DNA from: Mesorhizobium koreense
GTDB lineage: Bacteria > Pseudomonadota > Alphaproteobacteria > Rhizobiales > Rhizobiaceae
Reading direction: 5' to 3'
NCBI RefSeq assembly: GCF_031656215.1
Contig: NZ_CP134228.1
Location: forward strand, 4,545,001 to 4,609,000
DNA: 64,000 nt
Shown here piece by piece: positions 1 to 64,000 of the stretch. The notes under the pieces are model-generated. The model ran no database searches, was not told where the DNA came from, and saw only the letters and a list, made by a program, of their open reading frames with translations. Within the stretch, counting starts at the first letter, position 1, and each line of letters opens with the position of its first letter. A program made the position numbers and the translations under genes.

Positions 1-768
1 CAGATTCCGATCTACGGCGCGGAATATGGCTACAGACTCTCCCCCGAGCGTCTTGCCGCGGCCATCACCGACAAGACACGCATCATCTACCTGGTCGACC
101 CCAACAATCCTCTGGGCACCGCCTGCACAGCGGATGAGATCGCGGCCATCGCCGCCATTGCGAAGAAGGCCGGGGCCTATCTGATCCACGACTGCACCTA
201 TCGGCATTTTGCCTACCAGCATCATCTCGCAGCGCCGCTCTATCCGGAGCGCACGATCACAATCTACAGCTTCTCGAAGTGGCTGGGACTCGCCGGACTG
301 CGCATTGGCGCCATCGTGGCGGACGCAGAAATCATAGATATGCTGGCCGCTTCGCCGCCGAACAATCTCGGTTCCAATATCCTGGCACAGCGTGCGGCGG
401 TCGCCGGATTGGCGATAAGGGACGAATGGTTTCCGGCCGTTCTGTCCCAGCAGCGTGCGAATCAGACGCTGGTCAAGGTCGCCGCCGAGGCCATTTCGGG
501 GCTGTCGATGCCCGTCTATCCCTCAAACGGAAACTTCGTGGTCGTCGAATGCAAGGGTGCCGGAATTGCGCCGGAGGCTCTCGTCGCGGCATTCCAGGAA
601 AAAGGGATCATGATCCGTCAAGGCGCCTACCATACGCCCAATTTCGGCGACCAGTTCATCAAGATCAGCACCAGCGTACCAACGCACTGGGTCGAAGAAT
701 TCGCGAGTCTGTTGCCGGAAATGGTCGCCCGCGCGCACGGCCGCAACGAAACCGTGAAGCTGTTTTGA
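1..768 (+). CDS. PLP-dependent aminotransferase class I/II, 5' end missing
   Basis: The reading frame is open from the first base, so the N-terminal part lies outside the window; 255 codons remain. The visible part has the fold-type I aminotransferase layout: the DPNNPLGT motif near residue 35, an Asp in the HDCTY segment that should contact the pyridine nitrogen of PLP, and the SFSKWLGLAGLR motif whose lysine codon at 277-279 should form the Schiff base. This order matches class I/II aminotransferases of the aspartate and histidinol-phosphate types. The substrate cannot be told. It is followed after 36 bp by an SDR gene and then by two hydrolases on the same strand, so it probably belongs to a catabolic operon and may remove or transfer the amino group of an intermediate. 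Confidence 0.88.
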   Translation, partial: QIPIYGAEYGYRLSPERLAAAITDKTRIIYLVDPNNPLGTACTADEIAAIAAIAKKAGAYLIHDCTYRHFAYQHHLAAPLYPERTITIYSFSKWLGLAGLRIGAIVADAEIIDMLAASPPNNLGSNILAQRAAVAGLAIRDEWFPAVLSQQRANQTLVKVAAEAISGLSMPVYPSNGNFVVVECKGAGIAPEALVAAFQEKGIMIRQGAYHTPNFGDQFIKISTSVPTHWVEEFASLLPEMVARAHGRNETVKLF

Positions 769-804
769 GCACGAGCGCCACCACAGGATACGAAGGAGAA
801 CTTT

Positions 805-1587
805 ATGGATTTGGAGCTGACGGGGAAGACGGTACTCATTACCGGCGCATCTCAGGGAATTGGGGAGGGCCTGGCGCGCTCATTCGGCGATGAAGGTTGC
901 GATCTTCATCTCGTCGCCCGGTCCAAGGATCGGCTGGATGCCATCAAGGCGGAGATCGTGGACGCCCACAAGGTCGACGTCACGGTTCATGCGATGGACC
1001 TTGCCGCACCTGGCGCCGTAGACCGTTTGATGGAGGCGGTCGGCGATATCGACATCCTCGTGAACAATGCCGGCGTCATCCCGAGCGGCAATCTGTGGGA
1101 CATTGACGAGCGGAAATGGCGCGACGGCTGGGAACTCAAGGTTCTGGGCTACATAAACCTCACACGTGCCGTCTATCCCCGCATGAAGGCGAGAGGCGGC
1201 GGCGTGATCATCAACAATATCGGAAATGGCGGCGAGGTGTTCGATCCGGACTACGTCGCCGGAACCACCGGCAATGCAAGCCTCATGGCTTTTACGCGCG
1301 CCATGGGAGGGCATTCGCTGAATGATAATATCCGCGTCGTCGGCGTCAATCCGGGCCCGGTCGACACGGATCGCATCTACAACATGCTCAAGAAGAGAGC
1401 CAAGGACTGGCTCGGCGACGAGGCGCGCTATAAGGAATTGCAGGAGCGGTATCCGCTCAAGCGCCCCGCACATCTGCATGAGATAACAGACCTGATCGTT
1501 TTCCTCGCATCCTATCGGTCGGGATATACGTCGGGCACCATCTTCACTGTCGACGGCGGCATCGCCTCGAGACGGTCGGTCATCTGA
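805..1587 (+). CDS. SDR family oxidoreductase with atypical active site
   Basis: This 260-residue protein belongs to the short-chain dehydrogenase/reductase superfamily. It has the Rossmann glycine motif TGASQGIG near residue 13 and NNAG near residue 87. A strong Shine-Dalgarno sequence (AAGGAG) lies just before the start. The usual catalytic YxxxK is not intact: the region reads DYVAGTTGN, so the position of the conserved lysine is a threonine, and the serine position is also unusual (IGNGGEV). I recall related SDRs with a similar G-N-A-S/A-L segment, so this may be a natural subfamily and not a decayed enzyme. It probably acts on a hydroxy or keto intermediate of the same pathway as its operon partners. 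Cofactor and substrate are unknown. Confidence 0.85.
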   Translation: MDLELTGKTVLITGASQGIGEGLARSFGDEGCDLHLVARSKDRLDAIKAEIVDAHKVDVTVHAMDLAAPGAVDRLMEAVGDIDILVNNAGVIPSGNLWDIDERKWRDGWELKVLGYINLTRAVYPRMKARGGGVIINNIGNGGEVFDPDYVAGTTGNASLMAFTRAMGGHSLNDNIRVVGVNPGPVDTDRIYNMLKKRAKDWLGDEARYKELQERYPLKRPAHLHEITDLIVFLASYRSGYTSGTIFTVDGGIASRRSVI

Positions 1588-1596
1588 GGCGCGATC

Positions 1597-2478
1597 ATGA
1601 GCTTTGCCACGACCGATGACGGTGTGAATCTTTTTTTCGAAACGGCGGGCACCGGAACGCCTATCATCTTCGTGCACGAGTTCGGCGGCAGCCACTGGAG
1701 TTGGGAGCCGCAGCTCAACTACTTTTCGCGTCGCCATCGCTGCATCACATTCGCCGCCCGCGGTTATCCCCCATCCGAAATCCCCGCGGATGTGGAACAG
1801 TATTCGCAAGAGCGCGCCGCGGACGACGTTATCGCAGTACTCGATGCCACGGGGGTTGAGCGAGCGCATGTCATCGGTCTTTCCATGGGTGGGTTCGCCG
1901 CCCTCCACGTGGCCCTCAGAAATCCCGAAAGGGTCTTGTCCGTGCTGGCGGCGGGAACGGGATATGGCGCCGAAAAAGAGCACGAAGAGTATTTCCGAGG
2001 CGTCTCCGAGCAGGTCGCGAAAAACTTCTCTGAACGTGGCTCGAAGGAATACGGTCCGCGCTACGCCGAAGGTGCGTCGCGTGTGCAGTTCCAGAACAAG
2101 GACCCGCGTGGCTGGTCACTATTCGCCGAAAGGCTTTCCCGGCACGATGAAGTAGGCGCGTCCAATACGATGCGGGGCGTTCAGATGCGCCGACCATCGC
2201 TTTATGATCTGGAAGACGATTTCAGGGTGCTCGACGTTCCCGTGCTCGTAATGACCGGAGACGAAGACGACCATTGCATCCAGCCCGGGCTTTTCCTGAA
2301 GCGCACAATTCCGCGCTGCGGCTTCGCCGTACTGCCGAAATCAGGTCACACGCTGAACCTCGAGGAGCCGGAATTGTTCAACCGCATGGCGGCGGAATTC
2401 ATCGCACAGGTCGAGGCCGGCCGGTGGGGCCCGCGCGATCCCCGGGCGGACGCCTCGCAGATCATGCGCACCGACTGA
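1597..2478 (+). CDS. alpha/beta hydrolase
   Basis: A 293-residue alpha/beta-hydrolase fold protein starting 9 bp after the SDR stop. The catalytic triad can be read: the nucleophile elbow GLSMGG with Ser96, an acid at Asp222 in MTGDEDD, and His251 in KSGHTLNLEEP. An oxyanion-hole stretch HEFGGSHWSW lies near residue 27. There is no signal peptide, so it is cytoplasmic. Family members include esterases, lactonases, ring-cleavage hydrolases and haloperoxidase-like enzymes, and the sequence alone does not choose between them. Its place between an SDR and an M20 amidohydrolase suggests hydrolysis of an ester, lactone or C-C bond in a catabolic intermediate. Confidence 0.9.
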   Translation: MSFATTDDGVNLFFETAGTGTPIIFVHEFGGSHWSWEPQLNYFSRRHRCITFAARGYPPSEIPADVEQYSQERAADDVIAVLDATGVERAHVIGLSMGGFAALHVALRNPERVLSVLAAGTGYGAEKEHEEYFRGVSEQVAKNFSERGSKEYGPRYAEGASRVQFQNKDPRGWSLFAERLSRHDEVGASNTMRGVQMRRPSLYDLEDDFRVLDVPVLVMTGDEDDHCIQPGLFLKRTIPRCGFAVLPKSGHTLNLEEPELFNRMAAEFIAQVEAGRWGPRDPRADASQIMRTD

Positions 2479-2487
2479 AGGTTTGTC

Positions 2488-3738
2488 ATGCGGCGATCGC
2501 TTTCCGATCTGATTGACGGCAACCGCTTATGGTCTCGCATAATGAAGCTTGCGGAGATCGGGGCTCGCGGCGACGGCGGCGTCGACAGGCCTGCTCTGTC
2601 TGCTACCGAAATCGAGGCTCGCGCGCTGATGGTTGAATGGGCGCGAGAGATCGGGCTTTCACCGTTCACCGATCCCGTAGCCAACCTCTTTCTGCGTTAC
2701 GAGGGTCGGGATCGGACCTTGCCGCCGATCATGGTCGGATCGCACATCGATTCGCAGCCGACGGGTGGAAGATTCGACGGCGTCTTCGGCGTTCTTGGCG
2801 CGCTGGAAGCCGTGGAGGCCATGATCATAAACGGAGAGCAACCTCTTCGCTCGATCGATATCGTGGCGTGGACCAATGAAGAAGGATCCCGCTTCTCGCC
2901 CGGCATGAGCGGATCCAATCTTTTTACCCGCGCCAGACCGCTCGACGAGGTCATGGCACAACGCGATGCCAACGGCATTGTACTAAGAGAAGCGGCGCGG
3001 GATGTGCTTTCTCACGACCGGGACGTTCCGGTGAAGGATTTCGGCCGCCCGGTCGCCGCCTTTATCGAGGCGCATATCGAGCAGGGACCTCTGCTTGAGA
3101 AGGCCGGTGTTCCGGTAGGCATCGTAACCGGGATGCAGGGGACGCGTCGCTACCGCGTAAAGGTGAAGGGCGAGGCGGCCCACGCCGGGACGACGATCCG
3201 AAGCGAGCGGCGCGACGCCATGATGGCAGCGGTCCGCATGATCAGCGCTATTGAAGCCGCAACCATGGATCCTGCCGATGTCAAACTCACGGTTGGCCTG
3301 TTTCAGGTCACGCCAAATGCACCATCGGTCGTGCCGTCCGAGGTTCTCTTTTCCGTGGATCTGCGCCATCCCGACAATGCCGTCGTGGATCGTGTGGACG
3401 AAGCGATAAGACGCATCGTCCAGGACGAACGCGGCCCGTGTGAGGCGGAACTGAATCAAATTCAGTATGCCCCCTCGCTGGAGTTCCCGCAGAAGATCAG
3501 GGACATTATCGCTGCCGCCGCTGATCGTTGTTCCATACCAACCATGGACATCTATTCGGTGGCAGGACACGACGCGCGACAGCTTCACTATGTCTGTCCG
3601 ACCGGAATGATTTTTGTGCCCTGTCGTGCAGGAATTTCCCACAATCCCGAGGAGTGGGCCGAGAAGGATGACCTCGTCGCCTGCACGAAAGTTCTTTCCG
3701 AAACCCTCGCGATACTCGCCAATAGCAGATCGTTGTAA
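2488..3738 (+). CDS. M20-family Zn amidohydrolase (N-carbamoyl-L-amino acid hydrolase / allantoate amidohydrolase type)
   Basis: A 416-residue M20 metallo-hydrolase of the hydantoinase/carbamoylase branch, the usual family length. Metal-ligand motifs are all present: GSHIDSQP (His86), RFDGVFG (Asp97), TNEEGSRF (Glu131/132), HIEQGP with a further His, and HDARQ then ISHNPEEW near the C-terminus. A dimerisation domain lies between roughly residues 210 and 325. Such enzymes split N-carbamoyl amino acids, ureidoglycolate-like compounds or allantoate, releasing ammonia and CO2 or an amino acid. It is the last gene of the + strand operon, 9 bp after the hydrolase. With the upstream aminotransferase it points to handling of a nitrogenous compound. 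Confidence 0.92.
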   Translation: MRRSLSDLIDGNRLWSRIMKLAEIGARGDGGVDRPALSATEIEARALMVEWAREIGLSPFTDPVANLFLRYEGRDRTLPPIMVGSHIDSQPTGGRFDGVFGVLGALEAVEAMIINGEQPLRSIDIVAWTNEEGSRFSPGMSGSNLFTRARPLDEVMAQRDANGIVLREAARDVLSHDRDVPVKDFGRPVAAFIEAHIEQGPLLEKAGVPVGIVTGMQGTRRYRVKVKGEAAHAGTTIRSERRDAMMAAVRMISAIEAATMDPADVKLTVGLFQVTPNAPSVVPSEVLFSVDLRHPDNAVVDRVDEAIRRIVQDERGPCEAELNQIQYAPSLEFPQKIRDIIAAAADRCSIPTMDIYSVAGHDARQLHYVCPTGMIFVPCRAGISHNPEEWAEKDDLVACTKVLSETLAILANSRSL

Positions 3739-3832
3739 GATCGTCGGTCGTCAAAAGTACAGGCTTCCAAGGGCATCGCCCCCTGAAGCCGTTCCTTTTT
3801 CCGAGATCGGAGCAGGCAGGGGTCTCTTTCGT

Positions 3833-3869
3833 GCGGCGGCATCATCGGAAAGTCGGATGATGCCGCCGC
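3833..3869. terminator. Perfect hairpin between convergent genes
   Basis: A 14-bp perfect stem (3833-3846 with 3856-3869) encloses a 9-nt loop. It sits in the 149-bp gap between the + strand amidohydrolase and the convergent molybdenum hydroxylase gene. Neither side has a clear T run, so it may be a weak or Rho-assisted bidirectional terminator. Its symmetry and place make a terminator the simplest reading. Confidence 0.6.
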
Positions 3870-3887
3870 CTTCGAAATCCGACGCGC

Positions 3888-6194
3888 TCAGCCTGTGCGG
3901 CTCATCGCGGCCTTGACCCGCTCCGGCCGGAACGGCGTCTGGCGCAGCCGCACGCCTATGGCATCGTAAACGGCGTTCGAGATGACCGCAGCCGTCGGGC
4001 AGGTCGACGGTTCGCCGCCGCCATAGGAAGGATATTCTGGGCGATTGTTGACCAGCACGATGTCGATCCGGTCCGGTATCTCCTCGAAACGCAGGATGGG
4101 ATAGCCTTCCCAGTCGCGACTGGTCACATGTGCATTGTCGAAGGTCACCTCCTCGTGCAGGGTCCGGCTGAGCGACTGGATGACGTTGCCTTCGATCTGG
4201 TTCTTCAGCCCATCCGGGTTGACGACCAGTCCGCAATCATGCGCAACCACTACCCGCTTGGCTCTTATCTCGCCGCTCTCGCGGTCAACGGTGACATCGG
4301 CGATGGTGGCGACGCGGACATCGTCGCGGTTGACCCAGGCGATGCCGCGGCCCTTGGCGAGTTTCCCGTCCTGCCCTTTAGCCGGCGAGGGCCGGCTTTC
4401 CCAACCATAAAGATCGGCTGCGGCCCGCAATACGTCGATCGCGCGCCGATCGCCGAGATATTTGAGGCGGACGGATAGCGGATCCTGATTGGCGGCGGCC
4501 GCCAACTCGTCGATGAACGCTTCCATCGCATAGGTGGTTTCAAACTGGGCCGGCGAGCGGAGCCAGGCGGTCAGGAGACCGACGCGGCCGACACCGTGAC
4601 AGGCGACGTCGGCATTGTCGAACGTGTAGGCATAGTTGATGGCCGCGTCGCCCTGCCCCTCGCTGCCGATTTGAGGCAGGCCCGCAAGTTCGACGGCTAT
4701 CAGGCGCGTGTCGCCGGTAGTGGGAACCCACATATGATGGCGCCAGGCAACGATGTTGCCGTCCTTGTCGAGCGCGCCCGTCAGGTCCTGCACGATGGGC
4801 GGGCCTTTCGGTTCCCAGCCATGCTCGTCCCAGCGCATCCACTGCACGCGGACGGGACGGCCGACCGCCTGCGACATCAGGGCGGCGTCGGGAATGACAT
4901 GCTCGAGGCCGTTGCGGCCATAGGCTCCCGAAGCCTCGTACCATTTGACGTCGATCCGGTCCTCGGCGATGCCGAGCATCTCAGCCATGTCGGCACGCAT
5001 CTGGTGCGGCATCTGCGTGCCGGCCCAGAAAGTGGCGCTGTCCTTCCTTACATCGGCAATGGCGCATGACGGCCCGATGCTGCCGTGCATCTGGAACGGT
5101 GTCTGGTAGGTGGCGTGGACGGTCTTTGCCGCGAAGGGCAATGTCATATCGACCGAACCCTTGGCGGCGACGGATGTGTTCCCTCCGACGGTTTTCCGTA
5201 CCGTATCCCAGATGGCCTCCTGGGCCGGCAGACCATGCCAGTCCGACCATTTCGCCTGCCCTGCCTGCGGGCCGTCGGGATCGAGGTTCGAACCAAGCTT
5301 GTCGGCGGCCTGGATCGCGGCCCATTCTGTCTTGGCGACGACGCCGAGGAAGTTGCCGCGGCGTACCACCTGCACGAAGCCGGGAATATCCTTCAGCCCG
5401 CTTTCATCGACACTGATAAGTTCGGCCTGAACGCCATAAGGCCGCACCACGCGGCCGTGCAGCATGCCGTCCACCTTAACGTCCTGGATGTAGGTGAACT
5501 GGGCCATGACCTTGGCCGGGATGTCTTTCCGCCGCACGAACTGGCCGACGACCGTGTAGGTCGAGGGGTCCTTGATCGGGGCATCCGGCGCCACTTTCAG
5601 TTTGAAGCCCTCGCCGCTGGCGCCGATGTCGATGTCCAGCCGCTTGCCCCCGACCAGGTCTCCATAAGAAATCGTTTGGTCCGGCATGCCGATCACCGAG
5701 ACCTTGCCGCCTTTGGCGGAAAGCTGCCCGGCCGGCAATTTGAAATGGGCGGCCGCCAGATCCAGCAGCGCCTTGCGCGCGGCGGCCGAGGCATGGCGGA
5801 TCTGCGGTCCGGCATAGCGCACGCTCATGCTGCCGTAGGTCGGACCCTGATCGACCGTCTGCGAGGTCGTGCCCATTACCACGTCGAGCGCGTCTATGGG
5901 AAATTCCAGTTCCTCCGCCGCGATCTGCCCAAGCGCAGTCTCGACGCCTGTTCCCGTTTCAACCTTTCCGGTGAACAGGGTTGCCGTGTTGTCGGGTCGG
6001 ATGGCGAGCCACGCATAGAGCTTGCCGGAAGCAGGTGACGCTACAGACGCATCCGTGGCCCCCTCGGCGGCGATCAGTTCGCGTGGATCGAAAATGCTGA
6101 AGGCAACGACCAGTCCGGCGGATCCTTTCAGAAATGTGCGGCGGCTGAACGGCAACTTGCCTGCTTCGTGCAGGTCTTCCGGGCGCGTGTTCAT
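3888..6194 (-). CDS. Molybdopterin-binding large subunit of an isoquinoline 1-oxidoreductase-type hydroxylase
   Basis: This 768-residue protein is the molybdenum-cofactor subunit of the xanthine dehydrogenase family, IorB type. It starts with a twin-arginine signal (SRRTFLKGSAG), so the complex is probably exported folded to the periplasm. Two molybdopterin-binding domains follow, and the C-terminal GGGEPSTCPTAAV segment holds the conserved active-site glutamate. I chose the start at 6194 and not an upstream Met at 6260, because 6194 gives a 4-bp ATGA overlap with the small subunit gene and places the Tat motif correctly. IorAB-type enzymes hydroxylate a ring carbon next to nitrogen, or oxidise aldehydes, passing electrons to a cytochrome. 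No FAD subunit or cytochrome gene lies beside it. The substrate is unknown. Confidence 0.92.
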   Translation of the reverse strand: MNTRPEDLHEAGKLPFSRRTFLKGSAGLVVAFSIFDPRELIAAEGATDASVASPASGKLYAWLAIRPDNTATLFTGKVETGTGVETALGQIAAEELEFPIDALDVVMGTTSQTVDQGPTYGSMSVRYAGPQIRHASAAARKALLDLAAAHFKLPAGQLSAKGGKVSVIGMPDQTISYGDLVGGKRLDIDIGASGEGFKLKVAPDAPIKDPSTYTVVGQFVRRKDIPAKVMAQFTYIQDVKVDGMLHGRVVRPYGVQAELISVDESGLKDIPGFVQVVRRGNFLGVVAKTEWAAIQAADKLGSNLDPDGPQAGQAKWSDWHGLPAQEAIWDTVRKTVGGNTSVAAKGSVDMTLPFAAKTVHATYQTPFQMHGSIGPSCAIADVRKDSATFWAGTQMPHQMRADMAEMLGIAEDRIDVKWYEASGAYGRNGLEHVIPDAALMSQAVGRPVRVQWMRWDEHGWEPKGPPIVQDLTGALDKDGNIVAWRHHMWVPTTGDTRLIAVELAGLPQIGSEGQGDAAINYAYTFDNADVACHGVGRVGLLTAWLRSPAQFETTYAMEAFIDELAAAANQDPLSVRLKYLGDRRAIDVLRAAADLYGWESRPSPAKGQDGKLAKGRGIAWVNRDDVRVATIADVTVDRESGEIRAKRVVVAHDCGLVVNPDGLKNQIEGNVIQSLSRTLHEEVTFDNAHVTSRDWEGYPILRFEEIPDRIDIVLVNNRPEYPSYGGGEPSTCPTAAVISNAVYDAIGVRLRQTPFRPERVKAAMSRTG

Positions 6195-6655
6195 CCCTGA
6201 CCTCCCTTGGCGGCGCGTTCGACCGCCCGCACAATGCGCATGTGGGTGCCGCAACGGCACAGATTATCGTTCAGGGCCTCTTTTATCTCGTCACGGCTGG
6301 GATGCGGGTTCTCGTCGAGGAAAGCCTTTGCGGTCATGATCATGCCATTGATGCAATAGCCGCACTGCAGGGCCTGCTCGTCGATAAACGCCTGTTGCAG
6401 CGGGTGGGGCTTCTCGGGCGTCCCCAGCCCTTCCAACGTCGTGATCTTGGCGCCTTCGGCGCTCGACAAAGGCGTGACGCAGGAGCGGATGGCCGAACCG
6501 TCCATGATAACGGTGCAGGCCCCGCATTGGGACAGACCGCAGCCAAATTTGGGTCCGTGAAGCTTCAGATCATCGCGCAGGGCATAGAGCAGCATACTGT
6601 CAGGATCGGCTTCGACAGAGTGCTCCTGGCCGTTGACGTTAAGGGTGACGGACAT
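6191..6655 (-). CDS. (2Fe-2S)-binding small subunit of the same molybdenum hydroxylase
   Basis: A 154-residue iron-sulfur subunit of the IorA/CoxS type, the normal length for the family. The plant-type ferredoxin cluster is held by Cys39, Cys44, Cys47 and Cys59 (CGLSQCGAC). The second cluster is bound by Cys98, Cys101, Cys133 and Cys135 (QCGYC and LCRCG). It carries electrons from the molybdenum site of the large subunit to an external acceptor. The small subunit comes first and overlaps the large subunit gene by 4 bp, so the two are surely translated together. No Tat signal is present, so it would be exported bound to its partner. Confidence 0.95.
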   Translation of the reverse strand: MSVTLNVNGQEHSVEADPDSMLLYALRDDLKLHGPKFGCGLSQCGACTVIMDGSAIRSCVTPLSSAEGAKITTLEGLGTPEKPHPLQQAFIDEQALQCGYCINGMIMTAKAFLDENPHPSRDEIKEALNDNLCRCGTHMRIVRAVERAAKGGQG

Positions 6656-7036
6656 CGATGTCCTCCTTGCCTTGCAGCGTGAGCAGCGTCACGGTGCTGG
6701 GTGGTCGTGCGACGCACGAGGAACACCGGAAGGGTACGGCCGCCTGCAATGGATCGTCAATGTAGGCCAGTTCAAAGAAATATGATGTTGGCGCAACGAT
6801 GAAACGGCGTGGCCCAACGGAATACGCATCGCGGAAACAACATCTACGCGTGCAAGCGTCGGTAGCGGGCACAGGCGTAATCCGGCCAGCCATGTTTCTG
6901 TCAGGCCGTTGTGCTTTTGCCGCTCTTCCTTCAGTACAGTTCATATCTGGCGCGGGTCGCCACACGTAAACTATAGCTGAATCTTTGCTGCCGCCGTTGG
7001 CGACAGGCCAGGGTTCGAAGAAGGCAAGATCAAGAC
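6656..7036. promoter_or_regulatory. Divergent intergenic region
   Basis: These 381 bp separate the minus-strand molybdenum hydroxylase operon from the + strand acyl-CoA dehydrogenase, so both promoters should lie here. No gene, strong hairpin or copy of the TGAATGA-N4-TCATTCA operator found elsewhere in the window was seen. These flanking genes therefore seem to be outside that regulon. Confidence 0.5.
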
Positions 7037-8236
7037 ATGCACGCACATCCTGCCGATGGAAGCCGCAGCCTCTCGCGAGAGCATCTCGAGTGGCCCTTCC
7101 TGGGACAGGAACACCGGACGCTTGCAAGAGAACTCGATGCCTTCATTGCCGATGGCGGACTTGGCGACATCGATCACCATGACGCCGATGCCGCCACAAA
7201 GACCCTCGTCGCCAGACTGGGTGCAGCGGGTTTTTTGCGCCACTGCGTACCTCGCGCCCATGGCGGCATATCGGAGGAGATCGACAGCCGCGCGCTATGC
7301 ATCATCCGCGAGACGCTGGCCTATGCCGACGGGCTGGCGGATTTTTCCTTCGCGATGCAGGGGCTCGGCACTGGCGCGATCAGCCTCGCCGGATCGGAGG
7401 CGATGAAAGCGCGTATCCTGCCCCGGATCGCCAGGGGTGAACTGATTTCGGGTTTCGCGCTGACCGAGCCGGAAGCCGGCTCCGATGTCGCGGCGATGTC
7501 GACATCCGCCGAGCACGACGGCGGCGACTATATCCTGAACGGCGAGAAGATATTCATCTCGAACGGAGGCATTGCGGACGTCTACACCGTGTTCGCCCGC
7601 ACCGGCGAAGCGCCGGGAACGCGCGGCATCTCGGCCTTTGTCGTCTTCGCCGAGGCGCCGGGCTTCGTCGTCGCCGAGAGGATCGAGACCATCGCACCGC
7701 ACCCGCTGGCGCGCCTGCGCTTCGAGAATTGCCGTGTTCCGGCTTCGCAATTGCTGGGCGCTCCAGGCGAGGGCTTCAAACTCGCTATGCGGACACTGGA
7801 TATCTTCCGGGCGTCGGTTGCCGCCGCCGCGCTCGGTTTCGCGCGCCGGGCGCTCGATGAGGCGATCGCCCATGCGCGCGCACGAAAGATGTTCGGCGCC
7901 ACACTGGGCGATCTGCCGACAGCGCAGAGCACGCTGGGCGAGATGGCGACGGCGATCGATGCCGCTTCCCTTCTGACGCTGCGCACCGCCTGGAGGCGCG
8001 ACGTGCAGAAGCTGCCGACGACGCGAGAGGCCGCCATGGCCAAGATGACCGCGACGGAGAACGCACAATGGGTCATCGACCAGGCACTGCAGCTCTTCGG
8101 CGGGCGTGGTGTCCGTGTCGGGGAGATCACGGAGCGACTCTATCGCGAGATCAGGGCCTTGCGCATCTACGAGGGCGCTACTGAGATACAGAAGCTTATT
8201 ATCGGCCGCGACCTGATGAAGGCCGCCGGGAGATAA
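7037..8236 (+). CDS. Acyl-CoA dehydrogenase family protein
   Basis: A 399-residue flavoprotein of the acyl-CoA dehydrogenase superfamily. The FAD/substrate segment [15 protein letters not shown] lies near residue 140 and the C-terminal IYEGATEIQ holds the glutamate that acts as the catalytic base in most members. The N-terminus is somewhat longer than in the short-chain enzymes. It would introduce an alpha,beta double bond into an acyl-CoA and pass electrons to ETF. It stands alone between a divergent region and the operator-controlled binding-protein gene. It could serve the neighbouring CoA-thioester pathway, but its promoter lacks the shared operator. Confidence 0.92.
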
Positions 8237-8412
8237 TATCCGCCCGATTCCGCTGCCGCGGATATCTTTGGCTCCGAGCCCGGCCCGCAGCGATTGCTAG
8301 CGGCTCTCCGCGAAGGTCCTGCCACGAGGCCGCTCCATCGCCATTCGATGCCTGATGCCAAGCCCGCCATACATGCCATCCGCGCGGTAACGCCGCGCCC
8401 GAGGGGCGTTGC

Positions 8413-8454
8413 TTGACAATGCCTCCGGAGGAAGATTGAATGAACGTTCATTCT
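8413..8454 (+). promoter_or_regulatory. Promoter with TetR-type operator, copy 1
   Basis: A TTGACA -35 box lies at 8413-8418 and, after 17 bp, a TTGAAT -10-like box at 8436-8441. Over the -10 lies the inverted repeat TGAATGA-ACGT-TCATTCT at 8437-8454, whose inner 16 bp are a perfect palindrome. It drives the substrate-binding protein gene 20 bp downstream. A repressor bound here would block RNA polymerase. The same 18-bp pattern occurs at three other promoters in this window. Confidence 0.8.
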
Positions 8455-8474
8455 TCAACGGGAGGAAACGCGTA

Positions 8475-9668
8475 ATGAAGATAAGCAGGAGAGGGTTACT
8501 GATCGGCACGGCGGGTATTGTACTCGCCAGCGTTGGCACGGCGGCGGCAGAGGACAAGGAGCCGCTGAAGATCGGCGTTCCGACGGCTTTGACCGGCCCA
8601 TATTCGCAGCTTGGCGACGAGGTGAAGCGCGTGGTCGAGTTTGCCGTCGAAGAGGCGAACGCTGGCGGCGGCATCGACGGGCGCAAGGTCGAGGTGCGTT
8701 TTCTCGATACCGAGGCGAAGCCTGAACTTGCACGCCAGCAAGGCGAAAAGCTGGCGCTAGACGGTTTCAACATCCTCACCGGCACCATCGCCTCAGGCGA
8801 GGCGCTCGCCATGGGCCCGATGCTGACGCGCTGGAATGCGCTGTTTGTCGCGACGGTCCCCAAGGCCAATGCCATTACCGGCGGCCAGTGCCAGGCGAGG
8901 ATGTTCCGCGTCAATCGGCTCGACGCTTCCGATGCGGCGGCCATCGGGCCGTGGCTGAAAACCCGCAAGGAAACCAAATGGGCGATCGTCGCGGCCGACA
9001 TCGCCTGGGGCCACGATTCGGGCGCAAGCTTCAAGAAAGCGGCCGATAGCAACGGCAAGACGATCGTGTCGGAAAACTATCCTACATTCGGCAGCAACGA
9101 TTATGCCGCCACTATCCAGAAAGTGATCGATTCGGGCGCGGAAGGCATGTGGGTGGCGCTCGCCGGCCGCGACGCCATGACATTCGCCAAGCAGGCCAAA
9201 CAGTTCGGCCTGTTCGACAAGGTGGTGACCGGCGGTACGAGCTTCACCACCGACGGTACGGTGCGGGTGCTGGGCGATATCGTGAAAGGCATCCATGCCA
9301 TCATCAATTACAGCGCCACACTCGACACGCCGGAAAACAAGAAGTTCGTAGCCGATTTCGCGAAGAAATATCCCAATTCCTCACCGACGAACTTCCAGGG
9401 CGAGACCTATATCGGCATGCAGGTGATTTTCCAGGCCGTGAAGAAAGCCGGCAGCGTCAAACCCGCCGACGTCGCCGAGGCGCTCGCCGGCGGCACGTTC
9501 GAGACCATCCTCGGCTCGCAGCTGATGCGCAAGGAGGATCACCAGCTCGTCGGGCCGAACTTCTTCGGCGAGGTCGCCGAAGCGGATGGTGTGTTGCGCC
9601 CCGTCATCAGCATGACGATTCCGGCCGATGTGGCGACGCCCGCGCCGGACGGAAGCTGCAAGCTCTGA
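8475..9668 (+). CDS. ABC transporter substrate-binding protein, branched-chain amino acid (LivJ/HAAT) family
   Basis: A 397-residue periplasmic binding protein. The start at 8475 follows the Shine-Dalgarno GGAGG at 8461 and gives an N-terminal export signal (MKISRRGLL, hydrophobic core, then a VGTAAAED cleavage region). The mature part has the two-lobed receptor layout of the Leu/Ile/Val family, with LKIGVPTALTGPYSQLGDE at the first strand. It captures the solute for the permease and ATPase genes that follow from 10001. Family members also bind aromatic acids, amides and other carboxylates, and the degradation genes around it suggest an organic acid. It is expressed from its own operator-bearing promoter and followed by a hairpin. 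Confidence 0.95.
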   Translation: MKISRRGLLIGTAGIVLASVGTAAAEDKEPLKIGVPTALTGPYSQLGDEVKRVVEFAVEEANAGGGIDGRKVEVRFLDTEAKPELARQQGEKLALDGFNILTGTIASGEALAMGPMLTRWNALFVATVPKANAITGGQCQARMFRVNRLDASDAAAIGPWLKTRKETKWAIVAADIAWGHDSGASFKKAADSNGKTIVSENYPTFGSNDYAATIQKVIDSGAEGMWVALAGRDAMTFAKQAKQFGLFDKVVTGGTSFTTDGTVRVLGDIVKGIHAIINYSATLDTPENKKFVADFAKKYPNSSPTNFQGETYIGMQVIFQAVKKAGSVKPADVAEALAGGTFETILGSQLMRKEDHQLVGPNFFGEVAEADGVLRPVISMTIPADVATPAPDGSCKL

Positions 9669-9675
9669 TGAAACA

Positions 9676-9710
9676 GAGGCCGGAGCAGGTCGGCGACCTG
9701 CTCCGGCCTC
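9676..9710 (+). terminator. Strong hairpin after binding-protein gene
   Basis: A 17-bp perfect inverted repeat (9676-9692 with 9694-9710; sterically about 16 bp with a 3-nt loop) begins 7 bp after the binding-protein stop codon. No T run follows. It could end transcription or protect the 3' end of the binding-protein mRNA, allowing it to be made in excess over the permeases. Confidence 0.7.
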
Positions 9711-9738
9711 GCCGTGGTGGAACTTCGTCGCCACGGCG

Positions 9739-9770
9739 TTGACAGACGATACTGAATGAATAATCGTTCA
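9739..9770 (+). promoter_or_regulatory. Promoter with TetR-type operator, copy 2
   Basis: TTGACA at 9739-9744 is followed, 17 bp later, by a weak -10 (AATCGT, 9762-9767). The inverted repeat TGAATGA-ATAA-TCGTTCA covers 9753-9770, over the spacer and -10, with one mismatch to the pattern. It should control the long operon from the first permease through the TetR gene, so the regulator would be autoregulated. The 230 bp between this site and the first permease gene hold nothing else I can name. Confidence 0.75.
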
Positions 9771-10000
9771 ATTCTGGGATCAGCGGGGCCTGAACTCAGG
9801 TAAGCGATCGCGTCAACCCTCACTTCGTGGGGTGGTCTGCAACGTATTCATCCGGATTCAAACCCGGGCCGTGAGGTGGTATTTCATTGAATGGCGTCGA
9901 ATTGAAGAACAGCCTGCCGCTCCCTCCCCGCCCTGATGCAGAATGCATATGGCCAAGAGCCGCCCAAAGGCATGGTGCGGCATTCCCTCGGAGTTGAGGC

Positions 10001-10846
10001 ATGATCCAGATCATAAACGGCCTGGTCTACGGCAGTTTCCTTTATCTGCTCTCGGTCGGCCTCGTATTGATATTCGGCCTCAGGCGGGTGACCAATTTCG
10101 CCCATGGGAGCCTGTTCATGGTAGGCGCCTATGTCTCGTTCGCGGTCGCCGCCTATCTCGGATTCTGGTCCGGGCTGGTGGCCTCGGTGATCGTGCTCGC
10201 CTTTCTCGGCGTGCTGCTCGACCGCTTCGTGTTCCGGCCGCTTGCCAACGAGGATGCCGTGGTGACGCTTCTCGTCACCTTCGGCCTTCTATTCGTGCTC
10301 GAGGATGTCGTGCAAACCATCTGGGGCAAGGATTACCTGACCGTGTCGCCTCCGCCCTTGCTGTCGGGCGTGCTGCCGATGTTCGGCTCGACCTTTCCGG
10401 TCTATCGGCTATTCGTGGTTGCGGTTGCGCTTGTCGTTGCCGTCGGGCTCGCGCTCTGGCTGCGATACAGCAAAGTCGGTCTTTATGTACGCGCCGCGAG
10501 CGTCGATCCGGTGACGACAGGGATGCAAGGCGTCGATACCGAGCGCCTCAGTGCGCTCGTCGTAGCGATCGGCGCAGGGCTGGCCGGCCTCTCCGGCACG
10601 ATCGCCGGGCCGCTCCTTGCGTTGTCGCCGTCGATGGGCGCCTTCGTCATCATCGATTGTTTCGTGGTCGTGGTGACGGGCGGCCTCTCCAGTTTCACCG
10701 GTGCATTCATCGCGGCGCTGCTGATCGGGCAGGTGCATAATCTCGGCATCGTATTCATACCCCAATTCGCCTCCATGCTGCCTCTCGCCATAATGACGCT
10801 GGTGCTCCTGTTGCGGCCGCACGGGCTCGCCGGAGCCGGCCGATGA
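10001..10846 (+). CDS. Branched-chain amino acid-type ABC permease, LivH family
   Basis: A 281-residue polytopic inner-membrane protein with about eight hydrophobic segments. It starts with IQIINGLVYGSFLYLLSVG, typical of LivH permeases, and has the RRVTNFAHGSLFMVGAY segment that marks the family. It forms a heterodimeric channel with the next gene product, which overlaps it by 4 bp (ATGA). Powered by the two downstream ATPases, it imports the solute delivered by the binding protein. It is the first gene of the operator-controlled operon. Confidence 0.95.
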   Translation: MIQIINGLVYGSFLYLLSVGLVLIFGLRRVTNFAHGSLFMVGAYVSFAVAAYLGFWSGLVASVIVLAFLGVLLDRFVFRPLANEDAVVTLLVTFGLLFVLEDVVQTIWGKDYLTVSPPPLLSGVLPMFGSTFPVYRLFVVAVALVVAVGLALWLRYSKVGLYVRAASVDPVTTGMQGVDTERLSALVVAIGAGLAGLSGTIAGPLLALSPSMGAFVIIDCFVVVVTGGLSSFTGAFIAALLIGQVHNLGIVFIPQFASMLPLAIMTLVLLLRPHGLAGAGR

Positions 10847-11841
10847 GCGCACTCGCATCGGGGACGCGTACGGCCCGGCAACACGCGCCCATTGGAGCGC
10901 TCGCTGCTTTCGTCGTGATCAGCGTGGCCGGCATGCTGGTCCCGATGGTCGTCTCCTCGCAGCTTGCCCTCACCTTGATGACGCAAGCCGTCATCACGGC
11001 GGTGCTCGCCACGGGAATAGGCTTCCTGATACGGCAATGCGGCCTGACCAGCTTCGGGCACGCGGCCTTCTACGGACTTGCCGCCTATATCGTGGCGCTC
11101 AACGGCAAATACGATTTGTTGCCGACCGAGGCCGCCATTATCGCTGCGATCATGCTGCCGGCGGTGTTCGCCTTCGTGGCGGGACTGGGCATCGTGCGCC
11201 TCCCCGCGCTCGCGTTCTCGATGCTGACGCTTGCCGTGGCGCAGGCCTTTTACGAAATCTTCCTGAGTTGGCGCGAACTCGCCAATGGCGACGACGGCAT
11301 GGCGGTGCGCCTGCCCTCCAGGCTGTTCGGCTTGGACATCGCAACCTTCCAACAGCCGAGCAGCATGTTCGTGGTGTGCTGGCTGGCGTTGATTATCATC
11401 GTCGCCGGCCTTTGGCTGATTGCGCGCAGCCGGTTCGGCCTGTTGACCGTCGCCATCCGCGAAAACGAGGAACGCACGCGCTTCATAGGCTATGAGACGG
11501 TGGTGCCCCGCGCACTGACCTATGCGGTGTCGGCGGCGGTGGCCGCGGTCGCGGGCGTCCTGTTCGTCCTCTATAACGCCTATGTGACGCCGGGCACGCT
11601 GCACTGGTCCCTGTCGGGCGAAGGTATTGTCATGGCCGTGATCGGCGGCGCGCATGCCGTCTGGGGCCCGGCCCTCGGCTCGGTAATTTTCTTCCTGCTC
11701 AAGGATGCCGCCGGGGACCTGACCGAGCACTGGCCGGCGATCATCGGCATCACGCTGATCGTCGTCACCGTGATGGTGCCGCGAGGCATCAGCGGATTGA
11801 TCATGACCCTTCTCGGCAAGATGAAGGACGCGCGGCGATGA
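10843..11841 (+). CDS. Branched-chain amino acid-type ABC permease, LivM family
   Basis: A 332-residue integral membrane permease, the partner of the LivH-type subunit. Hydrophobic helices cover most of its length. The QCGLTSFGHAAFYGLAAY segment near residue 65 is the family hallmark, and IRENEERTRFIGYE near residue 205 is the coupling region that meets the ATPase. Start and stop codons overlap those of both neighbours by 4 bp, so translation is coupled along livH-livM-livG-type genes. The solute is unknown. Confidence 0.95.
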   Translation: MSALASGTRTARQHAPIGALAAFVVISVAGMLVPMVVSSQLALTLMTQAVITAVLATGIGFLIRQCGLTSFGHAAFYGLAAYIVALNGKYDLLPTEAAIIAAIMLPAVFAFVAGLGIVRLPALAFSMLTLAVAQAFYEIFLSWRELANGDDGMAVRLPSRLFGLDIATFQQPSSMFVVCWLALIIIVAGLWLIARSRFGLLTVAIRENEERTRFIGYETVVPRALTYAVSAAVAAVAGVLFVLYNAYVTPGTLHWSLSGEGIVMAVIGGAHAVWGPALGSVIFFLLKDAAGDLTEHWPAIIGITLIVVTVMVPRGISGLIMTLLGKMKDARR

Positions 11842-12551
11842 GCGCTTTCATGCTGGAAGGGATCGACATCTCGCGGCGCTACGGTGGCTTCCGTGCCCTC
11901 GAAGATGTGTCTATCGCGCTCGAACCCGGGGAGATCCGCGGGCTGATCGGCCCGAACGGTGCGGGCAAATCGACGTTGATGGATGCGCTGTGCGGGCGCG
12001 GCGGCGGCATAACTACTGGCACGGTGCGCTGCGATGGACAGGACATCAGTTCCTTGTCGGAACGCGCCAGGCGTCGCGCCGGCCTCGCGCGCTCCTTCCA
12101 GAAGACGAACATCTTTCTCGACCTTACGATACGCGAGCAGGTCGGCCTCGCAGGCGCAATGGCCGAGCATGACAATGGCGAAGAGGTAATGGAGGCGCTG
12201 GGTCTCGCTGCCTTCGCCGGGAGCCGCGCCGCCGACATCTCCTATGGCGACCAGCGCCGCCTCGATCTGGCGCTCGCGCTCGTCGGCCGACCTTCGGTAC
12301 TTCTGCTCGACGAGCCGGCTGCCGGGTTGTCGATCGGCGAATCCATCGCGCTCGCCCGGTTGCTGAAGGAACTGGCCACAAGTTGGGGTGTAACCGTGCT
12401 GATCGTCGAGCACGACATGGACGTCATCTTCTCGATCTCCGACCGCATCACGGTGCTTCATCTCGGCAAGATCCTCGCCGACGGGCCGGGCGAGGAAATC
12501 CGCGCGAACCCGGAAGTGGTCCGCGCCTATCTCGGCACGAGTGTCACGTGA
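11838..12551 (+). CDS. ABC transporter ATPase, LivG family
   Basis: A 237-residue ATP-binding protein. The Walker A motif GPNGAGKS is at residues 38-45, a variant signature ISYGDQRRLDLALAL lies near residue 133, and Walker B LLLDEPAAGLS follows directly. A C-terminal extension typical of LivG is present but short. It pairs with the LivF-type ATPase on the cytoplasmic side of the permeases. It overlaps livM by 4 bp and meets the next gene in a TGATG junction. Confidence 0.95.
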   Translation: MSAFMLEGIDISRRYGGFRALEDVSIALEPGEIRGLIGPNGAGKSTLMDALCGRGGGITTGTVRCDGQDISSLSERARRRAGLARSFQKTNIFLDLTIREQVGLAGAMAEHDNGEEVMEALGLAAFAGSRAADISYGDQRRLDLALALVGRPSVLLLDEPAAGLSIGESIALARLLKELATSWGVTVLIVEHDMDVIFSISDRITVLHLGKILADGPGEEIRANPEVVRAYLGTSVT

Positions 12552-13243
12552 TGCTGCTCGAACTCGATAATGTCGATGCCTTCTACGGCGAAGCGCAGAT
12601 CCTCCACGGCATCTCGATCGCGGTCGATGCCGGCGAGCGTGTCGCCATCCTCGGGCGCAACGGGGTGGGCAAGACTACCGTCGTCAATGCCTGTACCGGT
12701 ATCGCGCGCGTGCGAAGGGGGCGGATTTCCTTCTGCGGCAAAACGCTTTCAACGATCCGCCATTTCACGGCGGCCAGAAACGGGATTGCCGTGGTTCCGC
12801 AGGGCCGGCGTATCGTTCCCGGCCTCACCGTGCGCGAGAATTTGTTGCTCGGCGCCGCCGTCGGGCGCAAGGGACCCTGGACGTTCGACAGCGTTTGCGC
12901 GTTGTTCCCCATCCTGCGCGAACGCGCCGATACGCCGGGAACGGCGATGAGCGGTGGTCAGCAGCAGATGCTTGCCATCGGCCGGGCGCTGATGGCCAAC
13001 CCCAATCTTCTGGTGCTGGACGAACCGAGCGAAGGCCTGGCCCCCGTCATCGTCGATGAACTGGGCGAAACACTGGTCAGGCTCGGCGCCGGAGAAACGA
13101 GCATCCTTCTAATCGAGCAGAATTTCAGCCTCGTCCATGCCGTCGCCGAGCGCTACTACGTCATGTCCAAGGGCACCGTCGTCGAAGAGGGCCGGCTGGA
13201 AGGGCTCTCGCGGGAAAGTCTCAAGAAGCACGTCGCGGTTTGA
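12551..13243 (+). CDS. ABC transporter ATPase, LivF family
   Basis: A 230-residue ATPase. I placed the start at the ATG at 12551, which shares one base with the preceding stop and gives the expected N-terminus MLLELDNVDAFYGEAQ; an in-frame upstream Met lies deep inside livG. Walker A GRNGVGKT is at residues 35-42, the signature is MSGGQQQMLAIGRAL, and Walker B is LLVLDEPSEGL. These are standard for LivF. It completes the five-component importer. The following genes are CoA-thioester enzymes, which ties import to degradation. Confidence 0.95.
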   Translation: MLLELDNVDAFYGEAQILHGISIAVDAGERVAILGRNGVGKTTVVNACTGIARVRRGRISFCGKTLSTIRHFTAARNGIAVVPQGRRIVPGLTVRENLLLGAAVGRKGPWTFDSVCALFPILRERADTPGTAMSGGQQQMLAIGRALMANPNLLVLDEPSEGLAPVIVDELGETLVRLGAGETSILLIEQNFSLVHAVAERYYVMSKGTVVEEGRLEGLSRESLKKHVAV

Positions 13244-13286
13244 TTGCGCTTCGCCAAGGTAAATTCACGATCCAGGAGAAATCACC

Positions 13287-14096
13287 ATGTCGGATGTCTA
13301 TGCCAAATATCAGCGGCTCCTCTTCGATCGCCCGCATCCGCGAGTGCTGCGCGTTACCATGCATAATCCCGAACGGCTGAACTCCGCCGACGAGATCATG
13401 CATGGGGAGCTCGCCACTATCTGGCAGGACATCGACAAGGACCCGAGCGTCTCGGCCGCCATCCTGACCGGACACGGCAAGGTTTTCTCGGCCGGTGGCG
13501 ATTTCAAGATGATCGACAAGATCATCAACGACTTTCCCACACGCGCGCGCAACTGGAAGGAAGCGCGCGACATCGTCTACAACATCATCAACTGTTCCAA
13601 GCCGATCGTCAGCGCCATGCGTGGTCCGGCCGTGGGCGCGGGGCTGGTGTGCGGCCTGCTTGCAGACATCTCGATCGCCACCAAGGACGCCCGGCTGATC
13701 GATGGACACACGCGCCTCGGGGTTGCGGCCGGAGACCACGCCGCCATCGTGTGGCCGCTGTTGTGCGGGCTGGCCAAGGCAAAGTACTATCTGTTGCTGT
13801 GCGATCCGGTTTCGGGCGCCGAGGCGGAGCGGATCGGGCTGGTCTCGCTTGCCGTCGAAGACGCCGAACTCGACGCCAAGGCGGTCGAGTTGGCGACTCG
13901 CCTGGCGGAAGGCGCGCCCAACGCGATCCGTTGGACCAAATACGCGCTGAACAACTGGTTGCGGCAGATGGGGCCGACCTTCGACGCCTCGCTTGCGCTG
14001 GAATTCATGGGGTTTTCCGGCCCCGACGTTCAGGAAGGGCTCGCCTCCCATGTAGAGAAGCGGAAGCCGAAATTCGCGCCGGATTCCCCGCTCTGA
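13287..14096 (+). CDS. Enoyl-CoA hydratase/isomerase family protein
   Basis: A 269-residue crotonase-fold protein with a good Shine-Dalgarno (AGGAG) 8 bp before the start. The first oxyanion-hole strand is near [13 protein letters not shown] (about residue 70) and the second near [11 protein letters not shown] (about residue 115). The acidic residue often found in the second catalytic position is not obvious ([10 protein letters not shown]), so hydration is not certain; crotonases also isomerise, cleave or hydrolyse CoA thioesters. It lies between the importer genes and an acyl-CoA synthetase in one operon under the 9753 promoter. Confidence 0.9.
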
Positions 14097-14178
14097 GCAG
14101 GCAGAGGTCCGGACGACAAGGCAAGTGGAAGCGGGATCCCGACCGGGAGCCCGCCAAGGCGAAGGGGAGTGAACGGAT

Positions 14179-15834
14179 ATGATTTCGGATCAAGTCGCGA
14201 AGCGCCGCCGGGCCATGGTGGCGGGTGGTTTCTGGCCGGACCGGGTTCTGCTCGATTATTTCGATGCGCTGCTTGACGGCACGCCCGAGGCTACGGCGAT
14301 CGTCGCGCATCAGGCCAGTGCCGCCGCGCTAACCAGGCTGAACTATCGCGACCTTGGCGAACGTGTCGAGCGCATTGCCGTCAATCTTGCCGCCGGCGGC
14401 GTGGAAGCGGGCGACGTTGTCTCCTTCCAGTTGCCCAATTGGTGGCAGTTCATCGCGCTCCACCTTGCCTGCCTGCGCATCGGCGCGATCAGCAATCCGC
14501 TCATGCCGATCCTGCGTCAGCGCGAACTCGAATTCATGCTCAACCATGCCAATTCGAAAGTCATCGTCACGCCCGCGATTTTCCGCGATTTCGACTATGG
14601 TGCGATGATCGCCGGGATGCGTGACAAACTCCCGCATCTTCGCCACGCCTATGTCATCGGCGGCGCGGGCGAGACAAGCTTCGAGCGGCTGCATGAAACG
14701 CCGGTCGATAAAGCGAAAGCCGAAGCCCTGTTCTCGGCCCGACGACCGGGGCCGGACGACGTCATACAGATCCTCTATACATCCGGAACCACCGGCGAGC
14801 CGAAAGGTGTCACCCATACCTCCAACACGCTGCTCAGCAATCTGATCCCCTATATCGACAGTCTCCATCTGACCGGCGACGACATGGTGCTCATGGCGTC
14901 GCCGCTCGCGCACCAGACCGGCTTCCTCTACGGCGTGATGATGCCGTTCCTGCTCGGCTGTCCCGTGGTGCTGGAGGACGTCTGGAACCGCAAGGTGGCC
15001 GCCGACCTCTTCGAACAGGAGAAACCGACCTTCACCATGGCATCGACGCCTTTCCTCGCGGACCTGACGGAGGAGGCCGAGACGCGCCCTGAAGCATTCA
15101 CCTCGCTGCGCATTTTCCTTTCCGCCGGCGCGCCGATCCCTCGCGTTCTGGTCAGGCGCGCGACCGAGAATCTGGGCGCCACCATCGCTTCCGGATGGGG
15201 CATGACCGAGAATGGCGCCGTCACGGTGACACGGCCGGAGGACGCACCGGAGAAAGTATTCGAGACCGACGGCCGTTGCCTGTCCGGCATGGAGATCCGG
15301 ACGATCAATGCCGCGGACAAGCCGGTGATGCCCGGAGAGGAAGGCCGTCTGCAGGTGCGAGGCTGCAGTAATTTCGTCGGCTATCTCAAACGGCCCGACC
15401 TCGACAATATCGATGCCGAGGGCTGGTTCGATACCGGCGATCTCGCCCGCATCGACGCCGAGGGCTATGTCAGGATCACCGGTCGCGCCAAGGATATCAT
15501 CATACGCGGCGGCGAGAATGTCCCGGTGATCGAGATCGAAGGCCTGATCTACAAGCACCCCGATGTCGCCGACGTGGCGATCGTCGCCATGCCGGACGAG
15601 AGGCTCGGCGAGCGGGCCTGCGCGTTCGTCACCGCCAAGCCGGGCGCGAGCCTGACGCTGCCGAAGATCACGGAATTCCTGCTGTCGCAACACATATCCA
15701 AAACCTACCTGCCCGAGCATCTGGAAGTTCTGGAGGCACTGCCGCGCACGCCAAGCGGCAAGATCCAGAAATTCAAGCTGCGTGACATGGCGAAGGCCCT
15801 CAAACCCGAACAGAAGACAGGGAAGATGGGTTAA
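14179..15834 (+). CDS. Acyl-CoA synthetase (AMP-forming), cyclohexanecarboxylate-CoA ligase-like
   Basis: A 551-residue member of the adenylate-forming ligases. The phosphate-binding loop YTSGTTGEPKGVTH lies near residue 198, the adenine site GWGMTENGAV near residue 339, and the hinge and C-terminal motif DTGDLARID then GRAKDIIIRGGENV near residues 417-450. The C-terminal PRTPSGKIQKFKLR holds the catalytic lysine. It would activate the imported carboxylic acid to its CoA thioester, the first step after uptake. The overall layout recalls AliA-type cyclohexanecarboxylate ligases and related medium-chain ligases, but that assignment is from memory of the family. It shares the operon with the importer. 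Confidence 0.92.
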   Translation: MISDQVAKRRRAMVAGGFWPDRVLLDYFDALLDGTPEATAIVAHQASAAALTRLNYRDLGERVERIAVNLAAGGVEAGDVVSFQLPNWWQFIALHLACLRIGAISNPLMPILRQRELEFMLNHANSKVIVTPAIFRDFDYGAMIAGMRDKLPHLRHAYVIGGAGETSFERLHETPVDKAKAEALFSARRPGPDDVIQILYTSGTTGEPKGVTHTSNTLLSNLIPYIDSLHLTGDDMVLMASPLAHQTGFLYGVMMPFLLGCPVVLEDVWNRKVAADLFEQEKPTFTMASTPFLADLTEEAETRPEAFTSLRIFLSAGAPIPRVLVRRATENLGATIASGWGMTENGAVTVTRPEDAPEKVFETDGRCLSGMEIRTINAADKPVMPGEEGRLQVRGCSNFVGYLKRPDLDNIDAEGWFDTGDLARIDAEGYVRITGRAKDIIIRGGENVPVIEIEGLIYKHPDVADVAIVAMPDERLGERACAFVTAKPGASLTLPKITEFLLSQHISKTYLPEHLEVLEALPRTPSGKIQKFKLRDMAKALKPEQKTGKMG

Positions 15835-15840
15835 GCCGCG

Positions 15841-16872
15841 ATGAAAGCCGTTGTCGTCGAGCGCTTTGGAGCACCAAGCGAACTTGCCTTCAAGGAGTGG
15901 CACCGACCTGCCGTGAAGGCGGGCGAGGTCCTCGTCGAAGTCCATGCGGCGGGGCTGAATTTCCCCGACGTGCTGGTTGCCGCCGGCAAATACCAGACGC
16001 TGCCGCCGCTGCCCTTCGTTCCCGGCAAGGAGCTAGCGGGCATTGTCACGGCGGTCGGCGACGGGGTGGCGAACTTCAAGCGCGGCGATCGGGTCCTCTG
16101 CCAGTGCGAGAACGGTGCGTTCGCTGAATTGGTCGCGGTGCGCCAGGAGGATTGCTGCCTGCTGCCCGACGATCTGCCGATGGTCAAGGCGGCCGCCATG
16201 GGGCTGACCTACCAGACCGCATGGTTCGGCCTGATGGAACGTGCGCATCTCAAACCGGGCGAGACGGTACTCGTCACCGGGGCTGGCGGCGGCGTCGGCA
16301 CTGCGGCAATGCAGATCGCCAAGGCGCAAGGTTGCCGCGTGCTCGCCGGGCTCGGCAGCATGGAGAAACGCGACTTCGTCCTCGGGCTCGGCGCAGACGC
16401 CGTGATCGATATGAGCGGCGGCGATTTACACGAGAGCGTGCGCCGGCAGGTTCACGGCGCGACCGGCGGCCATGGCGCCGACGTGGTGATCGAGAATGTC
16501 GGCGGGGCGGTGTTCGGAGCCTGCCTGCGCGCGCTCGCCTGGGCCGGCCGGCTGGTGGTGGTCGGCTTCACGTCCGGCGAAATTCCCTCGGTCAAGGCAA
16601 ACTACCTCCTCATCAAGCACATTACCGTCGCAGGCCTGCACTGGAGCGACTATCGCGAAAAGATGCCCGACGCCATGCGGGAAGCACAGGAGGAATTGTT
16701 CCGCCTCACCAGCCTTGGGAAGATCGATCCGCCGATTTCGGCCGCAATGCCGATCGAGAAAGTCGCCGCCGGTATGGAATGCATCCTGCAGCGCAAGGTT
16801 CGCGGCAAGGTGGTACTGGTTACGGAGCGAGGGCGTGCCGCCGGCATTGCCATCGCGGACGACGCCGGCTGA
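15841..16872 (+). CDS. Zinc-free MDR oxidoreductase (quinone reductase / enoyl reductase type)
   Basis: A 343-residue medium-chain dehydrogenase/reductase. The N-terminal GroES-like domain includes LNFPDVLVAAGKYQ and PFVPGKELAG, and the Rossmann domain has GAGGGVGTAAMQIAKAQG near residue 145. The cysteine and glutamate zinc ligands of alcohol dehydrogenases are missing, so it belongs to the NADPH:quinone oxidoreductase branch, which also reduces enoyl and acryloyl-CoA bonds. It starts 6 bp after the ligase stop. It may reduce a double bond in the acyl-CoA intermediate. Confidence 0.9.
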   Translation: MKAVVVERFGAPSELAFKEWHRPAVKAGEVLVEVHAAGLNFPDVLVAAGKYQTLPPLPFVPGKELAGIVTAVGDGVANFKRGDRVLCQCENGAFAELVAVRQEDCCLLPDDLPMVKAAAMGLTYQTAWFGLMERAHLKPGETVLVTGAGGGVGTAAMQIAKAQGCRVLAGLGSMEKRDFVLGLGADAVIDMSGGDLHESVRRQVHGATGGHGADVVIENVGGAVFGACLRALAWAGRLVVVGFTSGEIPSVKANYLLIKHITVAGLHWSDYREKMPDAMREAQEELFRLTSLGKIDPPISAAMPIEKVAAGMECILQRKVRGKVVLVTERGRAAGIAIADDAG

Positions 16873-16885
16873 AGGTAGCGGGGAC

Positions 16886-17398
16886 GTGATACCAGTGGAC
16901 CGGCGATTACAAACGATCGGAGAAGAAGAAGAGGCCGCCCCGGACGGCTATATCCCATCCACCATACCGGATGGGACGTTCGGCCAGCTTCTCGGCCAAC
17001 TCTATCAGCGGCGCGGCGGTGGCGGTTTCGCGTTTCGCGTCGATGCGCGACATGGCAATGTCCGTGGCGTCGTCCATGGCGGGATGCTGATGACCATGGC
17101 CGACCAAGTGCTAGGCCTGACGGTGCAGGAGGCGATCGGCGGGGGACCGACCGCAACGATCAGCCTCAACTGCGATTTCGTCTCAAGCGCGGAACCAGGC
17201 GATCTGATCGAAGGTGCGGCCGAGGTTACGCGGATTACCCGTTCCATAGTGTTCGTGCAGGGCAGGCTGGCATGTGGCGACCGGTTGATTTTAAGCGCGG
17301 CCGGCCTTTGGAAACGCCTTGATCCGCGATATTCTGGAACAGATCATCCCATCGGCGATTCGGCTGACGGATCGTCAGACCAGGCCGGGCCCCCATGA
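16886..17398 (+). CDS. Hotdog-fold acyl-CoA thioesterase, PaaI family
   Basis: A 170-residue hotdog protein. I chose the GTG at 16886, 13 bp after the preceding stop; an in-frame GTG at 16895 is also possible. The core motif GVVHGGMLMTMAD near residue 60 has the HGG signature of PaaI-like thioesterases, followed by TISLNCDFVSSAEPGD. Such enzymes hydrolyse dead-end CoA thioesters and recover free CoA, a likely role beside a CoA-dependent pathway. Its last 4 bp overlap the TetR start. Confidence 0.88.
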   Translation: MIPVDRRLQTIGEEEEAAPDGYIPSTIPDGTFGQLLGQLYQRRGGGGFAFRVDARHGNVRGVVHGGMLMTMADQVLGLTVQEAIGGGPTATISLNCDFVSSAEPGDLIEGAAEVTRITRSIVFVQGRLACGDRLILSAAGLWKRLDPRYSGTDHPIGDSADGSSDQAGPP

Positions 17399-18144
17399 CG
17401 ACGCCTCCTACGCTAGAGAGCAAGGCATTCGACCAGACCGTCGTAAAAAGTCAGGTTACCAACCAAAAGCTGGTATCCCGCCGCCGGGAGCAGATTATCG
17501 CCGCGGCAGTCGAGCTTTTCTCGGATCAGGGTTACTATCGCACGACCATTCAGGACATCGCGCGCAAGGCCGGCGTCAGCATAGGGCTGATCTATCAATA
17601 CGCCCAGACAAAGGAGGATGTCCTTCTCCTTTCTCTGATGAGCGTGCTGGAATCCTATCAGCGGGAAATTCCGCGCGCCGTCGATGAAGACGACGACCCG
17701 CTAGAAGCGCTGTGGTCCTCGCTTTCGACCTATTGTCGGGTCATCGATCGTCGGCGCAATGCGGCGGTTCTGGCCTATCGCTCCACCAAGTCGCTTCCTC
17801 GCGAACAGCGCGAGATCATCATGCAACTCGAGGTGGAGACCAACGAATTCCTTGCCGAGCGGCTGCGGAGTTGCATTGCCGCGGGGCTCTTCCGCAAGAT
17901 CGATGTCGATCTGGTGACCTACCAACTCGTGCTCTACGCCCATACCTGGGCGCTGAAGCATTGGCGGCTGAGCAAGCTGACCACGATCGACGGCTATATC
18001 GAGCACGGGTTCGACTTCTTCGTACACGCCATGGCGACCCCGGCCGGCCTCGTGCACTATGGACAATTCCTTGCCCGGCAACAGACCAAGGCCAAGCCCG
18101 TCAGGAAACCGAGGCGACGCAAGACATTGCTGTCCAAGGTCTGA
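17395..18144 (+). CDS. TetR-family transcriptional regulator
   Basis: A 249-residue repressor of the TetR/AcrR family. After a flexible N-terminal stretch, the helix-turn-helix spans about residues 31-75 with the recognition region TIQDIARKAGVSIGLIYQYA and the typical KEDVLLL that follows. The rest is an all-helical ligand-binding and dimerisation domain. It is the last gene of the operon controlled by the operator at 9753 and directly precedes the operator at 18261. It is the only TetR gene in the window, so it is the best candidate to bind all four TGAATGA-N4-TCATTCA sites. The inducer is probably an acyl-CoA of the pathway. Confidence 0.93.
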   Translation: MTTPPTLESKAFDQTVVKSQVTNQKLVSRRREQIIAAAVELFSDQGYYRTTIQDIARKAGVSIGLIYQYAQTKEDVLLLSLMSVLESYQREIPRAVDEDDDPLEALWSSLSTYCRVIDRRRNAAVLAYRSTKSLPREQREIIMQLEVETNEFLAERLRSCIAAGLFRKIDVDLVTYQLVLYAHTWALKHWRLSKLTTIDGYIEHGFDFFVHAMATPAGLVHYGQFLARQQTKAKPVRKPRRRKTLLSKV

Positions 18145-18228
18145 CCGGGCACGATCCGTATCGCGATCAAGCACCCCCTGCCCCACTACGAGCGGTCGTC
18201 GTCGCCATCTTATTGCGGTTGCCAGCGC

Positions 18229-18278
18229 TTGACGCGCCAGCGTGCTTCCCCTATTCATTTTGAATGAATGATCATTCA
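18229..18278 (+). promoter_or_regulatory. Promoter with TetR-type operator, copy 3
   Basis: TTGACG at 18229-18234 and TATTCA at 18252-18257 with a 17-bp spacer form a good sigma-70-type promoter. The inverted repeat TGAATGA-ATGA-TCATTCA at 18261-18278 is perfect in its 7-bp arms and would cover the transcription start. It drives the hydratase-SDR-hydratase-dehydrogenase-CaiB operon. Confidence 0.8.
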
Positions 18279-18290
18279 CTTTCTGCCGCC

Positions 18291-19043
18291 ATGTTTCACA
18301 CTGAAATCAAGGACGGCGTACTGGAATTGACGATGGCGCGTCCACCGGTGAACGCCATCAACGGGAATTGGATCGAGGCGTTTTCCGCCATTCTCGATGG
18401 GCTCGCCGACAGCCGCGAAGTAGCGGCCGTACTGATCCGATCCGCCGAGCGGGTTTTCAGCGCCGGTGCCGATCTCAAGCTGATGCGCGAGTGTTTCGCC
18501 AGCGACGAAGGTCCCGACCGGATGGTGGAGACGGTGCGGCGGATGCAGCGGCTCTACGATCGGATCGAAGCTCTGCCACAGGTGACGATCGCGGAAATCG
18601 CCGGCCCGGCTTATGGGGGCGGCTTCGAACTGGCGCTTGCCTGCGATTTGAGGATCTCGGCGGAGACCGCATCGGTCGGCCTGCCGGAAGCCAGGCTCGG
18701 TCTCTTGCCCGGCGCGGGCGGCACCCAGCGCCTCTCCCGTCTCGCCGGGCCCGGCATCACGCGCCGCCTGATCCTGACCGCGGAAGTCTTAGACGGACGC
18801 CAGGCGCAAGAACTTGGTCTCGTGCAATGGGTGGTGCCGGCGGCGGAGCTTGTCGCTTTCACGAGAGAGATTGCGGAGCGGATCGTGACCATGTCGCCGG
18901 CCGCGCTTGCCGCGTGCAAGCATTGCTTCAGCGCCGCCGACGCGGCGCTCCACGACGGCATGCTGATCGAGCTTCTCGAGACGCATAAGCTGCTGAACAC
19001 CGCCGACACCCGCAAAAGGGTAGCGGCCTTTCTCGATCGGTGA
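18291..19043 (+). CDS. Enoyl-CoA hydratase/isomerase family protein
   Basis: A 250-residue crotonase-family enzyme. Starting at the ATG at 18291 gives the usual family N-terminus (MFHTEIKDGVLELTM). An in-frame ATG at 18264 lies inside the operator, right at the predicted transcription start, and would add nine residues on a leaderless mRNA. The oxyanion-hole segments are FSAGADLKLM near residue 70 and AGPAYGGGFELALACD near residue 113, and the second catalytic acid is likely in LPEARLGLLPGAGG, as in true hydratases. It is the first gene of the operon under operator copy 3 and probably adds water to the enoyl-CoA. Confidence 0.9.
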   Translation: MFHTEIKDGVLELTMARPPVNAINGNWIEAFSAILDGLADSREVAAVLIRSAERVFSAGADLKLMRECFASDEGPDRMVETVRRMQRLYDRIEALPQVTIAEIAGPAYGGGFELALACDLRISAETASVGLPEARLGLLPGAGGTQRLSRLAGPGITRRLILTAEVLDGRQAQELGLVQWVVPAAELVAFTREIAERIVTMSPAALAACKHCFSAADAALHDGMLIELLETHKLLNTADTRKRVAAFLDR

Positions 19044-19053
19044 GGAACCAGGC

Positions 19054-19794
19054 ATGAAACTTGACGGTAAAACGGTCGTGGTCACGGGTGCGGCATCCGG
19101 GATCGGTGCCGCGACTGCAGAGGCGATGGCGGAGGCCGGGGGTGACATCGTGTTGGCCGACCTGTCGGCCGAAAAGGGCGAGCAGCATGCGGCGGCGCTG
19201 CGCGAGCGTGGACTGAAGGCAAGCTTCCTGCCCATTGATGTCGCCTCGGACGAATCGATCGCGGAATTCCGCAAGGCGGTGCTGGCGCGCGGGCCGGTGC
19301 ATGTGCTGGTCAACGGAGCCGGCTTCGGGCGCGGGCAGGCTTTCGTCGACAACGACCAGGAATTCTGGAGGCGCGTCGTCGATATCAACCTGCTCGGACC
19401 GGTCAAGCTGACCCGCGCGCTGCTCGACCCGATGATCGAGCGCGGCTCCGGCAAGATCGTCAATGTCGCGAGCGACGCCGGCCGCGTCGGCAGCGCAGGC
19501 GAGACGGTCTATTCGGGCGCCAAGGGCGGGCTGATCAGTTTCTCCAAGGGGCTGGCGCGCGAGATGGCGCGTTATTCGATCAACGTGAACTGCGTCTGCC
19601 CCGGCCCGACCGAAACGCCGATGCTGATGGCCCTTCCCGAAAAGCATCTGGAAGCCTTCAAGCGGGCCATTCCGATGCGCCGCTTCGGCCAACCGCAAGA
19701 TGTCGCCAACGCCATTCTGTTCTTCGCTTCCGACCGTTCCGACTACATCACCGGCCAGACGCTCAGCGTCTCCGGCGGTCTGACGATGGCGTGA
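19054..19794 (+). CDS. SDR dehydrogenase, BadH-like (2-hydroxyacyl-CoA dehydrogenase candidate)
   Basis: A 246-residue classical SDR. TGAASGIG near residue 11 binds the nucleotide, and the active site is complete: the Ser of IVNVASDAGRVGS, then YSGAK with catalytic Tyr and Lys. An Asp before LSAEKG (near residue 36) suggests NAD over NADP. The SDAGRVGSAGE segment and the ending ITGQTLSVSGGLTM closely recall BadH, the 2-hydroxycyclohexanecarboxyl-CoA dehydrogenase of Rhodopseudomonas; this comparison is from memory. It would oxidise the hydroxyacyl-CoA made by the hydratase directly upstream. Confidence 0.92.
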   Translation: MKLDGKTVVVTGAASGIGAATAEAMAEAGGDIVLADLSAEKGEQHAAALRERGLKASFLPIDVASDESIAEFRKAVLARGPVHVLVNGAGFGRGQAFVDNDQEFWRRVVDINLLGPVKLTRALLDPMIERGSGKIVNVASDAGRVGSAGETVYSGAKGGLISFSKGLAREMARYSINVNCVCPGPTETPMLMALPEKHLEAFKRAIPMRRFGQPQDVANAILFFASDRSDYITGQTLSVSGGLTMA

Positions 19795-19818
19795 AGGCTC
19801 AAGACGAGAGGAAAACCA

Positions 19819-20649
19819 GTGAATAGTTTCAAAGCCGCCGGATATCAGGCAACGCATTTCAAATGGGAGGTGGCGGGGAAGGTCGCGACCGTCACGCTGA
19901 ACCGCCCGGAACGCAAGAACCCGCTGACCTTCGAAAGCTATGCCGAACTGCGCGATCTGTTCCGTCAACTGAGCTACGCCGACGACGTCAAGAGCGTTGT
20001 CGTCACCGGCGCCGGCGAGAATTTCTGCTCCGGCGGCGACGTCCATGAGATCATCGGCCCGCTTGTCAGGATGCAGGAAGCCGACGACATGCCGGGTCTC
20101 CTCGCCTTCACGCGAATGACGGGCGATCTGGTCAAGGCGATGCGGCACTGCCCGCAGCCGATCATCGCTGCCGTCGACGGCATCTGCGCGGGCGCCGGCG
20201 CGATCCTTGCCATGGCATCCGATATGCGGCTCGGCACGCCCCGCGCCAAGACGGCTTTCCTGTTCGTCCGCGTTGGGCTTGCCGGCGCGGATATGGGCGC
20301 TTGCGCCATCCTGCCCCGCATCATCGGCCATGGAAGGGCGTCGGAATTGCTCTACACCGGTCGCTCGATGTCGGCGGAGGAAGGCGACAAATGGGGCTTC
20401 TTCAACCGGCTCGTCGCGCCGGAGGAACTGTTGCAGCAAGCACAAAAGCTTGCCGCCGAAATTGCCGACGGACCGACCTTCGCCCATGGCGTCACCAAGA
20501 CCTGCCTGCACCAGGAATGGGCGATGGATATCGATTCCGCCATCGAGGCGGAGGCGCAGGCACAGGCGATCTGCATGCAGACCAAGGATTATGGCCGCGC
20601 CTATCGCGCTTTTGTCGCCAAGCAGCGGCCGGTGTTCGAGGGGAACTGA
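19819..20649 (+). CDS. Enoyl-CoA hydratase/isomerase family protein
   Basis: A 276-residue crotonase-family protein starting at GTG 19819 behind a GAGAGGAAA ribosome-binding site. The oxyanion-hole segments are [11 protein letters not shown] near residue 75 and [16 protein letters not shown] near residue 120. [13 protein letters not shown] stands where hydratases carry their second glutamate, so the usual acid is replaced and the reaction may differ, for example hydrolysis or C-C cleavage of a 3-oxoacyl-CoA. Two crotonases around one SDR in a single operon would fit a hydratase, dehydrogenase, ring- or chain-cleaving hydrolase order. Confidence 0.9.
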
Positions 20650-20695
20650 CTATCATCAGTTTCCCTCTTTCAATTCCGCTATCGGAGGCCGCGTC

Positions 20696-21841
20696 ATGAT
20701 CCTCAATGAGCAACAGACCATGATCCGCGACATGGCGCGACAGTTCGCGCAGGAGCGGCTTGCGCCGAATGCGGCGAAATGGGATCGCGAAAGCCATTTC
20801 CCGGCCGAAGAAATCCGTGAGATGGGCCGGCTCGGCCTGATGGGCATGAACGTGCCGGCGGAATGGGGCGGCGCGGGTGCCGATTATATTTCGACCTCGC
20901 TGGCGCTCGAAGAGATCGCGGCGGGCGATGCCGCCACCGCCACGGTGATGAGCGGGCACAATTCGGTCGGCTGCATGCCGATCGCCAGCTTCGGCGATGA
21001 CGAGCAGAAGGAGCGCTTCCTCCGGCCGATGGCCGAGGGTCGGATGCTTTCCGCCTTCCTGCTTACGGAAGCACATGGCGGTTCCGATGCCGGCGCCTTG
21101 GCGACGAAGGCAGTACGAGACGGCGACCAGTACATCCTCAGTGGCGGCAAGCAGTTCATCACTTCCGGCAAGAACGCCGATGTGGCGCTGATCTTCGCCC
21201 GCACCGGCCCGCAGAGCGGCACGAAAGGCATCTCCGCCTTCATCGTCCCCACCTCCAGTCCCGGCTATACGGTGGTGCGGGTCGAATCCAAGCTCGGCCA
21301 GCATGCTTCCGACACTTGCCAGATCGCCTTGAACGATGTGCGCGTGCCGGTAGAGAACCGGCTCGGGCCGGAGGGCGCGGGCTATCGTATCGCGCTTTCC
21401 AACCTGCAAGGCGGACGTATCGGTATCGCCTCGCAGGCGCTCGGCATCGGGCGGGCGGCGTATGAGGCAGCGTTAAGCTATGCGCGCGAGCGCGTGGTGT
21501 TCGGCAAACCGATCATAGAGCATCAGATGACAGGTTTCCGGCTCGCCGCGATGGCGACCCGTATCGAAACCGCGCGTCAGATGGTACATCATGCGGCGGC
21601 ACTCGCCGATGCGGGCGAAGCCTGTCTGATGGAGGCATGCATGGCGAAGCTCGTCGCCTCGGAAGCGGCGGAATGGGTCTGTTCCGAAGCGATCCAGACG
21701 CTTGGTGGCTACGGCTACCTCACCGATTATCCGCTGGAGCGCTATTACCGCGACGCGCGCGTCTGCCGCATTTATGAGGGCACCAACGATATCCAGCATC
21801 TGGTGATCCTGCGCGAGATGCAGAAGCGCCATGCCGCCTGA
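20696..21841 (+). CDS. Acyl-CoA dehydrogenase
   Basis: A 381-residue acyl-CoA dehydrogenase of normal length. The ATG at 20696 follows a GGAGG site; longer in-frame extensions upstream run into the previous gene. The N-terminal helical domain, the FLLTEAHGGSDAGAL segment (about residue 120) and the C-terminal IYEGTNDIQ with the catalytic glutamate are all present. It would oxidise the CoA thioester of the substrate to its 2,3-enoyl form and feed ETF. It lies in the operator-3 operon between a crotonase and a CaiB-type gene. Confidence 0.95.
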   Translation: MILNEQQTMIRDMARQFAQERLAPNAAKWDRESHFPAEEIREMGRLGLMGMNVPAEWGGAGADYISTSLALEEIAAGDAATATVMSGHNSVGCMPIASFGDDEQKERFLRPMAEGRMLSAFLLTEAHGGSDAGALATKAVRDGDQYILSGGKQFITSGKNADVALIFARTGPQSGTKGISAFIVPTSSPGYTVVRVESKLGQHASDTCQIALNDVRVPVENRLGPEGAGYRIALSNLQGGRIGIASQALGIGRAAYEAALSYARERVVFGKPIIEHQMTGFRLAAMATRIETARQMVHHAAALADAGEACLMEACMAKLVASEAAEWVCSEAIQTLGGYGYLTDYPLERYYRDARVCRIYEGTNDIQHLVILREMQKRHAA

Positions 21842-22976
21842 AGCCGCCGCGCCGCATCCGACGCCGCTCCCGCTCGCCGGCGTGCGCGTGCTCGACTTTT
21901 CAAACCTGCTGCCCGGCCCGCTCGCCAGCCTCTTGCTTGCCGATGCCGGCGCCGAAGTGCTCAAGGTCGAGCGGCCCGGAACCGGCGATGAACTCCGCGG
22001 CTACGAGCCGGCGTTCGGGTCCACCAGCGGCAATTTTGCCCTGCTCAACCGGGGTAAGCGCGGCCTGACCGCAGACCTCAAGGACAAGGGCGACCGCGCG
22101 CATGTCCGCGAGCTTGCGCTGTCGGCCGACGTTCTGATCGAGCAGTTCCGTCCTGGCGTGATGGAGCGTCTCGGCCTCGGCTACGCCGAACTCTCCAGGG
22201 AAAATCCAAGGCTGATCTATTGTTCGATCACGGGTTACGGTCAGACCGGCACCCGTTCCCAGCAGGCGGGGCACGACCTCAATTACATGGCCGAAACCGG
22301 CCTGCTCGGCCTGACGCGCGCAGCCGACGGCGCGCCGGTGCTGCCGCCGGTGCTTGCCGCCGACATTGCGGGCGGCGCCTATCCAGCGGTGATGAACATC
22401 CTGCTTGCTCTGCAGCAGCGCGAGGCGAGCGGGCGCGGCTGCCATCTCGACGTCGCCATGAGCGACAATCTGTTTACGCTTGCCTATTGGGGCCTTGCCG
22501 GCGGACATGCCGGGCAATGGCCGAAGCCCGGCGGCGAACTCGTCAGCGGCGGCTCGCCGCGCTACCAGATCTACCGCACGGCGGACGGGAAGTATCTTGC
22601 GGCGGCGCCGATCGAGGAACGTTTCTGGCAGGTGTTCTGCGAGCGCATCGGCCTTCCCGCCCACGAGCGCGACGATGCGCGCGATCCGGATGCCACGCGC
22701 GCCCGCATCGCGGATTTGATCGCGGGCAAGACAGCCGAGGCGTGGCGAACGATCTTCGCCGGCGCCGATGTCTGCGTCTGCGTTGTGGCCTCGCTTGAGG
22801 AGGCTGCCGCCGACCCCGCCTTCCGCGAACGCGGGCTGTTCCGGCGTTCAGTTACCGACGACGCGGCCCGGATGACGGCGCTGCCGCTGCCCATCGACGA
22901 ACATCTGCGCGACCAGACCCAAGCACGCGGCTTTCCGGATCAGGGCACCCGCCGCACCGGCTGGTCGTCGCCCTGA
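21831..22976 (+). CDS. CaiB/BaiF family III CoA-transferase or alpha-methylacyl-CoA racemase-like protein
   Basis: A 381-residue family III protein overlapping the previous gene by 11 bp. N-terminal GVRVLDFSNLLPGPLAS and FRPGVMERLGLGY are family signatures. The segment TGYGQTGTRSQQAGHDLNY holds the active-site Asp; the GHDLNY form is closer to what I recall for alpha-methylacyl-CoA racemase than for formyl- or carnitine-CoA transferases. It therefore either moves CoA between acids or epimerises an alpha-branched acyl-CoA. It is the last gene of the operon and faces a convergent synthetase gene 32 bp away. Confidence 0.9.
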   Translation: MPPEAAAPHPTPLPLAGVRVLDFSNLLPGPLASLLLADAGAEVLKVERPGTGDELRGYEPAFGSTSGNFALLNRGKRGLTADLKDKGDRAHVRELALSADVLIEQFRPGVMERLGLGYAELSRENPRLIYCSITGYGQTGTRSQQAGHDLNYMAETGLLGLTRAADGAPVLPPVLAADIAGGAYPAVMNILLALQQREASGRGCHLDVAMSDNLFTLAYWGLAGGHAGQWPKPGGELVSGGSPRYQIYRTADGKYLAAAPIEERFWQVFCERIGLPAHERDDARDPDATRARIADLIAGKTAEAWRTIFAGADVCVCVVASLEEAAADPAFRERGLFRRSVTDDAARMTALPLPIDEHLRDQTQARGFPDQGTRRTGWSSP

Positions 22977-23008
22977 ATGGCATTTAGGGGTGAGCGGCGA
23001 CCTTCCGT

Positions 23009-24922
23009 TCAAGCCTCTCTCGCAGCGACCACCGCCTTCAAATCGTCAACGGCCTCCGGATTGACGAGACCGGAAAGGTCGCCGACCACCTGGCCGAGCC
23101 AGACCGCGCGAACCACGCGGCGCATGATCTTCATGCTGCGGGTCTTGGGCACGTCTGAAACGAAGGCGACCGCCTTTGGCCGGAACGAGGCGCCGAGCGC
23201 GGCCACCACCGCTCGCTTCAGGCTGTCGGCGAGTTCCGGCGTCGCGGAAACTCCGCGGGCCGGTACGCAGACGCAGACCACGGCGGAGCCTTTGATATCG
23301 TCGGGTACGCCGATGACGGCGGCCTCCGCCACCTTGCCAGTGGCAAGCAGCGCCGCCTCGATCTCGGACGGTCCGGTACGTTTGCCGGCGATCTTGATCG
23401 TGTCGTCCGAACGGCCGTGCACGTACCAATAGCCTTTCTGGTCGACGGATGCGAAATCGCCGTGGATCCAGAGATCCGGAACCTTTGACCAATAGGTCTC
23501 GATGAAACGCTCCGGCGCATTCCACAGGCCGCGTGACAACCCGATCGACGGGATGGTCAATGCAAGTTCGCCGACTTCGCCGCGTGGCAACGGCGCCCCG
23601 GCGTCGTCCACAACCGCAGCGCCCATACCGGGGATCGGTCCGGCAAAGGCGCATGGCGGAACATTGCGATCAAGCATGTTACCGGAGAGGATACCGCCGC
23701 CGATTTCGGTGCCGCCGGAATAGTTGAGGATCGGCGCCCTTCCCTTGCAGACCTTCTCCAGGAACCAGTTCCAGGCTTCCGGCGTCCAGGGTTCGCCGGT
23801 GGAGGCGGTAACGCGCAGTTTGAGCAGGTCGTAGGCTTCCACCACTTCCGGCGGCTGCTGGATGAAATTGCGCACCATGGTCGGCGCGACGCCCAGGAAA
23901 GAAATGTCGTAGTCCTGCGCCAACCGCCAGAGCCGGCCGGGATCGGGAAAGTCCGGGGTGCCTTCCGCCAGTACCATGCCGGCGCCGACGAGCGGCACCG
24001 CGGCCGCCAGGATCGGGCCGGTGAGCCATCCCATGTCGCTCATCCACAGGAGGCGGTCAGCGGGGGTCAGGTCCAGCATGACGCCGAAATCGAGCGCGGC
24101 CTTTGTCATGAAGCCGCAGTGGGTGTGCACGGTGCCCTTCGGCTTGCCTGTGGTACCTGAGGTATAAGCGATCATGGCTGGCGCATCCGCCGGCATCTCG
24201 GCGGCAGGGCAGCTTTCCCCCGGGCCGACCAGATCGTGCCACCAGAGCCGCGCGCCGGACAATTTGTCCGGATGGCGTGCGACGACGATGACATGCGCGA
24301 GAGATGGGATTTCAGGCGCGGCGGCGTCGACCGTCTCCACCATGGCAATCTGCTTGCCGCGCCTATAGGTGACGTCGACCGTCACTACCGCCTTCGCCTC
24401 GGCGTCGGAGAGCCGCTCTATGAAAGCCTGCGGTCCGAAACCGGAGAAGACCGGCAACGCGATGGCGCCGATCCGGGTGATAGCGAGGAAGGCCGCAATC
24501 GTTTCCGGCAAGAAAGGCATGTAGATGCCGACCACATCGCCCGCCCCGATGCCGAGCCGCTTCAGGCCGGCGGCGGCGTGCTCCGCTTCGGCAACGAGTT
24601 GGCCGTAGGTCCAGGAGCGCTTCTCGCCATCCTCACCTTCCCAGAGAATCGCGATCTTCTCCGGGAAACCGCGCTCCAGCGCCCGCTCCATGCAATTATA
24701 GGCGAGGTTCGTGGTTCCCCCGACGCACCATTGCGGCCATGCCGTGCCTTTCGAGACATCCAGCACCTGCTTGAAGGGCTTGAAGAATTTCAGGTCATGG
24801 AACGCCATGACGGCCGGCCAGAACCATTCAGGGTCTCGATCCGCGCGCTCGACCAGCGCCGCGTAATCGGAAAAGCCGTGTTGCTTCATGAAGCGTTCGA
24901 GCTGCGGCGCGGTGTCTGGCAT
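23009..24922 (-). CDS. Acyl-CoA synthetase (AMP-forming), acetyl-CoA synthetase-like
   Basis: A 637-residue adenylate-forming ligase with the longer N-terminal region of acetyl/propionyl-CoA synthetase relatives (WPQWCVGGTTNLAYNC near residue 65). The P-loop YTSGTTGKPKGTVH lies near residue 253, YSGGTEIGGGI near residue 400, and the C-terminal hinge GRSDDTIKIAGKRTGPSEIE near residue 505. It is the last gene of the minus-strand operon under operator copy 4, 3 bp after the Dabb gene. It may activate a second substrate or a cleavage product of the same pathway. Confidence 0.92.
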   Translation of the reverse strand: MPDTAPQLERFMKQHGFSDYAALVERADRDPEWFWPAVMAFHDLKFFKPFKQVLDVSKGTAWPQWCVGGTTNLAYNCMERALERGFPEKIAILWEGEDGEKRSWTYGQLVAEAEHAAAGLKRLGIGAGDVVGIYMPFLPETIAAFLAITRIGAIALPVFSGFGPQAFIERLSDAEAKAVVTVDVTYRRGKQIAMVETVDAAAPEIPSLAHVIVVARHPDKLSGARLWWHDLVGPGESCPAAEMPADAPAMIAYTSGTTGKPKGTVHTHCGFMTKAALDFGVMLDLTPADRLLWMSDMGWLTGPILAAAVPLVGAGMVLAEGTPDFPDPGRLWRLAQDYDISFLGVAPTMVRNFIQQPPEVVEAYDLLKLRVTASTGEPWTPEAWNWFLEKVCKGRAPILNYSGGTEIGGGILSGNMLDRNVPPCAFAGPIPGMGAAVVDDAGAPLPRGEVGELALTIPSIGLSRGLWNAPERFIETYWSKVPDLWIHGDFASVDQKGYWYVHGRSDDTIKIAGKRTGPSEIEAALLATGKVAEAAVIGVPDDIKGSAVVCVCVPARGVSATPELADSLKRAVVAALGASFRPKAVAFVSDVPKTRSMKIMRRVVRAVWLGQVVGDLSGLVNPEAVDDLKAVVAAREA

Positions 24923-24925
24923 GGC

Positions 24926-25222
24926 TCAGGCCCCCTGCTCCGTATCGAGCACGACGACACGCGCCATGCGCGTCGCCATGAATGCCTTCATCTCCTGATG
25001 AATTGGAGAAGCCTGATAGGCGTCATGCGCCGCGGATGAATCGAACAAAGCGACGATGCCATGTGTCAGGCCGTCGCTACGGTTTGCCTTGTTTTCGGCA
25101 AGGAAATAGCTCTGCACCCCCTCGCATTCAGCCTTGATGCGCGCGACGTATTCCTGCGCCCTGGCGAAAAACTCCGGGCCGGTATCCGGCGTGAAGTTCA
25201 TCAACAATATATGGTGAAACAT
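24926..25222 (-). CDS. Small Dabb-domain (dimeric alpha-beta barrel) protein
   Basis: A 98-residue protein. The start at 25222 (MFHHILLMNF) has a GGAGAG ribosome-binding site and matches the domain boundary; a longer reading to 25300 adds a poor N-terminal extension. FHHILLMNF at the start and GIVALFDSSAAHDAYQASP with a following His and Met are typical of stress-responsive A/B barrel (Dabb) proteins. Some relatives are cyclases or decarboxylating enzymes in polyketide and monoterpene metabolism, others have no known role. Its position in the CoA-pathway regulon suggests a catalytic or binding role there. Confidence 0.85.
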   Translation of the reverse strand: MFHHILLMNFTPDTGPEFFARAQEYVARIKAECEGVQSYFLAENKANRSDGLTHGIVALFDSSAAHDAYQASPIHQEMKAFMATRMARVVVLDTEQGA

Positions 25223-25274
25223 ACGAAGGCTCTCCAAACCGGTCATGCATCCGTGATGCATGGCCCTCTTCCAT

Positions 25275-26039
25275 TCAACCGGCGGTCCAGCCGCCATCAA
25301 CGACGAGTGAGGTTCCTGTCATCAGCGCGGAGGCATCGGACGCCAGAAATACGACCGCTCCCATGAGATCTTCCACAGCGCCGATGCGGCCGAGCCTGAT
25401 CCGTGACAGGACACGTGCCTTGAACTTCGGATCTTCCAGGCTGGGCCGGGTCATCTCCGTCTCGATGAAAGTGGGGCAGATGCTGTTGACCCGGATACCC
25501 TCCGGCGCGAGGTCGACCGCCATTGCCTTGGTCATGCCTTCGACCGCGAATTTGGTCAGTGTGTAGACCGGCCGCCCCTTCGTGGCCATGTGGCCGGCCT
25601 GGGATGAGATATTGACGATGGAACCCTTCACGCCCTCGGCCGCCATGCGCCGCGCCACCGCCTGCGCCGTGAAGAAGGCAGCGCGCACATTGAGTTGCAG
25701 GAGCGCATCGAAATCCGCCTCCTCGACCTCGAGGAACGCGCCGGGCCGATTGGTTCCTGCATTGTTGACCAGGATATCGAAGGGCGGCAACACATCCAGG
25801 GCGCGTTTGACGCCGGCGCTGTCGCAAACATCCAGCGCCAGTGCGTGTGCCCGGCCACCCGCGGCGCGGATCGCGGCAGCGGCTGCTTCGATCTCGCTTT
25901 CGGTGCGGGCGGCAAGAGTAACCTTGGCTCCTGCCTCTGCGAGCGCGGCGGCGGCAGCCAACCCAATGCCTCGGCCGGCACCTGTGACGAGCGCTCGCTT
26001 GCCATCAAGGCGAAAGCTGGGGGTCGTCGGCAGCTTCAT
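25275..26039 (-). CDS. SDR family oxidoreductase
   Basis: A 254-residue classical SDR. TGAGRGIG near residue 20 binds the cofactor, and NNAG and an active site of Ser (NISSQAG) with YTLTK near residue 160 are intact. AARTESE after the second strand suggests NADPH preference, because an Arg replaces the acidic residue. It is the second gene of the operon under operator copy 4, 74 bp after another SDR. It would reduce or oxidise a keto/hydroxy intermediate of the same pathway. Confidence 0.92.
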   Translation of the reverse strand: MKLPTTPSFRLDGKRALVTGAGRGIGLAAAAALAEAGAKVTLAARTESEIEAAAAAIRAAGGRAHALALDVCDSAGVKRALDVLPPFDILVNNAGTNRPGAFLEVEEADFDALLQLNVRAAFFTAQAVARRMAAEGVKGSIVNISSQAGHMATKGRPVYTLTKFAVEGMTKAMAVDLAPEGIRVNSICPTFIETEMTRPSLEDPKFKARVLSRIRLGRIGAVEDLMGAVVFLASDASALMTGTSLVVDGGWTAG

Positions 26040-26113
26040 CGTGTACGAACCCGTCGGGAAAACAACGGCGAAGCTCGGCGCATTGGCTTTGGCGGCAAAA
26101 GGGAGCCTCCTCG

Positions 26114-26869
26114 TCAGGAAATGGTCAGGCCGCTGTCGACCGCAAGGATGTGGCCCGTTGTACGCGCCGACTCGTCCGAGGCGAGAAACAATGCGGCGTT
26201 AGCGACATCCGCCGGTTCCGCCAAATCCACCAGATGGCGTTCGACGAGCTTCCGTGTCGCTTCGCTGGCGGCAAGTTGGGCCATCACACGCGGCGTGCGT
26301 GTCGTGCAGGGTGCGACGGCGTTGACGCGTACCTTGTGCGGCGCGAACTCGACCGCCATGGAACGCGTCAGCGCTACGATCGCACCCTTGCAGGCCGTAT
26401 AGGCATCTTTGCCCGGCCATCCCATCAAAGCCACGACCGAGGCCGCGTTGATCACTGAACCGCCACCGGCCTTGACGATCGCGGGGATCGCATGCCGGCT
26501 GGCGAGCCATGTTCCCAGCAAATCCAGCTTGACGGTGCGCCAGAATTCGTCGATCGGCGCCTCCGTCAATGGCCCGTCCGCCATCGTGGAGCCGCCTGCA
26601 TTGTTGTAAAGGACATGCAGTGCCCCGAAATGCCGGACCGTTTCCGTGACCGCGTTTATAACGCTTGCCTCGTCGGTCACGTCGGTCTGTATGAACAGCG
26701 CCTCGCCGCCCGCCTTCGTAATCGCATCCGCCGCTTGCTGGCCTGTCCCACTGTCATATTCGGCGATGACGACCCGCGCGCCTTCCTTGCTGAAAAGCTC
26801 CGCCGTGGCGCGGCCGATGCCGCCTCCCGCACCGGTGATCAGCGCAACCTTGCCTCTCAGACGTTCCAT
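26114..26869 (-). CDS. SDR family oxidoreductase
   Basis: A 251-residue classical SDR with TGAGGGIG near residue 14, NNAG near residue 90, and the YTACK active site near residue 155. An aspartate in AEYDSG after the second strand suggests NAD. It is the first gene downstream of operator copy 4, with a GAGG ribosome-binding site. Three SDRs in one regulon (with 19054 and 25275) suggest several redox steps on hydroxylated carbons, or enzymes for different stereoisomers. Confidence 0.92.
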   Translation of the reverse strand: MERLRGKVALITGAGGGIGRATAELFSKEGARVVIAEYDSGTGQQAADAITKAGGEALFIQTDVTDEASVINAVTETVRHFGALHVLYNNAGGSTMADGPLTEAPIDEFWRTVKLDLLGTWLASRHAIPAIVKAGGGSVINAASVVALMGWPGKDAYTACKGAIVALTRSMAVEFAPHKVRVNAVAPCTTRTPRVMAQLAASEATRKLVERHLVDLAEPADVANAALFLASDESARTTGHILAVDSGLTIS

Positions 26870-26955
26870 GGCGCCTCGGACTCCAGATCATCCTGCCCAT
26901 GCCAGCGCCGGCGGCGCCGCACAGGCCACGCTCCAGACGATGGGAGCGCCGCAAT

Positions 26956-26984
26956 ATGATTGAACATTCATTCAGTCACGTCAA
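26956..26984 (-). promoter_or_regulatory. Promoter with TetR-type operator, copy 4
   Basis: Read on the minus strand, TTGACG (26984-26979) and AATCAT (26961-26956) are spaced by 17 bp. The operator (26957-26974) reads TGATTGA-ACAT-TCATTCA on the + strand, with one mismatch in an arm, and covers the spacer and -10. It should control the SDR-SDR-Dabb-synthetase operon. Confidence 0.75.
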
Positions 26985-27255
26985 CAGCAGGGAACGATAT
27001 CACTCGAGCAGCAAGCTGCAGTTAGGAAGGAGGGCCAAAGCACCCGCGAGAGGCGCGAGCCGGACAGGTTGGGCGCTCGAGTGCCTTTTCGTTGGCCGCA
27101 GGGTGAAACCGGAAAAACCCCTGCGTCCGCCATCCCCGTCTCGTCCGGTTGACACGGCTCGCGGCATATCTGGAAGCAACTCCGTCGGAGAACATCCGTT
27201 CCCAACGGGCAGAATATGGAAGCTCAAGGCAGATGCGGTGCAATGCGCGCGACTA
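26985..27255. other. Intergenic stretch without recognisable gene
   Basis: These 271 bp lie between the operator-4 promoter and the degenerate repeat that precedes metB's 3' end. Short open frames exist on both strands, but none has family motifs, a convincing ribosome-binding site or the codon pattern of its neighbours. I see nothing in it that I can name. Confidence 0.4.
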
Positions 27256-27342
27256 AGCGCGTCACAACCTTTCAGATTCGCCAGACATTCTTTAAGCTCT
27301 TGATTCTACTCATGTCCTTATCCCGAAACCGGTTTCCGCTTC
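27256..27342 (+). repeat. Degenerate Rhizobiales-type intergenic element (tentative)
   Basis: The string from AGCGCGTCACAAC through CATGTCCTTATCCCGAAA to a 12-bp palindrome GAAACCGGTTTC (27326-27337) resembles an intergenic repeat I remember from Mesorhizobium and relatives. It lies just past the 3' end of metB, so it may also act as an operon end. The identity is from memory and the copy looks incomplete. Confidence 0.4.
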
Positions 27343-27355
27343 CAGGAGAGGAGTT

Positions 27356-28522
27356 CTAGTCTCGCTCGTTGGCCGCAGCGAGGCCGCGCTTCAGATCGGC
27401 GATCAGGTCCGCCTCCGCTTCCAGACCGACCGAAAGGCGCAGCAGGCCATCACCGATGCCGGCCGCACGCCGCGCTTCCGGTCCCATGCCGGCATGGGTC
27501 ATGGTGGCGGGATGCGCGACGAGGCTTTCCACTCCGCCCAGCGATTCCGCCAGAGTAAAGACCCGAACGGCCTCGACAAAGCGGCGGACCGCCTCGACCC
27601 CGCCGGCGAGATCGAAGCTCAGCATGGCGCCGAACCCATTCTGCTGCGCTTTGGCTATCGCATGGCCGGAATGGCTTTCGAGGCCCGGATAATGAACCGC
27701 CGCGACCGCCTTGTGGCCAGCCAGGAAGGAGGCGACAGCCGCCGCGTTCGCCTGTTGGCGCTCGACGCGGGTGAACAGCGTACGCACGCCGCGCAGCGTG
27801 AGATAGGCGTCGAAGGGCGAACCGGTGACGCCGGTGATATTGGCCCAGGCGCGCAGCGGCTCGACATCGGCCTCGGCCGCCGCCACGACCGCTCCGCCGA
27901 CGACATCGGAATGGCCGTTCAGATATTTCGTCGTGGAGTGGATCACGAAATCGGCGCCAAGCAGGATCGGCCGCTGCAAGGCTGGCGACAGGAAGGTGTT
28001 GTCGACCGCGACCCGCGCGCCGGCTTCCTTCGCCTGCCGGGCGATAGCGCGGACATCGACGACGCGCATCAGTGGATTCGACGGCGTCTCGATCAGCACC
28101 AGAGCCGGCTTTTTCGCCAGTGTAGCGGCAAGCGCCGCGGGATCGGACTGGTCGACGAAGGCGAGATCGAAATGGCCCCTGTCCCGACGGGCGCACAGAA
28201 GCCTGTAGGTGCCGCCGTAGCAATCGTGCGGCGCCACGACGAGATCGTCTCTCCCGATAAGCGAAAGGACAAGATCGACCGCGGACATACCCGAAGCCGT
28301 GATGATCGCGCCGGCGCCGCCTTCCAGTTTCGCCAACGTATCTCCCAGCAAATCCCGTCCAGGATTGGCTGTGCGGCTATATTCATAGCCGCGATGCGCC
28401 TCGAAACCGGTAAAGGCGTAGGTGCTGCTGAGATAGAGCGGCGGCGTGACTGCCCCGAAATTCGTATCCGAGGCGATGCCGTTCGCCGCCGCTATCGTTC
28501 TTGGGTCCCGCCCGTCCATCAT
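27356..28522 (-). CDS. metB: Cystathionine gamma-synthase
   Basis: A 388-residue PLP enzyme of the Cys/Met metabolism family, the same length as E. coli MetB. Shared landmarks include PPLYLSSTYAFTGF, the APHDCYGGTYRL loop, NTFLSPALQ, and STTKYLNGHSDVVGG, whose lysine binds PLP. The late GVTGSPFDAYLTLRGVRTL and FTLAESLGGVESL segments follow MetB more than O-acetylhomoserine sulfhydrylases. It would join an activated homoserine ester with cysteine to give cystathionine for methionine synthesis. It is the last gene of an operon with sulfite reductase and a sulfurtransferase. Use of sulfide directly cannot be excluded. Confidence 0.88.
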   Translation of the reverse strand: MMDGRDPRTIAAANGIASDTNFGAVTPPLYLSSTYAFTGFEAHRGYEYSRTANPGRDLLGDTLAKLEGGAGAIITASGMSAVDLVLSLIGRDDLVVAPHDCYGGTYRLLCARRDRGHFDLAFVDQSDPAALAATLAKKPALVLIETPSNPLMRVVDVRAIARQAKEAGARVAVDNTFLSPALQRPILLGADFVIHSTTKYLNGHSDVVGGAVVAAAEADVEPLRAWANITGVTGSPFDAYLTLRGVRTLFTRVERQQANAAAVASFLAGHKAVAAVHYPGLESHSGHAIAKAQQNGFGAMLSFDLAGGVEAVRRFVEAVRVFTLAESLGGVESLVAHPATMTHAGMGPEARRAAGIGDGLLRLSVGLEAEADLIADLKRGLAAANERD

Positions 28523-28576
28523 GTCTTCTCCACCAACGCGCAGTCGGGCCGGTCGAGGGCGGGACGCGATGTCCTG

Positions 28577-29443
28577 CTACTTGCCGAGCCAGACGGTGCC
28601 ACTCTTGTTGACGACCGGCACGCCGACCGCATTGCCGTATTCGGTCCATGAGCCGTCATAGTTACGGGCGTCGTAGCCGAGCAACCGCTTCAGCGCAAAC
28701 CATGTGTGGCTGGAACGTTCGCCGATGCGGCAATAGGTGATGACGGGCTTCGAGCCATCGATCCCCTTGTCCGCGTAGATCCTGCGGATCTCGTCGAGCG
28801 GCTTGTAGGTGCCGTCCTCGTTGACGATCGTGGCCCACGGCACGTTCTCGGCCTGCGGAATATGGCCAGCGCGGATCGACAATTCCTTCACGCCCTCCGG
28901 CGCGAAGATCTTGCCGAGATATTCGTCGGACGAGCGGATATCGACCAGCTTGCCGTCGATGCGTCCCTCGACGAAATCGAGCACGTTGGTCAGGCGCGCG
29001 CGCAGGCTGTTGTCGCGCTCGGGCAATGTGATCGAGGAGGCCTTGAAGGCAGGCAGCTTGTCGGTCAGCGGCAGCTTGCGCGCCTCCCACAGCTTGCGGC
29101 CGCCGTCGAGCAGCTTGACGCGGGTACCGAAGCCATAGACGTCGAGCACCCATGCGCCCCAGGCGGCGAACCAATTGTTGTGGTCGCCATAGATGATGAC
29201 GGTGGTGTCGTTTTCGACGCCGGCCTTGCGAAGCTGGGCTTCCAGCTTCTCGCGCGAGGCGATGTCGCGGTTGATCGTATCGACGAGATCCGTATGCCAG
29301 TTCAGATTCGTAGCGCCGGGGATGTGAGCCTTCTCGTAGACGCCCGGATCGACCGAAACCTCGAAGACCCGAACCTTGGGATCGTCGAGATGTTCGTTGA
29401 GCCAATCCACCGTGACGAGGGAATCCGTTGCTGCCTTAGTCAT
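28577..29443 (-). CDS. Two-domain rhodanese (thiosulfate / 3-mercaptopyruvate sulfurtransferase)
   Basis: A 288-residue tandem rhodanese. The N-terminal domain is inactive in form, and the C-terminal domain carries the active cysteine in TYCRIGERSSHTW near residue 245. The CRIGERS loop is typical of thiosulfate sulfurtransferases of the SseA/CysA type seen in actinobacteria and alphaproteobacteria. Start at 29443 (MTKAATDSL) is preferred; a Met 15 bp upstream is possible. It moves sulfane sulfur to cyanide or a thiol, and its place between cysI and metB suggests a part in sulfur assimilation. Confidence 0.93.
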   Translation of the reverse strand: MTKAATDSLVTVDWLNEHLDDPKVRVFEVSVDPGVYEKAHIPGATNLNWHTDLVDTINRDIASREKLEAQLRKAGVENDTTVIIYGDHNNWFAAWGAWVLDVYGFGTRVKLLDGGRKLWEARKLPLTDKLPAFKASSITLPERDNSLRARLTNVLDFVEGRIDGKLVDIRSSDEYLGKIFAPEGVKELSIRAGHIPQAENVPWATIVNEDGTYKPLDEIRRIYADKGIDGSKPVITYCRIGERSSHTWFALKRLLGYDARNYDGSWTEYGNAVGVPVVNKSGTVWLGK

Positions 29444-29494
29444 CTTTCCATGCCTCATGCTTGACCGTGCGGGCACTGCCAAAGGCCAGTCCGC

Positions 29495-31222
29495 TCAGTC
29501 GTTGAAATATCTGCCTTCCTTGACCTCGGCGACGTAGCCGGCACGGATGGCGAAGTCGCCGAAGCGCTCGTCCGGCTGCCGCTCTTTCGCGAAATGGCCG
29601 ATCACCATGGCGAGGTGATCGAGGATCGCCGGCTCGCCGACATTCTCCAGCACCATCTTGTTGAGGCGCTGACCATGGAAGCCGCCGCCGAGATAGAGAT
29701 TGTACTTGCCGGGCGCCCGCCCGGTCAGGGCGATCTCGGCAATGTAGGGGCGCGCGCAGCCGTTCGGGCAACCCGTCATGCGGATGGTGATCGGCTCGTC
29801 GGTCAATCCGTGCTCGGCAAGGATCGTCTCGATCTTCCCGATCAGGGTCGGCAGGTAGCGCTCGCTCTCGGCCATCGCCAGTCCGCAGGTCGGCAGCGCC
29901 ACACAGGCCATGGCGTTAAGGCGCAGCCCGCTGCCTGCGTTCAGCCTATCCAGCCCGTATTCGTTGAGCAGGCCTTCGATCGCCGGCCGGTCGCCGGCCT
30001 CGATGTCGGCAATGATAAGGTTCTGGTTTGGTGTGACCCGGAACATGCCCTTATGGACGCGGGCAATCTCGCGCAGCCCGTCGAATAGCTTGATATCGGC
30101 AAAATTGCTGACGCGGCCGTTCTCGATCAACAGCGTGAAATGCTCGCGCCCGTCCTCGCCCTTCTGCCAGCCGATGGCGTCGCCGTTGGAGGTGAAATTA
30201 TAGGGCTTCGCCGGTTGCAGCGAAAAGCCGAGACGGCTTTCGATCTCGGCCTTGATGAAGTTCACGCCCTTGTCGTCGATCGTGTATTTGAAGCGTGCAT
30301 GAGAACGGTCGGCGCGATCGCCATAGTCGCGCTGGACTTCCATCGTCGCATCGCAGGTCTCGATCACCTTGTCCTTGGGGATGAAGCCGATGACGGTGGC
30401 GAGCCGCGGATAGGTCTTCGGCGCGTTATCGGTGCGACCCATGCCGCCGCCGATGGCGATGTTGAAGCCCTTGAGCTTCTTCCCTTCGACGATGGCGATG
30501 AAGCCGAGATCCTGGGCGTAGACGTCGATGTCGTTGATCGGCGGGATGACGAAGCCGATCTTGAACTTCCGCGGCATATAGGTCTTGCCGTAGAGCGGTT
30601 CCTCCGGTCCCTTCGTCGCGACCCGCTCTTCGCCGTACCAGATCTCGCGATAAGCGCCGGTCTTGGGGATGGCGTGGTCACTTGCCTTCTTGGCCAGTGC
30701 GTAGATCTCGGCATGAAGCGCGGAAAGCTGCGGGTTGATCGAAGCCATGACGCCGCGCGAATCGTCGCCGCAGGCGGCCCGGGTGTCGAGCAGCACGTCG
30801 CGCAACCCTTGCATGACCGCGCGTAGATTCTTCTTGTGGACACGGTGAAGCTGGAAGGTCTGGCGGGTCGTCAGCCTCAGCGTATCGCCGGCATAAGCGC
30901 GACCGAGTTCATCGAGCTTGAGCCATTGGCTGGGCGACAGCACGCCACCGGGGAGCCGCACCCGCGCCATGAAGCGATAGGCCGGCTCCAGCTTCTGCCG
31001 CCGGCGCTCGTCACGGATGTCGCGGTCGTCCTGCTGGTAGACCCCATGGAACTTCATCAGCTTGATGTCGGTGCCGGGCACGGCGGCGGTCAGTTCCGCC
31101 TCCAGCCCGGCGGCGATGGTACCGCGCAACTGGTCGCTGTTGGCCTTCAGCGTCTCGTCGGGGCTGAGCTTCTCGAGCGGCTGGGAGATATCGTGGCTGC
31201 GGTCCACGTTGATTACGGTCAC
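29495..31222 (-). CDS. cysI: NADPH-dependent sulfite reductase hemoprotein (beta) subunit
   Basis: A 575-residue siroheme/4Fe-4S protein. It has HGVYQQDDRDIRDER near residue 60, the duplicated nitrite/sulfite reductase repeats, and the cluster-binding cysteines in ACVALPTCGL and MTGCPNGCARP near residues 430-480. The length and segments such as YMPRKFKIGFVIPPINDID follow enterobacterial CysI. It reduces sulfite to sulfide with six electrons supplied by CysJ, whose gene ends 12 bp upstream of its start. Confidence 0.95.
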   Translation of the reverse strand: MTVINVDRSHDISQPLEKLSPDETLKANSDQLRGTIAAGLEAELTAAVPGTDIKLMKFHGVYQQDDRDIRDERRRQKLEPAYRFMARVRLPGGVLSPSQWLKLDELGRAYAGDTLRLTTRQTFQLHRVHKKNLRAVMQGLRDVLLDTRAACGDDSRGVMASINPQLSALHAEIYALAKKASDHAIPKTGAYREIWYGEERVATKGPEEPLYGKTYMPRKFKIGFVIPPINDIDVYAQDLGFIAIVEGKKLKGFNIAIGGGMGRTDNAPKTYPRLATVIGFIPKDKVIETCDATMEVQRDYGDRADRSHARFKYTIDDKGVNFIKAEIESRLGFSLQPAKPYNFTSNGDAIGWQKGEDGREHFTLLIENGRVSNFADIKLFDGLREIARVHKGMFRVTPNQNLIIADIEAGDRPAIEGLLNEYGLDRLNAGSGLRLNAMACVALPTCGLAMAESERYLPTLIGKIETILAEHGLTDEPITIRMTGCPNGCARPYIAEIALTGRAPGKYNLYLGGGFHGQRLNKMVLENVGEPAILDHLAMVIGHFAKERQPDERFGDFAIRAGYVAEVKEGRYFND

Positions 31223-31234
31223 GGCTGCTGCTTC

Positions 31235-33070
31235 TCAATAAACGTCGATCTGGTAACGATGGTCGGCCTGCATGGCGGAGAGATATTCGCCTGCGCCGTC
31301 CTCGCCGAGCCGACCCTGCTCACGGACAACCGTCGCGAGCGCCGCATGGACGTCCGGCGCGAGCTTGGCACCATCGCCACAGACATAGATATGCGCGCCG
31401 TCCTCCAGCCACGCATAGACATCGCGCGCCTCTTCCAGAAGCCGATGCTGGACATAGATCTTCTCGGCACGGTCGCGCGAGAAGGCGACATTCATGCGCG
31501 ACAACACGTCCTCCTTGAGAAAATCCTGCCATTCGGTCTGGTAGAGGAAGTCGCTGTCGAAATTACGCTCGCCGAAGAAGAGCCAGGCCTTGCCGCCGGC
31601 GCCGCGCATCTCGCGTTCCTGCAGGAAGGCCCGGTAGGGCGCGACGCCTGTGCCCGCGCCGATCATTATGATGGGCTTGTCGTCGTCGGGCAGACGGAAA
31701 TGCGGGTTTGCCTGCACATAGACTGGCAATGTCGAGTCCGGCTCGGCGCGCGCTGCAAGATGGCCCGAGGCCACGCCGGAACGCGGCTCGCCGTTCAGAT
31801 CGTAACGCACGGTAGAAACGGTCAGATGCACCTCGTCAGGGGCGGCAGCGGCGCTCGACGCAATCGAATAGAGCCGCGGCTGCAGCGGGCGCAGCCCGGC
31901 GAGAAAGGTCTGCGCGTCGATGCCCGCCACGGGAAAGCGGCGCACGATGTCGATGACATGGTTGGCGCCGAGGAAGGCGACGCGCGCCTCGCGCGCGTCT
32001 TCGCCACGCAGGGATTCGAGTTCATTCGACTTTGTCAGTTCGGCCCAATGATCCAGGAAGCGCGGGGTCGCGGCCGTGATCTCGAACGCTTCGGCCAGCG
32101 CATCGCCGAATGGCAGCGTTCGGTCCTTGACCGAGACGTTTGCATCGGGCCCCAGATTCAATGCCTGAAGCAGTGTCTCGACAAGTACGGGGTCGTTGCG
32201 CGGGGTCAGGCCGAGCGCATCGCCCGGCTCGAAGGAAAGCCCGGACCCTTCGAGCGACAATTCGACATGCCGCGTCTCCTTGCTCGATCCGCGACCGGTG
32301 AGTACGAGATTGTCGATAACGGGTGCGAGGAAGGGATTACGCTTGTCGAAGGCGGCGGCCACCGGCGCGGCGGGATGCCCGACCACGATGGAACTGGCGA
32401 GCGACGGCGTCGCCGCAGCCGGACCAAGCTTTTCCGCGATCGACGAAATCCAGTCGGCGGACGGGTCCTCATAGTCGATATCGCAATCGACACGGTCGCG
32501 GATGCGTGTCGCACCGAGTTCCGCCAGCCGGTCGTCCAGTCGCTTGCCGGCGCCGCAGAAGAATTCATAGGTGGAATCGCCTAGCGCCAGAATCGAATAG
32601 CGCACGCCTTCCAGGCGCGGCGCCTTACGGCCTTCGACGAACTCGAAGAAGCCGGCGGCTGAAAGCGGCGGTTCGCCCTCGCCATGCGTCGAGGTGATGA
32701 TGAGCAGATCCTGCTCGTCCTTCAGCCTGCGCGGCTTGTAATCGGCCATGTCGGCGACAATCGGCTCGACACCTTTGGCGCGGGCGGCCTCGGCCAGCGC
32801 TTTCGCCAGGGCCGCGCTGTTCCCCGTCTCGGAGCCATACAGGATGGTCAGCGTGCGGACCGAAGGAGTAGTGGGAGCGGCGACGACCGGCCCAAGCGGG
32901 ACGCTGCCACGAAGCGCTTCGACGGCGATGCCGCGCCCGCCTTCGGCGAAACCGGCAAAATAACCACTCAACCAGACCGCCTGCTCCGACCCGAGCGAGG
33001 TCGCGAGCGTCTTGACCTGGCGCCACTGCTCTTCCGACAGGCCGGGTCCGCTGAAATCGAGTGCTGTCAT
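31235..33070 (-). CDS. cysJ: NADPH-dependent sulfite reductase flavoprotein (alpha) subunit
   Basis: A 611-residue diflavin reductase. I chose the Met at 33070 (MTALDFSGPG); an earlier in-frame Met at 33142 adds a basic stretch not seen in the family. The order is a flavodoxin domain with the FMN-binding loop ILYGSETGNSA near residue 72, a linker, an FAD domain with RLYSIASS near residue 400, and an NADPH domain with MIGAGTGVAPYRAFLQER and a C-terminal aromatic end (IDVY). It passes electrons from NADPH to CysI. It is the first gene of the cysJ-cysI-rhodanese-metB operon. Confidence 0.95.
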   Translation of the reverse strand: MTALDFSGPGLSEEQWRQVKTLATSLGSEQAVWLSGYFAGFAEGGRGIAVEALRGSVPLGPVVAAPTTPSVRTLTILYGSETGNSAALAKALAEAARAKGVEPIVADMADYKPRRLKDEQDLLIITSTHGEGEPPLSAAGFFEFVEGRKAPRLEGVRYSILALGDSTYEFFCGAGKRLDDRLAELGATRIRDRVDCDIDYEDPSADWISSIAEKLGPAAATPSLASSIVVGHPAAPVAAAFDKRNPFLAPVIDNLVLTGRGSSKETRHVELSLEGSGLSFEPGDALGLTPRNDPVLVETLLQALNLGPDANVSVKDRTLPFGDALAEAFEITAATPRFLDHWAELTKSNELESLRGEDAREARVAFLGANHVIDIVRRFPVAGIDAQTFLAGLRPLQPRLYSIASSAAAAPDEVHLTVSTVRYDLNGEPRSGVASGHLAARAEPDSTLPVYVQANPHFRLPDDDKPIIMIGAGTGVAPYRAFLQEREMRGAGGKAWLFFGERNFDSDFLYQTEWQDFLKEDVLSRMNVAFSRDRAEKIYVQHRLLEEARDVYAWLEDGAHIYVCGDGAKLAPDVHAALATVVREQGRLGEDGAGEYLSAMQADHRYQIDVY

Positions 33071-33342
33071 GGTGCCGAAATACGCTCTCGCGATACCTTC
33101 CGCCGGCCGGAAAATCCAGCCTCGCTCAAGCGGTTCTGGCAATGGTTTTCGTTACTGTCAAACAGGCTATATTGCTGCTTTTACGCGGTAATTCTCGCGT
33201 TCAGCGGCTTTGGAGGTACGCATTCTAGATAGAGGGGAGAATGTCACCCGGAAGTTTTGCGAAGCCCGGATTCCTTGGGAAAAACTTTTTTTCGTGGCAA
33301 CCGGAATCAGCTCCCTCCGCGAGCTTGCAAATAGCCGTGGAC
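33071..33342 (-). promoter_or_regulatory. Upstream region of the cysJ operon
   Basis: These 272 bp separate the sulfur operon from the 3' end of the polysaccharide polymerase gene, and both run on the minus strand. The promoter of cysJ must lie here. It is the boundary between the sulfur operon and the polysaccharide locus. No riboswitch or clear operator was recognised. Confidence 0.45.
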
Positions 33343-34815
33343 TCACCTCGTCCATAAAATAGGGCGACCGGCACCCGGCGCGCGAGTGCCGGCAAACCGG
33401 ATTGCGGACGGGATCGGAACCTGATCTGCAGACAACCGCCCTTGCAGGGAAATCCGAATGGAGGAACTTGTGACGACTGCCAGCGAGATGAAGAAGATCA
33501 GTCCTGGATCGGCCGTCCCGCTTATCAGGGAGCCGGAAACGATGCCGGCAAGGGCGCAGGCTCGAATGCTGTCCACGGTGGCGGCATCCCGAACATCGAG
33601 CGCCGTATCGAGATGTGCCGGACGCCTTGCGATATCCAGAACCAGCAATGTCAGCATGATACAGCCGACGGCGCCCAACTGGGAAAGCACGGCAACGGGC
33701 CAACTGGAGGCCCGCGAACTCCCGATACCCACACCGAGCCCGAGCGTGTCCACGAATGATTTGAGGCTTATGTAGTTCCAGTACCCCCGCTCCTGGCCCG
33801 ACGCGGAGCCTGCTTTCTCGAAGATCGCCTGGTTCACAAGGCGCATCATGGGGTCGAAGAATTTATCGTTGTGGACGGCAAGTCCGAGCGCCACGAACAG
33901 GCTGGCGAAGCCGAGCGCCAGCAGAAAAATTTCCTGCCCATGTAGCCGCCGCATGGAAAGCGAACGGCAGATCGAGAAGGCGACGGGTATACCCAGCAGC
34001 GTAAGACCGACATAAGCGGTTGATGAAGTCGATAGCAGAAGCAGGACCATCAGCGTGAGCGTGAGGGCAAGGGCAAAACGCGACGCGGTCCTTCTCCAGT
34101 AGGTGAATGCGAAGGCCAGGGCGGCAAGGGACATGCTGGCGAATGCCGATGCCTCCGACTGGGCACCGGCGATGCGGGCAAAGCCGGCCTGCGTCGTCTC
34201 GGTCAGCATCGCATAGCTTGCCGTCCGCAGGAAGGCGAGGACGTCGCCGGCGCCAACGAGCTTGCCCAGGAGATCGAGAAGCCCGAAGCCCGTATGCAAC
34301 GCGCACCACAGGAAGAAGCCCTGGCGCACCTGCGCAAGAGCGTTGTCACGCAGGAGGCTGGCGGACAGCGCAAGGAAAACCATGCCGCCGAGGACGAAAT
34401 AGCCTGTCTGCGATATGTTTCCCGATACCGGCCCGAGCGGCACCTCGTAGACGCCGCCCAGCGTACGCGAAGCCACGAATACGCTCGTCTGGCCGGCAAA
34501 CAACCTCGGGAAAAGGACTGCGCCGATCACCGCATAGATCAAAAGCGCGCAAACCAGCCATGCCGTATGGCTGTAGCGGAAGAGAATGCCGATATCTCCC
34601 CTGATTCCTCGCCTGAGCGGAAGGATGGCGAGCAGCAGTCCCGCGAACAACGTATAGATCAGGGGCGACGAACCGCCGAGCGACGTAAGCGTTACCAGCG
34701 CCGTCGCGCCGAAGGCCATCGAAGCGGCAAGTCCGACAAAAAGGGACCGCGTCGGCCAGCACGCGAATACCAGGATCGCGCCGCAGATCAGGATGCCGCT
34801 GACCGACGGTTGCAC
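33343..34815 (-). CDS. Wzy-like polysaccharide polymerase / O-antigen ligase family membrane protein
   Basis: A 490-residue protein with about ten to twelve hydrophobic segments spread along its length and a large periplasmic loop in the middle, as in Wzy and WaaL families. Short signatures are weak in this group, so the call rests on topology, length and context. A late segment GYWNYISLKSFVDTLGLGVGIGSSR recalls the Wzy_C region. It would polymerise lipid-linked repeat units in the periplasm. Genes for an ExoP-like co-polymerase and ExoF-like exporter lie next upstream on the same strand. Confidence 0.82.
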   Translation of the reverse strand: MQPSVSGILICGAILVFACWPTRSLFVGLAASMAFGATALVTLTSLGGSSPLIYTLFAGLLLAILPLRRGIRGDIGILFRYSHTAWLVCALLIYAVIGAVLFPRLFAGQTSVFVASRTLGGVYEVPLGPVSGNISQTGYFVLGGMVFLALSASLLRDNALAQVRQGFFLWCALHTGFGLLDLLGKLVGAGDVLAFLRTASYAMLTETTQAGFARIAGAQSEASAFASMSLAALAFAFTYWRRTASRFALALTLTLMVLLLLSTSSTAYVGLTLLGIPVAFSICRSLSMRRLHGQEIFLLALGFASLFVALGLAVHNDKFFDPMMRLVNQAIFEKAGSASGQERGYWNYISLKSFVDTLGLGVGIGSSRASSWPVAVLSQLGAVGCIMLTLLVLDIARRPAHLDTALDVRDAATVDSIRACALAGIVSGSLISGTADPGLIFFISLAVVTSSSIRISLQGRLSADQVPIPSAIRFAGTRAPGAGRPILWTR

Positions 34816-34892
34816 GGCTAACCTCCGCCCGCCCCGGCGACGGTCACCTCAAGCCGGCGGATGCCGCGGTCAGGACCGTCTTTCCCGCGATT

Positions 34893-35180
34893 GTGACACG
34901 CCCTATTCTCCGCGCCGGAGTGGGCAGAGCAAGGAACATTGTCTTGTCCTGGTATCTTGCGGTCGCGGTTACGGGGATGCTTATCGGCTTGCGCTTCCGT
35001 GCCGGGTCGCTGGTAGCGGCTACGCTGGTGACGGCCGTTCTGGCGTTTGTCTTCCAGATGCGCGACCACGGTTTCGGCTGGTCTCCGCTTTGGGTCACCT
35101 TGCAATCGGCGATCCTTCTTCAACTCGGCTATCTCGCGGGATTGGCGGTCGCGGCCCTCTGGCGCCGTGTCCGCGAATAA
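34893..35180 (+). CDS. Small membrane protein, possibly ExoX/SyrA-like
   Basis: A 95-residue + strand frame starting at GTG, placed between two minus-strand polysaccharide genes. It has three hydrophobic segments: about residues 16-33, 38-54 and 68-88. The segment LQSAILLQLGYLAGLAVAAL resembles the membrane helix of small ExoX/SyrA exopolysaccharide regulators as I remember them. That similarity is short and could be chance. No strong ribosome-binding site marks the start, and later GTG or TTG codons are possible. If real, it could tune polymer synthesis at the membrane. Confidence 0.55.
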   Translation: MTRPILRAGVGRARNIVLSWYLAVAVTGMLIGLRFRAGSLVAATLVTAVLAFVFQMRDHGFGWSPLWVTLQSAILLQLGYLAGLAVAALWRRVRE

Positions 35181-35227
35181 CGCGACCCCCGGCAGGGCAA
35201 CAATCCTTTTTCCGGTGCTCGCGGCTG

Positions 35228-37072
35228 TCATTTTCTGGAAAGACGTTTGCCGGGCATGACGCGAAATCGCGCATTGGAGGATTTGCGGACCCTCGTCAGC
35301 ACCACTCCAAGGACGGATGCCTTTGCCATGAAAAGAGCATGGATCAGTTCCGCCGCCACGTTCTGCGAGGTCTTCCCCCAGCCGACCGTCACGATCACAC
35401 CGTCCAGTTGCGAGGACGCCGCCAGGCCGTGGCTTCCGGACGTGAAGGGCGGCAGATCCACAATCACCATCTCGTAACGATCGAGCGCGGCGAACGTCTT
35501 CTGGGCGTTCCCGGCGCCAAGCAGATCGTGCTTTTCCACGATATAATTCGGCAGGATATCGAAGGCATGATTCGGACCGGGCCCGATCGCGCCTGCCCAT
35601 TCCGCGGTCTTGCCATCCTTCCCGGCGTCATGCGGGATTTCCCCTGAAATGACGGAATGTTCCGTATCGGCGTCGATCAGCAAGGTACGCGCGCCCGACT
35701 TAGCCCATAGCGCCGCCAGATTGCCGGCCAGCATGCTCTTGCCTTCATCGGGCGAAACCGAGGCCACTCCGACAAAGCGGATCGGCCGGTCGAGCGAGGC
35801 AATGCCGATGGCCGCCTTTATACCCTTGATACTGCGGGCGAACGGGGAGCCGGGAGCATGCAGCGCCTCGTCGAAACAACCGAACCCGCCCGAACGGCGC
35901 GGCACGGCGGGAAGCTCGCCCAGGCATTCCAGCCCGAATTCCTCGCGCAACTGCTTCGGCGAGCGGATCGTATCGTCGAGCAGGTTGCGCAAGAAGGCGA
36001 GTCCCAAGCCCAGCATGATGCCACTGACCGCTCCGAACGCCAGGATGAGCTTCTTGCGGGGGCCGCTGGGGGCAAGGGGGCTTGTCGCCTGAGTGATCAC
36101 GCGGGCATCCGGAGACGGACGCTGATTGGCCGAGGTCGTAAATGCCTGCAGGAAGCTTTCGTACATCTTCTTGTACGATTCGGCTGTTGCTTCCAGTTCA
36201 TCGAGCGTGACGCCTTTCCCCTTGCCCTCGTCCGCAGTCGGGCTGTCCTCCGACGAGGGCGCTCGCGCGCCAATCGCATAGTCGTGCCGGGAGCGGAACG
36301 TCTGCGCGGCTATCGCCGCATCGTTCATCTGAACGCGGATATGCTCGATCCGATCCTCCAGCCATTGAAGGCCGTTTTCCGTGTCATCTACCCGCGTATC
36401 GAGCTGTTCGCGCATATAGGCGTCAGCGGTCGCATTCGCGATCTCGGCGGCCTGTTCGGGATCGCGCGAGCGGAAACCGATCTCCAGCGCATAGGAGACG
36501 CCAACCCTGTGCACGTCGAGGTTCTTCATGAAAGTATCCATCGTCCGCCGGGCGCGCACGAATTCGGCCTGCGAAGAATTGTCGGTCGGATCGGCTGCGG
36601 GGTCCTCGTGAAACCACAGCTTCCCCGCTTCCTCTTTCAGGCCGAGCGCCTGCCGGATCATATGCTCAAGGACAACGAGACGGCTGGCGACGGTATCGGT
36701 CTGGGTAAAGTCGGCATCATGGACAAGATCGAGCTTGTCTATCACCCGCTTGGCGATCTTTTCCGACTGGAGCACGACGATCTGGCTCTCGATCTGGGCC
36801 GTATCGAGCGAGAGGTTTATCTCGGAAGGCTGCAATTGAAGCGAGGCCGGCAGTTTCGGCGTTATCAGGACTTCGGCACTTGCAGTGTAGGTGGGCTCCG
36901 TCGTCGCCACGTAAAGCTGTGCCAGAAGAAGCCCGAACACGACGAAGAGGCCGATCGGAAGCGCGCTTGCCCTTACAAATGCGAGGATATCGGCGAAGCT
37001 CGTGAAGCCGCTGTCCCGTTCCCGCTGCAAGGGGGACTGCGCCATGCTGGCCGGCCATGTACGCTCTAGCAT
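35228..37072 (-). CDS. ExoP-like polysaccharide co-polymerase with BY-kinase-like ATPase domain
   Basis: A 614-residue protein of the Wzz/ExoP class. The start at 37072 has AGGTG upstream. A first membrane helix (about residues 35-55) leads to a Wzz periplasmic domain with coiled-coil potential. A proline-rich segment and second helix (near residue 335) follow. The cytoplasmic domain has a P-loop in SVSPDEGKSMLAGN, LLIDADTEHS as Walker A', and MVIVDLPP as Walker B. The tail after Walker B has no tyrosine cluster and ends in basic residues, so autophosphorylation as in typical BY-kinases is doubtful. It should set chain length and couple polymerase to exporter. Confidence 0.9.
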   Translation of the reverse strand: MLERTWPASMAQSPLQRERDSGFTSFADILAFVRASALPIGLFVVFGLLLAQLYVATTEPTYTASAEVLITPKLPASLQLQPSEINLSLDTAQIESQIVVLQSEKIAKRVIDKLDLVHDADFTQTDTVASRLVVLEHMIRQALGLKEEAGKLWFHEDPAADPTDNSSQAEFVRARRTMDTFMKNLDVHRVGVSYALEIGFRSRDPEQAAEIANATADAYMREQLDTRVDDTENGLQWLEDRIEHIRVQMNDAAIAAQTFRSRHDYAIGARAPSSEDSPTADEGKGKGVTLDELEATAESYKKMYESFLQAFTTSANQRPSPDARVITQATSPLAPSGPRKKLILAFGAVSGIMLGLGLAFLRNLLDDTIRSPKQLREEFGLECLGELPAVPRRSGGFGCFDEALHAPGSPFARSIKGIKAAIGIASLDRPIRFVGVASVSPDEGKSMLAGNLAALWAKSGARTLLIDADTEHSVISGEIPHDAGKDGKTAEWAGAIGPGPNHAFDILPNYIVEKHDLLGAGNAQKTFAALDRYEMVIVDLPPFTSGSHGLAASSQLDGVIVTVGWGKTSQNVAAELIHALFMAKASVLGVVLTRVRKSSNARFRVMPGKRLSRK

Positions 37073-37217
37073 CGGACTGCACCTGTCATCGGAATGCCTG
37101 CCTGCGTGTCTCGGCCTCGCGGTCGCCTTCAAGGCTCACACTAGCGCCACCGGCCTGCCCGCCTGAACACCGCCTATCGGCGAACCTGCCTCCTCCAGAA
37201 GAGAGAGGAAGGCTGGG

Positions 37218-38603
37218 TCACTGGGTGGAAGTGGCCGCCGCCAATCCATTGTCAGCCTTCTTCGATTGCCCGGCGGAGTTGTTTGGGCCGATAAGGGACA
37301 GGTCGAAATCGTCCGGCCCGAGAACCGGCTTGATATCCACCTTCACCGTATCGCCGGGGACGAGTGCCGTCCCCTCCTCCGCCTGGATCTCGGATTCCTT
37401 ACCGCCCTTTCCAGGCCGGACGATAGTGAAGATAGGCTCGGGTTTTGCTCCGGCCGCGCGCATGGCGAGCAGTTTCGGCACCGCCATACTGGAGCTTTGC
37501 AGCAGCGCCGTCGCCGTCTTCATCTTGCTCGCCAGTTCGTCCAATTGGGACTGCGTATCTCGGAGCGAGACGACCACTTCGTTGTCGTAGCGGTTCTTCA
37601 GGTCGAGGATGGAGATGTCGGTACGGCTTATCTCCTGCCGTGATCTCAGGAGGCTTGTTTCGGCGGCTAGGCGGGTACTCTGGAACTGCGCCAGTTCCCT
37701 CTCCAACGAAATCTGGCGCGGAGCAGCGACGATCCCCTTGTCGACGAGCGAGGATACCCCGGTCAGTTCCTTCTCGATGAGACTGATCTGCTTGTCGTGG
37801 AAGCCAAGCTGGCCCTGGAGCGACCCCAGTTCATCGTTGAGCGTCTGCCGCAGGCTCTCCAGCGCCTTGGTCTGGTTCTCCAGACCCTCCCGGCGTGCCT
37901 TGAAGATGGCCTGCTCCTGCCGCATCACCTCGGCGGCGGGGCCGTTGTCCGCGCGCGAGGTCAGCTCCGGCGGAAACTGGATATGATCGGCGCCGGAATG
38001 CTCGGCTTGCAGACGCGCCTTGCGCGCAAGCAGGCTCAGCGCGTTGAGGCCGATCACGTCGACGTCGCCCTTCTCGGTCAGCATATCGCGTACCATGCCC
38101 GTGACGCCTTCTTCACGATCGCGCAAGCCGCCGGCGAGCGTGACTGCCTGGAGGACAGTCATATCGGGTGCGTAGGGAAACTGGCCGGGCTGGGCGACGG
38201 CGCCTACGACATAGACCGGCCGGAAGAGAATGATTTCGACGGATGTATCCGGTGCATTGCTGAGCTGCATATGCTCCTTGAGGCGTTCGCCGATCTGCTC
38301 TCCCAGTTCGATCGCCGTGCGACCCTCGGCGCGGACCGCACCGGCGAACGGGAGAGACACCATGCCATCGGGGCCGACGGTGAATTCGTCGTTGAGCGCC
38401 TTCCATTCGAAGATATCGTCGCGCGAGGCACGCCACTCGTAGACCTTGAGCCTGATCTTGTCCTGAGGTCCGAGCAGATATTCCTCCGCCCCGGCCGACG
38501 GCGAAAGGCCGGTCAGGAGAAGAAGCACGGCCACCACACCGAGCCAGAACTTCTTCGAGGGCGACTTCCGGCGTGACCACGGGAACGCGACAGGCATCGT
38601 CAT
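37218..38603 (-). CDS. Polysaccharide export protein, ExoF/Wza family
   Basis: A 461-residue periplasmic/outer-membrane-associated protein. An N-terminal signal (basic start, then FWLGVVAVLLLLTG and SAGAEE cleavage region) comes first. Then the poly-export domain YLLGPQDKIRLKVYEW, FTVGPDGMVSLPFAGAV near residue 75, and a SLBB-type segment VYVVGAVAQPGQFPY near residue 130. A long helical coiled-coil region spans about residues 210-380. This ExoF layout differs from short Wza proteins. It overlaps the glycosyltransferase upstream by 4 bp. Confidence 0.92.
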   Translation of the reverse strand: MTMPVAFPWSRRKSPSKKFWLGVVAVLLLLTGLSPSAGAEEYLLGPQDKIRLKVYEWRASRDDIFEWKALNDEFTVGPDGMVSLPFAGAVRAEGRTAIELGEQIGERLKEHMQLSNAPDTSVEIILFRPVYVVGAVAQPGQFPYAPDMTVLQAVTLAGGLRDREEGVTGMVRDMLTEKGDVDVIGLNALSLLARKARLQAEHSGADHIQFPPELTSRADNGPAAEVMRQEQAIFKARREGLENQTKALESLRQTLNDELGSLQGQLGFHDKQISLIEKELTGVSSLVDKGIVAAPRQISLERELAQFQSTRLAAETSLLRSRQEISRTDISILDLKNRYDNEVVVSLRDTQSQLDELASKMKTATALLQSSSMAVPKLLAMRAAGAKPEPIFTIVRPGKGGKESEIQAEEGTALVPGDTVKVDIKPVLGPDDFDLSLIGPNNSAGQSKKADNGLAAATSTQ

Positions 38604-39520
38604 TTGGGCATCCTCAATATGTATTCGGGCTCGATGCGGCCGGCCAGCAGATGGAAGATGGCGAGGAGATTGCCGTAAAGTCGGCCGCGACGGTCGATGT
38701 ATGTTTCCGGCCAGAAGCTGCGGCCGAGATTGGCGGCGATGTTGCGGAGCATCAGTCGCATCGCAAACCGCGCCGGAACCGTGCCTTTACGGATGAGATA
38801 GAGCGGATTGGCCACCTGCGAGTAGCCGAAGCGCATGCCGTTGATCCTGCCTGATTTGGCACCCAAATGGACGCCGCGGATCGCATTGACGCGAACGACG
38901 TGCCCGCGGCTCCGCAACTGGCTGGTGAAATCGATGTCTTCCTGCCAACCGTAGAGCGGAAGCCGCTCGTCGAAGCGAAGGTCTCCGATGGCGCCAGCGC
39001 GGATCGACATGTTGCAGCCATAGGCGCCGACATGATCGGCTACGCCGGTCGGCGGATTCCTTTCCGGTACGTGCAGGGCGAAGAGCCCTTCCTCCCAGTC
39101 GAGCCCGGCCGTGCAGGCGCCGTCCCGGGCGACACGCCCCATTACGACCACCCAGTCCTGATGTTGATCGAAAGCCCGTCCGACGCTTTCCAGATAGTCG
39201 TCGGCCGGGATGAAATCGTCGTCGAAAAAGGTAATGATCCCGAACCTGCCCAATACCGAACGAAGCGCATTGTTGCGTTGCGCGGCAAGCCCGGTCTTGC
39301 CGAAGATCGTTCTGACGGGGAACAGATATGAGCGCAGCGCCTCGATATGCGTCTCGTCCGGCGCGGAAAGGATGACCTCGTCCGGCAGACGGGATTGCCC
39401 TTCGAGATGCGCCAGGAGCCGCGTGACAAGGCCGCCCCGCCCGAGCGTGGGTATGATCACGACAAGCCTTGCGGGAGACTTCCCCGACTTCTTCCGTGCT
39501 TCCGCTTTCTTCAACGTCAA
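38600..39520 (-). CDS. Glycosyltransferase family 2
   Basis: A 306-residue GT-A fold enzyme. I propose a TTG start at 39520, since AGGGAGG lies 7 nt before it and the protein then begins just ahead of the first strand VVIIPTLGRGG; an ATG far upstream at 39682 would add an implausible Cys-rich leader. The DDDF motif near residue 100 is the metal/nucleotide-sugar site, and GWQEDIDF near residue 190 fits the catalytic-base region. It would add a sugar to the growing repeat unit at the cytoplasmic face. It is followed by the exporter gene with an ATGA overlap. Confidence 0.85.
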   Translation of the reverse strand: MTLKKAEARKKSGKSPARLVVIIPTLGRGGLVTRLLAHLEGQSRLPDEVILSAPDETHIEALRSYLFPVRTIFGKTGLAAQRNNALRSVLGRFGIITFFDDDFIPADDYLESVGRAFDQHQDWVVVMGRVARDGACTAGLDWEEGLFALHVPERNPPTGVADHVGAYGCNMSIRAGAIGDLRFDERLPLYGWQEDIDFTSQLRSRGHVVRVNAIRGVHLGAKSGRINGMRFGYSQVANPLYLIRKGTVPARFAMRLMLRNIAANLGRSFWPETYIDRRGRLYGNLLAIFHLLAGRIEPEYILRMPK

Positions 39521-39863
39521 AAAAGGGCCTCCCTGCCGGCACTTGCAATCGAACGATACGGCCAGCCCAGAAGCGAAACAGCACGCGAAGAAGGCTGTAA
39601 GCCGGTATCGAGAGAGGTAGCCGGCTCCGCGAGTGCGTGGGCAAGTCGCAGACGGATGAGGCGCGCTACCACCGATGGGCAACTTGCCGGGGCAGAAGCG
39701 GCGGCTTCAAATTTTGGCGGAGCCGGGACGAACGTCCGACTTCCGAGATCAGAAGCGGGAAACCGCGGAACAACTTGTCGCGAGGCACGGGCCCATTCGT
39801 GAAGCTGCTCACCCTTCCTCCGTCATCGCGCGGACGGCCACCGTTCGGTCGCAAGGCCGCGCG
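39521..39863. promoter_or_regulatory. Divergent intergenic region
   Basis: These 343 bp separate the minus-strand glycosyltransferase/exporter operon from a + strand glycosyltransferase. Promoters for both directions should lie here. The AGGGAGG ribosome-binding site of the minus gene is at 39528-39534. No further element was recognised. Confidence 0.45.
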
Positions 39864-41024
39864 ATGGAGGCCGGTCCGCAGGCACCCCTGAAGGTGTCGG
39901 AAATAAACCGCAGCGGCGTCCGCCGATGGAGCATAAACGGCGATTTCACGACGCTAAGGCCGACAGGCGTGGCGCGCTATGCACGCGAAACGACGCTGGC
40001 GCTCGACAATCTCATTGCCGAATGCCATCCGCTCGCAGAGGGCCTGGCTATCGAACTTCTGGTGCCGAGGCCAATCAAGGACCCGCTGCCGCTGAAGACT
40101 CTCCCCGTCCGCCTCGTGCCCGAATACAGCCATCCCCGGCTGCCCCAGTTCTGGGTCCAGGCGCAACTGCCCCGGCATGTCGAAGGTGGGCTTCTGAGCC
40201 TCTGCAATCTGGCGCCCGTCGCGCTCAAGCGGCAGATCGTCTGTATCCACGATCTCCATACGATGATCGTGCCGGAAAGCTACGGCCGCCTTTTCCGCTG
40301 GACCCACCGGCTCGTCCTGCCGGCGCTCGGCCGGCGCGCCGCCGCCATCACCACGGTATCGGAGTTCTCGCGTTCAGAAATTACCGCCCGTAACGTGGCC
40401 CCTGCACAGAAGGTCACCGTCACGTACAACGGAAGCGATCACGCCGGAGGCTGGGAAGCGGGCCGATCCAGCCTCGGTCGTTGGCCCGACTGGCCCTATG
40501 TGCTCTGCCTCGGGCAAGGCCAGCGCTACAAGAATATGGAATTGCTCGTGCGGCTCGCGCCCGCCCTCGAACGGATGGGTCTCGATCTCTGGATCGCCGG
40601 CGACATCGCGCCCGGCAAATTGTTCTCAGATGGAAAGCCGGCGAATGTCCGCCTGCTCGGCCGGATCGACGACGACGACCTGAAGGCGGCTCTGGCCGGC
40701 GCGCTTTGCTTCCTCTTCCCCTCGCGGATCGAAGGTTTCGGGCTGCCGGCGGTCGAGGCCATGGCCGCCGGTTGCCCGGTCGTTGCCTCCACCTCACCCT
40801 GCCTTCCCGAGATTTGCGGCAAAGCGGCGCTCTATGCCGACCCCGATGACGCCGGCGCCTGGATCGAATGTGTGAAGCGCCTCAAGGAGAACAAGGTTTT
40901 CCGTAGCCGGCTTGCCGCAGCGGGTAAGGCACAGGCATCAATCTATTCCTGGCGGCGTGTCGCCGAAACGTATCTCGAACTGATGGCTTCGATCGACGGG
41001 GTTTTGGAGCCGCGCGCTACCTGA
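39864..41024 (+). CDS. Glycosyltransferase family 1/4 (GT-B)
   Basis: A 386-residue GT-B glycosyltransferase. The start at 39864 trims an upstream extension without family features. The N-terminal domain begins SINGDFTTLRPTGVARYA, and VCIHDLHTMIVPES and TVSEFSRSEI follow. The C-terminal domain has LGQGQRYKNMELL and the donor-binding FPSRIEGFGLPAVEAMAAGCPV, the E-x7-E type motif. It is a clear paralogue of the gene at 41017-42150, which it meets tail to tail with an 8-bp overlap of 3' ends. It probably transfers a hexose such as mannose. Confidence 0.9.
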   Translation: MEAGPQAPLKVSEINRSGVRRWSINGDFTTLRPTGVARYARETTLALDNLIAECHPLAEGLAIELLVPRPIKDPLPLKTLPVRLVPEYSHPRLPQFWVQAQLPRHVEGGLLSLCNLAPVALKRQIVCIHDLHTMIVPESYGRLFRWTHRLVLPALGRRAAAITTVSEFSRSEITARNVAPAQKVTVTYNGSDHAGGWEAGRSSLGRWPDWPYVLCLGQGQRYKNMELLVRLAPALERMGLDLWIAGDIAPGKLFSDGKPANVRLLGRIDDDDLKAALAGALCFLFPSRIEGFGLPAVEAMAAGCPVVASTSPCLPEICGKAALYADPDDAGAWIECVKRLKENKVFRSRLAAAGKAQASIYSWRRVAETYLELMASIDGVLEPRAT

Positions 41025-42150
41025 CCAATTCGCCGAGTTGAGAAACGGACTTAGTCTTCGGCGAATAAGGCATGCCGTCTATTACCGCCATCGCCTCAAG
41101 ATAGCGCTCGGCGGATGCGGCCCAGGAGAACCGATCCGCCGCGGCAAGACCGCGCGCTATCATCCGCCGCCGCAACGCCGGCCTCGTCGCCAATTCCATG
41201 AAACGGCCGAACCAGGCGTCAGGATCATCCGGCGAAGCGTAGAGGGCGGCATCGCCGCAAACCTCCGGCAGGCTGGCGCGGTCGGATACGACGACGGGGC
41301 ATCCGAGGCCCATCGCTTCGAGCGGCGGCAGCCCGAATCCTTCGACAAGGGACGGAAATGCCAGACACAGGCAATTCTGGAGGAGGGCGGCCAGTTCGTC
41401 GTCGGACAGGCGGCCGAGCCGAACGACATTGGACGCCACAGCATCGTCCCTCTCCGCGCCGAAGACACGTGCGTCCGATCCGCCGACGATGGCAAGCCGT
41501 AGCCCGGCCAGGGCCAAGCGATCCGCCATTCCGGTGATGAGGTCGGTGTTCTTGTGCGGGGCGCGGCTGCCGAGCAGGACGATCGTATCCTCTGCCGACA
41601 AAGCGGAAAGGAAGGGCGTCGGCTTCGGCGTCCAGCGGCGGATGTGCTCATGGCCATTGGGCGCGACGAAAAGCTTCTCCGCGCTGCAAATGCCGAACCG
41701 TTCAAGCTCGGCGGCGGAATGTTCAGACACGGTGGCAATCGCCGCCGCTCTCCGGCCAAGCGCGGGGATGAGTGTGCGGTAGAGCAGTCGGAAGGCCGGC
41801 GTGTAACTGTCTGGGCAAAGCCGTGTGTTCATGTCGTGGATGCAGACGATTTGTCTGCGAATGGCGATCGGGCCGGTGTTGCAGAGGTTAAGCAGCCCTC
41901 CCCTCAAATTCGAGGGCAACGAGATCTGCTCCCATAGATGGCCACGGAGCCCGCCAATCGCGCGGATGCCAATATTGTGTAGGGGAAGTGTCCCCTCCAC
42001 ATCGGGCGGGACCAGCAACTCGACCTCAGGCCCCCCGGAGCGATCGGCAAGCAAGACGTCCATCGCACGCACGATCTCGCCGGCATAGCGTTGCACGCCC
42101 GTCACGGGCTGCGTCAGGAAACGGCCGTTGATGAACCACTTTCGTTTCAT
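41017..42150 (-). CDS. Glycosyltransferase family 1/4 (GT-B), paralogue of its convergent neighbour
   Basis: A 377-residue GT-B enzyme starting at 42150 (MKRKWFINGRF); the open frame runs further upstream but lacks homology-like features. It shares the order WFINGRFLTQPVTGVQRYA, VCIHDMNTRLCPDS, IPALGRRAAAIATVSEHS and FPSLVEGFGLPPLEAMGLGCPV with the + strand gene it faces. The two genes overlap at their stop codons. Related enzymes add mannose or similar sugars in exopolysaccharide repeat units. Confidence 0.9.
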   Translation of the reverse strand: MKRKWFINGRFLTQPVTGVQRYAGEIVRAMDVLLADRSGGPEVELLVPPDVEGTLPLHNIGIRAIGGLRGHLWEQISLPSNLRGGLLNLCNTGPIAIRRQIVCIHDMNTRLCPDSYTPAFRLLYRTLIPALGRRAAAIATVSEHSAAELERFGICSAEKLFVAPNGHEHIRRWTPKPTPFLSALSAEDTIVLLGSRAPHKNTDLITGMADRLALAGLRLAIVGGSDARVFGAERDDAVASNVVRLGRLSDDELAALLQNCLCLAFPSLVEGFGLPPLEAMGLGCPVVVSDRASLPEVCGDAALYASPDDPDAWFGRFMELATRPALRRRMIARGLAAADRFSWAASAERYLEAMAVIDGMPYSPKTKSVSQLGELVR

Positions 42151-42361
42151 GAACGCGCTCGGCTTCGTTTCTTTCACCGGGCGGAAGGGAACGAGGAACG
42201 TCGCGCTCGACCGGCCAGGCAAAAATAGCGCTGAAGTGTCGGGGCGAAGGCCGTCAGCGTCATCACCCTCTTTCGGATAGGCGGGCAACCGAACGGCCGA
42301 GTTGTGCGCGGACAGCCGTTCAACGAACCTTTCCGAAACTGAACGGGGAGCGAATCTCGAT

Positions 42362-43615
42362 ATGAAAATCGCCATCATCCACGAATGGCTGACCACCTAT
42401 GCCGGCTCCGAGAAGGTGCTCGAGGCGATGCTGGCCGAGTACCCTCAGGCGGACGTGTTCACGCTAATAAACTTTCTGCCCGACAAACACGGCAAGGTCA
42501 TCCTGCCGCGCGTGGTGCGGACGAGCTTCATGCAGAAGATACCGCTGGTGAAGCATTTCTATCGGCACCTGCTGTGGATGATGCCTTTCGCCGTCGAACA
42601 GTACGACCTCTCCGAATATGACCTGGTCATCTCGAATTGCCATTCCGTCGCGAAAGGTGTGATCACCGGTCCGGACCAGCTTCATATCTGCTACTGCTAC
42701 ACGCCCATGCGTTATGCCTGGGACCTGCAGAACCAGTATCTGGCTGAATCGGGCATGAAGCGCGGCTTCAAGAGCCTGCTCGCTCGCATGATCCTGAACA
42801 GGATTCGCATCTGGGACATGCGCACGGCGCCCGGCGTCGATCATTTCATCGCCTGTTCGGGTTACATCGCCCGGCGGATCCGCAAGATCTACCGGCGTGA
42901 TGCGGCGGTAATTTACCCGAACGTTGCGGTCGAGGACTTCGTGATCGGCAACGGCCCGCGCGAGGAGTTCTACTTCACTTCCTCACGCATGGTTCCCTAC
43001 AAGAAGATACATCTGATCGTAGAGGCGTTTTCCAAGATGCCGGACCGCCGGCTCGTCGTCATCGGCGAGGGGCCGCAGTTCAAGCGCATCAAGGCGCTTG
43101 CCGGGCCGAACGTGACCTTGCTCGGCTATCAGCCATTCGATGTTCTACGGTCGCATCTACAGCGCGCCAGGGCGTTCATCTTCGCGGCCGAGGAGGATTT
43201 CGGCGTTGCTCCGCTGGAGGCGCAAGCCTGCGGCACGCCGGTGCTGGCCTTCGGTAAGGGCGGCGCGCTCGAAACGGTTGTTGACGGGGTGACCGGGCTG
43301 CATTTCCACGAACAGACAGCAGACGCGATCCGCAACGTCGTGGAACGGTTCGAAAGACTGCCGGTGGACTTTTTCGATCCGGAGGCGCTGCGTGTCCATG
43401 CCGATCAATTCTCGACGAAGAATTTCCGCGCCCAGTTCCGCGCTTATGTCGATTCCCGATGGGCCGAGCATCTCGCCTGGCTTGCCACTGGCGCGCCGAA
43501 CGTCACGGAAGAGATAGCCGGGCCCAGCAGGCCCGAAAAAGTGTGGCAGCCACAGGGTGCCCGGAAGGAACTGATCCGTCTCGTTCCCAAGTCGATTTCG
43601 GAAGGTGCCCGATGA
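42362..43615 (+). CDS. Glycosyltransferase family 4 (WbaZ-like, GDP-mannose-type donor likely)
   Basis: A 417-residue GT-B enzyme. It begins [19 protein letters not shown], a start typical of WbaZ-type mannosyltransferases. [15 protein letters not shown] lies near residue 110, [17 protein letters not shown] near residue 220, and the donor site [21 protein letters not shown] near residue 285. It overlaps gmd by 4 bp, so its donor is plausibly GDP-mannose or a sugar made from it. A GGGGAG site precedes the start by 12 nt. Confidence 0.9.
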
Positions 43616-44769
43616 AAAAGGCGCTGATCACCGGCGTAACCGGCCAGGATGGAGCCTATCTGGCAAGCCTGCTGTTGCAGAAAGGGTATGAAGTGACCGC
43701 CGCATATCGGCGGTCGAGTTCACCCGATTTCTGGCGAATCCGAGAGCTTGGGATAGAGAGCAATCCGAGGCTCAGGTTGACCGAGCTGGAGCTCGTCGAC
43801 CTCGGCTCCTGTTTGCGGCTGATCGAGAAGACGGAGCCGGACGAGATCTACAATCTGGCCGCGCAGACGCATGTCGGCTTTTCCTTCCATCATCCGATGA
43901 CGACGGCGCATGCGACAGGACTCGGGCCGTTGCATTTCCTCGAGGCGATCCGCAACATCAACCTTGGCATTCGCTACTATCAGGCATCTTCGGCGGAGAT
44001 GTTCGGCAAGGTGCAAGCCGTGCCGCAGAACGAGGCAACGCCGTTCTATCCGCGCAGCCCCTATGGCGTAGCGAAGCTGTTCGCACACTGGATGACCGTC
44101 AACTACCGGGAATCCTACGGCTTGTTCGGCTGCAGCGGCATCCTCTTCAACCATGAATCGCCCTTGCGCGGGCTCGAATTCGTCACCCGCAAGATCACCG
44201 ACGGGGTGGCGCGTATCCGGTTGAGCGATGCCGGGCCGATCGAACTGGGCAACCTCGGCGCCAAGCGCGATTGGGGGTATGCAAAGGAATATGTCGAAGG
44301 CATGTGGCGCATGATGCAGGCCGACGAGCCTGCCACTTACGTTCTGGCCACCAACCGTACGGAAACGGTACGCGATTTCGCAACGATGGCCTTCGCCGCT
44401 GCCGGCATGGATGTCGAATGGGTGGGCCGGGATGAAAAAGAACGTGGACTGTGCCCGAAGACCGGCCGGGATCTCGTACGCATCAATCCCGATTTCTACC
44501 GTGCGGCCGAAGTGGACCTGCTGAAGGGCGACGCTTCCAAGGCACGGAATCTTCTTGGATGGAAGCCCGGGACAACACTCGAACAGCTATGCGCCATCAT
44601 GGTCCAGGCGGATCTTGAGCGGGTCGAACGTGAATTCGCCTTCCGGCATCCCAAGCCCAAATCTCGGCATAACCTTCCCAAGGCAAACGGCCACCTGCCG
44701 GTGCACCCTTCTTCAGGTCCCGCACCGGAATCCGCCATCGCCTCGCCTGCCCTGGCACCCACACGCTGA
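43612..44769 (+). CDS. gmd: GDP-mannose 4,6-dehydratase
   Basis: A 385-residue extended [15 protein letters not shown] at residues 8-19 is the nucleotide motif, [10 protein letters not shown] near residue 122 and [12 protein letters not shown] near residue 145 hold the Ser/Glu/Tyr/Lys active site. FNHESPLRG near residue 180 is the Gmd family segment. It converts GDP-mannose to GDP-4-keto-6-deoxymannose. No GDP-fucose synthase or obvious 4-reductase lies beside it. The last 40 residues are a low-complexity Pro/Ala tail not needed for catalysis. Confidence 0.93.
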
Positions 44770-44794
44770 CGATCGTTCGGCCGGACTGGCTCTC

Positions 44795-46174
44795 TCAGGC
44801 GCTCTTGCGAGCATATACCGCCCGTGGCGGCTGGCCATTCTGATTGAACCGCCTGTAGACGGTCTGCGACGGCCGTCCGACCAGGTAGCGTTCCGCGCCA
44901 TCCTGCAGCGCCCGCGCATAAACTTCGAGCGCACCGTCGATCGCTTCCAGGGTATAGTCTATGTCGGCGTCCTGATGCGTGTAGCTGACGACCAGCGATG
45001 GCATCAGGATGCCACGGCGTATCGTTTCCTGCAGCAGCAGGGAACGGAAGGATTGCGACGGATTGCCGTCCCGGTCGAGCGTTGCGTAGGTCAGACAGCA
45101 CGGCCGGCCAACCGGATAGACGAAAGCGTCGATCCCGTGCCGCTGCGCTGCCTCTTCCATGCCGGCCTTCAACTTGCTCCCCTGCCGGTTGAGGTGCTCG
45201 ATGACCGGCTGTGTACGGTAGATTTCCATCGTGGCGATGCCGGCGGCCATGGCGTGGGTTTCCGCGCCATGCGTCGTGGAGAGGAGAAAGACACGTGGCA
45301 GGTCGGAATGATCGAGTCCGCCGAGGCGCATGAATTCTCGTTTTCCGGCAAGGGCGGATAGCGAGAAGCCGTTGCCCATCGCCTTGCCGAAGCAGGACAA
45401 ATCAGGGGTAATGCCGTAGAGATGCTGCCCGCCGCTGGCATGCCAGCGGAAGCCGGTGATCATTTCGTCAAGGATGAACAATGTGCCTTCGCGACGGCAG
45501 ATTTCCTGGACGCGGTGCAGGAAGCCGTCCACCGGCTCGTCGCTTCTCGCCGGCTCCAGGATGAGCGCGGCGATCCTGCGGGGATAACGAAGGAATAGCG
45601 CCTCGACGCTCGCAACGTCGTTGTAGCGGAAAGTAAGGGTGAGGCGGCGTGTCGCGCGCGGGACGCCGGCGTTCATCGGCGTCGTGCCGATGAACCAGTC
45701 GTCGGTCGAGAAGAATGGGTGGTCGCCGCAGCACGCGACGAGATCGCGCCCGGTATAGGCGCGGGCGAGCCGGACGGCGCCGGAGGTGGCATCGGAGCCG
45801 TCCTTGCAGAATTTCACCATCTCCGCGCCATGGACGATACGAAGGAACGTTTCTGCGCAATCCGCTTCTATTCGCGCCGGACGCACGAAATTGCTACCGC
45901 CCTTCATCGCGGCCATCGCTGCCTCGAGGACAGGCGGGAAGGCATGACCGAGGCCGACGGTGCGGTTGCCCATACCAAATTCAATAAACTCGTTGCCGTC
46001 GACGTCCCAGACGCGACAGCCCTCGCCTCTTTCAATGAATCCCGGGGCCAAGACCGGATATTGATCGTCGCCTTTCGCGTAGGTATGGGCGCCGCCGGGG
46101 ATGAGCCGGCGCGCCCTTTCCCGAAGACGCTCGGACTGTGCGAATTCCGAAACCATAAGACCTGCCATGTGCAT
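44795..46174 (-). CDS. Class III aminotransferase, glutamate-1-semialdehyde aminomutase-like
   Basis: A 459-residue PLP enzyme of the GSAM-like branch. The start at 46174 follows GAGGGG; an ATG at 46168 is equally well spaced. The N-terminal RRLIPGGAHTYAKGDDQYP resembles HemL. KFCKDGSDATSGAVRLAR is the cofactor/substrate loop, ILDEMITGFR the PLP-contact region, and CFGKAMGNG contains the PLP lysine. HemL is usually a housekeeping gene elsewhere, so this copy inside a polysaccharide locus probably aminates a sugar or small acid that decorates the polymer. It faces gmd tail to tail. Confidence 0.88.
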   Translation of the reverse strand: MHMAGLMVSEFAQSERLRERARRLIPGGAHTYAKGDDQYPVLAPGFIERGEGCRVWDVDGNEFIEFGMGNRTVGLGHAFPPVLEAAMAAMKGGSNFVRPARIEADCAETFLRIVHGAEMVKFCKDGSDATSGAVRLARAYTGRDLVACCGDHPFFSTDDWFIGTTPMNAGVPRATRRLTLTFRYNDVASVEALFLRYPRRIAALILEPARSDEPVDGFLHRVQEICRREGTLFILDEMITGFRWHASGGQHLYGITPDLSCFGKAMGNGFSLSALAGKREFMRLGGLDHSDLPRVFLLSTTHGAETHAMAAGIATMEIYRTQPVIEHLNRQGSKLKAGMEEAAQRHGIDAFVYPVGRPCCLTYATLDRDGNPSQSFRSLLLQETIRRGILMPSLVVSYTHQDADIDYTLEAIDGALEVYARALQDGAERYLVGRPSQTVYRRFNQNGQPPRAVYARKSA

Positions 46175-46488
46175 ACATCCCCTCGAAATCCTGGCACGGG
46201 AGTTTAGGCAAAGCGCATCCGGTTTCGCCGCAGGAAAACGAATAGAGCGCGTAGCGCTAAAGATGTAGCGCCCTGTAACACTCCGCATGAGGCTCAAGGG
46301 GCGCCACCCCCTTCGCATCCCCGAACACCGGCCAGCGCCATACAAATCAAGAGAGCGCGCCCTCTTCGATAGCCGGCGGGACTATTCCGGACCGGGGACC
46401 TAAGCCCGCCGCATTACCTCTAATGCCATTCTTGCGGACAGGCTGTCGCGCTTTGCAGAATGCTGGAAACGACAAGGCGGTCTGGCAG
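46175..46488. promoter_or_regulatory. Divergent intergenic region with possible repeat relic
   Basis: These 314 bp separate the aminotransferase from the ExoY-like gene. Around 46240-46280 lies a short string of AGCGC motifs ending in CCCTGTAACAC, which recalls intergenic elements of Rhizobiales, and a weak 6-bp stem of AAGGGG with CCCCTT is near 46296-46312. I cannot support more than a double promoter region. Confidence 0.4.
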
Positions 46489-47286
46489 ATGTCGATGCCG
46501 AACAATTCCCCGAACATAATCTCTCCGCGGCGAAGCTTTTTCATCATCCGGCCGGAAGGTGGGATACCTGATCCGTTCACGATACCCGGCGGTGGAACAC
46601 CCTTGCTCGACATGCCGGTGGATGGCGCCTTTCTGACCGGCGCGATCGAAATTCCGGCAGCAGGCCGGCTGCCGCTTGGGAGCAAGGCAAAAAGGCTGAT
46701 GGACATTCTTGTGGCGACGCTCGCGCTTATCCTGGCCGCGCCAATAATGCTCGTGATCGCCGCGTTCATACTGGCGGCGGATGGCCGACCGGTCATCTTC
46801 GCTCACAGGCGCATAGGCTTCGCCGGCAGGCCCTTCGACTGCTACAAGTTCCGCACCATGCGGCCCGACGCTTCCGAAGTGCTGCAGAAGTATCTCGCAG
46901 ACAATCCGGACGGCGCTCGAGAGTGGCGCGAGAGGAAGAAGCTGAAGCATGATCCAAGGATCACGCTGTTCGGGAAGCTTCTCAGGGTCTCGAGCCTCGA
47001 CGAACTGCCGCAGTTCTTCAACGTGCTGCGCGGGGAGATGAGCTGCGTCGGGCCACGCCCGATCGTCGCCGAGGAGTTGCCGCTCTATGGTACTTCCGTC
47101 AGTGACTATCTGAGCGCCCGGCCCGGCATTACAGGCCTGTGGCAGGTGAGCGGCAGAAGCAGCATCGGCTATGCCGAGCGCGTTGCGCTGGATTCCCGGT
47201 ATGTGCGCAACTGGTCCCTTCATCGCGACCTCCTGATCCTCTTGCGGACCGCCTTTGCCGTCGTCCGCGTCGATTACACTTCCTAA
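46489..47286 (+). CDS. ExoY-like undecaprenyl-phosphate sugar phosphotransferase
   Basis: A 265-residue bacterial sugar transferase. Starts at 46489, 46495 or upstream at 46423 are all possible; 46489 has AAGGCGG upstream. A disordered N-terminal 55 residues precede a membrane helix (MDILVATLALILAAPIML), and the catalytic domain has HRRIGFAGRPFDCYKFRTM, SSLDELPQFFNVLRGEMS and GPRPIV. It moves sugar-1-phosphate from a UDP-sugar to the lipid carrier and so begins each repeat unit. It lies 19 bp before a secreted glycosidase gene. Confidence 0.93.
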   Translation: MSMPNNSPNIISPRRSFFIIRPEGGIPDPFTIPGGGTPLLDMPVDGAFLTGAIEIPAAGRLPLGSKAKRLMDILVATLALILAAPIMLVIAAFILAADGRPVIFAHRRIGFAGRPFDCYKFRTMRPDASEVLQKYLADNPDGAREWRERKKLKHDPRITLFGKLLRVSSLDELPQFFNVLRGEMSCVGPRPIVAEELPLYGTSVSDYLSARPGITGLWQVSGRSSIGYAERVALDSRYVRNWSLHRDLLILLRTAFAVVRVDYTS

Positions 47287-47305
47287 GCCCGTTCTGGAGC
47301 CGGTT

Positions 47306-48757
47306 ATGATCAAGCAGATTTGGATTTCTCTGGCCCTGCTGGCCACGCTCATCGCACCGGCTCAAGCGGCGTTCCTGTGGGGCGCGAACGGGCATCCGTT
47401 CTACGCCTATCCGGGAACCTCGATCAAAGAGCAGTTCGACCTCCTCGCCGATCTCGGCATGAAGTCCTACCGGGTAAACATCTCGGGCATGGACAAGGCC
47501 GACGAACTGGCGGCGGTAGTCGCGGAAGGCAAGAAGCATGGCATAGCCGTCCTTCCCGTCATCACGCCGGGCGGCCTCGATAGCGATGACCCGAAGGTAC
47601 TTTATCAGCGCGCCTTCGACCTGGCGGTCGGGCTCATCTCGCGCTTCAAAGGTGACATCCGGATATGGGAACTGGGCAATGAGCCGGAAAACCCGACTCT
47701 CATAAAGCCCTGCGAAATGAGAGACGACGGCACCCAATATCCCTGCAATTGGGGCACCGCATCCGGCCGCGACGTGCTCGATTACTATGGTCCGAGATGG
47801 AAACAGGCCAGCGCCATCCTGAAAGGACTCTCCGATGGCGCCATCTCGGTCGACCCGACGATCCTCAAGGCGATGGGCACGGCGGGTTGGGGCCACATCG
47901 GCGCGTTCGAGAGGATGAAGAACGACGGCATACGCTGGGATATCTCGGTATGGCACATTTACGGACAAGATCCAGAATGGGCCTTCAAGCGTCTTGCCGA
48001 ATACGGCCATCCGATCTGGATCACGGAGTTCAACAATCCCTATGGCAGCCAGCGCGGCGATGAAGAGCAGGCGAAGGGGCTGAAATCCATGATGGCGCGA
48101 TTGAAGGAACTCGCGCCGACCTACAAAGTGCAAGCCGCATTCGTCTACGAATTGATGGATGAGCCCTACTGGGCGCCCGATTACGAAGCCTATATGGGGC
48201 TGGTCCGCGTCGTTCCGAAGCCAGAAGACGGTTGGATGACCGGTGAACCGAAACCCGCATATGCGGCAGCCCGTGCACTTATCCGAGGCGAGGAACGCTC
48301 TATTCCAGCGGTTCAATGCCGGCTGGACAACGCCGGCAGGGGTGACGATCCGATCGACATGCGAAGGGTGCGCTATACCTACTGCATGGTGCTCGGCACC
48401 CAGCCGGACGCGGCGGAGCTTGCCGAATGGTCAGGCCGGCTCGAAGGGGGCAAGGCGAAGATTACTGACCTGATCGAAGCGATGTTCCGCACGAACGCTT
48501 TTTACGACAGGTACAGCAGTTTCGGCATGCCGGACCGCACCTATGTGAGCTTTCTCTACAAGCTGCTTCTCAATCGCGTCGCCGACAATGACGGCCGCAA
48601 CAGCTACATGAAACAGTTGGCGTCAGGCACGATGACGCGCAAGGACGTGGCCGTCGGGCTCGCGACTTCGAGCGAGTTCAGGAGCAAGCATCCTGGCCTT
48701 TTCACCAACAATTCGAAAATGGGACCCGCGACCGGCCAGGCGGCAACCGGCGAATAG
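47306..48757 (+). CDS. Secreted TIM-barrel glycoside hydrolase with C-terminal DUF4214 domain
   Basis: A 483-residue exported protein with a signal peptide ending APAQAA near residue 21. The catalytic barrel is of the clan A type: Glu126 in WELGNEPEN fits the acid/base, and Glu241 in [10 protein letters not shown] fits the nucleophile. The layout recalls GH39 and PslG-like enzymes that cut the cell's own exopolysaccharide. From about residue 395 the segment [33 protein letters not shown] and FATSSEFR-like ending matches DUF4214, a domain common in surface and RTX proteins. It starts 19 bp after the ExoY-like gene, so it probably trims or releases the polymer. Confidence 0.82.
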
Positions 48758-48878
48758 TCCCTACGGAAGGCTTACTCCCGCGAAAGCCGAGATATCCTCT
48801 GCTTATCCAATTGAGGCGGTCGTCTGTGGCGGGAAGAGAACGCTAGTCTGCGCCGGAAAACCAGTCTGGAGGAATGCC

Positions 48879-49949
48879 ATGAAAGTGTTGGTCACGGGTC
48901 ACCAGGGCTATATCGGCTCGGTAATGGTCCCGATATTGCTCGCAGCCGGGCACGATGTCACCGGGCTGGACAGCAATCTCTACGAGCGCTGCACGTTTTC
49001 CCGGGGTGGGCGGATCGCCGACGTGCCGGCGATCCGCAAGGATGTGCGGGACGTCACATGGCGCGATCTCGCCGGCTTCGACGCGGTCATCCATCTGGCG
49101 GCGCTTTCGAACGATCCGCTCGGCAACCTCAATCCGGACATCACTTACGAAATCAACCATCAGGCGAGCGTCAGGATCGCAAGAGAGGCCAAGTATGCAG
49201 GCGTCGCCCGCTTCCTCTTGGCGTCCTCGTGCAGCAATTACGGCGTCTCCGAGGAAGGCCTGATCGATGAGGAGGGCGAACTCAACCCCGTCACCGCCTA
49301 TGGCCGTTCCAAGGTGCTTTCGGAACGCGACATCGCCAAGCTGGCCGACGGCAATTTCTGCCCGGTCTATTTCCGGCCGGCCACGGCCTATGGCGTCTCC
49401 CCGCGCCTGCGCTTCGACATCGTGCTGAACAATCTGGTGGCGTGGGCGGTCGCAGAGAAACTCATCTTCCTCAAATCCGACGGCAGCCCGTGGCGGCCGA
49501 TCGTTCACATCGAGGATATATCGCGAGCCTTCCTGGCGGGCTTGACCGCGCCCGCCGAACTGGTCTGGAACGAGGCGTTCAACGTCGGTTCGACCGAGCA
49601 CAATTACCGCATCCGAGATATCGCCCAGATCGTCACGGAGGTTGTACCGGACTGCAAGCTGACCTTCGCCAGCGATGCGGGGCCTGACAAGCGCTCCTAC
49701 CGGGTCGACTTCTCCAAGCTGGCGCGCGTCCTGCCCGAGGCGAAGCCACGCTGGGACGCTCGCGCCGGCGCCAAACAGCTCTATACCGCCATCAAGGCAT
49801 CGGGCCTGACGGTCGAAGATTTCGAGGGACCGCACTTCCAGCGCATCGCCCACATCCGGCATCTGATGAAGACGGGCGTGCTGCGAAGCGACCTGCGTCA
49901 CATGGAAAAGGCCTCGCAGAAAACCGGCCGGATGGCGACGGTGCACTGA
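48879..49949 (+). CDS. NAD-dependent sugar epimerase/dehydratase
   Basis: A 356-residue extended SDR with GHQGYIGS at residues 7-14 and a GGAGG site before the start. [10 protein letters not shown] near residue 113 and YGRSKVLSE near residue 145 give the active-site Ser, Tyr and Lys. [16 protein letters not shown] follows, as in surface-sugar epimerases. The exact reaction (4-epimerisation, reduction or dehydration) is unclear. It is the first gene of a cassette that continues with DUF4910, RmlC-like, C-methyltransferase, cytidylyltransferase and PIG-L genes. Confidence 0.9.
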
Positions 49950-49950
49950 C

Positions 49951-51285
49951 GTGTCGCCGGCGCGTCCGCGGCCCCTTCCCGCCGATGCTCCGGAAGCGCC
50001 GGCTTCCGCCACGGGAGCGGAAATCTTCGCCCTTGCCGAAGCGATCTTTCCGATCTGCCGGAGCATCACCGGAGAAGGCGTCCGCGAGACACTTCGTATC
50101 CTCGGCCGGCATCTACCCCTGAAGCGTCGCGAGGTGCCGACCGGCACGCGCGTGCTCGACTGGGAAATACCGAAGGAATGGGTGATCCGTGAGGCCTTCA
50201 TAGAGGATATGAACGGCAATCGGATACTCGATTTCCGGGAGTGCAATCTCACCGTCCTGAACTACAGCATTCCGGTCGACCGGATAGTGCATCTGGAGGA
50301 ACTCAGGGAGCACGTCCACACGCTTCCCGATCAGCCGGACGCCATTCCCTATCGGACGTCCTATTACGCGCCGCGCTGGGGCTTCTGCATGCCGCACAGA
50401 CAACTGGAGGCGCTGGCGTCCGGCATGTATCGCGTTCGTATCGACAGCGAACTGAAGGATGGCAGCCTCGCCTATGGCGAGTATGTGCACCAAGGCGAGA
50501 CGGATCGTGAATTCCTCCTCACGACCCATATCTGCCATCCGTCGATGGCGAACGACAATTGCTCCGGGCTGGCGCTTCTGACGCTGCTCGCACGGGATCT
50601 CAGCCATCGACGGACCCGTTATACCTATCGCTTCCTCTTCGCGCCGGGCACGATCGGGGCGCTCGCCTGGCTCGCCGCCAACGAGGATCGCGTAAAGCTG
50701 ATCGACCACGGGCTGGTGATCTCCTGCGTCGGCGACAGCGGCGGACCGAGCTACAAGCGGAGCCGCCGCCACGACGCCTTCATCGACCGGGCCATGGCGC
50801 ATGTGCTGCGGAACGCAAGCGGTTCGCGTCTCCTCGATTTCTCGCCTTATGGCTACGACGAGCGGCAATTCTGCTCGCCGGGCTTCAACCTTCCCGTCGG
50901 TCTGTTCCAGCGCAGCACCTTCGCCACCTTTCCGGAGTATCATACTTCGGCTGACAATCTGGATTTCATCCGGCCGGAATATCTCGCCGATTCCTATCGG
51001 CTGCTGATGGATGCCATCGACATCGTCGAAAAGGATTGGACGCCGCTCAATCTTTTCCCGAAAGGGGAGCCGCAGCTCGGCCGCCGCGGCCTTTACGGTG
51101 CGCTCGGCGGCGACAAATCCGCCAGCGAAAAAGCCATGGCGATGTTGTGGGTCCTTAACCTGGCGGATGGCGAAAACTCGCTCCTGGCGATCGCCGAACG
51201 TTCAGGCTTAAACTTCGATGACGTGGCTGGAGCGGCCGAACTGCTGCGGGAACACGGCCTCCTTGCCGCATCGGTAGCAGAATAG
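49951..51285 (+). CDS. DUF4910 aminopeptidase-like protein
   Basis: A 444-residue protein starting at GTG one base after the epimerase stop. FPICRSITGEGVRETL near residue 33 and VPTGTRVLDWEIPKEW near residue 62 are DUF4910/DUF2172 hallmarks. The M28-like metal site appears intact: His193 and His196 in THICHPS, Asp202 in NDNCSG, and later YHTSADN. A winged-helix-like C-terminal domain covers about the last 60 residues. It has no signal peptide, so it is cytoplasmic. Its tight coupling to sugar genes suggests action on a nucleotide-sugar or an amide-linked decoration and not on peptides, but no function is established that I can rely on. Confidence 0.85.
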   Translation: MSPARPRPLPADAPEAPASATGAEIFALAEAIFPICRSITGEGVRETLRILGRHLPLKRREVPTGTRVLDWEIPKEWVIREAFIEDMNGNRILDFRECNLTVLNYSIPVDRIVHLEELREHVHTLPDQPDAIPYRTSYYAPRWGFCMPHRQLEALASGMYRVRIDSELKDGSLAYGEYVHQGETDREFLLTTHICHPSMANDNCSGLALLTLLARDLSHRRTRYTYRFLFAPGTIGALAWLAANEDRVKLIDHGLVISCVGDSGGPSYKRSRRHDAFIDRAMAHVLRNASGSRLLDFSPYGYDERQFCSPGFNLPVGLFQRSTFATFPEYHTSADNLDFIRPEYLADSYRLLMDAIDIVEKDWTPLNLFPKGEPQLGRRGLYGALGGDKSASEKAMAMLWVLNLADGENSLLAIAERSGLNFDDVAGAAELLREHGLLAASVAE

Positions 51286-51288
51286 GCT

Positions 51289-51831
51289 TCACGCGATGCC
51301 GACGGGTTCCAGCGCAGGCCATTTCCGATCGTTGTCGGACAGGATCGACGGAGAAGCCGGCCAGTCGATTGCAAGCAGCGGGTCGTCGTAGCGGATGCCG
51401 CTCGCCGCCGCCGGCACATGAAATTCGGAAATCAGATACGCCACCGTAGTCTCGTCCGCGAGTGTCTGGTGTCCGTGTGCAAAACCCTTCGGCACATAGA
51501 GCTGAAGCCGGTTTTGCGCCGTAAGATCGAAGGCCACCCATTGCCGATAAGTGGGTGATCCGGGGCGCAGATCGACGATCACATCGAATATCGCGCCCTG
51601 GATGCAGGAGACGATCTTTACTTCGGCATAGGGCGGGCGCTGGAAGTGGATGCCGCGCAAAGTGTGTCGTTTCCGCGAAAATGAGATCGAATGCTGGACG
51701 AACTTCGTTTCCAGCTTGCGCGCGCCGAATTCCTGGACACAGAAGCTGCGTGCGAAAAAGCCCCTGTCGTCATGAACCGGCTCCGGCGCGACCAGCCAGG
51801 CACCCTTGAGCACGGTTTCCTCGAAACGCAT
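51289..51831 (-). CDS. dTDP-4-dehydrorhamnose 3,5-epimerase-like cupin (RmlC family)
   Basis: A 180-residue protein of the RmlC family starting at 51831 (MRFEETVLKGAW) after GGGCAGGG. Family features are PVHDDRGFFARSFC, HSISFSRKRHTLRGIHFQ with the catalytic His, and YVPKGFAHGHQTL. It epimerises C3 and/or C5 of a 4-keto-6-deoxysugar nucleotide. No rmlA, rmlB or rmlD lies in the window, so its substrate may be the product of the cassette and not dTDP-rhamnose. It is on the opposite strand to its cassette neighbours and ends 3 bp from the DUF4910 stop. Confidence 0.92.
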   Translation of the reverse strand: MRFEETVLKGAWLVAPEPVHDDRGFFARSFCVQEFGARKLETKFVQHSISFSRKRHTLRGIHFQRPPYAEVKIVSCIQGAIFDVIVDLRPGSPTYRQWVAFDLTAQNRLQLYVPKGFAHGHQTLADETTVAYLISEFHVPAAASGIRYDDPLLAIDWPASPSILSDNDRKWPALEPVGIA

Positions 51832-52162
51832 CCCTGCCCTACCCCACGCGACCTCTGGCCGCGAGATGGCGGCCACAACACCATGTCGCGGCGGCGGACC
51901 GGGCGATATCCGCCTCCAGGACGGTTCATGCTGGACGAAAGGCTGAGTGGCGGGCCGCGCTTACGCCTTCAGGTGAGTGAGGGCGGTATGCACTCGGCTA
52001 TTGTCTGTAAAGCGCGATGCAAGCGTACCGGGCGGTCGTTCAATGGAGTTATTCCGGCCGATCGAATTGCCGGATCGTCAGCCATGCCCGGCGCCGTCTA
52101 CTCTTCGTGTGCTCGCAGTTTGAACGCATCGACCGATTGCGTTCTGAAATCCGGAGGAGCGC
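51832..52162. promoter_or_regulatory. Divergent intergenic region
   Basis: These 331 bp lie between the RmlC-like gene (minus) and the methyltransferase (plus) and must hold a promoter for each. The GGAGG site at 52153-52157 serves the methyltransferase. No gene, repeat or operator was recognised. Confidence 0.45.
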
Positions 52163-53455
52163 ATGAATATCCAGGCCAGCGAGGCCAGGCTGCAAACTTC
52201 GGCCGAACCTCTGCATACATGCCGGCTCTGCGGCGCCCATCTCAAGCACAATTTCGTCGATCTCGGCATGTCGCCGCCATGCGAAAGCTTTCTCAGGGCC
52301 GATCAGATCGATGGCGTGGAGCCCTATTTCCCGCTCCGCGTCATGGTCTGCGAATCCTGCTTCCTCGTGCAATTGCCGGAATATGTCAGCGCCCGCGAGA
52401 TTTTCACCGACTACGCTTACTTCTCCTCCTATTCGACGAGTTGGGTCGAGCATGCCCGGCGCTATTGCGTGGCAATGAAGGAGCGGTTCAATCTCGGGCC
52501 GGCCAGCCTCGCAGTCGAGCTCGCCAGCAATGACGGCTATCTGCTGCAGCATTTCCTCCCGCTCGGCGTGCCCGTGCTCGGCATCGAACCGGCCGCCAAT
52601 GTCGCCCGCGAGGCCGTGGCAAAAGGGGTGCCGACGCTGATCGAATTCTTCGGCGTGGACCTGGCGAGAAGGCTGGTCGCGCAGGGAAAGCGCGCCGACC
52701 TGATCGCCGGCAACAACGTGCTCGCGCAGGTGCCCGATCTCAACGATTTCGTGGCCGGCATGGCGCTTCTCCTGAAGCCGGAGGGGGTCATCACGCTCGA
52801 ATTTCCGCATATCGAGCGGCTGGTGAGCGAAAACCAGTTCGACACCATCTACCACGAGCATTTCTCCTATTTCTCGCTGACCACCGTGGACATCATGGCG
52901 CGCCGGCACGGGCTGAAGGTCATCGATGTCGAGGAATTGCCCACGCATGGCGGATCATTGCGTGTCTATCTCGCGCACGAGCGGAGCCATTGGGCCGATT
53001 CACCGGCGGTCGCCGCCTTGCTGGAGCGCGAGGAACGGCGCGGCTTCAGGGAAATGACCGTCTATCTCTCCTTTGGCGAGCGGGCGCGGCGGGCCAAGCG
53101 CGACCTGCTGGCTTTCCTTGTTACCGCCAAGAACGACGGCAAGACGATCTGCGGCTATGGCGCACCGGGCAAGGGCAACACGCTCCTGAACTATTGCGCG
53201 ATCGGCACGGATTTCCTCGACTTCACGGTCGACCGCAACCCGCACAAGCATGGCCGCTTCACGCCGGGCATGCACATCCCCATCCGGAGCGTCGAGGCGA
53301 TCGACGAGGCCAAACCGCACTACATCCTGATCCTGCCCTGGAATTTGAAGGACGAGATCATCCGGCAGATGCGGCACGTCGCGGCCTGGGGCGCGAAATT
53401 CGTGGTCCCCATCCCCTTCGTGACCATCATAGATCCCGAGGAGTATCCGTCATGA
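52163..53455 (+). CDS. Sugar C-methyltransferase (NovU/TylCIII-like, SAM-dependent)
   Basis: A 430-residue three-domain enzyme. The N-terminal zinc-binding part has CRLCG near residue 15 and CESC near residue 67. The SAM domain has VELASNDGYLLQHF near residue 118, and the NTIYHEHFSYFSL-type segment (DTIYHEHFSYF) near residue 227 is the family active-site region. The C-terminal domain has GYGAPGKGNTLLNY near residue 330. Enzymes of this set add a methyl group to C3 or another carbon of 4-keto-deoxysugar nucleotides. It overlaps the cytidylyltransferase by 4 bp, consistent with a CDP-linked branched sugar. Confidence 0.92.
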   Translation: MNIQASEARLQTSAEPLHTCRLCGAHLKHNFVDLGMSPPCESFLRADQIDGVEPYFPLRVMVCESCFLVQLPEYVSAREIFTDYAYFSSYSTSWVEHARRYCVAMKERFNLGPASLAVELASNDGYLLQHFLPLGVPVLGIEPAANVAREAVAKGVPTLIEFFGVDLARRLVAQGKRADLIAGNNVLAQVPDLNDFVAGMALLLKPEGVITLEFPHIERLVSENQFDTIYHEHFSYFSLTTVDIMARRHGLKVIDVEELPTHGGSLRVYLAHERSHWADSPAVAALLEREERRGFREMTVYLSFGERARRAKRDLLAFLVTAKNDGKTICGYGAPGKGNTLLNYCAIGTDFLDFTVDRNPHKHGRFTPGMHIPIRSVEAIDEAKPHYILILPWNLKDEIIRQMRHVAAWGAKFVVPIPFVTIIDPEEYPS

Positions 53456-54261
53456 AGGTCGTCCTGTTCTGCGGCGGGCTCGGCACGCGCATCCGCGAAT
53501 ATTCCGACAGCGTGCCGAAGCCGATGATCCCGCTCGGGCACCAGCCCATCCTGCGCCACGTCATGCAATATTACAGCGATTACGGGCATGACGAATTCAT
53601 CCTGTGCCTCGGCTACAAGGCCAACGTCATCAAGGATTTCTTCCTGAACGCGCGCCCGCAAAGCTTCTCCGACTGCGTCATCTCGGACGGTGGCCGCGAT
53701 GTCCGTATCCTGGACGAGAATCCGAAGGACTGGCGCGTCACCCTCATCGACACCGGCATCTGGCGCAATATCGGCGAACGGCTCTGGGCCGTCAGGAACT
53801 TCGTCAAGGGAGAGGAAATCTTCCTCGCCAATTATAGCGACGGGCTGACCGACGTCGATCTCGACGACATGCTTTCGCGTTTCCGTGCCAGCGGCAAGCT
53901 CGCCTCCTTCCTCGCCGTGCGGCCGCCGCTTACCTACCACCTCGCCGATATCGCAGAGGACGGACGGGTTCGCGAGTTCCGGACATCGACCACTTCGGAC
54001 ATCTGGATCAATGGCGGCTATTTCCTCTTCCGTGGCGAGATCTTCGATTACATGCGCGAAGGCGAGGAACTGGTGCTCGAGCCCTTCGCCCGCCTCATCG
54101 CCGAGGACAAGCTGATGGCCTACAAGCATGAAGGCTTCTGGCGATCCATGGACACGCTGCGCGACTGGCAGGCGCTGGAGGACATGGTCGAAAAGGGCAA
54201 CATGCCCTGGGCCCGGCGGATGCATGCCCATGCGATCAGGCCGGCAGCGGCCAGCGCATGA
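53452..54261 (+). CDS. Glucose-1-phosphate cytidylyltransferase-like nucleotidyltransferase
   Basis: A 269-residue sugar nucleotidyltransferase. FCGGLGTRIREYSDSVPKPM at the start is the nucleotide-binding loop with the catalytic Arg and Lys; HVMQYYSDYGHDEFILCLGY follows as in RfbF. The late DTLRDWQALEDMV is typical of this family. It joins a sugar-1-phosphate to CTP (by similarity). No clear CDP-glucose 4,6-dehydratase is present next to it, so either the cassette epimerase fills that role or the sugar differs. Both ends overlap neighbours by 4 bp. Confidence 0.88.
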   Translation: MKVVLFCGGLGTRIREYSDSVPKPMIPLGHQPILRHVMQYYSDYGHDEFILCLGYKANVIKDFFLNARPQSFSDCVISDGGRDVRILDENPKDWRVTLIDTGIWRNIGERLWAVRNFVKGEEIFLANYSDGLTDVDLDDMLSRFRASGKLASFLAVRPPLTYHLADIAEDGRVREFRTSTTSDIWINGGYFLFRGEIFDYMREGEELVLEPFARLIAEDKLMAYKHEGFWRSMDTLRDWQALEDMVEKGNMPWARRMHAHAIRPAAASA

Positions 54262-54917
54262 TATCGCTATCCGTCGGCCGCGCCGGCGAGCGCCTTTCGG
54301 TCCTCTGTCTCGGCGCCCATTCCGACGACATCGAGATCGGCGCCGGCGGCACGATCCTGTCGCTCATCGCGCATGGCGTTCGGCTCGAAGTGACATGGTG
54401 CGTGGCAAGCGCTACGGGGCGGCGCGAGGGAGAAGCCCGCGCCTCGGCGGCCGATTTCACCGCGGGGGCGGAATCCGTCTCGCTGGAATTCGGCTCTTTC
54501 GACGACAGCTTCTTCCCCGTCCAGATGCGCGAGATAAAGGAATGGCTTGCCGCCGTTCGCAGCCGTTCGGCTCCGGACATCGTCTTCACGCATCGGCGCG
54601 ACGACGCGCATCAAGACCATCGCGCGATAAACGAGATCACCTGGAACCTCTTCCGCGATCATCAGATCCTTGAATACGAAATCCCCAAATGGGACGGCGA
54701 CATCGGCCGACCGAACATCTACGTGCCGCTCTCGCGGGAGGAATTGGAGCGCAAGGTGGAATTGCTTCATAGCCACTTCGGCAGCCAGCGCTCCAAGGAT
54801 TGGTTCGATGCCGAGACCTTCGGGGGACTGGCCCGGCTTCGCGGGATTGAATGCCGCGCGCCGGAAGGCTTCGCGGAAGCCTTCACGCTCAGAAAAGCCT
54901 GCCTCTCATTCGGCTAA
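54258..54917 (+). CDS. PIG-L/LmbE family deacetylase
   Basis: A 219-residue zinc deacetylase of the PIG-L family. The metal site is given by GAHSDDIEIG (His21, Asp24) and DDAHQDHRA near residue 118. Such enzymes remove N-acetyl groups from GlcNAc-type sugars on lipids or small molecules. There is no signal peptide, so it would act on a cytoplasmic precursor. It is the last gene of the methyltransferase-cytidylyltransferase set and meets the convergent ManC-AGE gene 7 bp away. Confidence 0.92.
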   Translation: MISLSVGRAGERLSVLCLGAHSDDIEIGAGGTILSLIAHGVRLEVTWCVASATGRREGEARASAADFTAGAESVSLEFGSFDDSFFPVQMREIKEWLAAVRSRSAPDIVFTHRRDDAHQDHRAINEITWNLFRDHQILEYEIPKWDGDIGRPNIYVPLSREELERKVELLHSHFGSQRSKDWFDAETFGGLARLRGIECRAPEGFAEAFTLRKACLSFG

Positions 54918-54924
54918 ACACGCC

Positions 54925-57234
54925 TCATTCGGCCGCACGTACCTGCCCGCCGGCGTTGCCGGAGGCATATGGCTCAAGCGTCTGTGCTGTTTCTGTTTCC
55001 GGCTTCGTGCGATCGAGGTATCGCGTCAGTGCGAAAACGAGGTGATAGAAAATGGAGGCCGGCACCTCTGTCGCGACGGCCCTCCCCTTCTCGTCGATGC
55101 GGTCGATCCAGAGACCGGCCGGGGCCGGGTCGATATGCCAGCGGAAAAGCCGCGCGACACGCGCTTCGATTTCTGGCGCCAGATCGGGGCCACCCGTGCC
55201 GTCGAGCGCGATGGCGGCCTTCACCGCCTCCGTCTGCGGCCAGCTTCGTGAGATACGATCAAGCGGCGCACCACTGCGAGAGACAGCGCCATAGGCAAGG
55301 CCGGTCGCGCGATTGAGCCCGTTGGCGACGGCGGAGGCGTAGAGCTTGCGAGCAAACGGGATCAGGTCTTTCTGCCCGCTGCGGGCCGCGAAGTCGCTGA
55401 GCAGGGCCGCCCACTCGAAATGGTGGCCGGGCTCCGTCCAGTCGCCCTCCGTTCCCGTGGCGGGTTTCCAATCGTCGTCGAAGAACTCACCCAGCGTCCA
55501 GCTGTCGGCATTGAAGAAATGGTTGCGGAAAAGATCGACGATGCGCGCGGCGCGGCGCAGATAGTCCCGTTCGCCGGTCGCCTCATGCCATGCGAGGAAC
55601 GCTTCCAACAGATGCATGTGCGGATTGGAGCGCCGCAATCCGCCGCCTTCGGAGGTTTCGAGGAAGCCGGTCAGTTGCCTGTCCTCCAGATGCCCGTCGA
55701 GGAAAGCCATGGTTTCCTGGCCGAGTTGAAGCGCGCCTGGATGTCCGGCGATATGGGCATGCGCCAACGCGAGCAGGACACATGCATGGTCATAGGCGTC
55801 TTCCACCGGGTCCACGACCTCGCCTCCGACACTCAGAGCGCGGACGAAGCCGCCTCTCTTCGTCCTGCCATTTTCCACCATGAACCGGATACCGTGGTCG
55901 ATGAGGGCATCGGCCGGTCCGTTCCAGCCGCGTTCCCTGGCGACGGCAAAGGCGTAGACCTGTCGCGCCATGGTGCGCATGCGTTTTACTTTGGGCAGCG
56001 GCGAGCCGTCGAAGGCCAATGCTTCGAAGAAGCCGCCATGCCGGTAGTCCGCGCCGGCGACGGACCAAAGCGGCAGCGCTTCGTCGAACAGCCAATGGGC
56101 GACACGCCGCCGCCAGGTGCCCGGTACGACGACGCTATCGTCGGCAGGCGTGAGCTTGGTCTCCAGACGTCCGCTCTTTTCGAGGCGCTCGACAATCGTC
56201 CTGACTTGCTGGCTGAGCCCAAGCGGCGCGACGAAGGTGGCGTCGGGAGTCGATACGATCGCGACGTCCTTCATGCCGATCGTCGCGAGCAGCCTTCCAG
56301 AGCTTCTGAGATAGCTGCGTTCGCAATCGATCGCCATGATGTCACCTGTCAGAACGTTGCCGCCCTGATCGGCGTTTCCCGCCTCAAGCAGAGACTGCCA
56401 TGATCCTAGATCGCTCCATCGGAATGCCGCCGGCACCACGGCGATCGGGCTGGCGTGCTCCATGACCGCATAGTCGATCGAGATAGAAGGAATTGCCGCA
56501 TAAGCGTCGAGCGGCAGACGGATGCCGGCAGGACCGGTTGCCGCCGACTGAAGCGCCGCCTTCGCGCGCTCCCAGATTTCCGGGGCGAAGGCGAGGAAGG
56601 CGTCGCGCATCGTGCTTGCTCGGAACAAGAAGATGCCGGCATTCCAGAAAAAGTTGCCGGCATCGACATAACCCCGCGCCGTGGCGATATCCGGCTTCTC
56701 GACGAAGCGTCGAACGGCGCGAGCCGAGGGCGCAACGATCGCCTCGCCGGCCTCGATATAGCCGTAGCCCGTCTCGGGCTTGGTCGGCCGAATGCCGAAG
56801 ACGACAAAATGCCCTGCCTCGGCTGCCGTCGCGCCTGTCTCGATCGCCTGCCGGAACTGCCGATCAGTCGAGATTTCATGATCGGACGGCACGACCAGGA
56901 CAAGATCGTCGCCGAAATTCGCTAATGTGCTGAGTGTTGCAATAGCGACCGCGGCGGCCGTGTTGCGGCCGATCGGCTCGAAGATGGCGTTGCCGCCGCT
57001 AAGATCGACCGTCGCCAGTTCAGCGAGCACGCGTTCGGCGTGACGCTCGGCGGCAATGACGAAGAGCGGCGTCTCCTTTTCCGGCAGGGCCTGCAGGCGG
57101 CGCAAGGTCCGCGCGAGCATCGATCCCTGGCCAGAGAAATCGTGGAATTGCTTGGGGCAGTCTTCCCGCGACAACGGCCAAAGGCGGGATCCAACGCCGC
57201 CACTTAGGACATAGCTCACGATCCTGCTGCTCAT
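54925..57234 (-). CDS. Fusion of mannose-1-phosphate guanylyltransferase with AGE-family isomerase
   Basis: A 769-residue two-domain protein. Residues about 1-345 are a GDP-mannose pyrophosphorylase: LSGGVGSRLWPLSREDCPKQF-type loop near residue 12, VVPSDHEIS near residue 100, and RRFVEKPD near residue 175. Instead of the cupin isomerase found in AlgA/XanB-type enzymes, residues about 375-755 form an AGE-type (alpha/alpha)6 barrel with DYRHGGFFEAL, RSNPHMHLLEAF, TEPGHHFEWAALL and WPQTEAVKAA, which carry the expected histidines and acids. This would combine fructose-6-P to mannose-6-P isomerisation with GDP-mannose formation, feeding gmd and the glycosyltransferases. Confidence 0.88.
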   Translation of the reverse strand: MSSRIVSYVLSGGVGSRLWPLSREDCPKQFHDFSGQGSMLARTLRRLQALPEKETPLFVIAAERHAERVLAELATVDLSGGNAIFEPIGRNTAAAVAIATLSTLANFGDDLVLVVPSDHEISTDRQFRQAIETGATAAEAGHFVVFGIRPTKPETGYGYIEAGEAIVAPSARAVRRFVEKPDIATARGYVDAGNFFWNAGIFLFRASTMRDAFLAFAPEIWERAKAALQSAATGPAGIRLPLDAYAAIPSISIDYAVMEHASPIAVVPAAFRWSDLGSWQSLLEAGNADQGGNVLTGDIMAIDCERSYLRSSGRLLATIGMKDVAIVSTPDATFVAPLGLSQQVRTIVERLEKSGRLETKLTPADDSVVVPGTWRRRVAHWLFDEALPLWSVAGADYRHGGFFEALAFDGSPLPKVKRMRTMARQVYAFAVARERGWNGPADALIDHGIRFMVENGRTKRGGFVRALSVGGEVVDPVEDAYDHACVLLALAHAHIAGHPGALQLGQETMAFLDGHLEDRQLTGFLETSEGGGLRRSNPHMHLLEAFLAWHEATGERDYLRRAARIVDLFRNHFFNADSWTLGEFFDDDWKPATGTEGDWTEPGHHFEWAALLSDFAARSGQKDLIPFARKLYASAVANGLNRATGLAYGAVSRSGAPLDRISRSWPQTEAVKAAIALDGTGGPDLAPEIEARVARLFRWHIDPAPAGLWIDRIDEKGRAVATEVPASIFYHLVFALTRYLDRTKPETETAQTLEPYASGNAGGQVRAAE

Positions 57235-57861
57235 ATGCCGTCTCGCCTCGTTTCGGTCCCTGTCTTCGGCCTATCGAGGAGATACAGAAGCCAGGCCGGG
57301 ATGTGGCGGACGGTGCGTCCGTTCCGCTCCTCCGCAAACCTACCGGGCGCCCTTCGGGCGGTCGAGATTGACGGACCTAACTTAAACGGAGGTGCTCTTG
57401 GCCAAATTCTTCGTCCGTCCGCCTATATTTCTAACCTCCGCCTTATATTCCTCCTACTATTGGATGATATTTGCAGGGTGGGGAAATATCTCGGACTGCC
57501 GATCCGATATCAACGCTGGGCATTTTAGCGCGTGTTAATACTACTTTCCTGGATTAATTAACTATCCATATATTCGGAATCACATATAATGCTTCCCCCG
57601 CTTCGCAAATTTGAATCATGAGCCTGAGAGTGAATGACATGATCAAATATTCCGTGCTCCTTTGACTTTGACTAATGGGCGCCTATCTCCTTTAGGGACT
57701 ATCCGGTCGGTGAACATCGCCACGTCTTAAGCTCCACTCGTTTTGTGAATTGAATGCCCGGAAAGCTGGAGGGAAATAAGTCGATGCTGCCTACTCTACC
57801 ACCTACCTCGATTTATCGGCTAAACTGCACGGGTGTTTTCGACACGGCTGGTTAGCATCGG
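57235..57861. promoter_or_regulatory. Long AT-rich intergenic region
   Basis: These 627 bp separate the ManC-AGE gene (minus) and the Crp/Fnr gene (plus). From about 57430 the base composition drops to a clearly AT-rich level, with runs such as TTAATTAAC and ATATAATG near 57554-57592. No gene-like frame was found. It must contain promoters for both directions, and AT-rich DNA of this kind is a usual target of Ros/MucR-type regulators in rhizobia (inference). Confidence 0.5.
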
Positions 57862-58599
57862 ATGCACCCGGTCCCTGAGAAATTCCTGCAGTTCCTCGGC
57901 GAGCGGCCTTTCCGTTTGTCCTTGAATAAGGAGGAAGAAGAGGCGCTGAGGAGGGTGAAGGTCGTTGAGCGGCTCTATCCCGCGGGAACGATTATTCTTG
58001 AGGAAGGCGCTGTCCGCAGGTCGCTCCTGCTTGTTTCCTCAGGCTGGGCGCTTTCGTTCAAGTCCATGGCGGACGGGCGGAGGCTTGTTGCCGATTTCCC
58101 CCTGCGTGGCGATTTGCTCAGCAACGGGTCGATCTTCGGCGCGAGCTACAGAGCGTCCCTCGCCGTCACGGATGTGACGGCTTTCGAGATAGTACTGGAC
58201 AAGGATCTGCTGCTGATGCGGCAGACACCTTTTCTGGCCACCATGTTCATGCATCTTCTGAACAGGAATTTCGGTATTGCGACCGAGCATCTGGCCAATA
58301 TCGCACGGCGCCCCCCCATAGAGCGAACAGCGCATCTATTGCTCGAAATGCGCCACCGCCTGCGGGTCGCGGGGTTGGCGGACGGACAGGCCTTTTCATT
58401 CCCCTTTACCCAAAGCGATCTCGCGGATGCGTTGGGGCTGACGGCCATTCACACGAACCGCGTCCTGCGTGATCTGCGGGAAGACGGTCTCCTGATCTTC
58501 CGCGGTGCAGCGGTCCAATTGCTTGATCTGGAGAGCCTCCAGGACATGACCGAATTCGATGCAAGCTATCTTGCCCTCGGCACGTCGGACATCGGGTAA
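57862..58599 (+). CDS. Crp/Fnr-family transcriptional regulator
   Basis: A 245-residue regulator. The cyclic-nucleotide-binding-like beta roll covers about residues 25-140 (RLYPAGTIILEEGAVRRSLLLVSSGWAL), a dimer helix follows, and the helix-turn-helix is FTQSDLADALGLTAIHTNRVLRDL near residues 176-200. No N-terminal cysteines are present, so it is not an oxygen-sensing FNR; the cAMP-contacting residues of true Crp are also not evident. It lies alone between AT-rich regions inside the polysaccharide locus and may control it. Confidence 0.93.
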   Translation: MHPVPEKFLQFLGERPFRLSLNKEEEEALRRVKVVERLYPAGTIILEEGAVRRSLLLVSSGWALSFKSMADGRRLVADFPLRGDLLSNGSIFGASYRASLAVTDVTAFEIVLDKDLLLMRQTPFLATMFMHLLNRNFGIATEHLANIARRPPIERTAHLLLEMRHRLRVAGLADGQAFSFPFTQSDLADALGLTAIHTNRVLRDLREDGLLIFRGAAVQLLDLESLQDMTEFDASYLALGTSDIG

Positions 58600-58918
58600 G
58601 TATCGGGCTATCTCGATTTTTCAACCCGAATTCGTATTTTCAACTTAAAATTGTACTACTTTTGCGTTAAGCTAACACCTGCAAATTTATTTACGAGTGA
58701 TTAATCGAGATTAATGCGCGTTTTCCACAGCGTTATATACTTTAGACGATCGAATGGTGTCACAACACATTCGGCAAAAGAGTTGGGTATCTGGGGCTAA
58801 TTCGCCAAAGTCGACAGGGTCTGCAACGCTCAAAGTGACGCGATCTGCATGTCTTGTACTTTTTCGATCCTTTAGCTGGCACGCTGGGGACAGCCCCTTG
58901 TTTTGAGGAATCTGCCTT
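58600..58918. promoter_or_regulatory. AT-rich intergenic region before the LuxR gene
   Basis: This 319-bp stretch, especially 58615-58760, is AT-rich. It holds a 16-bp inverted repeat at 58700-58715 (ATTAATC-GA-GATTAAT), a possible regulator site. GAGGA at 58901-58905 is the ribosome-binding site of the LuxR gene. No coding frame was seen. Confidence 0.5.
58700..58715. promoter_or_regulatory. Palindromic candidate operator
   Basis: ATTAATC-GA-GATTAAT has perfect 7-bp arms. It lies about 200 bp before the LuxR start and about 100 bp after the Crp/Fnr stop. A Crp/Fnr-type dimer or another regulator could bind it; the match to the classical Fnr box is only partial. Confidence 0.4.
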
Positions 58919-59683
58919 ATGGAAGCTTCATACATTTCGTCTGTAAAGGAGAAGGCCTCCGCTCAAGGGAAATATCTTTTTGGCGGAGGTAATATCGACA
59001 CCGACGATGGAGAAGATACCGTCATGGAGGAGGCGGCAATCGGCCCGATTGTCATCGTCGACAGGCGCGCGTTGGATCGGGAATGTCTGGCAAGGAGCCT
59101 TCGCGAGCACAACCCGACATTGGAATTCCGAACCGTCGAATCGATCGAGGAACTACGCCGGCTGGATGGCGCCAAGGCTGCACCTTCCGCTCTTTTGCTT
59201 ATCCTGGGGAGCAGGAAAGTCACCGAGCAATCGGCCAGGGACGAAATCGTTTCGCTGGTCTCGGCGTTCAAGAATATTCCGGTCATCGTCATCGCCGATT
59301 CCGATGATCCGGTGCAAATACTCTCCGCGCTCGAGAGCGGGGCGCGCGGGTATATCCCGTCGAATGTGCGGCTCAAGGTAGCCGCCGAAGCGGTAGCGCT
59401 GGCGCGCGCGGGAGGCGTATTCGTTCCCGCAAGGGCCTTCCTGACGTTGCGCGAAAGCATTCTTTCGGCTGCGAACGGTGCAAGGCCGCTCCACAGCATG
59501 TTCACGGCGCGAGAGGCGGACGTGGTCGAGGCTCTGCGTCAAGGCAAGGCAAACAAGATCATCGCCTATGAACTCAATCTGTGCGAGAGCACGGTCAAGG
59601 TGCACATCCGCAGCATCATGAGGAAACTCAAGGCAACGAACCGGACGGAAGTCGCCTATAAGCTGAGGGACGTGGTCAGCTAG
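58919..59683 (+). CDS. LuxR-type regulator with degenerate receiver domain
   Basis: A 254-residue protein. Residues about 40-160 follow the receiver fold (IVIVDRRALDREC, then VIVIADSDD and GARGYIPSN), but the phosphorylation site is lost: the strand that should end in Asp reads LLLILGS, the Thr and Lys positions are also replaced, and only one of the acidic pair remains. The C-terminal LuxR helix-turn-helix is intact: FTAREADVVEALRQGKANK and STVKVHIRSIMRKL near residues 198-240. It is therefore likely phosphorylation-independent. A second in-frame Met at 59024 would delete the 35-residue leader. A T-rich terminator follows. Confidence 0.92.
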   Translation: MEASYISSVKEKASAQGKYLFGGGNIDTDDGEDTVMEEAAIGPIVIVDRRALDRECLARSLREHNPTLEFRTVESIEELRRLDGAKAAPSALLLILGSRKVTEQSARDEIVSLVSAFKNIPVIVIADSDDPVQILSALESGARGYIPSNVRLKVAAEAVALARAGGVFVPARAFLTLRESILSAANGARPLHSMFTAREADVVEALRQGKANKIIAYELNLCESTVKVHIRSIMRKLKATNRTEVAYKLRDVVS

Positions 59684-59732
59684 GCCACGACGCCCCTTAC
59701 CGACTGGTCAATACGGCTACGCAAAAGTCGAG

Positions 59733-59774
59733 CGGTGCACCGGTGATCGAACCGGTGCACCGACGGCTCTTTTT
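59733..59774 (+). terminator. Rho-independent-like terminator
   Basis: A 12-bp perfect stem (59733-59744 with 59751-59762) and 6-nt loop is followed 7 nt later by a TTTTT run at 59770-59774. It lies between the LuxR stop and the convergent glycosyltransferase end, so it can serve both. Confidence 0.75.
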
Positions 59775-59793
59775 ATTGTCGGCGCAGCGCCCC

Positions 59794-60792
59794 TCAGGGC
59801 GAAACAAGCCGGGACCGGTGGTCCGCGAGTTTGCCGGTCGCCGCGACAAAGGCCTGTTCATACATCGCGACCGCCTTGTGTCTGCGCAGCCTGTTCAGCG
59901 GGTAGGAAATGCCGAAGTCATAAAAGCCCGGCGCCGGCAGTCCGGTTTCCCTGCTGATGGATCGGAGCAGAGCGTATTCCTTCCGGTCGCATCTCCATGG
60001 GCGGACCGGAAGGAATTTGTACGGGCCGGTATAGTGCCTCAAGACGGCATCCCGCCAAAGGTCGGTCTGGAGGGCGCATTTCTGGACGTTCAGCGTCATC
60101 GGCAGTTGGACGATATCGCCTTGAAACGTCATGTTGAAAACGCACTGGTCGTGGGTCGGACACGGATCCAGATACGGACATTTCCGCTGATGGCGTGCAA
60201 AATTTTCGGCGAAACGACCCAACGCATCCGTCTCTCTCCACTTTTGGGCATTAATCAGCATGAACCCTGAGTTGAAGTAGAACGGCGAGATTCCCGCAGC
60301 TTCGCAACGCCCGAAAATCAGTGGATCGTCGGCGCCTGTGCCGATCGCCAGATCGAGACAAACGGCGGCCGTCTCCGCAAAGCCGCAAAGCGCTTCGCAG
60401 CGTATATCGTCGAAAGCCAGCGTATCGCCGTCAATATAAAGAATATAATCGTAAGCGCGCGCGAGGGCTTCGATCGCGTTCGCCTTCAGGAGCGCGGCGC
60501 CGCTAATATGCCGATGCCTTTCGCCATGGGTCTTCAGGCTTGCCAGGCCGCTGGGTCGAGGCGCGTCGAGCAATTCGATTGAATGTCCCCGCGAGGCGAG
60601 GAATGCAGCCAAGGATGGAGGAACTCCCTCGCGATAGCCGGATTGCAAGAAAAAAAAGCCGAGGGGATGCTGATGAGAGCGCGCAATCGAGGCGATCGAG
60701 TATAGCGTGATGTCTTGGTATTTGCTGTCGCAAATATAGACTACGGCGATACGAGGCCGATGCTGCTGCGGCTTGGCGCCCGGATTGCCCAA
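59794..60792 (-). CDS. Glycosyltransferase family 8-like
   Basis: A 332-residue GT-A fold enzyme. YICDSKYQDITLYSIASI begins the nucleotide-binding domain, YILYIDGDTLAF near residue 118 carries the metal-binding DGD, FNSGFMLIN near residue 172 is the acceptor-site motif, and HYTGPYKFL near residue 258 is the late histidine motif of GT8. DQCVFN completes the set. It is a retaining enzyme of the galactosyl/glucosyltransferase group. It is expressed divergently from the GT2 gene at 61156. Confidence 0.9.
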   Translation of the reverse strand: MGNPGAKPQQHRPRIAVVYICDSKYQDITLYSIASIARSHQHPLGFFFLQSGYREGVPPSLAAFLASRGHSIELLDAPRPSGLASLKTHGERHRHISGAALLKANAIEALARAYDYILYIDGDTLAFDDIRCEALCGFAETAAVCLDLAIGTGADDPLIFGRCEAAGISPFYFNSGFMLINAQKWRETDALGRFAENFARHQRKCPYLDPCPTHDQCVFNMTFQGDIVQLPMTLNVQKCALQTDLWRDAVLRHYTGPYKFLPVRPWRCDRKEYALLRSISRETGLPAPGFYDFGISYPLNRLRRHKAVAMYEQAFVAATGKLADHRSRLVSP

Positions 60793-60982
60793 CTAAATTT
60801 CCTCCAGCTTCGTCACGAGATGCGGTCTCACCGCAAAAAGCCTTGCAGTAAAGCTTCGCCGAGGCATCCGGCGAAAGATGCCCAAACGGCGTAGGGCCCT
60901 CATTAGCTGCGGCCGCGGCCCTCTTCGAATGGAGAGATTTCGTATCGGCGGCGCAAAGCTGAAAATGCTCCGGAAACCTTAA

Positions 60983-61123
60983 AGGAAACCCGGAAGGGCA
61001 GCGATGCGGCTCCTGCAAGTATCCGGCCCCGCGGCGATGCTCAGGCGATGGTCCCGCATCGCTTCGTGCCGCTCATGCCGTTCGCTCGGCCGGACACCGC
61101 ATCGCTGCCCTTCCGGGTTTCCT
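60983..61123. repeat. 27-bp perfect inverted repeat flanking an 87-nt core
   Basis: The left arm (60983-61009) is exactly complementary to the right arm (61097-61123). Inside the core a further 7-bp pair (61022-61028 with 61088-61094) and a second copy of CCGCATCGC near 61054 allow alternative folds. It lies in the 363-bp gap between the divergent GT8 and GT2 genes. Such length cannot be chance; it could be a small inverted-repeat element (MITE-like), or a structured leader for the GT2 mRNA. Confidence 0.8.
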
Positions 61124-61155
61124 GCCAGGTGCCAAAATATCGGGCTTTCTTGATC

Positions 61156-62184
61156 ATGCCGAGCGTCGATATCGTCATCCCTTGCTATAATCAGGGTGGT
61201 TTCCTGCCAGATTCGGTCGGCAGTGTGCTGGGCCAACAAGTCGACGACCTGCGTATTCTTATCGTCGACAATGCCTCCACGGACGGCAGTGCCGAAGTGG
61301 CGCGGCAACTCGCCTCGGGCGACGGCCGCATCGAACTTTTGTTGCGCAGTACCAATCAAGGGCCGCATGCGTCGTTCAACGCCGGCGTGGATTGGGCCCG
61401 GAGCGACTATTTCCTCATTCTATGCGCGGACGATATTTTGGCGCCTGGCTGTCTTGCACGAGCCGTAAACGCTCTCCAACGACATAAGGAGGCGAGTTTT
61501 GCCTTCGGGGGACAGCTTATTTGGGAAGCGGATGCGCCGTGCCCCGCAATGGCCTCCGCGAACGACGACGCGTCCTGCAGCGTCGTTGGCGCGGAAGAAT
61601 TCGTCGGCATATTCTCCCTGCCTCACCGGCCGGTCGGGACAGGCTCCATCCTGGTGAGGACGACGGCACAAAAGCAGGCGGGCCATTATCGGCCGGAACT
61701 CTACTACACCGACGATCTGGAGATGCTGATGCGGTTGGCCGCCCTCGGCGGCGCGGTGCGCATCGATGCCATACAGGGCGTCCGTCGCCGCCATGGAGCC
61801 AACATCTCGGCAGCCAATTGGGGGAACTGGCAGCGCGAACTGCGGGAAGTTTGGGCCGCCTATGCCAGCTTCTTCGCGCACGAAGGAAGTGCGTTGCCGT
61901 GGGGGCCTCCGCTCGAGCGGAAAATCCGAACGAACGTGGCGAACCGTGCCTATTGGAGTGCGGTGTCGCACAGGATGCGGGGGTTGAAAGCAGAGTCGGT
62001 CGAGCTGATGGCCTTCTCGCGATCGCTCGATCCGGCGGCCACCATCATTCCTCCGTTCGCATACTGGTTGCGCGTCGAGAATGTGGGGGCGTTTGTCACA
62101 CGAAGGCTTCGCGAAATCCTTGCCCAGAGAAAGCCTGCACATCCACGCGGCCCTAGAGACGGGTCTGTGCCTCAAAAGGCGTAG
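61156..62184 (+). CDS. Glycosyltransferase family 2
   Basis: A 342-residue GT-A enzyme. The start at 61156 gives MPSVDIVIPCYNQGGF, the usual first strand; an upstream in-frame Met at 61048 would translate through the inverted repeat. VDNASTDGSAEVAR near residue 36 and LCADDILAPGCL near residue 90 (DD metal site) are standard, and YTDDLEMLMRLA near residue 185 carries the acidic base region. No good ribosome-binding site is seen. It is followed by a pyruvyl transferase gene. Confidence 0.9.
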   Translation: MPSVDIVIPCYNQGGFLPDSVGSVLGQQVDDLRILIVDNASTDGSAEVARQLASGDGRIELLLRSTNQGPHASFNAGVDWARSDYFLILCADDILAPGCLARAVNALQRHKEASFAFGGQLIWEADAPCPAMASANDDASCSVVGAEEFVGIFSLPHRPVGTGSILVRTTAQKQAGHYRPELYYTDDLEMLMRLAALGGAVRIDAIQGVRRRHGANISAANWGNWQRELREVWAAYASFFAHEGSALPWGPPLERKIRTNVANRAYWSAVSHRMRGLKAESVELMAFSRSLDPAATIIPPFAYWLRVENVGAFVTRRLREILAQRKPAHPRGPRDGSVPQKA

Positions 62185-62310
62185 CGGAGGGCTTTCATCG
62201 CCCGAAAGATCGAATTGCCCCTTTGCATCAGATGCCTCGAAGCTGCCTGCGTCGTCGGCCTCCATTCGTTCCGACTGCTTTTCCACCCCGCGGAGAGAGC
62301 GGAAACCGCA

Positions 62311-63648
62311 ATGAGTTCTCCTGCTAATCCTGTGCGGCATCCCATTTTGCTTTCGCCGGCGTCAAACAATCCAGAAACCGACAACCTGTCGGATGCAAGC
62401 CGCGAGGTGGATATCAAGGCAACATTTGTCGATCGTTTGCCACCCCGCAAACCCATACGCCGCGTCGCGCTTCTCGGTCTATTCGGGATCGGGAACATGG
62501 GCAACGACGCATCGATGGAAACCATGCTTCGTTTTCTCAGGGAACAATCGCGAGACTGCAGCGTGCACTGCCTATCGGTAGATCCCGAAGCGATCCGCCG
62601 AACGTATGGCGTCGATACGATACGCCTCAACTCTCGTTTTCGATCGCGCCTGCTCTTTCGACTGGACAAGACGCTGTTCAGGATACCGGGCGGGCTCTTG
62701 GATCTGGCGAGGACGATCCACTCGGCACACAAGTTCGACCTGCTTGTCGCGCCCGGCACGGGACTACTCGACGATTTCGGCACCGGTCCCTTCAGCTGGC
62801 CTTACACGCTCTTGAAATGGTGCGTGGCTGCACGGCTTTCCGGCGCGCAAATCTGGCTGGTGAGCATCGGTGCCGGGCCGATCCGAAATCCCCTCAGCCG
62901 ATGGATGATGAAAAAGGCGGCACGGCTTGCGCGATATCGTTCCTACAGGGACCGGATCTCGCTCGAGTTCATGAGAAGCATCGGCTTCGATACCGGAAAA
63001 GACACTGTCTTTCCCGACATCGTATTCAAGATGGAAACGCCTCCTGCTGCCCGGATCCCCTCCCGAGACAAGGAAATGATCGTCGGGGTCGGGGTCATGG
63101 GCTACAAGGGATGGCATGCATGGGAGGCCGGAGGGGCGGAGATATACGCTTCCTATCTCTCCCGCATCACTTCCTTCATCGTCTGGCTATTGGATAGTTC
63201 ATACAGCGTACGCATCTTCACGGGCGCACGATCGGACGGCGAGACCGTCGAAGAGATAGTCAGCCGGCTGGCCACTATGCGGCCCGGTCTGGGCGAGCGG
63301 TGCGTCGCCGTCGAAACAAGCTCGCTTTCCGAGCTTGTGGAGCAGATGTCCGCAGTAGACATCACGGTCGCTACACGGTTCCATAACGTCATCTGTTCAC
63401 TGAAGGCCGGCAAACCCACCATTTCCGTCGGCTATGCCCGGAAAAACGACGTGCTCATGGCCCAATTCGGCCTGGGAGAATATTGCCATCACGTCGAGGG
63501 TTTCGACGTCGAGCGATTGAAACTGCAAATCACCGACATCTCGGAAAACAGGGAAGAGATTTCGGCTTCGATCCGCGGCAAGCTCGATGTGCTGAAAGCC
63601 GAGCTTGAGCGCCAGGACCGGTATCTCCTTGCCGAGATGCTTGGCTGA
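62311..63648 (+). CDS. Polysaccharide pyruvyl transferase family protein
   Basis: A 445-residue protein starting at 62311 behind GGAGAGAG. GLFGIGNMGNDASMETM near residue 55 is the N-terminal family motif and ATRFHNVICSLKAGKPTISVGYARKNDVLM near residue 350 in parts (RFHN, GYARKND) marks the C-terminal half. Members add pyruvate ketals from phosphoenolpyruvate to sugars, giving the polymer negative charge; some relatives have other transferase roles. The first 45 residues look unstructured. It ends 42 bp from the convergent flippase gene. Confidence 0.85.
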   Translation: MSSPANPVRHPILLSPASNNPETDNLSDASREVDIKATFVDRLPPRKPIRRVALLGLFGIGNMGNDASMETMLRFLREQSRDCSVHCLSVDPEAIRRTYGVDTIRLNSRFRSRLLFRLDKTLFRIPGGLLDLARTIHSAHKFDLLVAPGTGLLDDFGTGPFSWPYTLLKWCVAARLSGAQIWLVSIGAGPIRNPLSRWMMKKAARLARYRSYRDRISLEFMRSIGFDTGKDTVFPDIVFKMETPPAARIPSRDKEMIVGVGVMGYKGWHAWEAGGAEIYASYLSRITSFIVWLLDSSYSVRIFTGARSDGETVEEIVSRLATMRPGLGERCVAVETSSLSELVEQMSAVDITVATRFHNVICSLKAGKPTISVGYARKNDVLMAQFGLGEYCHHVEGFDVERLKLQITDISENREEISASIRGKLDVLKAELERQDRYLLAEMLG

Positions 63649-63690
63649 CAGACAGTCTTCCCAAGGACCGACAGTCTGGTACCGCCTCCA

Positions 63691-64000
63691 CTACTTTTCC
63701 AGAACAGGCGTCATGGCTGTCCTGAACGGCCAATTCGCCCGCACGGCCGAAGCGACATGCGCCACCTCTTCGAGCAACGGATGCTTCGTGACCTTTAGGC
63801 CGACCAGCCAGCCCGCGAGCGCGGCTGCGCCTGCGACCACGGCGTGGCCGAAGGAAAGCCGCCAATCCGCTCCGAGCGCCAGGGCGATACAAAGGGGGCC
63901 GGCCGCGCTCGCAAGCGCCGCCACGCCGCTCTTCCACAAGGCCAGCAGAACGTCGAAATGGCTTATGCCTAGACGGTGCTTGACGAAAGACATCGAGACC
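63691..64000 (-). CDS. Oligosaccharide flippase (Wzx-like), C-terminal part only
   Basis: The visible 103 codons are open to the window edge, so only the C-terminus is seen. Two or three hydrophobic helices appear (GVAALASAAGPLCIALAL and AVVAGAAALAGWLVGL), followed by a soluble tail KHPLLEEVAHVASAVRANW typical of Wzx/PST flippases of rhizobial polysaccharide loci. It would move lipid-linked repeat units to the periplasmic face for the polymerase at 33343-34815. A Met at 63993 exists but is probably internal. Confidence 0.65.
   Translation of the reverse strand, partial: VSMSFVKHRLGISHFDVLLALWKSGVAALASAAGPLCIALALGADWRLSFGHAVVAGAAALAGWLVGLKVTKHPLLEEVAHVASAVRANWPFRTAMTPVLEK

Follow-up and report, generated by a model that had tools for sequence, protein, structure and literature searches.

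A conserved gene cassette of Mesorhizobium koreense, probably for a CDP-linked 3-C-methyl sugar, with a putative C4-dehydrogenase and a DUF4910 protein of a distinct subfamily

DUF4910 proteins were placed in modified-sugar synthesis by Das et al. (2014; PMC4000134), who proposed that they act together with an epimerase/dehydratase, a nucleotidyltransferase and a sugar methylase; the main text of that paper makes no mention of PIG-L, deacetylase, aminotransferase, aminomutase or cytidyl. The neighbours listed there for CA_C2195, the protein of structure 3k9t, are spsE, spsF, glycosyltransferases, an epimerase and N-acetyltransferases, and include no C-methyltransferase, PIG-L or aminotransferase. 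For Campylobacter jejuni, Hitchen et al. (2010; PMC3068675) describe Cj1295, termed a DUF2172 protein in PMC6321876, as needed for an N-acyl replacement on pseudaminic acid; like the DUF4910 protein studied here, it is aminopeptidase-like (435 aa) and has no signal peptide, but its context is that of nonulosonates. According to the available portion of PMC10680097, Cj1427 generates a C4 ketone with the 6-OH kept and is followed by a C3/C5-epimerase, but its substrate is a GDP-heptose rather than a CDP-sugar, and that portion describes no C-methyltransferase. As far as the available part of PMC4053727 goes, S. meliloti SMb21416-SMb21418 (ddhA, ddhB and a 3-C-methyltransferase) combine a cytidylyltransferase with an NDP-hexose 3-C-methyltransferase, as does the present locus, but with a CDP-glucose 4,6-dehydratase instead of an SDR-family enzyme and with no DUF4910, PIG-L or aminotransferase. 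The original prediction knew of no described pathway with the present set, and our literature search found no paper naming these genes together; a sugar role for DUF4910, however, had already been proposed in 2014.

The window (the whole 64,000-nt stretch of M. koreense DNA that was analysed) carries the following features:

43459-44769: GDP-mannose 4,6-dehydratase-like (GMD-like) ORF, read by eye
44795-46345, minus strand: glutamate-1-semialdehyde-aminomutase-like class III aminotransferase, seventh member of the set (NF004856, 763 bits; cut-off 486)
48879-49949, plus strand: SDR-family sugar-nucleotide enzyme (SDR), putative Cj1427-like enzyme that would oxidise C4 of a CDP-hexose with NAD, rather than a 4,6-dehydratase (PF01370)
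49951-51285, plus strand: DUF4910/DUF2172/HTH_47 protein of the CDP-sugar subfamily, GTG start (PF16254, 366 bits; PF09940; PF16221)
51289-51876, minus strand: RmlC-like sugar 3/5-epimerase (PF00908, 208 bits; TIGR01221, 170 bits against a cut-off of 156)
52163-53455, plus strand: sugar 3-C-methyltransferase (CMT; PF08421, PF13489 and PF08484 all above cut-off)
53452-54261, plus strand: sugar-1-phosphate cytidylyltransferase-like protein (CT) without the EKP motif (PF00483; TIGR02623, 217.9 bits, below 300.25)
54258-54917, plus strand: PIG-L-type N-deacetylase (PF02585, 61 bits; cut-off 28), HxDD motif HSDD

The six genes named in the original prediction are all present as open frames with Pfam matches above cut-off, but that list was incomplete, as the aminotransferase also belongs to the set. 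The aminotransferase has the PLP lysine (FGK) and falls within PRK06209 (NF004856), and its true start is perhaps the ATG at 46174 or 46156. The compact overlapping run that had been described is found in part: CMT, CT and PIG-L overlap their neighbours by 4 bases each, and DUF4910 begins one base past the SDR stop, as had been stated. The RmlC-like gene, however, has the opposite orientation (minus strand); it lies tail-to-tail with DUF4910, 3 bases away, and head-to-head with CMT, 286 bases away, so the six genes are not one overlapping run. By eye, the N-terminus of the DUF4910 protein has no hydrophobic leader, in agreement with the predicted lack of a signal peptide, and the protein looks cytoplasmic. 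One sRNA was found elsewhere in the window (Rfam), and ARAGORN found no tRNA in the window.

We searched the window genome and 150 relatives (151 genomes) for DUF4910, PIG-L, CT, CMT, the aminotransferase and SDR. The results show that the identical nine of the 151 genomes carry close copies of DUF4910, CMT, CT, PIG-L and the aminotransferase, although these counts are not independent because the genomes are related. In the nine genomes, CT and CMT are each at least 66% identical (next 42% and 54%, respectively) and the aminotransferase at least 60% (next 41%), SDR is at least 67% identical in eight of them (next 49%), and PIG-L is at least 53% identical, these being its sole nine matches at E ≤ 1e-30; the next identities are those among matches below the set E-value limit. 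Among the nine, DUF4910 is 62-69% identical outside the genus, and in one genome (G120) the aminotransferase lies on another contig. All seven genes occur together in Streptomyces KN37, Roseateles XES5, and Qingshengfaniella and Neorhizobium plasmids. The cassette, known here from soil bacteria ranging from rhizobia to Streptomyces, is present in Alphaproteobacteria and Actinomycetota and, shortened or as fusions, in Verrucomicrobiota, Bacteroidota and Planctomycetota; because it is spread over several phyla, solving its reaction would help to annotate surface-polysaccharide loci in large number. The gene set co-occurs beyond chance, and the cassette is real and conserved; the gene-neighbourhood search that had been proposed for DUF4910 thus finds the set recurring across phyla, and the lack of co-occurrence that would have spoken against the prediction is not seen.

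The standard CDP-glucose 4,6-dehydratase is missing, as had been pointed out: with 19.2 bits against the TIGR02622 cut-off of 278.45, SDR is ruled out as this enzyme, and no match above cut-off is found in the whole window genome (best 82 bits) or in seven of the nine cassette genomes. In the ninth genome (G142, locus L131), a CDP-glucose 4,6-dehydratase (404 bits, cut-off 278) adjoins DUF4910 where SDR would be expected, and in locus L038 such an enzyme replaces SDR (482 bits, whole frame scanned). Among the 39 loci with DUF4910 and CMT, 34 have SDR only, two have the dehydratase only, three have neither, and none has both. The solved structure nearest to SDR is 6vo6/6vo8 (130 bits, with the runner-up at 67; 178.5 against 110.5 in a profile comparison), and SDR shares with 6vo6 an FRxATxxGxSPRxRxD stretch that places it among Cj1427-like proteins by sequence. 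We take 6vo6 to be Cj1427, the 2-oxoglutarate-linked C4-dehydrogenase; the PDB file describes it as a putative sugar-nucleotide epimerase/dehydratase. Loci L039 and L041 carry an L-2-hydroxyglutarate oxidase (LhgO) between CT and SDR (532 and 527 bits, cut-off 299), as the only two of the 32 cassette loci listed. Because the Cj1427-type reaction makes L-2-hydroxyglutarate, according to the available portion of PMC10680097, LhgO would recycle this product. We infer that SDR is a putative 2-oxoglutarate-dependent C4-dehydrogenase, and its likeness to 6vo6 together with the substitution of a true dehydratase for it in two of 39 loci would account for the absent 4,6-dehydratase.

CMT contains the zinc-binding, methyltransferase and C-terminal domains of 3-C-methyltransferases, and its nearest structures are 4rv9 (D-mycarose 3-C-methyltransferase, presumably MtmC; 292 bits) and TcaB9 (244 bits). 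These two enzymes belong to antibiotic sugar pathways and use dTDP-sugars, whereas the window set includes a cytidylyltransferase. A CDP-linked 3-C-methyl sugar is the best reading of the core, in line with the CDP-linked branched sugar of the original prediction. The cytidylyltransferase call stands at the level of the Pfam family, but CT falls below the cut-off of the glucose-1-phosphate cytidylyltransferase equivalog. Its nearest solved structure is 1tzf. The EKP motif is absent from CT and from 23 aligned PIG-L-bearing loci, so the substrate may not be glucose-1-phosphate; the CTs of L039 and L041 are glucose-1-phosphate cytidylyltransferases above cut-off (404 and 403 bits). The association of EKP-less CTs with PIG-L suggests an N-acetylamino sugar as a substrate to be considered, and the G142 dehydratase suggests a CDP-glucose-like one.

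We propose, with a probability of roughly 0.6, that the cassette is a module for a CDP-activated 3-C-methyl-branched hexose destined for surface polysaccharide, with SDR oxidising C4. CT would form a CDP-hexose, and SDR, with bound NAD and 2-oxoglutarate, would oxidise C4 in the manner of Cj1427 to a CDP-4-keto-hexose; as this product retains its 6-OH, no 4,6-dehydratase would be needed. The oxidation step is deduced from the relationship to 6vo6, the two natural swaps and the LhgO neighbours. By family, CMT would then add a methyl group at C3 and the RmlC-like protein would epimerise beside the ketone. In the full version, the aminotransferase would add an amino group, most simply at the C4 ketone; the N-acylation of the sugar may be what PIG-L and DUF4910 alter. 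The cassette is probably a variant of a known sugar-pathway type with one usual enzyme swapped: the window set does not make up the ddhA-ddhB-3-C-methyltransferase cassette for want of a CDP-glucose 4,6-dehydratase in its genome, while the G142 and L038 variants do. Linking SDR to a known C4-dehydrogenase turns the missing dehydratase into a specific and cheap enzyme test.

The DUF4910 protein matches PF16254, with a DUF2172 insert (127 bits) and an HTH_47 tail (99 bits), and aligns with 3k9t at 469 bits, sharing its three domains, its three metal ligands and the Ser and Pro replacements already described by Das et al. (2014; PMC4000134). Its residues of interest are H193, H196, S198, D202, P232, G233, W240, Y302 and H331. 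Across 93 aligned sequences (the window copy, L001, and a weak match, L013, were left out), the ligands are kept (H196 in 93, D202 in 90 and H331 in 93), and G301, D303, E304 and R305 are each at least 97% conserved. Ser198 takes the place of the M28 catalytic Asp (Ser in 91/93, Gly in 2/93) and Pro232 that of the catalytic Glu (93/93); the residue that follows is Gly233 in the window protein, and 3k9t has Glu there, as do 44 of the 93 sequences. The M28-like metal site had been predicted to be intact; its ligands are, yet the changes at 198, 232 and 233 place the protein outside M28 and rule out an M28-type peptidase. DUF4910 would be an M28-related metal enzyme but no longer a peptidase, and its exact reaction in this subfamily is the weakest step of the proposal.

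In quick trees, built without L001, L014 (very long branch) and L005 (protein identical to that of L015), DUF4910 divides into two subfamilies that follow gene context. The window protein lies outside the 3k9t-type subfamily, with H193, G233 and Y302 against Tyr, Glu and Ser, and a CDP-sugar against a nonulosonate/NAT context. All 48 tree members of its subfamily have Gly or Ala for Glu233 and His for Tyr193, and 37 of its 40 scanned loci have CMT, SDR or RmlC neighbours. Of 110 confirmed loci, the scan retained the 80 best, and gene context contrasts between the 40 loci of each subfamily (context labels of L002-L012 are based on 4-kb loci); flanks reach 10 kb or the contig end (8.9 kb for L034, 12.9 kb for L055), so an unseen gene may sit farther away. 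Residue 233 changes only twice on the tree and so does context; their perfect match therefore amounts to two events, and a sign test cannot reach 0.05. In readable Campylobacterales loci, among which Cj1295 was not identified by name, position 233 is Glu in 28/28 (25 genes; three overlapping locus pairs), which sets them apart from the subfamily of the window protein, position 193 is Tyr in 28/29 and position 302 is Ser in 23/28, and the split is not clean there; position 202 is Asn in 25/29, so even the metal ligands vary within the family. A family with one solved structure and, in the literature found, one genetically tested member now has two subfamilies and four diagnostic positions, which shows which subfamily the existing data address.

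Amide chemistry on the sugar, as put forward in the original prediction, is plausible and has indirect support. L054 is a natural fusion of DUF4910 with a class III aminotransferase, L083 and L084, of the other subfamily, are fusions with an Antibiotic_NAT domain, and Cj1295 has its N-acyl role (PMC3068675), though the Cj1295-side data come from the other subfamily. However, eight of the 39 DUF4910 and CMT loci, L039 and L041 among them, have neither PIG-L nor aminotransferase, and an amide step common to all cassettes is therefore not supported; in the seven of these eight genomes that were searched, only 29-34% aminotransferase matches were found. No Antibiotic_NAT-like match (one query) was found in the 40 scanned loci of the window-type subfamily. 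Weak GSAM-like matches (30-44%) lie near some Glu-type members (L058, L059, L069, L081 and L088) and are excluded from the counts by the 44% threshold.

Families of this sort abound in polysaccharide loci, but an ordinary exopolysaccharide locus with chance neighbours is rejected, as a very improbable reading, by the five families shared by the same nine genomes and by the contrast between the DUF4910 subfamilies. It is unlikely, though considerably less so, that SDR is a late 4-epimerase or 4-ketoreductase and that the 4-keto sugar is made by a 4,6-dehydratase encoded at another genomic site, such as the GMD-like gene of the window. The Pfam Epimerase and GalE-like scores and the presence of that ORF fit this reading, but 6vo6 is the nearest structure by a wide margin, the dehydratase replaces SDR in two loci, seven cassette genomes have no CDP-glucose dehydratase above cut-off, and L132 groups CT, SDR and CMT without DUF4910 and with no dehydratase match.

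For DUF4910, a possible though doubtful alternative to N-acyl chemistry is a metal-dependent isomerase or rearrangement catalyst acting on the CDP-4-keto-3-C-methyl sugar, with PIG-L and the aminotransferase as separate add-ons. To our knowledge, a reaction of this kind would be without precedent among M28-like folds. The eight cassettes without both nitrogen genes, including the two with a true glucose-1-phosphate cytidylyltransferase, and the subfamily-wide changes at residues 193 and 233 and the sugar-gene neighbours of the subfamily are consistent with it, but the L054 fusion and the N-acyl change linked to the other subfamily (PMC3068675) speak for amide chemistry. We tentatively consider the wider combination of a new CDP-sugar route (a 2-oxoglutarate-linked C4-dehydrogenase for the 4,6-dehydratase, giving 3-C-methyl hexoses with a 6-OH) and a distinct DUF4910 subfamily whose rebuilt metal site may act on that sugar, at an amide or elsewhere, by a reaction new to the M28-like fold. 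A non-catalytic scaffold or regulator is improbable: the trimer and winged-helix domain of 3k9t, the absent M28 catalytic pair (PMC4000134) and the Asn at position 202 in Campylobacterales would suit it, but H196, D202, H331 and residues 301 and 303-305 are strongly conserved, and a chemical alteration of the glycan depends on Cj1295.

All six cassette genes named in the original prediction are open frames with family matches in the genome of Mesorhizobium koreense (G000), a single contig of 5.04 Mb. The genes for the SDR 'epimerase' and the DUF4910 protein form a plus-strand pair with a gap of 1 base, and the RmlC-like epimerase gene runs the other way, on the minus strand, its 3' end facing that of DUF4910. 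A second plus-strand run, separated from the RmlC-like gene by 286 bases, encodes the C-methyltransferase (CMT), the cytidylyltransferase (CT) and PIG-L, with overlaps of 4 bases. One further gene, upstream, had been left uncounted:

44795-46345, minus strand: PRK06209-type class III aminotransferase (763 bits, cut-off 486)

Other features of the window are as follows:

27057-27164, minus strand: Rhizobiales sRNA Atu_At1 (116 bits)
47255-48757: glycosyl-hydrolase-like protein that carries DUF4214 at its C-terminus, directly upstream of the cassette; similar proteins are found close to it in L015, L019, L020, L022, L024, L025 and L053
54925-57234, minus strand: a single 769-aa frame that joins mannose-1-phosphate guanylyltransferase to an N-acylglucosamine 2-epimerase domain; such a fusion also adjoins the cassette in L015 and L028
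62215-63648: ORF resembling, by eye, polysaccharide pyruvyl transferases, which are annotated near the cassette in L096, L097, L098 and L099

Together the genes make up a conserved cassette for CDP-sugar C-methylation and represent a variant of a sugar pathway whose general kind is known. We searched G000 and 150 relatives for PIG-L, CT, CMT, aminotransferase, DUF4910 and SDR. Close copies of the first four occur in the identical nine of these 151 genomes (G000, G001, G019, G047, G077, G088, G119, G120 and G142), which span eight genera and four families; the 151 genomes share kinship, and the counts are not independent draws. PIG-L gives nine hits in total, all in these nine genomes. Identities within the nine are at least 66% for CT (next 42%), at least 66% for CMT (next 54%) and at least 60% for the aminotransferase (next 41%), and eight of the nine carry an SDR of at least 67% identity. 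DUF4910 exceeds the Pfam cut-off in 12 genomes, namely the nine plus G068, G111 and G125; the copies in these three share 30-45% identity with the window protein. We also examined 87 DUF4910 loci, comprising the best 80 of 110 confirmed stretches from a species-genome scan with the DUF4910 protein, six plasmid loci and L131. CMT lies beside DUF4910 in 39 of the 87; these loci show both PIG-L and aminotransferase (22), PIG-L only (8), aminotransferase only (1) or neither (8). All seven genes are found together in Streptomyces KN37, Roseateles XES5, Qingshengfaniella and Neorhizobium plasmids, and the six original genes in Mesorhizobium ciceri R30, with the aminotransferase not in view. An SDR copy would also be expected next to the DUF4910 hit on plasmid pNGR234b of the non-pathogenic strain Sinorhizobium fredii NGR234.

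The window SDR scores only 19 bits against the CDP-glucose 4,6-dehydratase model. Among solved structures 6vo6 comes closest, at 130 bits (next 67) with the single sequence and 178.5 bits (next 110.5) with a 24-sequence profile, and the stretch FRxATxxGxSPRxRxDxxxN is common to both proteins. The PDB names 6vo6 only 'putative sugar-nucleotide epimerase/dehydratease', and we take it to be Cj1427. Cj1427 oxidises C4 of a GDP-heptose and regains NAD by converting 2-oxoglutarate to L-2-hydroxyglutarate (PMC10680097). The SDR and the dehydratase replace each other: the 39 CMT-DUF4910 loci have an SDR only (34), a dehydratase only (2), neither (3; L034, L037 and L055) or both (0). G142, the only one of the nine that lacks a close SDR, has a CDP-glucose 4,6-dehydratase directly adjoining DUF4910 (404 bits, cut-off 278), and L038 likewise carries one (482 bits). 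A genome-wide search found no dehydratase above the cut-off in seven of the nine cassette genomes, and that of G001 lies on another contig beside a second CT and CMT. In addition, an L-2-hydroxyglutarate oxidase lies between CT and SDR in L039 and L041 (532 and 527 bits, cut-off 299) and was seen in no other locus of the context-labelled DUF4910 set, and CT, SDR and CMT are grouped without DUF4910 in L132. The dehydratase swap, the oxidase neighbours and the DUF4910-free trio all fit a Cj1427-type C4-dehydrogenase, and the window SDR is probably such an enzyme, standing in the dehydratase's place. S. meliloti has a trio of its own, with the names ddhA, ddhB and 3-C-methyltransferase (PMC4053727). 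In L133 (G109), an SDR homologue (49%) adjoins a CT without a DUF4910 match; the frames there are high in GC and the neighbours hard to read.

The EKP motif of cytidylyltransferases binds the sugar phosphate. It is missing from the CTs of the window, of all 23 aligned loci with PIG-L, of the six plasmid loci and of G142. EKP, EKA or EKT is kept in the PIG-L-free L034, L037, L038, L039, L041, L048, L052 and L056, and EKP is present in L132 and L133, which have no PIG-L match. The glucose-1-phosphate CT cut-off is exceeded by L039, L041 and L048 (404, 403 and 402 bits); the window (218), L036 (224) and G142 (217) fall below it, as does L132 (208) despite its EKP. The motif loss and the low scores suggest that the full cassette may start from a sugar phosphate other than glucose-1-phosphate, while the dehydratase of G142 points instead to a glucose-like CDP-sugar.

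As described by Das et al. (2014; PMC4000134), the solved DUF4910 structure 3k9t holds one Zn at His189, Asp195 and His324, Ser and Pro replace the catalytic Asp and Glu, and the proposed role is modified-sugar synthesis, perhaps transacylation. DUF4910's general role in sugar modification is already published; in open-licence papers we did not find in print the replacement of the dehydratase by a probable C4-dehydrogenase, the aminotransferase as seventh cassette gene, the EKP-less CT tied to PIG-L, or two DUF4910 subfamilies. In an alignment of 93 sequences (the window and 92 loci; window numbering), the metal ligands are kept (H196 in 93, D202 in 90, H331 in 93), and Ser takes the place of the catalytic Asp in 91 and Pro that of the catalytic Glu in all 93. 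Position 233 is Gly/Ala in 49 sequences and Glu in 44. It is Gly/Ala in 46/46 rows with CMT, SDR or RmlC neighbours and Glu in 36/36 rows with NeuB or Antibiotic_NAT-like neighbours; the 11 rows of other context have Glu (8) or Gly/Ala (3). Positions 193 (His/Tyr), 240 (Trp/Tyr) and 302 (Tyr/Ser), which adjoin active-site residues in sequence, divide nearly alike (48 of 48 against 40 or 41 of 43).

Neighbours of DUF4910 in the best 80 loci, 40 of each type at position 233 (Gly/Ala type vs Glu type)
CMT: 32 vs 0
RmlC: 32 vs 0
CT: 30 vs 2
SDR: 29 vs 0
PIG-L: 24 vs 0
Aminotransferase: 17 vs 0
NeuB: 0 vs 21
NAT: 0 vs 16

On a 91-row tree, residue 233 and context each change twice, which indicates a split into subfamilies but gives the pattern few independent repeats. 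G068, one of the relatives, carries a pair of DUF4910 genes separated by about 3 kb (L008 and L014; G068:C49:6469-7488 and 10675-11703); the second shares only 30% identity with the window protein, and its branch is very long.

The window DUF4910 is of the Gly/Ala type, whereas 3k9t is of the Glu type; every one of the 28 Campylobacterales loci that could be read at 233 (25 genes) has Glu as well. In this order, Asn replaces D202, within an HP(S/Q)xxNNE stretch, in 25 of the 29 loci that could be read there (L101-L116, L119-L123, L125 and L128-L130), and Gln replaces Ser198 in 7 of the 29, indicating that the ligand set varies across the family. The DUF4910 member with genetic data is Cj1295. 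Formation of di-O-methylglyceroyl pseudaminic acid depends on it, and the authors of that study suggested that the protein takes off the C5 acetamido group (PMC3068675). Because 3k9t and the Campylobacterales proteins are of the Glu type, these genetic data most likely concern the subfamily that does not contain the window protein.

The original prediction had also suggested amide chemistry on the sugar. DUF4910 and a class III aminotransferase share one frame in L054 (Planctomycetales), with SDR, RmlC and CMT adjoining, and an Antibiotic_NAT domain and DUF4910 share one frame in L083 and L084 (Mucispirillum); both kinds of fusion point to amino sugars. The data do not support amide chemistry in every cassette, since 8 of the 39 loci (L034, L037, L038, L039, L041, L048, L052 and L055) show neither PIG-L nor aminotransferase, and the genomes of the first seven gave aminotransferase matches of 29-34% only. 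Amide chemistry by the window's own DUF4910 is the weakest step of the proposal.

Campylobacterales DUF4910 loci contain homopolymeric runs of G or C, 8 to 13 bases long (L109, L111-L116, L119-L121, L123, L126, L128 and L130; L116/L130 and L123/L128 overlap). Some of the genes at these loci are matched in two separate pieces, in keeping with the phase variation that has been described for Cj1295.
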